The notes under the pieces are model-generated. The model had not been told where the DNA came from. It saw nothing but the letters and a program-made list of their open reading frames with translations, and searched no databases. This document shows, in pieces, positions 1 through 33,275 of a DNA stretch of 33,275 nucleotides. The DNA is from Syntrophomonadaceae bacterium (GTDB taxonomy: Bacteria > Bacillota > Syntrophomonadia > Syntrophomonadales > Syntrophomonadaceae). A program made the position numbers and the translations under genes. The stretch is taken from the NCBI GenBank assembly GCA_028706315.1, contig JAQWBP010000023.1:1-33275 (forward strand), read 5' to 3'. Within the stretch, counting starts at the first letter, position 1, and each line of letters starts with the position of its first letter.

Positions 1-136
1 CCCGTTAGCGCTTATCCAGCAAATGCTGGGGCATAAAAACATCAGTACAACTGCACGTTACAGCCATATGACATCTAAAAGTCTGATGGGGGTAAAAAGC
101 CCACTTGATACAGGTGCTGAGCGGTCTAATGAGTAG
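1..136 (+). CDS. Tyrosine recombinase (phage integrase family), C-terminal fragment
   Basis: The gene enters from outside the window and only its last 44 codons are visible, read from position 2 to a TAG at 134-136. The fragment contains LGHKNISTTARYSH, the usual end of the catalytic domain: the LGH motif with its histidine, then TT..Y in which the tyrosine is the DNA-attacking nucleophile. Strand-exchange activity is therefore expected, but the Arg and Lys catalytic residues lie upstream and cannot be checked. The stop overlaps the likely ATG of the IS91 transposase (129) by 8 bases (ATGAGTAG), so the two look translationally coupled. IS91-type elements are known to carry such a recombinase ORF directly upstream of the Y2 transposase, which supports reading both as one element. 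Confidence 0.8.
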   Translation, partial: PLALIQQMLGHKNISTTARYSHMTSKSLMGVKSPLDTGAERSNE

Positions 137-1280
137 TGTGCAGGATATTTTAAACCAATTCTATCCCGATTTCAGAAAGCAATATACTCCTTCCCCACAG
201 CAGGGCAAAGCTGTTTCAGCTATCATGCGCTGTAAGACATCAGCATTGGGGGCTCATGTTACCAAATGTGCAGAATGCGGTCATGAAATGGTCTTTTACA
301 ATTCATGACGCAACCGGCATTGCCCTTCGTGTCAGGGGCTTAATAATGCTGTTTGGGTAGATGAAAGAAGTCGGGATGTTTTAGATGCACCCTATTTTCA
401 TCTTGTTTTTACAATGCCCAAGGAGCTTCATCCACTTATTTATCAAAACCAGAAGCTGCTATATGATTTGATGTACAAGGCTGTTGCTGAAACAATTTTT
501 GAACTTTCCCAGGATAAAAAATATCTGAGAGCACAACCCGGTTTTTTTTCTATCTTGCACACCTGGGGTCAGGATCTGCATTTTCATCCGCATATTCATA
601 CGGTAGTATTAGCGGGTGGTTTAACCAGGACTAATGAATGGCGCAGCAGTGGTAAAAAGTTCTTCATTCCCATAAAGGTGCTGGCCAAAAAATTTCGCGG
701 TAAGTTTTTGTATCATCTAAAGCACTACTATCGAGAAAACTGCCTTAGTTTTTATGGTGATGCCAGACAGTATCAGGATAAAGTTTTGTTTCAAAAATTA
801 CTGGATCTTTGTTATGAGAAAGACTGGTACACCTATGCTAAGGAACCTTTTTCAGGACCGCTGGCAGTTTTAAAATACCTGGGGCGATACACTCATAGGA
901 TTGCTATTTCGAATCGACGAATTGTTTCGGTGAATAACAACACTGTAACTATTGCCGTAAAAGACTACAAAAATAAAAGCCAGAAGAAAACTGTAACTCT
1001 TACAGGTCTTGAATTTGTAAGGCGATTTTTAATGCATATCCTGCCGAAAGGCTTTGTTAAAATCAGGCATTATGGGATACTGGCGAACCGGAACAAAAAA
1101 ACTAAGCTGAGCCGATGCCGTATGCTTACAAACAGCTCTGTTTACAAACCTAAATTTGAAGGATTAACTACCGCTGAAATAATTTCATTGCTGGTGGGTA
1201 GAGACGTAACGCTTTGTCCTGCTTGTAAGAAGGGTAGATTGCAACAATTATCTTGCTTCTATCATGGAACAGTTCCTTGA
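129..1280 (+). pseudogene. IS91-family (Y2/HUH) transposase interrupted by one in-frame TGA
   Basis: Reading from the ATG at 129 through a single TGA (306-308) to the stop at 1278-1280 gives about 383 residues, the usual length of IS91-type transposases. The N-terminal zinc ribbon reads CAEC...YNS[stop]RNRHCPSC, so the stop stands exactly where the family has a conserved cysteine. The second part holds the HUH metal motif (HFHPHIH, near 577-600) and a YLGRYTHR segment with the candidate catalytic tyrosine. Family knowledge: these enzymes move by rolling-circle transposition. There is no frameshift and no other damage, so a single Cys-to-TGA substitution (TGC or TGT to TGA) is the simplest explanation, and the second part could still be made from the ATG at 414 without its zinc domain. 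Recoding of the UGA is possible but unsupported. Confidence 0.85.
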
Positions 1281-1446
1281 TAAAAAGGAAGTTAATATTT
1301 TACAAAATACCCTTAACTGGGGAGGGGAGAGGTATGCCCAAATGGAGGCTTTTTTACTTATTTTTAACCAGCACAATAGGAGAAAGGCAAAAAGCCAGCA
1401 ATATTTTACCTTAAAAGAGAAAATCCAAAAGATTGAATCCCCATAG
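1264..1446 (+). CDS. Small ORF at the 3' side of the IS91 element, unknown
   Basis: A 60-codon frame that overlaps the end of the transposase by 17 bases. The product is basic and Lys/Gln-rich toward its end, with no motif I recognise. No convincing ribosome site precedes the ATG at 1264. A purine-rich run (about 1319-1332) precedes an internal in-frame ATG at 1342, so a 34-residue product is an alternative. It could equally be chance coding in the element's tail. Confidence 0.22.
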   Translation: MEQFLDKKEVNILQNTLNWGGERYAQMEAFLLIFNQHNRRKAKSQQYFTLKEKIQKIESP

Positions 1447-1520
1447 GTTTGCCTGACGATTTCCTTCTTCTAGGGCAATCAAAAATTTTGCTCTTACTAA
1501 CTTAAACCCAAAATCACACA

Positions 1521-1563
1521 AAAAAGCTCAAATTCCTGCATTTAGCAAGTTTTTGAGCTTTTT
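1521..1563 (+). terminator. Stem-loop downstream of the IS91 transposase
   Basis: A perfect 12-bp inverted repeat, AAAAAGCTCAAA (1521-1532) and TTTGAGCTTTTT (1552-1563), with a 19-base loop. It resembles a rho-independent terminator that works in both directions. IS91-type ends also carry subterminal hairpins, so it may instead be part of the element's replication terminus. Confidence 0.5.
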
Positions 1564-1590
1564 AGTTCGCAAAACTTCCGATTGGACCCT

Positions 1591-1613
1591 TCAAGAACCG
1601 TCCCCACTTGATT
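1591..1613. repeat. Half-copy of the GGGGACGGTTCTTGA interspersed repeat
   Basis: TCAAGAACCGTCCCCACTTGA (1591-1611) is identical over 21 bases to part of the right arm of the palindrome at 5686-5756. Here it stands alone, without a mirror arm. It lies near the right end of the IS91-type element. Confidence 0.75.
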
Positions 1614-1954
1614 CGTAATGATATCTATGTAGCTAACGAGTTTACAACCCCCATCTCAGTTTTTGCACAACCATATTAGTAGGTTCTGGTTTTGAGAAGC
1701 TTTAGCGGCAGCGAGCATTATTTCTTAGAGTATAATGATTTGTTAAAATTACTGGGGAAAAAACAAAAATAGAGCTATGTATCCCGTATCACTCAAAAGT
1801 GAAGTGGTACGGGATTACTTATTTTGTGGTGAAATATCTTTTATAGACTTTTGGGACAGCCTCAGTCATTTAAAATATATAATATATAAAATTATTACAA
1901 AGAAATGAACTTTTCAGGGTACTGGTGACTCTAAGGTAAAAGAGAGGTGCGGAA

Positions 1955-2476
1955 ATGGAAACAGCACTAATGATAAAAAAGGCCAGGCAAGGAGATCGGG
2001 AAATACTAGTGCAGCTCATCATGAAGCAGAAAGAGGACTATTATAAACTGGCTTATGTGTATATGAAGAACCCGGATGATGCTATGGATGCCCTGGAAGA
2101 GATGATTGTAATTGTCTACGACAATATCCACCGCTTAAGAAAGGAGGAGGCTTTTTACAGCTGGAGTAAAACTATATTAGTTAATTGCTGCAAAAAGATG
2201 CTCCGTAAAAAGAAAAAACTGGTTTCTATGGAGGGGGTTCGCGAACAGGTGGACACCAGCCCTTTTGCTCACAAGGAGGCTCAGATTGTATTAGAACAGT
2301 ATTTGTCACATTTAAACCCCAAACAGAAGGAAGCTATTATTTTACGTTACTATCTGGATTTAGATTATCAGGGTATTGCTGATATCCTTAAAATTCCGGT
2401 AGGGACAGTAAAATCTCGTATCTCCATTGGACTGAGAAATCTAAAAAAGAGCATGGGAGGTGCGCAGTTTGAATAA
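1955..2476 (+). CDS. ECF-type RNA polymerase sigma factor
   Basis: A 173-residue protein with the two-domain build of extracytoplasmic-function sigma factors. Region 2 spans about residues 10-80, with the core-binding and -10 recognition helices (YKLAYVYMKNPDDAMDALEEM). Region 4 spans about 108-168, and its -35 helix-turn-helix is seen in LNPKQKEAIILRYYLDLDY followed by GIADILKIPVGTVKSRI. It directs RNA polymerase to a small regulon. The ribosome site GAGAGGTG precedes the ATG by five to seven bases. The gene overlaps the following membrane protein, which has the features of a DUF4179 partner, so the pair is probably a sigma factor with its membrane-held inhibitor responding to envelope conditions. 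The inducing signal cannot be read from sequence. It lies a few hundred bases from an IS91 remnant but shows no sign of transfer itself. Confidence 0.9.
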   Translation: METALMIKKARQGDREILVQLIMKQKEDYYKLAYVYMKNPDDAMDALEEMIVIVYDNIHRLRKEEAFYSWSKTILVNCCKKMLRKKKKLVSMEGVREQVDTSPFAHKEAQIVLEQYLSHLNPKQKEAIILRYYLDLDYQGIADILKIPVGTVKSRISIGLRNLKKSMGGAQFE

Positions 2477-3779
2477 TATCGAAGAAATCCTTGGCCAAAA
2501 GAAAAATGAAATCGAGCAAATACCGGTACCAGATGAAATGGAAGTGCGGCTGCGCAGTGCCTTGGAAAAAAGAGGAACTAACCCACGTATCCGCCAGGCG
2601 AACTGGAAAGTAAAAGTAGCAGTTTTATGTATTTTGGCTCTGGTAATAGGCTGGCAGGCTGATACCCTGGCCTATTACGGCAAGAAGTTATTAGGTTACG
2701 ATTCTATCATGAATGGGACTTTGCAGGAGCTTAATGAATCTGGTAAAGGGCAGAGTATTAATAAAACCTATACCTATAAAGATGGGACGATCCTTACCCT
2801 GGATGGGATTATGCTGGATGATAATCAGCTTCTGGCTTACTATACTATTAAAAATTCGCATGGAAAGTTGGACTTTGACAAAATAAGTCTGGCACCTGTC
2901 ATGAAAGGAATTGTAAAGGAGTACATGATGAACTCATCCCAGGGGATAATTAATGAAAAAGAAACCGAAGTAAAGTATATAGCCAGTTTTGATTCTCCGT
3001 ATTTCTTTGAAAAGCATTTGCAACTAGTTTGCAGTCTGGGAAAAAATGGCGCAGACGAAACAAGAAGTATTTCCTTTAAATTAGACCGTAACCAGGCTAT
3101 GGGTCATACTTTGAAACAGAAACTGCATAAGTCAGCACAAATCGATGAGACTGAAATTTATTTTGATACTATTATGGCTACCCCGACTACCACGATTATT
3201 AAAGGAACCTTACAGAGCCCTCTGGAGCTGGCTAGGGACCAAATCCTGGATAAGCGTTTCAGACCTAATGAATTAACAGTGGAACTGATAGCTAATGGGA
3301 AGAAGCTGGACTGGCAAGGGGCTGGCCTGAGTACTAATGTAGATGGGATGACTTTTGAACAGAGATTTGATGCGCTTCCTTCTAATTTAAATGACTTAAA
3401 ACTGAATTTAGTTAGCTTTAGCTCTGAGCATGATGTTCATCAGGTTTTTGCCCTGGCCAAAGGAGACATGAAGCAATCTAATCAAATTAAAGGTCAACAG
3501 ATTGACTTTAAGAAATTATACACCTCAGAAGGTAATACTTATTTAACTATCAGCAGTGAGGAAAGTGTAATCCTTACTAAGGTGTACCTGATCATAGATG
3601 GAGAAAAGGTTAGTTTAGAAGAGACTATACAAAATGAGTATGACAAGCAACCGGATGGTACTATCATCCATACCCGCACCCTTCGTTTCACCGGAACCGG
3701 GCAGGAATACCAGCTGGATATCCGGCGGATGAGCTATAGTAAAACTTATAACAAAATAATAGATATACCGATTAAGTAG
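2469..3779 (+). CDS. DUF4179-type membrane protein, probable anti-sigma factor
   Basis: About 436 residues. A cytoplasmic N-terminus of about 45 residues is followed by one membrane helix (VAVLCILALVIGW), then a long outside part that begins like a DUF4179 domain (YTYKDGTILTLDGIMLDDNQ). The C-terminal half (GEKVSLEE, GTGQEYQLDI) resembles the DUF5643 module often joined to it. I chose the TTG at 2469 because GGGAGG (2455-2460) sits eight bases before it; a GTG at 2460 would lie on top of that site. Either start overlaps the upstream sigma gene, so translation is coupled. Known family members sit next to ECF sigma genes and are thought to hold them at the membrane; that role is inferred here. 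Transcription probably ends at the hairpin at 3812-3850. Confidence 0.82.
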   Translation: MNNIEEILGQKKNEIEQIPVPDEMEVRLRSALEKRGTNPRIRQANWKVKVAVLCILALVIGWQADTLAYYGKKLLGYDSIMNGTLQELNESGKGQSINKTYTYKDGTILTLDGIMLDDNQLLAYYTIKNSHGKLDFDKISLAPVMKGIVKEYMMNSSQGIINEKETEVKYIASFDSPYFFEKHLQLVCSLGKNGADETRSISFKLDRNQAMGHTLKQKLHKSAQIDETEIYFDTIMATPTTTIIKGTLQSPLELARDQILDKRFRPNELTVELIANGKKLDWQGAGLSTNVDGMTFEQRFDALPSNLNDLKLNLVSFSSEHDVHQVFALAKGDMKQSNQIKGQQIDFKKLYTSEGNTYLTISSEESVILTKVYLIIDGEKVSLEETIQNEYDKQPDGTIIHTRTLRFTGTGQEYQLDIRRMSYSKTYNKIIDIPIK

Positions 3780-3811
3780 CTGGATCTACTAGCGGTAAGA
3801 TTAATTTTAAG

Positions 3812-3850
3812 AGGCTGTTCACTCAAATTGAACAGCCTTCTGTATTTTTA
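3812..3850 (+). terminator. Terminator of the ECF sigma / DUF4179 operon
   Basis: A perfect 10-bp stem, AGGCTGTTCA (3812-3821) with TGAACAGCCT (3829-3838), and a seven-base loop, followed by a T-rich tail (TCTGTATTTTTA). It lies 32 bases after the stop codon. Confidence 0.82.
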
Positions 3851-4066
3851 TAGAGTAAAAAATCACCTTTTTGTTTAGGCGACCCCTTTTTTTGTGGTTG
3901 ATAATACGCATTAACTAATAAAGAGATATGCAGCGCTGTTGGTATGATAAAAGAATAGATAAACGGGACTACTACTTTACGGTAGCTCCCTTATAACTGA
4001 TAATAGGAATTACTAGAATATACTAGAATATATCTGGTAATTTATATGGCTCAGGAGGACATCAGG

Positions 4067-4792
4067 ATGCCTGTGTCTGCCGCTAAGGATCTTGAAAATC
4101 GTATATACCGTGCATGGGAAGTTTATACAGATGGTGACAACTCTGTTATAGATGATGTTTATGATATTATTTTTCCTTTTTGCCTGCGGGTATGCTCTAA
4201 AACTTGTGGTCAATTTATTGATTCAGGTGATGAGGAGACTAGTGTTGCTCGCCTCGCTCTTCTCGAGGCTTTTGAAGGATATAATCCCGAGCGGGGAAGG
4301 TTTTTAGTCTATTTAGCTCAGGTCATAAAAAATCGGCTGATTGACTATAAACGGTCGGAAAAGAAACATTTTAGTATTCCCTTAAGTTTTCTGCAAAAAG
4401 GGCATGAGGGTGCTTCCGAGTATATTGATGAGGATTATATTGAAAATATTATTGATGGACTAGCCCGACAGGACGAAATTGTGCAGCTAAAAAACATTCT
4501 CCGCGAGTATGATATTGAGTTTAGCGAACTGGTAGATTCTAGCCCTCGCCAGGCAAAGACTAGAGCTAAAGCTAGGGAAATCGCCTGGAGTATAGCAAAT
4601 AACGATGTAACAATCGACTACTTTTTAAAGAAGAAGAAGCTACCCGTTAAGATGCTGGAAAACAATTTTGGCTTTAACCGCAAGCTTATAGATAGATATA
4701 GAAAATTTATTGTTACTAGTACAATTATTATTCTTTCTGATTTTCAGTGTTTAAAAGCATATGTTATTCCAGAAAAAAGGGAGGAATCTTGA
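4067..4792 (+). CDS. sigI: RNA polymerase sigma-I factor (SigI family)
   Basis: About 241 residues. The N-terminal half is a sigma region 2 (EAFEGYNPERGRFLVYLAQVI, then KNRLIDYKR). The C-terminal half matches the SigI-specific domain rather than a normal region 4: it runs through LREYDIEFSELVDSSPRQAK and YFLKKKKLPVKMLE to KLIDRYRKFIVTSTIIILSD. SigI factors serve heat or envelope stress in Bacillus and polysaccharide sensing in cellulolytic Clostridia. I place the start at the ATG at 4067 because AGGAGG (4053-4058) lies eight bases before it; the upstream in-frame ATG at 4046 has no such site and would include the ribosome site in the coding region. The stop overlaps the rsgI start by one base (TGATG), the typical sigI-rsgI arrangement. 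A hairpin at about 3963-3992 precedes it. Confidence 0.9.
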   Translation: MPVSAAKDLENRIYRAWEVYTDGDNSVIDDVYDIIFPFCLRVCSKTCGQFIDSGDEETSVARLALLEAFEGYNPERGRFLVYLAQVIKNRLIDYKRSEKKHFSIPLSFLQKGHEGASEYIDEDYIENIIDGLARQDEIVQLKNILREYDIEFSELVDSSPRQAKTRAKAREIAWSIANNDVTIDYFLKKKKLPVKMLENNFGFNRKLIDRYRKFIVTSTIIILSDFQCLKAYVIPEKREES

Positions 4793-5709
4793 TGGCCAGG
4801 CGTAGGGGAGTAGTCATGGAAAATGGACATGGATGGGCCATTATCATGACATCTGATGGAGAATTAAAGAAAATAAAAACCGGGGAACCATTACTAGTTG
4901 GTGATATTTATGAGCAACCTGTATCTTATAACAGATATGTTGCGGCGGCAGCAATTTTTTTGCTGCTCCTGGTAGGTACAGTTGATTTTTGTGCTGTAAA
5001 AGCGTATGCCAAAGTATCTAATGGCGTGGAGTTAGGTTTAAATCGCTGGGATAGAATAGTATCGGTACAGGCTACTAGTGCAGCAGGTGAGCAAGTGGTA
5101 AACAGGCTTAGTTTAAAAGGCCAGAAAATTGACACTGCCGTACAGGCGGTGGTTCAAGAAGCAGTCGAGATTAATAGTAATGAACAAGTTTCTATTAGCT
5201 TAAAATCTATTCATGGGAAAAATGATAAGAATGAGGAAAAAGTATTAACAGCTATAAGCAATAAACTTTCTAATCAAAGTAATGAATCTGATAGTAAGAA
5301 GATAATAAAGAGTAGCAACAAAATAATAATAAATCCTGAATCAGCTAATTCCAACTCAGCGAAAAAGCCGAAAAAAGATAAATCTGAGCAGGGTAATAAT
5401 TTAGATAAAGGGACTACAAATAAGCCTGATTCATCTTCAGGGAAAAGCAATCAGCAGCCGCCCGGAAAAATTAAAAACGAGAATCAGATAAAGGTACCGG
5501 CTGCAGATAAAAAGCCTCAGTTTATTAATAAGGAGCCCCCGGGGCAAAGTATAAAAAAGGAAACCAGCAATAAAGGAAATCAACAAAAAGTAATAAAAGA
5601 AAAGAAAAATTCCCCTTCAGCCAACAGTGAGAAAAAAATAAAATCTCAGAAAACAAATAATAACAAACCGGCCAAGGGAAAATCTAATTCAAGTGGGGAC
5701 GGTTCTTGA
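4792..5709 (+). CDS. rsgI: RsgI-like anti-sigma-I factor, membrane-anchored
   Basis: About 305 residues. The cytoplasmic SigI-binding RsgI_N domain is at residues 1-40 (GVVMENGHGWAIIMTSDGEL). One membrane helix follows at about 48-70 (YVAAAAIFLLLLVGTVDF), then an outside segment (VELGLNRWDRIVSVQATS) and a long low-complexity tail rich in Lys, Asn and Ser, with no carbohydrate-binding domain. The ATG at 4792 has GGGAGG seven to eight bases upstream; the frame continues back to 4747 but that start lies inside sigI. In characterised RsgI proteins the outside domain is cut at an Asn-Pro bond in a D-x-NPS-type motif; here the matching place reads AKVSNGVELGLN with no proline. The last seven residues (NSSGDGS) are coded by the left arm of the inserted palindrome, so the natural C-terminus has been replaced or shortened. 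Confidence 0.88.
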   Translation: MARRRGVVMENGHGWAIIMTSDGELKKIKTGEPLLVGDIYEQPVSYNRYVAAAAIFLLLLVGTVDFCAVKAYAKVSNGVELGLNRWDRIVSVQATSAAGEQVVNRLSLKGQKIDTAVQAVVQEAVEINSNEQVSISLKSIHGKNDKNEEKVLTAISNKLSNQSNESDSKKIIKSSNKIIINPESANSNSAKKPKKDKSEQGNNLDKGTTNKPDSSSGKSNQQPPGKIKNENQIKVPAADKKPQFINKEPPGQSIKKETSNKGNQQKVIKEKKNSPSANSEKKIKSQKTNNNKPAKGKSNSSGDGS

Positions 5710-5756
5710 CTTGAATTTCCATGAAATTCAAGTCAAGAACCGTCCCCACTTGAATT
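5686..5756. repeat. Perfect 34-bp-arm palindromic repeat between convergent genes
   Basis: The left arm (5686-5719) and right arm (5723-5756) are exact reverse complements over 34 bases, with a three-base spacer (CAT). The core GGGGACGGTTCTTGA appears in both arms and again at 1591-1613. Both flanking genes stop inside it: rsgI at 5707-5709 and the flgJ-like gene at 5733-5735 on the other strand. Each reads the same seven codons before stopping, giving NSSGDGS. The arms would form a very stable hairpin in transcripts from either side and may serve as a two-way transcription end, although there is no T-run. It behaves like a non-autonomous mobile repeat. No transposase is associated with it in this window. 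Confidence 0.93.
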
Positions 5757-6089
5757 TAGTTGCCGAAAGAGGATATCAGCTATGCCTAATGACTTAGTTT
5801 GGCTGATTTCTTGGGCATATTCTTGAAAGAGCATAGATTCAAAAGTTTCCGTGGCAAAACCCCGGTTAACAAAGTCGCTGTAGGGGATGGTGTTTTTCAT
5901 TGATTCCAGTACTTTGTTAATGAATACACCTTCCAGGTCCTGGCATGCTTTATAAAGTTTCTGCTCGTTTTTTTCTTTAACAGCAGAGTCAAGTACTCGA
6001 TCAAAATGCTCTTTGGTGTTTTGAGGTTCGAGGAGATTTTGATTTTTTGTTATGGCGTTCATAGATAAAAGATTACCATCTATTTTCAT
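5733..6089 (-). CDS. flgJ: Rod-binding protein, FlgJ N-terminal domain type
   Basis: 118 residues matching the FlgJ N-terminal rod-binding domain, without the peptidoglycan hydrolase half found in proteobacterial FlgJ. The typical core runs from LYKACQDLEGVFINKVLESM, through DFVNRGFATETFESMLFQEY, to AQEISQTKSLGIADILFRQL. It would act as a cap or chaperone for flagellar rod assembly outside the membrane. The ribosome site GGGAGC lies seven bases before the ATG. The gene follows flgG by 32 bases on the same strand and surely shares its transcript. Its last seven residues (NSSGDGS) come from the palindromic insertion, just after the point where homologues normally end, so the fold is probably intact. 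Confidence 0.85.
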   Translation of the reverse strand: MKIDGNLLSMNAITKNQNLLEPQNTKEHFDRVLDSAVKEKNEQKLYKACQDLEGVFINKVLESMKNTIPYSDFVNRGFATETFESMLFQEYAQEISQTKSLGIADILFRQLNSSGDGS

Positions 6090-6121
6090 AGTTAATGCTC
6101 CCTATTTTAAGTTATTAGCTA

Positions 6122-6907
6122 TTACCTGCGCAGGTTAGCAGCTGTCTGTAGCATTTCATCAGATGACTGTATAACTTTAGAGTTAACTTCATATGCACGC
6201 TGGGCAGTAATCAGGTTTACCATCTCCTCGACCACCTTTACATTAGACATTTCTAGGTAGCATGCTTCCAAGGAGATAGTATGGTCTTCTTCTGGGTCCC
6301 AGTCGAGAGCTTCCCCAGAATTTGGTGTAGCCTGGTAGAGATTGTTTCCTAATTTTTGCAGGCCAACAGGGTTGATAAAGGTAACTAGCTCCAGTTGTCC
6401 CATTTCCTCGTTTTCATCACTGCCTGGTAGCATGCAAGTTACTTGCCCGTCTTTTTCTATAGTAATATCATAAGCCCCCTCTTCCAAGGGCTCTACCCCC
6501 ACCAGCAGATGGCCGTCTGAGGTTACTAGCTGACCTTCTGAATCAATTTTAAAGGCACCATCTTTGGTGTATAGATAATCGTCATAGCCAGGAACTTCGA
6601 GCCGGAAAAAGGCCGGACCATTTATGGCTACGTCAAGGGGATTTTCGGTAGGCTGGAGATTACCTTGAGAAAATATAGTAGAAATGGCACTAGGCTTTAC
6701 TCCTAGACCTACAGAAAGACCGACAGGTTCATTTATATCCATACCAGAAGCTGGTCGTCTGATTACCTGGTAAAGGAGATCTTTAAATTCGACCCGTTCT
6801 TTTTTAAAGCCGGTGGTATTTACGTTAGACATATTGTGAGCCAGGGTATCTACATTTAACTGCTGTGCATACATACCAGTACTAGCAGTATAGAGAGACC
6901 TCATCAT
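6122..6907 (-). CDS. flgG: Flagellar basal-body distal rod protein FlgG
   Basis: 261 residues of the FlgE/F/G family. The N-terminal rod motif reads LYTASTGMYAQQLNVDTLAH followed by NMSNVNTTGFKK, the central domain contains NPLDVAINGPAFF, and the C-terminal helix (EMSNVKVVEEMVNLITAQRA, then YEVNSKVIQ) is the family signature. The product is secreted by the flagellar export apparatus and polymerises as the distal rod. AGGAGG stands eight bases before the first of two ATGs, so I start at the first. The gene heads a two-gene operon with the flgJ-like gene. A SigD-type promoter lies about 115 bases upstream, followed by a leader with three hairpins. The related FlgF-like protein could be confused with it, but the length and both end motifs suit FlgG. 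Confidence 0.9.
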   Translation of the reverse strand: MMRSLYTASTGMYAQQLNVDTLAHNMSNVNTTGFKKERVEFKDLLYQVIRRPASGMDINEPVGLSVGLGVKPSAISTIFSQGNLQPTENPLDVAINGPAFFRLEVPGYDDYLYTKDGAFKIDSEGQLVTSDGHLLVGVEPLEEGAYDITIEKDGQVTCMLPGSDENEEMGQLELVTFINPVGLQKLGNNLYQATPNSGEALDWDPEEDHTISLEACYLEMSNVKVVEEMVNLITAQRAYEVNSKVIQSSDEMLQTAANLRR

Positions 6908-7014
6908 GATAAGTTCCTCCTCGTCTTATGTGTGAACACAAATAAATGCGGTACATCAGTCGTTCAGTACCGCTACGGGCCTCTCTAGTGAGTCCAGCCC
7001 GTTTACACTATCTT
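6908..7014 (-). promoter_or_regulatory. Hairpin-rich 5' leader of the flgG-flgJ operon
   Basis: About 105 bases of untranslated leader lie between the SigD start point and the ATG. It can form three stems in series: ACGGGC/GCCCGT (arms 6997-7002 and 6975-6980), GCGGTAC/GTACCGC (arms 6967-6973 and 6948-6954), and a short TGTG/CACA stem (about 6930-6940) just before the AGGAGG site. The first stem holds a GGA in its internal loop, as CsrA binding sites do, but this is weak evidence. It does not match the c-di-GMP riboswitch consensus that I know. Confidence 0.5.
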
Positions 7015-7020
7015 TATATA

Positions 7021-7047
7021 TTATCGGTAATTTTCAAAATAAGTTTA
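7021..7047 (-). promoter_or_regulatory. SigD (sigma-28) promoter of the flgG-flgJ operon
   Basis: On the minus strand the sequence is TAAA (7047-7044), exactly 15 bases, then ACCGATAA (7028-7021). The family consensus is TAAA-N15-GCCGATAA, so 11 of 12 defined positions agree. It points to flgG and would start transcription at about 7013-7015. It places this rod operon under the flagellar sigma factor. Confidence 0.85.
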
Positions 7048-7249
7048 ATAAAAAATGGAGAAGAAATTAATTTTCCGCTTTTATATATGCTTGACTGGCT
7101 ATTAAAGCCATATAGAATGCAGGTATCCTTAGAGTAAATTATTCTGCGCTTTGTTCTGCAGGTAGGTTACTAATTAGAAAGGGAAACTTTTTTCACTCTT
7201 TCTCATATATTAAAAGTGTACACGTAGTAATAGTAAAGGGGTGAAAAAA

Positions 7250-7540
7250 ATGATTAAGGTCTCAGACCTTCGTGCCCGGGATGTAATTAATATTCTCGAC
7301 GGAAAAAAGCTAGGGAATATACTGGATATCGATCTTGACCTGGAGCAGGGCAAGGTACTGTCGCTAGTTTTACCAGGGCGTGCTCGGGGGTTTAGTTTCT
7401 TTTCCCGCAGAGATGAAGTCATTGTACCCTGGAACAAAATTATCAGGATAGGCAGAGATGTAATTCTAGTCGAAGTACCAGTTGCTAATGAAATTGAAGA
7501 ATATCGGCGCGATTATTTGCTCGATGAAGAGAATTATTAA
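7250..7540 (+). CDS. ylmC: YlmC/YmxH family PRC-barrel protein
   Basis: 96 residues forming one PRC-barrel domain (MIKVSDLRARDVINILDGKK, then LGNILDIDLDLEQGKV), the YlmC/YmxH family of spore-forming Firmicutes. The biochemical role is unknown; members are expressed in sporulation and sit near the division cluster. The start is the ATG at 7250, where AAGGGGTG lies seven to eight bases upstream; the in-frame GTG at 7241 falls inside that site. It is the first gene of the ylm-like neighbourhood that continues to 16352, followed after 90 bases by nrdR. Confidence 0.88.
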   Translation: MIKVSDLRARDVINILDGKKLGNILDIDLDLEQGKVLSLVLPGRARGFSFFSRRDEVIVPWNKIIRIGRDVILVEVPVANEIEEYRRDYLLDEENY

Positions 7541-7630
7541 TCGAATTAGTTGAATTACATGGTTCTTTTGTTCATAATAAGTGCAGAAGAGCGAAAACAG
7601 TGTAACTAGCCGATACAGGAGTGATTGATT

Positions 7631-8083
7631 ATGCGCTGTCCTTATTGCCAGGAATTAGAAAGCCGTGTTTTGGACTCCCGGTCCTGTGAAGATGGTTCAG
7701 CAATCAGGCGCAGGCGGGAGTGCAATGCTTGTAAAAGAAGGTTTACCACCTATGAAAGGTTGGAAGAGAGGCCACTGCTGGTAATAAAAAGAGGAGGGAA
7801 CCGTGAACAATTTAATCGTGATAAATTGTTTAACGGGATTACTCGGGCCTGTGAAAAACGCCCGGTTAGCATGGATACGATAGAAAACCTGGTAGCTAGT
7901 ATTGAAAAAGATTTACGCGATAATTACGACCGGGAAGTAAGCAGTATGAGTATTGGTGAAATGGTAATGGACAGGCTGCAGAGCCTGGATGAAGTGGCAT
8001 ACGTACGCTTTGCATCCGTATACCGGCAGTTTAAGGATGTTAATAGTTTTATAAATGCTATTGAACAGTTGAAAAATAAATAA
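7631..8083 (+). CDS. nrdR: Transcriptional repressor NrdR
   Basis: 150 residues. The N-terminal zinc ribbon has C3, C6, C31 and C34 (MRCPYC...CNAC), and an ATP-cone domain occupies about residues 45-140 ([20 protein letters not shown]). NrdR senses dATP/ATP and represses ribonucleotide reductase operons by binding NrdR boxes. AGGAGTG lies seven bases before the ATG at 7631. The frame extends back to a TTG at 7625, but nearly all NrdR proteins begin MRCPYC. No ribonucleotide reductase gene is in the window. Genomes of this group often have nrdR after ylmC, as here. Confidence 0.96.
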
Positions 8084-8190
8084 ACGATAATTACACTCGA
8101 TTAAACGTAGGTAACATCATATCTTCCTGTTTCCCGAATGCTCTGGGACATACATAATCTATGTCTTTCATCTGTCGACTGGCGGATATT

Positions 8191-8487
8191 TTATTCTACT
8201 ATAAATTCCGCTTCGTCAAGAAAGGCTTTGGCCTCTTTGACAGCAAATTCTGGGACTGCTATAGCAACCTCGGCGAGAGGGCCAATAGCTACAGGCATTT
8301 GGGAGATTTCCTTGCGGATAGTCTTTACCGGAATACCAAACGATGTTAAGAGACTTTCTACTATCATATCATTAGGAGGGTATACTTTAGTTATTACTAC
8401 CCATGAAGATTTACGTGGATCAAAGCCGCAAATGGGACAAGTTTTACTAGTATCAAATGGTTGTTCACAAGAAGGACAATTCATCAT
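8191..8487 (-). CDS. DUF2007-like protein with N-terminal zinc ribbon
   Basis: 98 residues. An N-terminal ribbon with two CxxC pairs (CPSC at 4-7, CPIC at 17-20) precedes a domain (VVITKVYPPNDMIVESLLTS, then FGIPVKTIRKE) that looks like DUF2007, a small fold described as a putative signal-transducing domain. No enzyme motif is seen. AGGAGG lies five bases before the first ATG (8487) and eight before the second (8484), so either may be used. It is transcribed against its neighbours: convergent with nrdR and divergent from pgeF with only 46 bases between starts. Two sizeable plus-strand frames over it lack ribosome sites and family resemblance. The function is unknown. Confidence 0.75.
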   Translation of the reverse strand: MMNCPSCEQPFDTSKTCPICGFDPRKSSWVVITKVYPPNDMIVESLLTSFGIPVKTIRKEISQMPVAIGPLAEVAIAVPEFAVKEAKAFLDEAEFIVE

Positions 8488-8533
8488 GCTAACCTCCTAG
8501 AGCTATTTTAAGCTAAAAAGGAAGGAAGTACAA

Positions 8534-9349
8534 ATGCAGAACTGGATATGGAAACAAACAAATGGAATCGATTACATAACACTACCCACCTGGGAGGATA
8601 TGGGCGTTACAGTTGCCTTTTCGGGTCGTAATGGAGGAACTAGTGAAGTCCCATATCAATCACTTAATCTGGGACTGCATGTTGGAGATAAGACAGAGAA
8701 TGTTATTCATAATAGGAACAGATTTTTAAGTGCACTAGGGCAGAAATTAGATTCCGTTACCTGCTGCCAGCAAGTGCACGGGACACGTGTTGCAGTAGTT
8801 AATAAGAAGGATGCCGGGAAAGGAGCTTATGACTATGCAACTTCTCTGGCCGACTATGATGCAATGGTTTCTAATATACCTGGTATTATGCTGACCACCT
8901 TTTATGCTGACTGTATTCCACTATTCTTTTTTGACCCGGTCCATAAGGTCGTTGCTCTTGCTCACAGTGGGTGGAAAGGCACCATGGGTAAAATAGCATG
9001 TAAAACAGTAGAAACTATGCAACAGCAATACGGTAGCCTCTACAGCGAGATCTATGCCTTTATAGGTCCTGGGATTGATAGCTGCTGTTTTAACATTCAG
9101 GAGGATCTTGCCAAAAAAGTTACTAAAGAGTTTGCCGGATTAAGTGATATAATTAATATGGGTAAGAATGGATATAGGTGGGACTTAAAAGAGACAAACT
9201 ATCAAATACTTATACAAATAGGATTTAGACCTGAAAATATTACCTGTTGTGATTTATGCACCTCTTGTTGTCTGGACAAATTTTATTCTTACCGCCAAGA
9301 AAAGGGCCTGACAGGCAGAATGGGGGCTGTTATCGGGCTAAAATATTGA
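8534..9349 (+). CDS. pgeF: Peptidoglycan editing factor PgeF (YlmD/YfiH family)
   Basis: 271 residues of the YfiH/DUF152 (formerly multicopper polyphenol oxidase) family. The metal and catalytic triad is visible: H82 in QQVHG, C127 in FYADCIPL and H144 in AHSGWKG, plus GPGIDSCCF. In E. coli PgeF is an amidase that keeps L-serine out of peptidoglycan stems; other members act on purine nucleosides, so the substrate here is uncertain. The ribosome site AAGGAAGGAAG lies five bases before the ATG. In Bacillus-type genomes ylmD is followed directly by ylmE; here a two-component pair lies between pgeF and the ylmE homologue. Confidence 0.92.
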   Translation: MQNWIWKQTNGIDYITLPTWEDMGVTVAFSGRNGGTSEVPYQSLNLGLHVGDKTENVIHNRNRFLSALGQKLDSVTCCQQVHGTRVAVVNKKDAGKGAYDYATSLADYDAMVSNIPGIMLTTFYADCIPLFFFDPVHKVVALAHSGWKGTMGKIACKTVETMQQQYGSLYSEIYAFIGPGIDSCCFNIQEDLAKKVTKEFAGLSDIINMGKNGYRWDLKETNYQILIQIGFRPENITCCDLCTSCCLDKFYSYRQEKGLTGRMGAVIGLKY

Positions 9350-9358
9350 GGTGATAAT

Positions 9359-10078
9359 ATGCCTAATAACAAGATTTTGGTGGTAGATGATGAAACTTAC
9401 ATAGTCGAATTAGTTAAGTTTAATCTTGAAAAAGAAGGATATAGGGTAGTAGTTGCATTTGACGGGGTTAGTGCTTTAAAAATCGTTCAAAATGAACCCC
9501 CTGAGTTAATAATATTAGATATCATGTTGCCTAAAATGGATGGACTTGAGGTCTGCAGAACTCTAAAACAAGATCCTAACTACAACAGTATTCCCATAAT
9601 TATGCTAACTGCTAAAGGGGAAGAAATTGATACTGTTCTGGGACTAGAAATGGGTGCAGATGATTACATTAAGAAACCTTTTAGCCCACGAGAAATGGTA
9701 GCCAGGGTAAAGGCCAGGCTCAGGGCCGTAAGAATTCTGGAGGCCGAAAAAGCGATGGGAGAAAAGGTCTATGTGTTTAAAGATTTAATTATTGTTCCCG
9801 ATAAATATGAGGCATTTATGGATGAAGAAAAACTGGAACTAACCCCAAAAGAATTTGAACTGCTATGCCTGATGGTTTCTAACCAGGGTAAGGTATTTAC
9901 TCGTGAAACCCTGTTGGAAAAAGTGTGGGGATATGAATATTCGGGTGATACGCGTACCGTAGATGTACATATAAGACACTTGCGCCAGAAACTAAATGAT
10001 GATTCCAGCTACCCCAATTATATCGAAACTGTTAGGGGTGTTGGCTATAAGTTCCTAGAAGGAAGGGTAGGCAGGTAG
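9359..10078 (+). CDS. phoP: OmpR/PhoB-family response regulator (PhoP-like)
   Basis: 239 residues. The receiver domain (residues 4-118) has D10-D11, the phosphate-accepting D54 (LILDIMLP), T84 and K106. A winged-helix DNA-binding domain (about 132-235) contains ELTPKEFELLCLMVSNQGKV and the recognition helix region RTVDVHIRHLRQKL. It is close in type to PhoP/PhoB of Gram-positives, which control phosphate or cell-wall genes; the exact signal is inferred, and WalR-like is an alternative. It begins ten bases after pgeF and is followed after three bases by its kinase, so all three are probably one transcript. Confidence 0.9.
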   Translation: MPNNKILVVDDETYIVELVKFNLEKEGYRVVVAFDGVSALKIVQNEPPELIILDIMLPKMDGLEVCRTLKQDPNYNSIPIIMLTAKGEEIDTVLGLEMGADDYIKKPFSPREMVARVKARLRAVRILEAEKAMGEKVYVFKDLIIVPDKYEAFMDEEKLELTPKEFELLCLMVSNQGKVFTRETLLEKVWGYEYSGDTRTVDVHIRHLRQKLNDDSSYPNYIETVRGVGYKFLEGRVGR

Positions 10079-10090
10079 AAGGTGTTTGCG

Positions 10091-11137
10091 ATGTTATCAA
10101 GTATTAATAAAGACAGTAAAACAATGCAAGCTATTCTAGCTACTATGATTGATGGAGTTATAGTAGTTGATTATAACGAACAGATAACACTGGCTAATAA
10201 AGCTGCCGAAAATCTTTTCCTGGTACGTTCAGGAGTAATACAGGGACGCAAATTGAGTGAAATCAGCAATGATAGTAAAATTAGCAAAATGATATTCGAG
10301 GTTTTACATACCGGGAAAGAAGTATTTAAGGAAACGGTAATAAACCCCAACAACCAGGTTTTTAGGGTGCATGTAGTTCCAATTAAAAGCGAAGATGATA
10401 ATATTGAAGGGGCTGTAGCTGTATTCCACGATGTTACCGATGCTCGGGATTTTGCTCAAATAAGATCTGATTTTGCCGGGAATGTATCTCATGAGTTAAG
10501 AACCCCTTTAACTTCTATAAAAGGATTTGTAGAAACACTGCTGGATGGAGCTATGGAGAATAGCGCTACATGCCGAAGATTTCTTTCTATCATAGATACT
10601 GAGGCAGATCGGTTGAGCCGGTTAATTGAAGATCTTTTAACATTATCATCGATAGAATCAAAGGAGCGTATGATTCAGCCCAAACCAGTCTGTCTTATAA
10701 GATCTATACGCAGCGTGATGAATATAATGGGACCGCAAATTAGTGAGGAAAACTTACATGTAGAATTAATTCACCCACAAAACATGCCTCCGGTCCATGC
10801 TGATGAAGATTTATTAGGACAAGTGCTCATTAATTTGCTTGATAATGCTGTGAAATACTCTCCGCGAAATGGTAAGATTATTATTCGCTGTAGGCAACAA
10901 GATAGTCGCATCATAACTACCTTTACTGACGGTGGTATTGGTATTCCCTATGACAGCCTTCCCCGAGTATTTGAAAGGTTTTACCGGGTTGATAAAGCTC
11001 GTTCCAGGAGCCAGGGGGGAACAGGTCTGGGACTGGCTATAGTCAAGCATATTGTTGAATCACATGGGGGAGAAGTATTTGTTGAAAGTGAAGTTGGCCA
11101 GGGTTCGACCTTTGGAGTTAGTTTTCTGGTAGTCTAA
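10091..11137 (+). CDS. PAS-containing sensor histidine kinase (PhoR-like), no membrane segment
   Basis: About 348 residues: PAS domain (about 10-115, GVIVVDYNEQITLANKAAEN), HisKA with the phospho-accepting histidine in SHELRTPLTS (H134), and an ATPase domain with N box (NLLDNAVKYSP), G1 box (DGGIGIP) and G2 box (GGTGLGLAIVKH). The ATG at 10091 has AAGGTG six bases upstream; a GTG at 10082 overlaps that site. PhoR and WalK kinases usually start with two membrane helices and an outside sensor. Here the protein begins directly at the PAS domain and has no hydrophobic stretch long enough to span a membrane, so it should be soluble and sense something inside the cell or through a partner. It pairs with the regulator directly upstream. 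Confidence 0.92.
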   Translation: MLSSINKDSKTMQAILATMIDGVIVVDYNEQITLANKAAENLFLVRSGVIQGRKLSEISNDSKISKMIFEVLHTGKEVFKETVINPNNQVFRVHVVPIKSEDDNIEGAVAVFHDVTDARDFAQIRSDFAGNVSHELRTPLTSIKGFVETLLDGAMENSATCRRFLSIIDTEADRLSRLIEDLLTLSSIESKERMIQPKPVCLIRSIRSVMNIMGPQISEENLHVELIHPQNMPPVHADEDLLGQVLINLLDNAVKYSPRNGKIIIRCRQQDSRIITTFTDGGIGIPYDSLPRVFERFYRVDKARSRSQGGTGLGLAIVKHIVESHGGEVFVESEVGQGSTFGVSFLVV

Positions 11138-11293
11138 ATGGTGTCATAGTGATAAAATAAATAATATTTGATACACCTGCGAAAATAAAAGCGAAATAAA
11201 GGATTAATACTGCTTAGAAGCGAATAGCATAAAGTTAATTCTTAGTAAGTTAGTATATTTCCTATAGATAAATACAGATCAAGGTGGTAAAAG

Positions 11294-11977
11294 TTGGATA
11301 AAGTTAAAGCGAATCTTTTAAAGGTACAACAGAATATTGAAAAAGCCGCATATAAGAGCGGTAGAAAGCCAGCTGATATTATTCTTGTGGCGGTTACGAA
11401 AACTGTCGAGAGCGATACTATTGCTTTTACCCATGAACAGGGTATTAGCAATTTTGGGGAAAACCGGGTTCAGCAACTGAAAAGAAAAATGGAGAGTCTT
11501 CCTGAAGCAAACTGGCACTTAATTGGCAGGTTGCAGACTAACAAGGTTAAAGACGTAGTAGGTAAAGTATCCCTTATACATTCGCTGGATAGGTGGAATC
11601 TGGCTGAAGAGTTAAACCGTAGAGGAGAATTTTTAGGGGTGAAAGTCCCGACATTATTACAGGTAAACATTTCAGGTGAAGAGCAAAAAGCTGGGATTAC
11701 AGCAGGCGAAGCAGAAGTTTTCCTTGATTCTCTAGGTCAGTTGAAAAATCTCAGAATTTATGGGTTTATGACTATGGCTCCTTGGCTTGACAATGTAGAA
11801 GAGGCAAGGCCTATATTTAAGGAGTTATTTCAATTAAAAGAGAAATTGAAACATCAAAAACATAGTAATGTTGAATTGAAATATTTGTCAATGGGCATGT
11901 CACAAGATTATGAAATTGCTATCGAAGAAGGAGCTAATATTGTTCGTGTCGGTTCGGCAATTTTTAGCGGCGAATAA
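11294..11977 (+). CDS. yggS: YggS-family pyridoxal phosphate homeostasis protein
   Basis: 227 residues of the single-domain, PLP-binding TIM-barrel family (COG0325; YlmE in Bacillus). The PLP lysine is in VAVTKTV, with FGENRVQQL and HLIGRLQTNKVK following, and SMGMSQDYEIAIEEGANIVR near the end holds the phosphate-binding residues. The protein buffers PLP and indirectly affects amino-acid metabolism; it has no known catalytic turnover. The start is TTG at 11294, with AAGGTGG six bases upstream and no better alternative. A 156-base gap separates it from the kinase gene, so it may begin its own transcript leading into sepF, proC, yggT and beyond. Confidence 0.95.
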   Translation: MDKVKANLLKVQQNIEKAAYKSGRKPADIILVAVTKTVESDTIAFTHEQGISNFGENRVQQLKRKMESLPEANWHLIGRLQTNKVKDVVGKVSLIHSLDRWNLAEELNRRGEFLGVKVPTLLQVNISGEEQKAGITAGEAEVFLDSLGQLKNLRIYGFMTMAPWLDNVEEARPIFKELFQLKEKLKHQKHSNVELKYLSMGMSQDYEIAIEEGANIVRVGSAIFSGE

Positions 11978-12033
11978 TTTAACCAGGAATTTCCTTGTAC
12001 TAAACTTTATAGGAAATCAGAGGAGGTTTTGCA

Positions 12034-12465
12034 GTGGGCGTTATGAACAAATTATGGACCTGGCTGGGAATTGAGCGGGAAGATGATGTAAGGGAAGAGA
12101 TTATCGAGATTCCAGCAAATTTAGATGATAATGCCAGAACCCAACCTAATGTAGTTAGCATTCATACGAACAAAACCATGAAGGTAGTAGTTTGTGAACC
12201 AGAAAGCTTTGATGAAGTACAAGTTCTAGCTGATCATCTAAAAAATCGTAAACAGGTAATACTTAATTTTGAGAATACACAGCCAGAAGTATCACAGAAA
12301 ATTATTGATTTTCTTAGTGGTACCACCTATTCTTTAGATGGCAACAGCCAGCAATTAGGCAACAATATATTTATTTTTACTCCCAGCAATGTAGAAATTT
12401 CCAAAGACCATCGTTCGCTTATGCGTAAGAGTAGTTTCACCAACCCATTTGGGGGTGAGAAATAG
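12034..12465 (+). CDS. sepF: Cell division protein SepF
   Basis: 143 residues. A short amphipathic N-terminal helix (MNKLWTWLGI) for membrane binding, a flexible linker, then the SepF (DUF552) domain at about 45-130 (KVVVCEPESFDEVQVLADHL). SepF links FtsZ filaments to the membrane and shapes the septum. The start is GTG at 12034, with AGGAGG seven bases upstream; the ATG at 12043 is too far from it. The stop overlaps the proC start by one base, showing tight coupling within the division cluster. Confidence 0.94.
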   Translation: MGVMNKLWTWLGIEREDDVREEIIEIPANLDDNARTQPNVVSIHTNKTMKVVVCEPESFDEVQVLADHLKNRKQVILNFENTQPEVSQKIIDFLSGTTYSLDGNSQQLGNNIFIFTPSNVEISKDHRSLMRKSSFTNPFGGEK

Positions 12466-13274
12466 TGACTCAATCCCTCGGCATAATTGGATGTGGTAAA
12501 ATGGGTTATGCCCTCGTAAAAGGCATAACTAGTGATCCAACCAACAGCTTTACGAGTATATTTTGTAACGACATAAATAGGGAACGAACTGATCTTTTCG
12601 CCAGGGAGTTTAATGGTGTAGCTGTTAACCTAACGGAATTGCTGCAAAATTCAAGTATCATTATATTGGCCATAAAACCGCAGCAGATAGGGCAGGTATT
12701 CAGTGAAACCCATGGTTTGTGGAAACTAGAACAACTATTAATATCAATTGTAGCTGGCATAACCACAGCTGCTATAGAAAAAGAAGTCCAGGCAAAAGTC
12801 CCTGTGGTCAGGGTAATGCCCAATACCCCGTGCCTGGTTGCCGAAGGAGTATCAGCTATTGCAGCTGGACGGTATGCAGGCGAAATACATCAAGTTGCAG
12901 TAAAAAAAATGCTGGATAACCTAGGAATAGCTATTTTATTAGATGAAAAATATATGGATGCTATCACAGCTGTTTCCGGCAGTGGCCCGGGTTATGTTTT
13001 TCTAGTTGTAGAAGCTATGATGAACGCGGCAGTCAGCATAGGGCTTGATCATGTTTTGGCACGCGATTTAGTATTAAACACAATAAAAGGCAGCATTAAA
13101 ATGCTGGAAGAGACTGGTGAGCATCCGGCTATTTTACGCGACCAGGTATGTTCTCCGGGCGGCACAACTATTGCGGGTATCAGGGAGCTGGAGGAGAATG
13201 GAATTCGCGGCGCATTTTTTGCTGCCATTGAAAAGGCTTTCCTGAAATCGATAGAACTGGGTAAGACCAGGTAA
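12465..13274 (+). CDS. proC: Pyrroline-5-carboxylate reductase ProC
   Basis: 269 residues. The NAD(P)-binding Rossmann motif is at the start (GIIGCGKMGYAL), followed by the substrate-domain signature (TAVSGSGPGYVF) and the C-terminal motif DQVCSPGGTTIAGI. It catalyses the last step of proline synthesis, reducing 1-pyrroline-5-carboxylate. It starts at GTG 12465, which shares one base with the sepF stop. In many Firmicutes this gene sits in the ylm cluster beside sepF and yggT, as here. Confidence 0.96.
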   Translation: MTQSLGIIGCGKMGYALVKGITSDPTNSFTSIFCNDINRERTDLFAREFNGVAVNLTELLQNSSIIILAIKPQQIGQVFSETHGLWKLEQLLISIVAGITTAAIEKEVQAKVPVVRVMPNTPCLVAEGVSAIAAGRYAGEIHQVAVKKMLDNLGIAILLDEKYMDAITAVSGSGPGYVFLVVEAMMNAAVSIGLDHVLARDLVLNTIKGSIKMLEETGEHPAILRDQVCSPGGTTIAGIRELEENGIRGAFFAAIEKAFLKSIELGKTR

Positions 13275-13292
13275 CCAGGGAGGATTGTATTA

Positions 13293-13562
13293 GTGATAGG
13301 TTATCAGATAATACAAATTGTAAATGCAGCGTTTACCGTTTTAATTTATTTAATTATAGGGCGCTGTCTGCTTTCTTTTATAAAGCATAACCCTTATCAG
13401 CCGATATTTAAGTTTGTTTATGATGTAACTGAACCGATTATGGCCCCATTCCGAAAACTGCTTCCGTCTGCGGGGGGTATGGATTTTTCACCTATTTTAG
13501 CCGTATTAGCTTTATCTTTAGTGCAAAAACTGGTGATTGGCATATTGCAGGGGATTTTCTAA
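13293..13562 (+). CDS. YggT-family membrane protein (YlmG)
   Basis: 89 residues with two membrane helices (about 5-28 and 65-86) separated by the conserved loop HNPYQPIFKFVYDVTEPIMA PFRKLLP, shown here broken in two. This is the YggT/YlmG family of the division cluster, linked to chromosome or membrane organisation but without a defined activity. The start is GTG at 13293, with GGGAGG nine bases upstream. It follows proC by 18 bases and precedes the U32 gene by 14, so it lies in the middle of one operon. Confidence 0.92.
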   Translation: MIGYQIIQIVNAAFTVLIYLIIGRCLLSFIKHNPYQPIFKFVYDVTEPIMAPFRKLLPSAGGMDFSPILAVLALSLVQKLVIGILQGIF

Positions 13563-13576
13563 AGGAGTTTTAAATA

Positions 13577-15481
13577 ATGACAGACCATAAAGTGGAACTG
13601 CTCGCTCCAGCAGGTAAGTGGGATGTGCTGGAGAGGGTAGTTACAGCTGGTGCAGATGCTGTTTATTTGGGCGGAAAACGCTTTAATATGCGCGCGCTCC
13701 GCTCTGATTTTAATTTCAGTGAACAGGAACTCAAAGATGCGGTAAATTACTTGCACCAGAGGGATAAAAAACTATATGTAACAGTTAATAATTCATATTA
13801 TGATGATGAAATTGGGGATATTAAAAATTACCTGGTATTTTTGCAGGAAATTGGGGTCGATGCGCTTATAGTGCAAGATTTCGGGATAGTTAATCTTCAT
13901 CATCAATTAGGCTTAAGTATTCCTTTGCATGCTAGTGTCCAGATGGGAGTTGCCAGTTCTAAAGCAGTTAATTTCCTGGCCGGCCATGGTTTTACCAGAG
14001 TTATACTATCGAAAAATGTATCTCTGGTAGAGATTAAAGATATTTATCAGACTTCAAACCTTTGTATTGAATATTTTGCCCATGGTGATTTATGTATTTC
14101 TCATGCGGGCCAGTGTTATATGAGTAGTTTTGCTGCTGGTGAAAGTGGTAACCGGGGAAGGTGTATTAAACCTTGCCGCTGGCAGTATAGCTTACAGGGT
14201 GTAGAAGGTAAATTTGATTCTCCCGCGTATCTACTTGCGCATAATGACCTTTGTCTGTATTCCTATCTGGAAGAACTCATAGATGCTGGTGTCTATTCTT
14301 TTAAAATCGAAGGCAGAATGCGCAGTGGCGAATATCTATCTCGTATTATCAGGGCATATCGTAAGGCTCTAGACGAAATTACGGCAAATCCAACTTCTTA
14401 CACAACTGATCAGGAACAGCTTATCGAATTACAGGAGCACCGGGTGAGAGATTTTACGACGGGTAATTTATTTACCAGGCCGGGAATTGAATCAATAGGT
14501 TTAACCGGCGAAAGAGAACCATTTTTTCCTACCACCGCTTTTAAATTATCACGTCTTAATACTGATGATTATGTGGATTCATCTTTAGTTAGTGGAGAAA
14601 TTAGTGAGTTAACTGTAAAAGTCGGCAACCCGGAATCTTTTAAAAGAATCTATACTTCCGGAGTCGACAATATAATAATTGGGTGTGAAAGTATACGCCA
14701 AATTAATGGTGGGTGGAATAAAAAGTCGCTGGCCGAGGCAATTGATATTGCTGCTGACAGCCAGGTAAATATTTTTCTAGAAACCCCCAGGATTGTAACC
14801 CAGCAAGATATGCAGAACCTACCAGAGATTTTGCACCTAAAAAACCGGGAAAAATTAGACGGAATAATTGTCAACGATATCGGTAGTCTCAATCTAGTAA
14901 AACAGAGCGGAATTACTGTTCGGACCGGATATGGACTTAATATAAATAACTTTGCAGCTGCAGAGTTTTTCCAGGAAAATGGAGTAGACCGAATTACCAC
15001 CTCTCTGGAACTGGAAAATAGTAACTTGCGTTCAATACTCGCTTGTGGTTTGGAAGTTGAGGTAATGGTTCATGGGCCTTTATGCGGTATGATTTCAGAT
15101 TATTGTCTGGCTCGCAGTAAAAGTGAAGAACAAAAGTGTACTGTCTATTGTCGGGATGGTAAGTATGCACTTAAAGATGCTTATGAACAAATTTATCTAA
15201 TCCGAACTGATACTAATTGCAGAAATTATATTTTTTATCCATATGACTTGTGTCTTTTTGCTCAAATTCCACAATTGGCAGCGGCAGGATTAAAATATAT
15301 AAGAATAGATGCTCAGTATTATGATCCCGACGTAGTTTTAGACCTGATACTGATATATCAAAATGCATTACACGATTTAAAGAATGGTCAATGGAACCAG
15401 AAAGACAATTTTTGTAAATTGCTGGAGATCTTCCCCCGGGGCCTGACTTCAGCGCCATTAATACGAAAGCAAGATCAATAA
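13577..15481 (+). CDS. U32-family peptidase-like protein
   Basis: 634 residues. The N-terminal half is a U32 domain (ELLAPAGKWDVLERVVTAGA, then DAVYLGG). The cysteine cluster of the family follows (CISHAGQCYMSSFAAGESGN, then RGRCIKPCRW), as does FKIEGRMRSGEYLSRIIRAY RKAL, shown broken in two. The C-terminal half repeats the fold more loosely and holds MVHGPLCGM and further cysteines. U32 proteins were named as collagenases, but relatives (RlhA, TrhP, UbiU/V) act in RNA or ubiquinone hydroxylation with an iron-sulfur cluster bound by such cysteines; which role applies here is open. AAGGAG lies before the ATG. It sits between yggT and divIVA, where Bacillus-type clusters have the S4-domain gene ylmH, which is not seen in this window. 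Confidence 0.88.
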   Translation: MTDHKVELLAPAGKWDVLERVVTAGADAVYLGGKRFNMRALRSDFNFSEQELKDAVNYLHQRDKKLYVTVNNSYYDDEIGDIKNYLVFLQEIGVDALIVQDFGIVNLHHQLGLSIPLHASVQMGVASSKAVNFLAGHGFTRVILSKNVSLVEIKDIYQTSNLCIEYFAHGDLCISHAGQCYMSSFAAGESGNRGRCIKPCRWQYSLQGVEGKFDSPAYLLAHNDLCLYSYLEELIDAGVYSFKIEGRMRSGEYLSRIIRAYRKALDEITANPTSYTTDQEQLIELQEHRVRDFTTGNLFTRPGIESIGLTGEREPFFPTTAFKLSRLNTDDYVDSSLVSGEISELTVKVGNPESFKRIYTSGVDNIIIGCESIRQINGGWNKKSLAEAIDIAADSQVNIFLETPRIVTQQDMQNLPEILHLKNREKLDGIIVNDIGSLNLVKQSGITVRTGYGLNINNFAAAEFFQENGVDRITTSLELENSNLRSILACGLEVEVMVHGPLCGMISDYCLARSKSEEQKCTVYCRDGKYALKDAYEQIYLIRTDTNCRNYIFYPYDLCLFAQIPQLAAAGLKYIRIDAQYYDPDVVLDLILIYQNALHDLKNGQWNQKDNFCKLLEIFPRGLTSAPLIRKQDQ

Positions 15482-15562
15482 AGTACTCCCAGGTTATCGA
15501 AGGGGTAATTACTAGACAGGCATTAATTCGTAAGCATTTTAATATATGGGAGGGTTCGTTCT

Positions 15563-16060
15563 ATGATAACACCAATGGAAATTCGTAATCAGCAGTTTAA
15601 TAAATCAGTTCGCGGCTATAAAGAGATAGAAGTAAAAAGCTTTCTGAGCCAGATGGCTATGGATTACGAAAACCTCTACAGCGAAAATGCTAAATTAAAA
15701 GAAAATATTCAGCGGCTTGAGTATGAGCTAGATAAATATCACAAACTGGAAGAAACTATGAACAACAGTCTCATACTAGCCCAGCAGACTGCTGAAGAAG
15801 TGAAGACTAACGCCCGTAAAGAAGCTGAACTATTTATGCAACAGGCTAAAAAAAGGATTACGGATATTTTAATGATTTACCAGGAAATCATTAAACGGAT
15901 GGGAGTTTTCAGTGCTGAATTAAAAGGTCAATTAACCGGGGAATTAGAAATGCTGGAGAAAAACCAGGGTAAAATCGATGAACTTTCGAATTTCTTTTAT
16001 TCCTCCGACTTAAAACAGTTAGTTGAACAGCTAGAAAAGATTACTCTGGAGGAAGGTTAG
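15563..16060 (+). CDS. divIVA: DivIVA-family cell division / polarity protein
   Basis: 165 residues. The N-terminal DivIVA domain (MITPMEIRNQQFNKSVRGYK, then EIEVKSFLSQM) carries the membrane-binding loop near FNKSVRGY. A long coiled coil follows (about 30-90), then a second helical part. The protein recognises curved membrane at septa and poles and recruits division or growth factors. GGGAGG precedes the ATG by nine bases. It ends one base before the GTG of the next gene. The name is secure; paralogues such as GpsB are shorter. Confidence 0.93.
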   Translation: MITPMEIRNQQFNKSVRGYKEIEVKSFLSQMAMDYENLYSENAKLKENIQRLEYELDKYHKLEETMNNSLILAQQTAEEVKTNARKEAELFMQQAKKRITDILMIYQEIIKRMGVFSAELKGQLTGELEMLEKNQGKIDELSNFFYSSDLKQLVEQLEKITLEEG

Positions 16061-16061
16061 G

Positions 16062-16352
16062 GTGTTAAACGTAAAGGAACAGGGTAATAATATCGTCCTG
16101 GAAGTAAAGGTACAGCCTCGATCTTCGCGCAATCAAATTGTGGGAGAACAGGAAGGTGCTTTAAAAGTTAAGCTAACTGCTCCACCGGTAGACGGCGAGG
16201 CAAACCAGGCGCTAATAAATTTCCTGGCCCGGCTTTTAGGTATACCAAAGAGAGATATAATTATTCTTAAAGGTGAAACTTCCCGCCATAAATATATTGA
16301 ACTGAAAAACATTAACTACCAGAGCTTTCTGAAAAAAACCGGTCTATCTTGA
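16062..16352 (+). CDS. DUF167 (YggU-family) protein
   Basis: 96 residues covering a whole DUF167 domain (VKVQPRSSRNQIVGEQEGAL, then KVKLTAPPVDGEANQALI) and GETSRHKYIEL. The fold is known, the function is not. The start is GTG at 16062, just after the divIVA stop, with GGAGG-type ribosome sequence inside the end of divIVA. It is the last gene of the division cluster and ends inside the two-way terminator at 16335-16360. Confidence 0.92.
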   Translation: MLNVKEQGNNIVLEVKVQPRSSRNQIVGEQEGALKVKLTAPPVDGEANQALINFLARLLGIPKRDIIILKGETSRHKYIELKNINYQSFLKKTGLS

Positions 16353-16360
16353 CCGGTTTT
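16332..16360. terminator. Two-way terminator between the DUF167 gene and the EamA gene
   Basis: AAAACCGGTC (16335-16344) and GACCGGTTTT (16351-16360) form a perfect 10-bp stem with a six-base loop. On the minus strand it is followed by a run of T (the A-run at 16332-16338), a good terminator for the EamA gene. On the plus strand the tail is weaker. Confidence 0.8.
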
Positions 16361-17285
16361 AAATTTCCCTCGGATTATCAGAACAATGATGTAGTCGCTT
16401 AATATTACCCGTCTGTAAATCCTCTTTTTTTCCGGCTAATATGGAAAAAAGCATAGCAACTAAAATGAAGGCCGCCCCTACCATGGCTCTTGCGGAAAGC
16501 ATCTCATCAGCCCATAGAAAACCTGCCAGAGCGGCAAAAACCGGTTCCATAGTCAAAATAAGAGCAAAACGAATAGGTGTGCTATGTTTTTGCATGCTAT
16601 TTTGCAGGAGAAAAGCTAGTGCTGTCGCAAAAACAGCAGTTATTAAAATGGCGCTTACAGCATTAGTAGTAAAATGCTCAGGCCATGGCTCAACAAACAA
16701 GCCGATAACCATACATAATAATCCGACAAATAAAATTTGCACTCCCGTGATAGCAACAGCATTATACTGATGGGAAAGGCGATCGACAAAGACGATATGA
16801 AAAGCAAATGCAAAAGCACAAAATAGTACTAAAAAATCTCCATAAGCCAAATGCAAAGAATTACTTTGAAATGATAATAAAAAGAGACCAAATGCCGCTA
16901 TAATAACTGTGATTATAGTTTTTATTTCCGGCCAGGTTTTTGCAAACACTGCATAAATAATAGGTACAAGTACTACACTTAAACCAGTTATAAATCCGGC
17001 ATTAGAAGAAGTAGTATACTGCAATCCTATGGTTTGAAAAATATAGCCGAAAAATAAAAATAGCCCTAATAAACTGCCGGCCAAAATAGTAGGCAAATTA
17101 ATTTGTTTCATATCACGATATGCCAAAATACCTAATATGGCAAAGGCGATAAGAAAGCGCAACCCCAGGAATGTAAAAGGGCTTATATCAGCCAGAGCGT
17201 TTTTTACCAGTACAAAAGTTGTACCCCAGATAAATGCCACAAATAGCATACCAAATTCAGCTTGAGAACGTTTACTAATTCGCAT
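16359..17285 (-). CDS. EamA-family (DMT) transporter
   Basis: About 308 residues with ten hydrophobic helices in two EamA repeats (LFVAFIWGTTFVLVKNAL starts the first; the second ends with MEPVFAALAGFLWADEMLSA). These permeases export metabolites such as amino acids; the substrate cannot be read. I use the ATG at 17285 because GGAGA lies about eight bases upstream. The frame runs back to 17372, but that extension has no ribosome site and would add a non-family leader. It is a single-gene unit, convergent with the division cluster and ending at the shared terminator. It lies back-to-back with the ABC transporter operon. Confidence 0.88.
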   Translation of the reverse strand: MRISKRSQAEFGMLFVAFIWGTTFVLVKNALADISPFTFLGLRFLIAFAILGILAYRDMKQINLPTILAGSLLGLFLFFGYIFQTIGLQYTTSSNAGFITGLSVVLVPIIYAVFAKTWPEIKTIITVIIAAFGLFLLSFQSNSLHLAYGDFLVLFCAFAFAFHIVFVDRLSHQYNAVAITGVQILFVGLLCMVIGLFVEPWPEHFTTNAVSAILITAVFATALAFLLQNSMQKHSTPIRFALILTMEPVFAALAGFLWADEMLSARAMVGAAFILVAMLFSILAGKKEDLQTGNIKRLHHCSDNPREI

Positions 17286-17557
17286 TATAATTATCTCCAG
17301 ATATGTATTAGCCTGCTTTAATAGAAATTTTCGCAGCATAGTGCAAGCAGACTCATTAAACAATAATATCATACATGAATAAGCGAATATAGTTCATAAA
17401 TATAATTTTCTTGTCGCCTTGTTTCTTATACTGAAATGTTATTAAGATAAATATATCATTCCTTATATGTTGCACTATCAGGGTCTACATGTGGGACAGG
17501 TGGCTTTAGGCAAATAGTTCTCGAAACAGTCTGACACTTGGGATATTTTTATTAATA
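17286..17557. other. Divergent intergenic region upstream of the EamA gene and ABC operon
   Basis: AT-rich sequence with no gene. Part of it is an open but unsupported N-terminal extension of the EamA frame (to 17372). I see no inverted repeat strong enough to call an operator. The minus-strand promoter of the EamA gene should be here, but no pair of boxes is convincing. Confidence 0.4.
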
Positions 17558-17586
17558 TTGTCCATTCATGCATTAAGCTGTATAAT
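17558..17586 (+). promoter_or_regulatory. SigA-type promoter of the amino-acid ABC operon
   Basis: TTGTCC (17558-17563), a 17-base spacer, then a perfect TATAAT (17581-17586). It points to the substrate-binding protein gene, whose ATG is 47 bases downstream. Confidence 0.85.
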
Positions 17587-17632
17587 TATTGAAGATTATT
17601 TGTACGTACTTATTAAGGAGTGATTGTAAAAA

Positions 17633-18424
17633 ATGAAAAGAGTAATCAGGGTCTTACTTGTAAGCATGCTGGTGATGGGGTTAATCTTCACAGCAGTTGG
17701 TTGTGGTGGTGGACAATCTAGTGATCAGACTGGCGATGATCAGGTTCAAAAAATAGTCGTTGGCACTAATGCAGCATTTCCACCGTTTGAATCCCAGGAT
17801 AAGGGTGAACTAATAGGTTTTGATATGGACTTAATCCGGGCTATAGGTGAGGCTCAGGGCATAGAAGTCGAGATTAAGCACATGGATTTCAAAGCTTTAG
17901 TTCCCGCTGTACAGCAAGGTAAAATTGACGCTGCTATTGCAGGTATGTCAATAACTCCGGCAAGACTAGAAACCGTTGATTTTTGTGATTCATATTTTGA
18001 TGCTGGCTTAATTGTAGCAGTCAGGAATGATAATGAAAGCATTAAAAGCAAGGATGATTTAAAAGGCAAAAAACTGGCAGCTCAGACCGGAACCATCGGT
18101 GCTGATTACTGTCAGAAAGTAGCTAAAGAAGATCCTTCTACCGAGGTAAGGGTGTTTGAAGATGTTGGAGTAGCTTTTATGGAAATGAAAAAAGGTGGAG
18201 TAGATGCAGTAGTTAATGACCACCCGGTTACTCTGAACTATATTCTTACTACTGAAGATGCTGGCATAAAAATGGTTGGAGATATTTTCTCTGCTGATGA
18301 CAAATATGGCATAGCAGTTAAAAAAGGAAATTCTGATTTACAGCAACTCCTGAATGAGGGGCTGGAGAAAATAAAAGCAGACGGCACTTATGACCAGCTC
18401 TATAAAAAATGGATTGAAGAATAA
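17633..18424 (+). CDS. Polar amino-acid ABC transporter, substrate-binding lipoprotein
   Basis: 263 residues. A lipoprotein signal (positively charged start, hydrophobic core, lipobox ending AVGC with the cysteine at about 24) is followed by a family 3 solute-binding domain (GTNAAFPPFESQDKGELIGF, then DMDLIRAIGEAQ; PARLETVDFCDSYFDAG). It would bind one amino acid, possibly glutamine or another polar one, on the outer face and deliver it to the permease. AAGGAG lies before the ATG. A GC-rich hairpin follows before the permease gene. GlnH/ArtJ-type is the closest description; the specificity is not readable. Confidence 0.93.
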   Translation: MKRVIRVLLVSMLVMGLIFTAVGCGGGQSSDQTGDDQVQKIVVGTNAAFPPFESQDKGELIGFDMDLIRAIGEAQGIEVEIKHMDFKALVPAVQQGKIDAAIAGMSITPARLETVDFCDSYFDAGLIVAVRNDNESIKSKDDLKGKKLAAQTGTIGADYCQKVAKEDPSTEVRVFEDVGVAFMEMKKGGVDAVVNDHPVTLNYILTTEDAGIKMVGDIFSADDKYGIAVKKGNSDLQQLLNEGLEKIKADGTYDQLYKKWIEE

Positions 18425-18453
18425 TATTAATTAAGGTAAACTTAAATTCTGGG

Positions 18454-18479
18454 AAGCGCGAGCGCGGTAACTCGCGCTT
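18454..18479 (+). promoter_or_regulatory. Intercistronic hairpin between binding-protein and permease genes
   Basis: AAGCGCGAG (18454-18462) and CTCGCGCTT (18471-18479) form a perfect 9-bp GC-rich stem with an eight-base loop. There is no real T-run (TTTCAC follows). Such hairpins commonly protect the binding-protein message or lower read-through, so that more binding protein than permease is made; that role is inferred. Confidence 0.7.
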
Positions 18480-18511
18480 TCACTTGTTTAGATAGGGAGG
18501 AAATCCGTTTT

Positions 18512-19222
18512 ATGTCCATAGAACTAATCCAAGCGGTATTTGGGATTAATTTCATAGAAAATATTACACAGATAAAAGGATTTCAGGTGGTATGGGAGAG
18601 CTTACCTTATTTCTTAAAGGGAGGAATCGTTACCCTGGAAGTAACTGCTTTGTCTGTGGCCATGGGTATGGTACTAGGCTTGTTTGCTGGCCTATTTAAA
18701 TTATCAAAATCAAAAATTATTTACGCAATAGCTACTATTTATATAGACTTTTTCCGGGGAACACCTTTGTTCGTGCAGATTTTATTACTTTATTTCGGAA
18801 TCCTTCCTTTCATAGGTATACAAGATCCGTTTTCATCTGCAGTTATCGCATGTGGTCTAAATAGTGGAGCATATATAGGAGAAATTGTAAGAGCTGGTAT
18901 ACAAGCGGTAGATAGGGGGCAGATGGAGGCTGCAAGGTCTCTGGGCATGAGTCACCAATTGGCTATGGTATATGTAATTCTACCCCAGGCTTACAAGATA
19001 GTAATACCTCCGTTAATTAATGAATTTATTGCTTTATTAAAAGATACCTCACTCGTATCAATAATCGCTGTATCAGAAATGACTTATCGTGGTAATCTGG
19101 TTTATGCAAATACCTACCAGGCTGCCTGGGTATGGGGATCAATTGCTATATTGTATTTTATAATTACCAAAACCTTATCTATATTTGGTGACTATGTAGA
19201 AAGGAGGCTGGCGACCGAATGA
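18512..19222 (+). CDS. Polar amino-acid ABC transporter, permease
   Basis: 236 residues of the HisM/GlnP permease family, with about five membrane helices. The first periplasmic/membrane part ([20 protein letters not shown]) and the EAA loop that docks the ATPase ([20 protein letters not shown]) are clear. GGGAGG precedes the ATG. The last four bases (ATGA) overlap the ATPase gene, so the two are coupled. It forms a homodimer with two ATPase subunits in known relatives. Confidence 0.94.
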
Positions 19223-19941
19223 TTCAAGTCAAAGGTTTGCATAAGAAATTTGGTAGTCTCGAAGTATTAAGGGGCATAGACTGTAGCGTAGCACCGCGGG
19301 AAGTAGTATGCATAATTGGTCCCAGCGGTTCCGGGAAGAGTACTCTTTTACGCTGTGTAAATCAGCTGGAAAAGGCTAATGAAGGCCAGATATTCATTGA
19401 TGGTGTTGAAGTAACCTCCCCTAAAGTCGATATTAATAAAATACGGCAAAAAGTCGGGATGGTTTTTCAGCATTTCAATTTATTTCCCCACAAAACAACC
19501 CTAGAAAATGTAACGCTCGCGCCGTCAAAAATTAAAGGGATAAAGCAGCACGAAGCACGTGAACTAGGTATGGAGTTGTTAACGAAAGTAGGACTGGTAG
19601 ATAAAGCTGATGTTTATCCGGCTAATCTTTCCGGTGGACAGAAACAAAGGGTTGCTATTGCTAGAGCCCTGGCTATGCAGCCTAAGATAATGCTTTTTGA
19701 TGAACCTACTTCAGCATTAGACCCGGAAATGGTGGGTGAAGTTCTGGCTGTAATGAAGGACTTGGCTTTAGAAGGTATGACTATGATGGTTGTAACTCAT
19801 GAAATGGGCTTTGCCCGCGAGGTTGGTGACCGGGTAATATTTATGGACGAGGGGATAATTTTAGAGGAAGGGCTGCCTAACAACATATTTAGCAACCCGC
19901 AAAATATACGGACACAATCATTTTTAAGCAAAGTGTTATAA
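19219..19941 (+). CDS. Polar amino-acid ABC transporter, ATP-binding protein
   Basis: 240 residues with all ABC motifs: Walker A (GPSGSGKST), Q-loop ([12 protein letters not shown]), signature (LSGGQKQR), Walker B ([12 protein letters not shown]) and the switch histidine (VVTHEMGFA). It is of the GlnQ/HisP type and powers uptake through the upstream permease. It is the last gene of the operon; a terminator follows within ten bases. Confidence 0.95.
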
Positions 19942-19949
19942 TTATTAAA

Positions 19950-19989
19950 GGCTTACCGAATTGTAATGTATTTCTGGTAAGTCTTTTTT
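19950..19989 (+). terminator. Terminator of the amino-acid ABC operon
   Basis: GGCTTACC (19950-19957) pairs with GGTAAGTC (19976-19983), allowing one G-T pair, followed by six T (19984-19989). Confidence 0.85.
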
Positions 19990-20014
19990 ATAAAATCAGT
20001 CACAGGAGATTTTG

Positions 20015-20644
20015 ATGAACAAAGAAGAACAGGCTAGTCAGATATTAAACTTGCTCGAAGAGCTTTATCCTGATGCCGGCACCATGCTTAAATTCGGCAG
20101 TAAGTTTGAACTGCTGATAGCTATAGTATTATCGGCACAGACTACTGATGAACAAGTTAATAAAGTAACCCGCGAGTTATTTAAAAATTATAAACAGCCG
20201 ACTGATTTTGCATCAATGGAGCAGACGCATCTGGAAGAACTAATAAGGGGTGTGGGTTTATATCGGAATAAAGCCAGAAACATTATCCAATTATCCAGGG
20301 TATTATGTGAGAAGTATGCTTGTGGGATACCAGATGATTTTAATGAGTTATTACAACTACCCGGAGTAGGGCGTAAAACAGCTAATGTGATGTTGGCAGT
20401 AGGATTTGGTAAGCCCGGCTTAGGGGTTGACACGCATGTTCATAGGGTGGCGAATAGAATCGGTCTGGTAGAGACTAACCATCCGGAAAAGACGGAAAAA
20501 GCGCTTAAACAAATCATTCCGGAAGCTCGCTGGAATAAGGCGCACCATTTATTTATATTTCATGGACGTCAGGTATGTAAAGCCCGCAAACCTAATTGCG
20601 ATAACTGTAAGCTAGCAAAACTTTGTGCCCAGAATATAAATTAA
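20015..20644 (+). CDS. nth: Endonuclease III (DNA glycosylase/AP lyase)
   Basis: 209 residues. The helix-hairpin-helix motif (LPGVGRKTANVML) contains the catalytic K121; the catalytic D139 is in GVDTHVHR; the [4Fe-4S] loop has C188, C195, C198 and C204 in the family spacing C-x6-C-x2-C-x5-C. It removes oxidised pyrimidines and cuts abasic sites in base-excision repair. I start at the ATG at 20015, six bases after AGGAG; a TTG one codon earlier is less likely. It stands alone between two terminators or structured regions. Confidence 0.97.
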   Translation: MNKEEQASQILNLLEELYPDAGTMLKFGSKFELLIAIVLSAQTTDEQVNKVTRELFKNYKQPTDFASMEQTHLEELIRGVGLYRNKARNIIQLSRVLCEKYACGIPDDFNELLQLPGVGRKTANVMLAVGFGKPGLGVDTHVHRVANRIGLVETNHPEKTEKALKQIIPEARWNKAHHLFIFHGRQVCKARKPNCDNCKLAKLCAQNIN

Positions 20645-20694
20645 TGTACAGAACTTTAGGGTTAATTACACTGTGAAAACCCTTAAAACAACCT

Positions 20695-20905
20695 GTTTGA
20701 ATGCATAAATATGGAGAGCGACGTTAACGGAGCATGGTAGAAACACCCTGCGAAGGCGTAGCGGCGGAAGGGGGCGAACGACATGGACGTCGTGAGCGGG
20801 TACTGAACACGGATGTGAATTTACCCGGTACCCCTGAAGCCGCAAGACAAGCAGTTGGTGTTTCCCATGCGGAGAGTAGTCGCCGGAATATTTATGCATT
20901 CAAAC
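20695..20905 (+). ncRNA. Unassigned structured RNA-like element closed by an 18-bp perfect stem
   Basis: A 211-base element in the nth-ileS gap. Its ends are an exact 18-bp inverted repeat, GTTTGAATGCATAAATAT (20695-20712) with its complement at 20888-20905. Inside, consecutive helices nest cleanly: 20718-20722 with 20879-20883; 20732-20737 with 20865-20870; 20740-20747 with 20857-20864; 20748-20751 with 20851-20854; 20761-20765 with 20839-20843; 20769-20773 with 20831-20835. A junction then holds two hairpins, 20778-20782/20789-20793 and 20797-20802/20822-20827. The interior is much richer in G+C than the flanks. I do not recognise the family: it lacks the RNase P, tmRNA, SRP and simple 6S hallmarks. 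The strand is uncertain. A 71-residue frame over it is probably chance. A group II intron fragment or a non-autonomous mobile element are alternatives. Confidence 0.6.
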
Positions 20906-20969
20906 TAACGCCGTATATCATTAATAGAGAATCAGGGTTAAAAAAATAAAAACATGGCCATACTTGAGT

Positions 20970-20998
20970 TGAATAGTTGTCTTGTATAAGGCTATGTG
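20970..20998 (+). promoter_or_regulatory. Likely SigA promoter of the ileS leader
   Basis: TTGTCT, a 17-base spacer and TACAAT lie about 50-80 bases before the T-box leader in correct orientation. A second TATAAT about 25 bases further down, without a good -35, is an alternative. Coordinates are accurate to a few bases. Confidence 0.5.
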
Positions 20999-21047
20999 CT
21001 ACAATATAATACGATTTTTATGATATAATCGAGATTTATAATAAGTA

Positions 21048-21283
21048 ATGCTATGAACGGGATAGTAAACGAATGTGAGCAGTTTACAGCGAGTTCGGAC
21101 TGGTGGGAGCCGAGCAACTGTAGTTTCGTCTGAAGATCACCCGGGAGCATTTCAATTCGAAAGCACGAGTGAGTAGAATTGAACGCAGCTTGCGTTACAA
21201 AGCATTAAGCAGCATTAGCAAAAATGCTAGTAGGGTGGTACCGCGGAAGAAGACCTTTCGTCCCTTGGGATGAAAGGTCTTTG
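21048..21283 (+). promoter_or_regulatory. T-box leader (isoleucine) of ileS
   Basis: A complete T-box riboswitch. Stem I begins near GAACGGGATAGTAAACG, contains a GCGAGTTCGGACTGGTGG-type segment and has ATC (21136-21138) in specifier-loop position, an isoleucine codon. The T-box sequence AGGGTGGTACCGCGG is at 21232-21246. It is followed by the terminator stem AGACCTTTC...GAAAGGTCT (about 21252-21280) with a short T tail. Uncharged tRNA-Ile would pair with the specifier and the T-box and favour the antiterminator, so ileS is expressed when isoleucyl-tRNA is low. Confidence 0.95.
21250..21283 (+). terminator. T-box-controlled terminator before ileS
   Basis: AAGACCTTTCGTCCC pairs with GGGATGAAAGGTCTT across a two-base loop, allowing one G-T pair, followed by a short T run. 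Its 5' side is downstream of the T-box motif, which competes for pairing. Confidence 0.85.
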
Positions 21284-21330
21284 TAGTTTATTAAACAATT
21301 TTAAATATATTCGTGAGGTGGTTAAAAGAA

Positions 21331-24102
21331 ATGGCCAAAGGAAAATACGACAGTACCCTTAATCTCCCCAACACAGAATTTCCCATGCGCGCCAATCTGC
21401 CTAAAAAAGAACCTGAGATTCTCAATTTCTGGGAAAATATCGATATATATAGAAAGGTTCAAGAAAAAACTGCAGGACGGCCGCACTTTATATTACATGA
21501 TGGGCCTCCTTATGCTAACGGGAATATTCATCTGGGTCATACTTTAAATAAAGTAATAAAAGATATTATAATCAAATATCATTCTATGGCAGGGTATGAC
21601 TGTCCCTATGTACCAGGCTGGGATACCCACGGTCTGCCTATTGAGCAGCAGGCTATTAAAGATATGGGAATAGACAGGCATAAAATAGATGTAGTGGAAT
21701 TCAGAAAGCACTGCAAAGACTATGCCTTAAAATTCGTAGATCTCCAGCGGGAGCAATTTAAACGGCTGGGAGTACGCGGCGATTGGGACAACCCTTATAT
21801 AACCTTACGTCCTGAATTTGAAGCTATTCAAATCAAAGTATTTGGTGAGATGGCTAAAAAAGGTTATATTTACAAAGGTTTGAAACCAGTTTACTGGTGT
21901 GGGGATTGTGAAACTGCCCTGGCAGAAGCCGAAGTAGAATACGGTGATAAAACCTCGCCTTCTATTTATGTAAAATTCCCGGTAAAAGACGGTAAAGGAG
22001 TTATGCCGGAAGATGCATTTGTAATCATCTGGACTACTACCCCCTGGACCCTGCCGGCTAATACCGGTATATCAGTCCATCCCGAATATGAATATGTGGT
22101 AGTTAAAGTTTTAGAGGAAAAATATATAATTGCTAAAGGCCTCTTAGAAAGCGTAGCTTCCAGTTTGGGCTGGGATGCTTACACTATTTTAGATGAATTT
22201 AAAGGCCGGCAAATCGAAAGAGCCGTTTGTCAGCATCCTTTTATAGACCGGGATTCACTCGTAGTTCTGGGCACCCATGTAACTCTAGATGCTGGAACTG
22301 GGTGTGTTCATACTGCCCCTGGACATGGTGAAGATGACTTTTATGTTGGTAAACAATATGGTCTGGAAGTTCTTTCTCCGGTAGATGATAGTGGTCACTT
22401 TACCGAGGAAGCAGGCAAGTTTAAAGGATTATATGTGCACGATGCTAACAAAGCAGTTATAGAAGAACTTCAGAACTTGGGAATGCTTATGAAGGTTTCC
22501 AGCCTCGAGCATCAGTATCCATATTGCTGGAGATGTAAACATCCTATTATTTATCGGGCCACAGAACAATGGTTTGCCTCTATTGAAGATTTCCGCCAGG
22601 ATGCATTAGATGCTATTGATGGCGTGCAGTGGATACCATCCTGGGGACATGACCGGATTTACAACATGGTTAAAGATCGTGGTGACTGGTGTATTTCCCG
22701 GCAGCGGACCTGGGGAGTACCTATACCCATTTTCTACTGCGAAACCTGCGGCGAACCTATAATTAATGATGAGACTATCGAAAAAATTAGCCGCCTGTTT
22801 GGTGAATATGGTTCTGACATCTGGTTTATGAAAGAAGCAGCCGAGCTTTTACCTGACGGCTATAAATGTGAAAAATGCGGTGGCGAAAAATTCACCAAAG
22901 AAAGTGACATTATGGACGTATGGTTTGATTCAGGTTCAAGCCATATGGCAGTTATGGAGCCTCGTGAAGATTTGCAGTGGCCTGCTGATATGTACCTGGA
23001 AGGCAGCGATCAGCATCGCGGTTGGTTTAATTCCTCCCTTTCCACTGCTATTGCAGTTAAAGGTAGCGCACCATATAAAAGCGTACTTACCCATGGTTTT
23101 GTAGTAGATGAGCAGGGCCGCAAAATGTCAAAATCGCTGGGTAATGTAGTTGATCCAGTTAAGTTAACTGAGCAGATGGGTGCGGATATATTAAGGCTCT
23201 GGGTTTCATCAGCCGACTATCGGGCCGATGTATCTGTTTCCGACAATATTATAAAACAGAGTGCCGAGGCTTATCGCAAAATAAGAAATACTTGCAGATT
23301 TATCTTGGGCAATCTATTTGACTTCGATCCCCAAACTGATGTAGTAGAATATGATAAGCTGGGCGAACTAGATAAATGGGCTTTACTAAAATTGCACAAA
23401 CTAATTCAAAGGGTTACCAGAGCTTATGATGAATATGAGTTCCATGTAGTTTTCCATTCAATTCATAATTTCTGTACCGTTGATTTAAGTAACATTTACT
23501 TTGATATTCTCAAAGACAAGTTATACTGTTCCACCCCAGATGATTCGGAGAGAAAAGCGGCTCAGACAGTACTTTATGAGATAATTAATACCCTGATGCT
23601 CATGCTTACTCCGATACTGGCCTATACTAGTGAGGAAATCTGGAGTCATCTGAGACAGGATGGACAGCCTGAAAGCGTACAACTTTTAGAATGGCCTAAA
23701 GCCAAAGAAGAATACTTTAACAGTGAACTAGAAAATAAAATGGCTAAAATGCTAGCAGTAAGGGAAGTAGTTACAAAAGCGCTGGAAGAAGCCAGGACTA
23801 GCAAAGTTATTGGACATTCACTAGGTGCTGGAGTTACATTATATTTGACTGATGAATGGCTGGAGCTGTTAAAGACAACTGCAGCACTGGAGAAAACATT
23901 TATTGTTTCCAGTGTAGAACTTCGCAAAGATAGTGAACGCCCCGCAGATGCACTAGCACTAGAAGAAGTCGAAGGTGTATGGGTTGCGGTTAAAGCTGCT
24001 GCCGGAGAGAAATGCGAACGCTGCTGGATTATCGATCCTTCTGTTGGTCAGAGTAGCGACCATCCGACTTTATGCAGGAGATGTTCCGCAGTAGTAGAGT
24101 AA
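21331..24102 (+). CDS. ileS: Isoleucyl-tRNA synthetase
   Basis: 923 residues, the usual bacterial length. The class I HIGH motif is in [12 protein letters not shown], the editing domain has [11 protein letters not shown] and the [16 protein letters not shown] segment, the WWS/tRNA region is present, and the KMSKS motif is in [10 protein letters not shown]. The C-terminal zinc finger has CERCW and CRRC. It charges tRNA-Ile and edits valine. GAGGTGG lies about nine bases before the ATG at 21331; the frame can be extended to a GTG at 21313, but this overlaps the ribosome site. It is controlled by the Ile T-box directly upstream and ends before a strong terminator. Confidence 0.98.
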
Positions 24103-24162
24103 AAAGGCGGAAATAGCCGTAAAGCAGGAAGATATATTTAAAATTATGCATAGAATATAGTT

Positions 24163-24199
24163 AACAAGGGGACGAGCTTTGCTTTTCCCCTTGTTTTTT
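24163..24199 (+). terminator. Terminator of ileS
   Basis: AACAAGGGGA (24163-24172) and TCCCCTTGTT (24186-24195) form a perfect stem, followed by TTTT. It is 60 bases after the stop codon. Confidence 0.92.
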
Positions 24200-24495
24200 A
24201 AGATAATAAAACCTCGCACATTTATTACCTTAGGTAAAAAAATAAAAATTTATGATAAGTAAGATAGTATCTTACGCCAGGGATCTGGTAAAAGTAGGTG
24301 CGGATATTTAGAAAGAATTTGGAATATCTATTACTAATAAGCGTATTGCAGTGGTACTAGTTGCGATGGTAGCCACGGGCCCTTTTCTCCAAAGAAATTT
24401 ATTAATCGAAAAGGAAGGATAGCAGCCACAATACATGCGCTGAATAATTAATAGCAGGAAATATTGGCATACTATATCTAACCGGGGGTATGCGA
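24200..24495. other. Region between ileS terminator and the DUF5665 gene
   Basis: Apart from the DUF711 relic it is AT-rich and holds no gene I can support. A promoter for the two following small genes should lie in the last 100 bases, but no clear boxes are seen. Confidence 0.4.
24252..24370 (+). pseudogene. Decayed fragment of a DUF711 (UPF0210) gene
   Basis: Reading from 24252 gives YARDLVKVGADI, a TAG (24309-24311), then KEFGISITNKRIAV. This closely follows the conserved DUF711 segment (family form near DLVKVGEEIEKEFGIPIINK RISV, shown broken in two), with the stop in place of a glutamate codon. After about 24355 the likeness is lost. No ribosome site or longer frame exists. Intact DUF711 genes code for over 400 residues, usually after an ACT-domain gene, which is absent here. 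I judge it a small relic; the assignment rests on about 30 residues recalled from the family. Confidence 0.55.
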
Positions 24496-24816
24496 ATGAA
24501 ATTCCGACCAGAACAGATTAGTGAAGAAAAATCCGTGATTTCCAGATTATCTGATAAGGTTGATGAACTATCACAAAACATGGAGAGAATGCGTCTGGCA
24601 GAGTATGTCGAAATGATGGGCAATCGCCGCCGCCTTTTATACATTAATTTTTTGATCGGATTAGCCCGGGGTTTCGGTACCGCCATTGGGTTTACTATAC
24701 TTGCTGCACTTGTATTATATATTTTGCAAAAGGTAATACTACTTAATATACCAGTGATGGGAGAATTTATTGCTGACCTGGTAACTATAGTTCAGGCCCA
24801 ACTGCAAGTAAGATAA
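24496..24816 (+). CDS. DUF5665-type small membrane protein
   Basis: 106 residues: an N-terminal helical, charged part (about 1-45, RLSDKVDELSQNMERMRLAE) likely to form a coiled coil, then the typical LLYINFLIGLARGFGTAIGF segment with one or two membrane helices (about 48-80), and a short helical end. This matches DUF5665 proteins of clostridia, of unknown function. I use the ATG at 24496, seven bases after GGGGG; the ATG at 24490 lies too close to it. It precedes the DksA-like gene by 41 bases and may share its transcript. Confidence 0.78.
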   Translation: MKFRPEQISEEKSVISRLSDKVDELSQNMERMRLAEYVEMMGNRRRLLYINFLIGLARGFGTAIGFTILAALVLYILQKVILLNIPVMGEFIADLVTIVQAQLQVR

Positions 24817-24857
24817 ACGCTAGTGGTGTAATAAACTCTGAATATGAGGTGGAAGTA

Positions 24858-25301
24858 ATGGATTATCGGCAAAGATTACTGGCTAGAAAAGACGAAATAG
24901 AACAGCTAATTAAAAAAAAGCAAGATAACCTGATGATCCCCTTAGCAGAAACTACTGATGAATTATCCATGTATGACCAGCATCCGGCTGATATAGCATC
25001 TGAATTATATGAACGGGAAAAAGATAACGGATTGTTGGAATTATTAGAATTTGAATTAGAAAAGGTTAATGATGCTGTAGACAAACTAAATAACGGAACA
25101 TATGGCATCTGCGAGATTTGCCAGCGCGAAATTGAACCTGACCGTCTGAAAAGGGTAGTTAATACTACTCTTTGTGCCTCGTGTGCCCAGAATAGTCAGG
25201 ATAAATTTACCCGGCCTGCTGAGGAAGATATTACCAGAACAGGAGACATGGCCGATAGGGGAGAAACTTTTGATATTGCTGGATATGAGTTTTATGAATA
25301 A
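24858..25301 (+). CDS. TraR/DksA-type C4 zinc-finger protein (YteA-like)
   Basis: 147 residues. A coiled N-terminal part (about 1-75) is followed by a four-cysteine zinc finger, C85, C88, C106 and C109 (YGICEICQREI...LCASC), typical of the DksA/TraR superfamily. The size and C-terminal tail suit the YteA group of Firmicutes, which may touch RNA polymerase or act in sporulation; the role is not established. GAGGTGG lies five bases before the ATG at 24858; the frame also extends to a GTG at 24849 that overlaps this site. Confidence 0.85.
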   Translation: MDYRQRLLARKDEIEQLIKKKQDNLMIPLAETTDELSMYDQHPADIASELYEREKDNGLLELLEFELEKVNDAVDKLNNGTYGICEICQREIEPDRLKRVVNTTLCASCAQNSQDKFTRPAEEDITRTGDMADRGETFDIAGYEFYE

Positions 25302-25364
25302 TTAAATATTATAGCTTGTATCATAAGCTTTTGCATAAGTTGCAGAGGTAATGTTGTGTGGTTA

Positions 25365-25393
25365 TTGAATTAACCGATGATAGAGGCTACAAT
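25365..25393 (+). promoter_or_regulatory. Probable SigA promoter of the glycosyltransferase gene
   Basis: TTGAAT (25365-25370), 17 bases, TACAAT (25388-25393). It lies 114 bases before the GTG start. Confidence 0.6.
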
Positions 25394-25507
25394 ATATCTT
25401 CGGAAAAGGCTATAATAGAAATAATACCAGTACTTTACAGCTTGTTAAACAATTATAGAAGGTAGATTAGATAATGAACAAATGTGAACTTAAGGAGGAC
25501 TGCCGCA

Positions 25508-26701
25508 GTGAAAATAGGAATATTTACTGATAGCTATAAGCCTTATACAAGCGGTGTAGTTACTTCGATTGCAACTTTCAAGGAAGAGTTAACCAGATTA
25601 GGTCACAACATATATATTTTTGCTCCCAGCTATCCTAACTACGAGGAAAAAGAAGAAAACGTATACCGCTATTATTCACTTCCGGCGCCAACTAACCGTG
25701 ATTATACTCTGGCTATTCCCGTATATCCGGGGATGAATATGCTTTTAAAAAAGCTTAACCTCGATATAATTCATGTCCAGTCACCTTTTACTATGGGCAG
25801 AGTAGGGATGCATTATGCCAGAAGGCATGATATTCCTATACTTTTTACTTATCATACTCTATATTCCCAGTATGCTCACTATTTTCCGGTTGCTCAAGAT
25901 CTGGCCAAAGAAGTTGCTATTAAATATAGCAATAATTTTTGTAACCAATGTGACCATGTTATTGTTCCCAGTACTGAGGTAGAAGAAATCTTAACAAAAT
26001 ATAAAATAAAAACTCCTATATCAGTAATACCTACTGGGGTACCAATACAAAAATTCACAAAAGGTGATAGAAACTGGTTGCAGGAACATTTCCATATCCC
26101 AGCAGATCGTAAAGTACTTCTGTTTGTGGGCAGACTTACCAAAGAAAAGAACCTGGAATTCCTGATTAAGGCCTTTAATCAAGTTAAGGAAAGAAAACCT
26201 TTAACTACTCTGGTGATTACTGCCCAGGGTCCTATAGAAGGTGAGCTTAAGAAACTAACGACTGAACTTGGTTTATCACTTAAGGATGATGTAGTTTTTA
26301 CCGGTGCACTCCCTTTTGAGACACTCGTAAATGTCTACTATTCTTCCGATTTATTTGTATTTTCTTCTATGACAGAGACCCAGGGGTTAGTTCTAATCGA
26401 AGCCATGGCGGCAGGACTGCCAGTTGTAGCAGTTCGGGCCTATGGGGTTCAGGACATGGTTGATAGTGGTAAAAATGGATTATTGACTGAATGTGAATTA
26501 GATGAATTCTCTGATGCTATTTGTCATGTATTAAATGACGAAGATTTATATAATAAATTCAAACTTAATGCTTTAAAAAAGGCAGAAAGCCTTTCATCTA
26601 CGAATATGGCAAAAAAAGTAGAAAAGCTGTATCTAGGTTTATCCAAAACTAACACACGACATCGCTCTAAGATGGCAGATTTACTCTCCTGGTTTGGGTA
26701 A
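25508..26701 (+). CDS. GT4-family glycosyltransferase
   Basis: 397 residues with the GT-B double fold: the N-terminal acceptor domain (MKIGIFTDSYKPYTSGVVTS) and the C-terminal nucleotide-sugar domain (LLFVGRLTKEKNLEFLIKAF; the E-x7-E region in TETQGLVLIEAMAAGLPVVA). It lacks a signal peptide and should act on the inner membrane face. It resembles diacylglycerol glucosyltransferases of Firmicutes, so a glycolipid or lipoteichoic-acid anchor is likely but not proven. The GTG at 25508 lies nine bases after AAGGAGG. The upstream extension from 25484 contains that site and is unlikely. It ends at a terminator. Confidence 0.88.
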   Translation: MKIGIFTDSYKPYTSGVVTSIATFKEELTRLGHNIYIFAPSYPNYEEKEENVYRYYSLPAPTNRDYTLAIPVYPGMNMLLKKLNLDIIHVQSPFTMGRVGMHYARRHDIPILFTYHTLYSQYAHYFPVAQDLAKEVAIKYSNNFCNQCDHVIVPSTEVEEILTKYKIKTPISVIPTGVPIQKFTKGDRNWLQEHFHIPADRKVLLFVGRLTKEKNLEFLIKAFNQVKERKPLTTLVITAQGPIEGELKKLTTELGLSLKDDVVFTGALPFETLVNVYYSSDLFVFSSMTETQGLVLIEAMAAGLPVVAVRAYGVQDMVDSGKNGLLTECELDEFSDAICHVLNDEDLYNKFKLNALKKAESLSSTNMAKKVEKLYLGLSKTNTRHRSKMADLLSWFG

Positions 26702-26717
26702 TAGACAGGATAAAAGT

Positions 26718-26746
26718 GGCCTGTTAATCGACAGGTCATTTTTTTT
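26718..26746 (+). terminator. Terminator of the glycosyltransferase gene
   Basis: GGCCTGT (26718-26724) pairs with ACAGGTC (26731-26737), one G-T pair, followed by ATTTTTTTT. Confidence 0.88.
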
Positions 26747-26823
26747 GTATTACTATAATTATTATTTAACTCATAAAGTGATTATGTTAAATTAGTGTAT
26801 ATCTTATAGATAGGAGCTAGAAA

Positions 26824-28206
26824 ATGAAGCTGCGTGTTATTTTAGCAATACTGGCAGGAAAGCTGGTCATATTTTTGAGCCGCATCCTCGGAAACCAGGG
26901 AACAGCCATGCCGGGGAAATTATCCCGGAAAATCTATCCGGGTATACTTAGTGCCCTGGCAAAAAATATCACTGATGAAATAATTATAGTTACTGGAACT
27001 AATGGCAAAACTACCACAACTAATATGATTGCAGAGATTATAAAAGAAAAAGGCTATACGGTGGTCCATAATAAAGCAGGGTCTAATATGATAATCGGCA
27101 TCACGTCAGCATTTATACAGAACACTAACCTGACCGGAACCAAAAAATTCAACTATGCCTTACTGGAGACTGACGAAGCTAATGTACCTCTTTTACTTAA
27201 AGAAGTTAAGCCTCGGGTAGTACTTATCACAAATTTCTTTGCCGATCAATTGGACAGGTTTGGGGCCATAGATTATATCATAAACCTGATTAAAGATGCC
27301 GTGAGAAATACTGATATCGAGCTGGTGCTTAATGCTGATGATCCACTAGTTACACATTTTCATCATGAGACAGGCTTACATTGTTGGTACTTTGGTTTTA
27401 GTGACACTGAATACGACAACACCAGCAGCACGGAAAACCGAGAAGGGCGATACTGCGTTTTCTGTGGACATGAATTAAATTATGAGCGTTACCACTATGC
27501 CCAGCTGGGCAAATTCCATTGCTCGGCTTGCACTAATAAAAACCCTGATTATAATTTTATCGGGCATAATCTTAAAATGCGTCCATCTATAGATTTCCAG
27601 GTTAATAATATCAGGATAACTAGCCCTTACCAGGGCTTTTACAATGCCTATAACCTACTGGCAACTGTTTCCCTGGCTAAACTTATTGGTATCGAGGATG
27701 AGATTATTCAAACAGCTCTTGCTAAGTACCAGCCCCAGGCAGGTAGAATGGAAAAATTCACTATTAACGGTAAAGAAACCATATTGATACTAGTTAAAAA
27801 CCCGGCCGGTCTTAATCAGACCATGGCAACTATGAAATATTATGCAACAAGTAAAAATCTGTTTCTTGCCCTAAATGATAATGCAGGTGATGGGCGTGAT
27901 ATATCATGGATATGGGATGCTGACGTGGAAATGATTAGTGATAAAAATATCGCTGTAAAAAAAGTAGTATGTTCGGGGTTGAGAAGTGGTGATTTTGCAG
28001 TACGAGCTAAATACGCAGGTATTAATCCCGATGATATAATAATCAAAACCCCTCTTCAAGAGGGTATAAAAGCAGTAGTAAACGGGCCAGGGGAAATCAA
28101 TTACATTCTGAGTACTTATTCAGCTCTTTTTGAAACGCGCAAGATATTAACCGCTATGGAACGGGAAAATACCGAAACACCGAAACAATTAACTGCAGAA
28201 GCATAG
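26824..28206 (+). CDS. murT: Lipid II isoglutaminyl synthase, MurT subunit
   Basis: 460 residues of the Mur ligase fold. The ATP loop is TGTNGKTTT (57-65), followed by LLETDEANVPLL and LITNFFADQLDRFG. A four-cysteine zinc ribbon (C211, C214, C233, C236) is inserted in the middle domain, as in MurT. The DUF1727 domain at the end holds ILVKNPAGLNQTM and LNDNAGDGRDISWIWDAD. MurT activates the D-Glu carboxyl of lipid II and receives ammonia from GatD to make D-isoglutamine. All MurT motifs are intact. AGGAG lies before the ATG, and the partner gene follows after 42 bases. The partner, however, lacks its nucleophile. Confidence 0.95.
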   Translation: MKLRVILAILAGKLVIFLSRILGNQGTAMPGKLSRKIYPGILSALAKNITDEIIIVTGTNGKTTTTNMIAEIIKEKGYTVVHNKAGSNMIIGITSAFIQNTNLTGTKKFNYALLETDEANVPLLLKEVKPRVVLITNFFADQLDRFGAIDYIINLIKDAVRNTDIELVLNADDPLVTHFHHETGLHCWYFGFSDTEYDNTSSTENREGRYCVFCGHELNYERYHYAQLGKFHCSACTNKNPDYNFIGHNLKMRPSIDFQVNNIRITSPYQGFYNAYNLLATVSLAKLIGIEDEIIQTALAKYQPQAGRMEKFTINGKETILILVKNPAGLNQTMATMKYYATSKNLFLALNDNAGDGRDISWIWDADVEMISDKNIAVKKVVCSGLRSGDFAVRAKYAGINPDDIIIKTPLQEGIKAVVNGPGEINYILSTYSALFETRKILTAMERENTETPKQLTAEA

Positions 28207-28248
28207 TAATAAACAAACAACAGACCGAGAAGTCCCAAGGAGGTAGAA

Positions 28249-28983
28249 ATGGCAGACTTTATTATTGCACATATGTATCCAGATTTGATGAACTTATATA
28301 GTGACAGAGGCAATCTGATTTGCCTGGAGAAACGCTTGAACTGGTATGGCTATAGTTGTGAAATAAAACTAGTTTCCCCCGGTGATAATAGCGATTACAA
28401 AAATATCGATATGCTTTTTATGGGTAGTGGTTCCGAGCGGGAACAGGGTCTGGTTTATCAGGAACTAATAAAAAAGGCTGACCAGTTAAAAGCAGCCATA
28501 GATGACGGCTTACCAGCGTTATTCATAGCAGGAGCTTATCAGCTGCTGGGTAATTCTTATATTGATAGTGATGGAACTAATTTAGGTGGACTAAGTTTTT
28601 TTGATTTCTACACCCGGAGCTCAAAAGAGCGGCTAACAGGTAACATTTTGATAAATACTGTATTAAACGAGCAAGAGCTAAGTGTGGTAGGCTTTGAAAA
28701 CCACGGAGGGCGTACATATTTCGAGGACTCTAAGGTTAAGCCGTTCGGTACCGTCATTAGTGGATATGGTAACAATGGTGAAGATAAAACCGAAGGCATT
28801 TTCTATAACAACCTTATTGGTACTTATTTACATGGGCCATTACTTCCGAAAAACCCGAGTGTAGCAGACTTTTTTATCAACGCCATGGCTCTACGCAAGG
28901 GAATCGAAATTACCACTAAGCTCAATGATGATATAGAAAATTATGCCCATGAGCAGATAAAAGACAAGATTTTGCCATCATAA
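28249..28983 (+). CDS. gatD: GatD-like glutamine amidotransferase lacking the catalytic cysteine
   Basis: 244 residues of the GatD/CobQ-type class I amidotransferase family (MYPDLMNLYSDRGN at the start, VVGFENHGGRTYF, GTYLHGPLLPKNPS with the catalytic H195). The nucleophile elbow normally reads ICGGYQLLG; here it is IAGAYQLLG, with alanine (codon GCA, 28528-28530) at residue 94. This is the same number as the Cys94 nucleophile of the S. aureus enzyme. Changing a Cys codon to GCA takes at least two substitutions, so this is not a reading error. Gln hydrolysis should be abolished, while the overall fold and MurT contacts seem kept. It may let MurT use free ammonia, or serve as a structural or regulatory subunit. 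AAGGAGG precedes the ATG. Confidence 0.9.
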   Translation: MADFIIAHMYPDLMNLYSDRGNLICLEKRLNWYGYSCEIKLVSPGDNSDYKNIDMLFMGSGSEREQGLVYQELIKKADQLKAAIDDGLPALFIAGAYQLLGNSYIDSDGTNLGGLSFFDFYTRSSKERLTGNILINTVLNEQELSVVGFENHGGRTYFEDSKVKPFGTVISGYGNNGEDKTEGIFYNNLIGTYLHGPLLPKNPSVADFFINAMALRKGIEITTKLNDDIENYAHEQIKDKILPS

Positions 28984-29152
28984 ATAAACTATTAGAATTC
29001 GGCTAACAAGTTCGCTTTCCTCTAAATGGTATATTATGTACTCAGGTGGGTAGAATACTAGCAAATCTTAAATTAGCAAGGAGTGTTTTACCATCAACCC
29101 GGATACATTAATAGGCTTACAACACTTTCCCACAGCAGCAGTACAGGCCAGA

Positions 29153-30118
29153 ATGAGGGAGATATTAATTACCGAGAACCCTGATATAGATAATATCCTT
29201 AATTATTTGCTTAAAAACCGAGGGAAAATGCTGCGGCCTAAAATGGTTTACCTTACTGCTTCACTACAACCCCATGATCCCGATGTTATCAGGGATATCG
29301 CTATTGCAGTAGAACTGATACATATGGCTTCTTTAGTACATGATGATGTTATTGATTATGCTGCTACCCGGCGTGGGCGGCCGAGTGTTAATAACCGCTG
29401 GGGCAATCAAATAAGTGTTTTAACTGGTGACTATCTTTTCGCAACTGCCTTTAACCTGATCAACCAGCATAGCCTGCCTGCCGTAACCGATACACTCAGT
29501 CATACTATCAAAATAATGTGTTCTGGAGAAATAAAGCAGCTATTTATGCTCTATAACATAAATATAAGCGAAGAAGAGTACTACGATAAAACTTACCGCA
29601 AAACTGCCTGCCTTTTTGCCGCCAGTTGCAAAATTGGAGCCTTGGGCAGTAACCTACCTGAAGAACAAATGACTCTGCTGCAGCAGTATGGGCTATGTTT
29701 AGGATATGCTTACCAGATAATTGATGATGTCTTAGACTTCGTTTCTGACACTAGTACACTGGGAAAACCTGCGGGCAGTGACTTGCTGCAGGGTAACATA
29801 ACCCTTCCAGTTATCCTGGGCTTAAAAGATGAGGAGAGCGGGCTAAAATTACGTTCCCTTTTACAAAATAAAGAGTTATCTTCTGATAAAATGCCTCGTA
29901 TATTAGAAATCCTGCAAAAGACCGGAGCTATAAATGATTCTATCAAATACTCCCGCATGTTTCTCCAACTAGCTCTGGAACTAATTGATAAATTGCCGCC
30001 CTCTAATGGAGTAAAGGGGTTAAAAGAGTTAAGTACCTACCTATTAGAAGAATACTATCAAAAACTAAATGTACTTAATGGGGAAGACAGGAGGTCAACT
30101 AGTGGAACCTCATATTAA
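29153..30118 (+). CDS. Polyprenyl diphosphate synthase (HepT/IspB-like)
   Basis: 321 residues from this ATG. The trans-prenyltransferase motifs are GKMLRPK (24-30), the first Asp-rich motif DDVID (64-68) with RRGRPS, and the second IIDDVLD (189-195). It condenses isopentenyl diphosphate onto an allylic primer; product length is not readable, but the next gene suggests C35. The ATG at 29153 has no ribosome site. The frame stays open upstream to a TAA at 29069-29071, and AAGGAG (29078-29083) lies nine bases before an in-frame ATC at 29093, which would add 20 residues that fit the family's N-terminal helix. No ATG, GTG or TTG lies between, so either a non-standard AUC start is used or the site is a chance match. 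No HepS-like regulatory subunit gene is adjacent. Confidence 0.9.
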   Translation: MREILITENPDIDNILNYLLKNRGKMLRPKMVYLTASLQPHDPDVIRDIAIAVELIHMASLVHDDVIDYAATRRGRPSVNNRWGNQISVLTGDYLFATAFNLINQHSLPAVTDTLSHTIKIMCSGEIKQLFMLYNINISEEEYYDKTYRKTACLFAASCKIGALGSNLPEEQMTLLQQYGLCLGYAYQIIDDVLDFVSDTSTLGKPAGSDLLQGNITLPVILGLKDEESGLKLRSLLQNKELSSDKMPRILEILQKTGAINDSIKYSRMFLQLALELIDKLPPSNGVKGLKELSTYLLEEYYQKLNVLNGEDRRSTSGTSY

Positions 30119-31202
30119 ACTGGATAACCAGGAAGTTAGCTTAAATTATCAGCCGTTAGAAACTAGTCAGGTCGGCATATTAGTCAGGTATATCTTTATA
30201 ACTATTCCCCGGGCAAAAAAGTTATTAGAAACCTGGGAAAAAAAGGCGCAAGCTATTCCTGATATCAACCTGCGCCAGCAAGCCTTGGCCAGTATCAAAC
30301 ATAAAGCGTTTCATTGCCAGGGAGGTGCAGTTTATGCAGTACCCTATCCCCAGAGTGAATCTCAACTACTCCAGTTAATTACCGCCTATCAGACTATTTG
30401 CGATTACCTGGATAACCTCTGTGACCGAGCAGGTTCTACAGATGGTGATGCCTTTTTACTACTTCACCAATCACTAATTGATGCATTAACCCCAGGCAAT
30501 ATACCAAAAGATTATTACGCCCGCTACTCCATACATGAAGACGGAGGATACCTCCAAGAACTAGTTAGAAAATGCCAGTCCTGTGTAGAAGTACTTCCAT
30601 CTTATCAGGTAGTTTATCCCGATATTATGAGACTGGCAGATTTATACATCCAACTGCAGGTAAAAAAACATTTGGCCTTAGACATAAGAGAGCAAGAACT
30701 AAAACAATGGGTACAAGAAAATCTTCCTCAATATCCCGGGATACTATGGCAGGAATTCGCAGCTGCCAGCGGCTCCACCTTGGCATTATTTGCCTTATTT
30801 GGGCTGGCGACGTGTGAGAGCATAGATAAAAAACAATGTCAGCAGGTGGTTAAAGCCTATTTCCCCTGGATTTGCGGACTGCATATACTCCTCGATTACT
30901 TCATCGACCAGCAAGAAGACTGTGAAGGCGGCGACTTAAACTTTACCTTCTATTATGAAAGCACCGAACAAATGCTAGATAGATTAAAACTATTTATCCA
31001 AGAAGCACACCGCTGTGCCGACCTGCTGCCTTCCAGCACCTTTGATAAAACAATTGTGGAGGGACTTCTCGCCGCCTACCTCTCAGATAATAAAGTAAGT
31101 CAGCAAGGCTACCGCCCGATAGCCCATGACCTCCTGGATACATCAGGACCCTCTGCCGTGCGTACCTACCGATTATGCTCAGCGGTCAGGAAATTTTTAT
31201 AA
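30102..31202 (+). CDS. ytpB: YtpB-like tetraprenyl-beta-curcumene synthase (DUF2600)
   Basis: About 366 residues of the DUF2600 family of large terpene synthases. Two Asp-rich motifs are visible: DYLDNLCD (about 101-108) and DYFIDQQED (about 265-273). In Bacillus, YtpB turns all-trans heptaprenyl diphosphate (C35) into tetraprenyl-beta-curcumene, a sesquarterpene. The GTG at 30102 has AGGAGG seven bases upstream, and the gene overlaps the prenyl synthase by 17 bases, so the two are translated together. That supports substrate hand-over. A cyclase for the next step is not in the window. A strong terminator follows at once. Confidence 0.9.
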   Translation: MEPHIKLDNQEVSLNYQPLETSQVGILVRYIFITIPRAKKLLETWEKKAQAIPDINLRQQALASIKHKAFHCQGGAVYAVPYPQSESQLLQLITAYQTICDYLDNLCDRAGSTDGDAFLLLHQSLIDALTPGNIPKDYYARYSIHEDGGYLQELVRKCQSCVEVLPSYQVVYPDIMRLADLYIQLQVKKHLALDIREQELKQWVQENLPQYPGILWQEFAAASGSTLALFALFGLATCESIDKKQCQQVVKAYFPWICGLHILLDYFIDQQEDCEGGDLNFTFYYESTEQMLDRLKLFIQEAHRCADLLPSSTFDKTIVEGLLAAYLSDNKVSQQGYRPIAHDLLDTSGPSAVRTYRLCSAVRKFL

Positions 31203-31206
31203 AGAC

Positions 31207-31234
31207 AAACCCGGGGCTCAGCCCGGGTTTTTTT
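31207..31234 (+). terminator. Terminator of the prenyl/terpene synthase operon
   Basis: AAACCCGGG (31207-31215) and CCCGGGTTT (31222-31230), a six-base loop and a tail of T to 31234. It starts five bases after the stop codon. Confidence 0.94.
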
Positions 31235-31491
31235 AAATTTAGCATAAAATAATTTTCTCTAATCCACATCATCCCTACCGTATTATATCTAACCCGTACA
31301 TTACCTTCCATACAGCACCAATAGTGAAACTAACTGGAAAGTTCAACAAATAATGCATCCCTACAACAAAAAAGTAAAATATAGGTAGGAATGTCCATGC
31401 GCATGGAGAATATTGTAAGAAGTGAAGTCAACTATCAAAACGTAAAATCACTGGCTAAATATAAGGTTGTTTCGGAGGTGGGGATAAGAAA

Positions 31492-32760
31492 ATGAGAATA
31501 GCTAACATGACAGCTAATATCGCAGCTCAAACAGGCATGCTTAGAAATTATCTAATTACTAATAAAGATGTAGATGAAGAGAAAATAATGATGGAACTAA
31601 ATTTAAGTAGAGCAAGTCTATATAGTTTCCTGTATGGGCTGAGGAAAGATAACGCTATTTGCGTAAATAAGGAATTTTATATTAAACAGAATAATGCCCG
31701 GTTAAAACTTAAGGATGTAGAAAAGGTATTAGCTAAAAAAGCCAATACTACAAGGATACCAAAACCTTCCGAGCGTCTGCTTTATTTATATCATCGTCTG
31801 CATAGTGCTATACCGTATGGTGGGATTTCGATGGATGGATTACGAGATAGTTACAGCCAATTGATCGAGCTGAGCGGGGGAAAACCAGCAGCTAAAAATA
31901 CTTTGACCCGTATGATTCAAAGGGATTTGGAAGAGATGGAGCGTATAGGTATAGCCATTGATCGTCCGGCTACCGGCAGTAAAAAGTACTGTCTTAAACA
32001 AAGCTACCTTCCTAAGCTATCGCGCGAGAGTGCGGCGGCAGTCTATGTTAGCATGCTGCTATTTAGCAATACTTTACTGGAACAGGCTACAACTGGTGCC
32101 AGGATAGAACTAGCGAAGGCTTTTTTTCGTCCTTCACCTAAAGTAGTAAATACTTTGCAAGATAGAATTTATGTACTCGGTGACACTCTAGCCAAACCGC
32201 AAGAATTTGGGGACTGCCTTACCAAACTAATCACATCTGTAGTAAAAAGCTATCGCATTAAAATCACCTACAAAAAAGTTACCGGAGAAGTTTCTGAGCG
32301 CTTACTCGAACCACTAGGAATGATTTGTAAGCGCAATGTCTGGTATGTGGTAGCCCGTATCCCCGACAGCGAAGATTTCCGTACCTTCAGGGTAGACCAG
32401 ATCTTAGCCATCTATCCCCGGACAGATGAGAGGTTTACCTATCCAGAGAAATTTTCTATAAGTGACCATATAGGAAGTAGTTGGGGTGTATTTGACAATG
32501 ATCCGGTACAGAAGGTAAAACTAAAATTTTCCCCCAGGGTAGCCAGAAGGGTGGAAAACCTGGTATATCACCGTACCCAGAATATTGAAGAAAAATGTCC
32601 AGATGGTTCGATTATTGTTAACTATGATGTTTGCGGATTAATAGAATTAACCAGCTGGATTTTACAATGGGGAAATGAAGTAGAAGTTCTGGAACCAGAA
32701 TCTTTACGCCAACGAGTCCTGAAACACGCGCTAAGTGTGGTGGGGTTGTATAACAAGTAG
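31492..32760 (+). CDS. WYL-domain transcriptional regulator
   Basis: 422 residues. An N-terminal helix-turn-helix region (about 20-60, MELNLSRASLYSFLYGLRKD) and a further winged-helix-like part (about 90-165) precede a WYL domain (about 245-325, RIKITYKKVTGEVSERLLEP, VWYVVARI, FRTFRVDQI) and a C-terminal WCX-like extension. WYL proteins bind ligands, often nucleic acid or nucleotides, and control stress, defence or metabolism genes. GGAGGTGGGG lies eight or more bases before the ATG. No defence or target genes are adjacent, unless the IS110 element interrupts them, so the target is unknown. Confidence 0.88.
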   Translation: MRIANMTANIAAQTGMLRNYLITNKDVDEEKIMMELNLSRASLYSFLYGLRKDNAICVNKEFYIKQNNARLKLKDVEKVLAKKANTTRIPKPSERLLYLYHRLHSAIPYGGISMDGLRDSYSQLIELSGGKPAAKNTLTRMIQRDLEEMERIGIAIDRPATGSKKYCLKQSYLPKLSRESAAAVYVSMLLFSNTLLEQATTGARIELAKAFFRPSPKVVNTLQDRIYVLGDTLAKPQEFGDCLTKLITSVVKSYRIKITYKKVTGEVSERLLEPLGMICKRNVWYVVARIPDSEDFRTFRVDQILAIYPRTDERFTYPEKFSISDHIGSSWGVFDNDPVQKVKLKFSPRVARRVENLVYHRTQNIEEKCPDGSIIVNYDVCGLIELTSWILQWGNEVEVLEPESLRQRVLKHALSVVGLYNK

Positions 32761-33024
32761 ATGAGTGAGGAGTTTCAATTTTGAACAGATAGCTATAGTT
32801 TGTCATACATATTGGTCGGAAATAACTACAAAAATTTACCTGTAGTGACAACTATATGTCACTCGGGTTTAGGATAATTGAAGTATGAAAGCTACTAGAT
32901 ACTTAATACAAAGCATTCCTGTAATCCATGAAATGGTCTTTGAAAATTAAAAAACCCCCTGATATGATTTGAGTGTGCCAAGCAAAACGCACAAAAATCA
33001 TTAAATCAGGAGGGTTTTAAGCAA
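32761..33024. other. Region between the WYL gene and the IS110 transposase, probably the element's left end
   Basis: 264 bases with no gene. It contains a palindromic stretch TAGTGACAACTATATGTCACT (about 32843-32863; GTGACA with TGTCAC) and the 20-bp hairpin at 32951-33018. In IS110-group elements the non-coding left end before the transposase encodes the bridge RNA that selects donor and target DNA, so this sequence is the place to look for it. The exact left boundary of the element is not visible. Confidence 0.45.
32951..33018 (+). promoter_or_regulatory. Hairpin covering the ribosome site of the IS110 transposase
   Basis: The left arm (32951-32970) pairs with the right arm (32995-33018) over 20 bp with two small bulges on the right side. 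TGTGC/GCACA forms a further stem inside the loop. The right arm contains ATCAGGAGGG, the transposase ribosome site, so folding would hide it. This would keep transposase low when a transcript enters from outside. Confidence 0.75.
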
Positions 33025-33275
33025 ATGAAAGACCGTAATATTAAATTGGAAGCAGTAACACCAAACACATTGGTTGTTGGAGTTGACATTGCCAAAGAAA
33101 TTCAATGGGCCAGGTTTGTTAATTATCGTGGTTTGGAATTAGGAAAAACCCTTAAATTCCGCAATAATAAAAACGGCTTTGACAGTATTCTAGCAAGCAT
33201 TGAGGCCATTTGCAAGAACAAGCGATTTGACAATGTTATCGTAGGAATGGAACCCACAGGTCACTATTGGAAGCC
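33025..33275 (+). CDS. IS110-family transposase, N-terminal part
   Basis: 83 residues before the window ends. The RuvC-like DEDD domain starts with VVGVDIAKE (first catalytic Asp) and includes the second acidic residue in VGMEPTGHYW, both IS110-family signatures. The family inserts with guidance from a bridge RNA. AGGAGGG lies nine bases before the ATG, inside a hairpin. The serine-bearing C-terminal domain is outside the window, so completeness is not known. Confidence 0.92.
   Translation, partial: MKDRNIKLEAVTPNTLVVGVDIAKEIQWARFVNYRGLELGKTLKFRNNKNGFDSILASIEAICKNKRFDNVIVGMEPTGHYWK

Follow-up and report, generated by a model that had tools for sequence, protein, structure and literature searches.

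What is the GC-rich, hairpin-rich stretch lying between nth and ileS in this Syntrophomonadaceae genome, and how did it come to be there? A preliminary description of the window (the whole 33,275-nucleotide stretch of DNA analysed here) had placed a feature of 211 bases in this gap, and had proposed for it a possible undescribed structured RNA, a non-autonomous mobile element or a group II intron remnant. The nth-ileS stretch probably stems from an old insertion of a small transposable DNA element that carries a folded RNA related to TwoAYGGAY. In terms of anatomy, we consider it likely to be a non-autonomous DNA transposon (MITE) of 270 bp, degenerate in this copy, with an RNA cargo of about 210 nt that belongs to the TwoAYGGAY superfamily. 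We document here its ends, its target duplications, its multicopy dispersal, an RNA fold with compensatory changes and, in relatives, transposons that encode a transposase and have matching ends.

The element and its copies in the genome

The genes flanking the element were confirmed as nth and ileS, as previously proposed. The genome (2.5 Mb in 94 contigs, 99.9% complete; G000 below) contains 14 full-length copies with identity of at least 91%, plus interrupted or partial ones. On both sides the copies remain similar for about 30 bp past the 18-bp arms, after which the flanks are unique. Intact copies measure 270-271 bp, carry terminal inverted repeats of the GATTCCNCTGC type and have no transposase gene, while uninterrupted copies as a whole, aligned to the element ends, mostly fall within 268-273 bp. 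Terminal inverted repeats, lack of a transposase gene and short length are the features by which bacterial MITEs are recognised, and in the window copy the ends are degenerate (Table 1). Target duplications were read after aligning 16 copies from this genome to the element ends. We found an exact 6-bp duplication around 11 of the 16, the window copy included, against about one (maximum 6) when the flanks were randomly re-paired. The copy in the window is an old one with degenerate ends, yet AGGGTT is duplicated exactly on its two sides.

The suggestion of a non-autonomous mobile element was therefore borne out by the multiple copies, the inverted-repeat ends and the 6-bp target duplications; copies with conserved ends in separate genomic contexts, two signs for which a search had been advised, were both found. 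The 18-bp repeats, formerly taken as the ends of the element, are instead the basal helix of the RNA, and the true ends are degenerate inverted repeats lying about 30 bp outward. In this sense, the limits first given to the feature are right for the RNA core and too narrow for the mobile element.

Table 1. Features of the element and its surroundings (window positions unless another contig is named)
Feature	Position	Strand	Description
Left target duplication AGGGTT	20658..20663	.	exact 6-bp match to 20934-20939
Whole MITE-like element	20664..20933	+	270 bp; ends aligned to 15 other copies of the same genome
Degenerate left end	20664..20694	+	AATTACACTGTGAAAACCC... in window copy; GATTCCACTGCGGAAACCCC... 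in intact copies
Structured RNA core, TwoAYGGAY-like	20695..20905	+	fold z = -8.6; covariation n = 48; sub-threshold RF01731 match 20725-20877
Basal helix, 5' arm	20695..20712	+	18 bp, 100% complementary to 20888-20905; two-sided changes in 15/18 pairs
Long central helix, 5' strand	20732..20751	+	pairs with 20851-20870; 18 pairs, 91.9% of cells paired; two-sided changes in 11/18 pairs (48 sequences)
Hairpin 1	20775..20796	+	loop AUGGAC 20783-20788; tandem G.A 20776-20777 with 20794-20795; 98.8% of cells paired (48 sequences)
Hairpin 2	20798..20826	+	loop ACGGAU 20809-20814; closing stem covaries
Long central helix, 3' strand	20851..20870	+	covariation, 48 sequences
Basal helix, 3' arm	20888..20905	+	partner of 20695-20712; complementarity and covariation
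Degenerate right end	20906..20933	+	...ATAGAGAATC in window copy; ...TTTTTGCAGGGGAATC in intact copies
Right target duplication AGGGTT	20934..20939	.	exact 6-bp match to 20658-20663
T-box leader of ileS	21044..21268		score above its gathering score
47-48-bp unit	L198 (G000:C9:40325-40483), L206, L211, L213; within copies L014-L018, L020-L029

Elements with identical ends that lack the RNA also occur. Minimal ones, with little beyond the two ends, measure 55 bp in this genome (L230, L231, L232) and 45 bp in G035 (L233, L234, L235), and a second MITE family of about 230 bp combines the common ends with an unrelated interior at no fewer than 8 places of this genome (L037, L044, L057 and L060 in G000). 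The short RNA-less elements may have arisen by deletion, which short direct repeats at the junctions would permit, or may represent ancestral forms. Besides, a unit of 47-48 bp (TACCCnnnnGGGCACnACTGATGTTCGC...CTCACnATTAAGG) is inserted at several sites inside the RNA element, in either orientation, and forms tandem arrays at element remnants. It has 33 sites in this genome versus 1 for the reversed control, and a similar unit is present in G020 (L083, L123). This unit resembles a MITE-borne minisatellite reported from Porphyromonas gingivalis (PMC4596501).

A conserved RNA fold related to TwoAYGGAY

On the plus strand the 211-base stretch reaches a minimum free energy of -95.8 kcal/mol, compared with a mean of -58.75 for 200 dinucleotide shuffles of the same stretch (z = -8.58; 0/200 as good), in agreement with the earlier view that the fold exceeds chance. 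All the structural parts already described are present, namely the perfect 18-bp terminal stem, the helices nested within it and a junction with two hairpins, and the helices covary in 48 homologues. RNAalifold run on the MAFFT alignment returned 34 pairs only, and the pairs were counted instead from the window fold mapped onto that alignment: 89.1% of cells pair and 44 of 60 pairs show two-sided changes, counts that lean towards the mapped fold and for which the shuffled and slid controls are the guard. The covariation score of these 48 sequences was 0.336, against 0.130 after shuffling and 0.04-0.08 with slid partners. A covariance model (R1) built from the core matched 46 of 299 genomes of the phylum, and in 64 copies of this kind 42/42 pairs vary on both sides, in an alignment that was itself fitted to the model. 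Within this genome, the 14 copies keep 828 of 829 pair cells, with several pairs changing in step.

The loops are conserved as well. GGA is kept in both loops of all 14 copies of this genome while the N position varies; in the 48 near homologues it is found in hairpin 1 of 44 and in hairpin 2 of about 46, and 61 of the 64 distant copies have it in both. The two tandem G.A pairs are present in 45 and 43 of the 48 sequences for hairpin 1, and in 33 and 32 for hairpin 2. To judge from these substitution patterns, the core appears to be a real plus-strand RNA, in keeping with the structured RNA first guessed, and its shape seems to have stayed intact as the element multiplied in this genome and in related ones.

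TwoAYGGAY RNA was reported by Weinberg et al. in 2010 (Rfam RF01731; PMC2864571). The window shows two hairpins with AYGGAY loops (AUGGAC and ACGGAU) and tandem G.A pairs in the hairpin stem, which are traits of that RNA. It matches RF01731 over the whole model with 31.3 bits, below the gathering score of 43, and two relatives score 34.4 and 29.7 bits. Four more distant loci found with R1 pass that gathering score (57.5, 54.5, 44.3 and 43.1 bits). The loci bridging to TwoAYGGAY are L136, L144, L142 and L157, the first of which belongs to the same taxonomic family as the window genome and reaches 101 bits with R1. Since R1-found loci, L136 included, exceed the RF01731 gathering score while the window falls short of it, we regard the window RNA as a divergent relative within the TwoAYGGAY superfamily and not as a member of RF01731 by the Rfam criterion. 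The term 'undescribed' was thus only partly right: no Rfam family attained its gathering score with this RNA, which is nevertheless akin to a known one.

Spread among relatives and transposons with matching ends

Carriers number 15 of the 61 genomes searched, the genome of the window counted, and the copies in other genera have about 70-80% identity and are scattered over genera. Named records with the core are nearly all from Syntrophomonas and other Syntrophomonadaceae; S. wolfei subsp. methylbutyratica has dozens of core loci. The phage and plasmid collections searched gave no match to the element.

Relatives carry this RNA behind other ends. In G025 it lies within GTTGCCCCTGAAAAACTC ends and 6-bp TANNTA-like duplications (read by eye), and these ends also bound a transposon (L249) with an ISNCY-family transposase (NF033593; 479 bits, cut-off 325). 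In an RNA-bearing copy of G035 (L117) the ends are GAGACCACTGAAAAAGTC and the duplicated target is GAACCGTCC, and it shares both with a transposon of the IS1182 family (L245; NF033551, 396 bits, cut-off 270). Autonomous partners were hence seen for these other end types. For the ends of this genome, the nearest relative found, in G006, is a broken copy of an ISNCY element (L251) with the similar ends GATTCTGCTGAAAAAA; no autonomous transposon with exactly these ends was found, pairing of this end type in G020, G021 and G035 yielded none, and three candidate autonomous stretches inspected by eye had no recognisable transposase frame.

The GATTCCNCTGCAAAAA end family is very abundant in G020 (complete, 2,936,195 bp), where 54 sites match this end with at most 1 mismatch versus 0 for the reversed control, and where no autonomous source was found. 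In addition, RNA-bearing elements in the distant genomes G272 (L168-L173), G295 (L142, L174-L177) and G290 (L151, L182-L186) lie, by eye, between duplicated terminator-like hairpins, as if a terminator target had been duplicated whole.

We infer that the RNA switched ends at least twice, because it is found behind the ends of this genome, behind those of the L249 and L245 types and within terminator-flanked ends. The element would be moved in trans by ISNCY-group transposases, with their 6-bp duplications. In related lineages, a version bounded by different ends would depend on an IS1182 transposase (9-bp duplication), and at least two transposon families may thus have acquired one and the same RNA.

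Possible role of the RNA and alternative readings

No promoter or terminator above chance was found inside the element, so expression, if any, would occur by read-through, presumably from neighbouring promoters. The RNA may then act in trans, its two ANGGA-capped hairpins, each atop tandem G.A pairs, being offered to a GGA-binding protein, plausibly CsrA in the hosts that have it. A step further, and only tentatively, it is conceivable that the lasting unit is the RNA and not the DNA ends. It would then be a selfish, mobile RNA gene able to pass between the ends of unrelated transposons (ISNCY, IS1182 and, in other parts of the phylum, elements that target hairpins), and the element itself or a GGA-binding protein other than CsrA would need its fold with two GGA hairpins.

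A rather doubtful alternative is that the MITE spreads a CsrA-sequestering, CsrB-like sponge, whose two ANGGA hairpins would bind CsrA and relieve the repression of host mRNAs. The loops fit the CsrA motif, their GGA persists in the distant copies, and CsrA titration was proposed for TwoAYGGAY (PMC4333381). At the level of the phylum, CsrA is present in 41 of 46 carriers versus 171 of 253 non-carriers (Fisher p = 0.0025, relatedness ignored), but among nearer relatives there is no such association (p = 0.54), and we regard the co-occurrence of CsrA with the RNA as weak. Moreover, a search for the CsrA domain PF02599 gave no match in the genome of the window, with control genomes positive, and CsrA went undetected in 6 of the 15 near carriers, this genome among them, some of these genomes being incomplete. 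FliW is also missing in G000, G019, G025, G043 and G045. As fold and loops are kept in a genome without detectable CsrA, binding of this protein would not be the whole story, unless it was lost very recently; there, the RNA may have another partner or serve the element itself.

It is improbable that the element is a palindrome at the DNA level only, with the RNA fold as a by-product of the inverted repeat. MITEs are often palindromic and the core folds well on both strands (z = -9.3 on the minus strand), as any long imperfect palindrome would. However, the fold is multi-branched with asymmetric conserved loops, its internal helices covary across different ends, and GGA loops stay fixed while stems change. 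G.U pairs are also in excess on the plus strand, 89 versus 53 for the minus-strand equivalent (binomial p = 0.003, with non-independent sequences), and the varying pairs of this genome include G.U and no A.C.

Even less credit is due to a cis-regulatory leader, the type assigned to TwoAYGGAY by Rfam, acting here on ileS. The RNA does precede ileS and share its strand, but ileS already has a T-box and the distribution of the RNA is dispersed and multicopy. Among 63 loci, 30 have a sense and 32 an antisense upstream gene, and on the downstream side antisense genes are at least as frequent as sense ones. The RNA of the element is probably not a leader, since the orientation of neighbours is random and no promoter was found in the element. 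As for the group II intron remnant, suggested by the impression of a large multi-helix fold and nothing else, its probability is next to nil and it is ruled out as far as Rfam and anatomy allow: no such family matches even at E <= 10, and DNA-transposon ends and target duplications were found instead.

The MITE reading would now place inside such elements a large clade of TwoAYGGAY, an RNA that has stayed an orphan since 2010. This placement would explain its patchy, multicopy distribution, speak against a cis-regulatory role and make the CsrA-sponge proposal testable; the conservation of the RNA without detectable CsrA points to another reader of GGA loops, to an RNA serving the transposon or to a very recent loss of CsrA. 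It would also be a case of a single structured RNA borne by MITEs of two transposase families. If the mobile RNA gene proposed above were real, TwoAYGGAY would constitute a phylum-wide transposon-borne RNA class and not a regulatory leader.

In the literature library searched, neither a MITE carrying a TwoAYGGAY-like RNA nor such CsrA sponges in Bacillota came up. Among known systems, TwoAYGGAY itself has two hairpins with AYGGAY-type loops capping a long stem, with tandem G.A pairs, as here, but its Rfam type is cis-regulatory, whereas the window RNA is multicopy MITE cargo with no fixed neighbours. The ISNCY and IS1182 transposons (NF033593, NF033551) have ends and duplication length in common with the RNA elements through L249 and L245, although the RNA elements lack the transposase gene and carry a conserved structured RNA, and so are not plain internal deletions. 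CsrA-sequestering RNAs of the CsrB/RsmZ type also display GGA motifs in hairpin loops; unlike them, the window RNA has two sites and not many, a large conserved scaffold and mobility, and is found where CsrA is absent. Finally, QMITE1 and QMITE2 of Coxiella burnetii (PMC5896051) are likewise dispersed MITEs, stably folded and able to yield small RNAs, but no covarying RNA family across genera was reported for them, whereas here the RNA outlasts the changes of ends.
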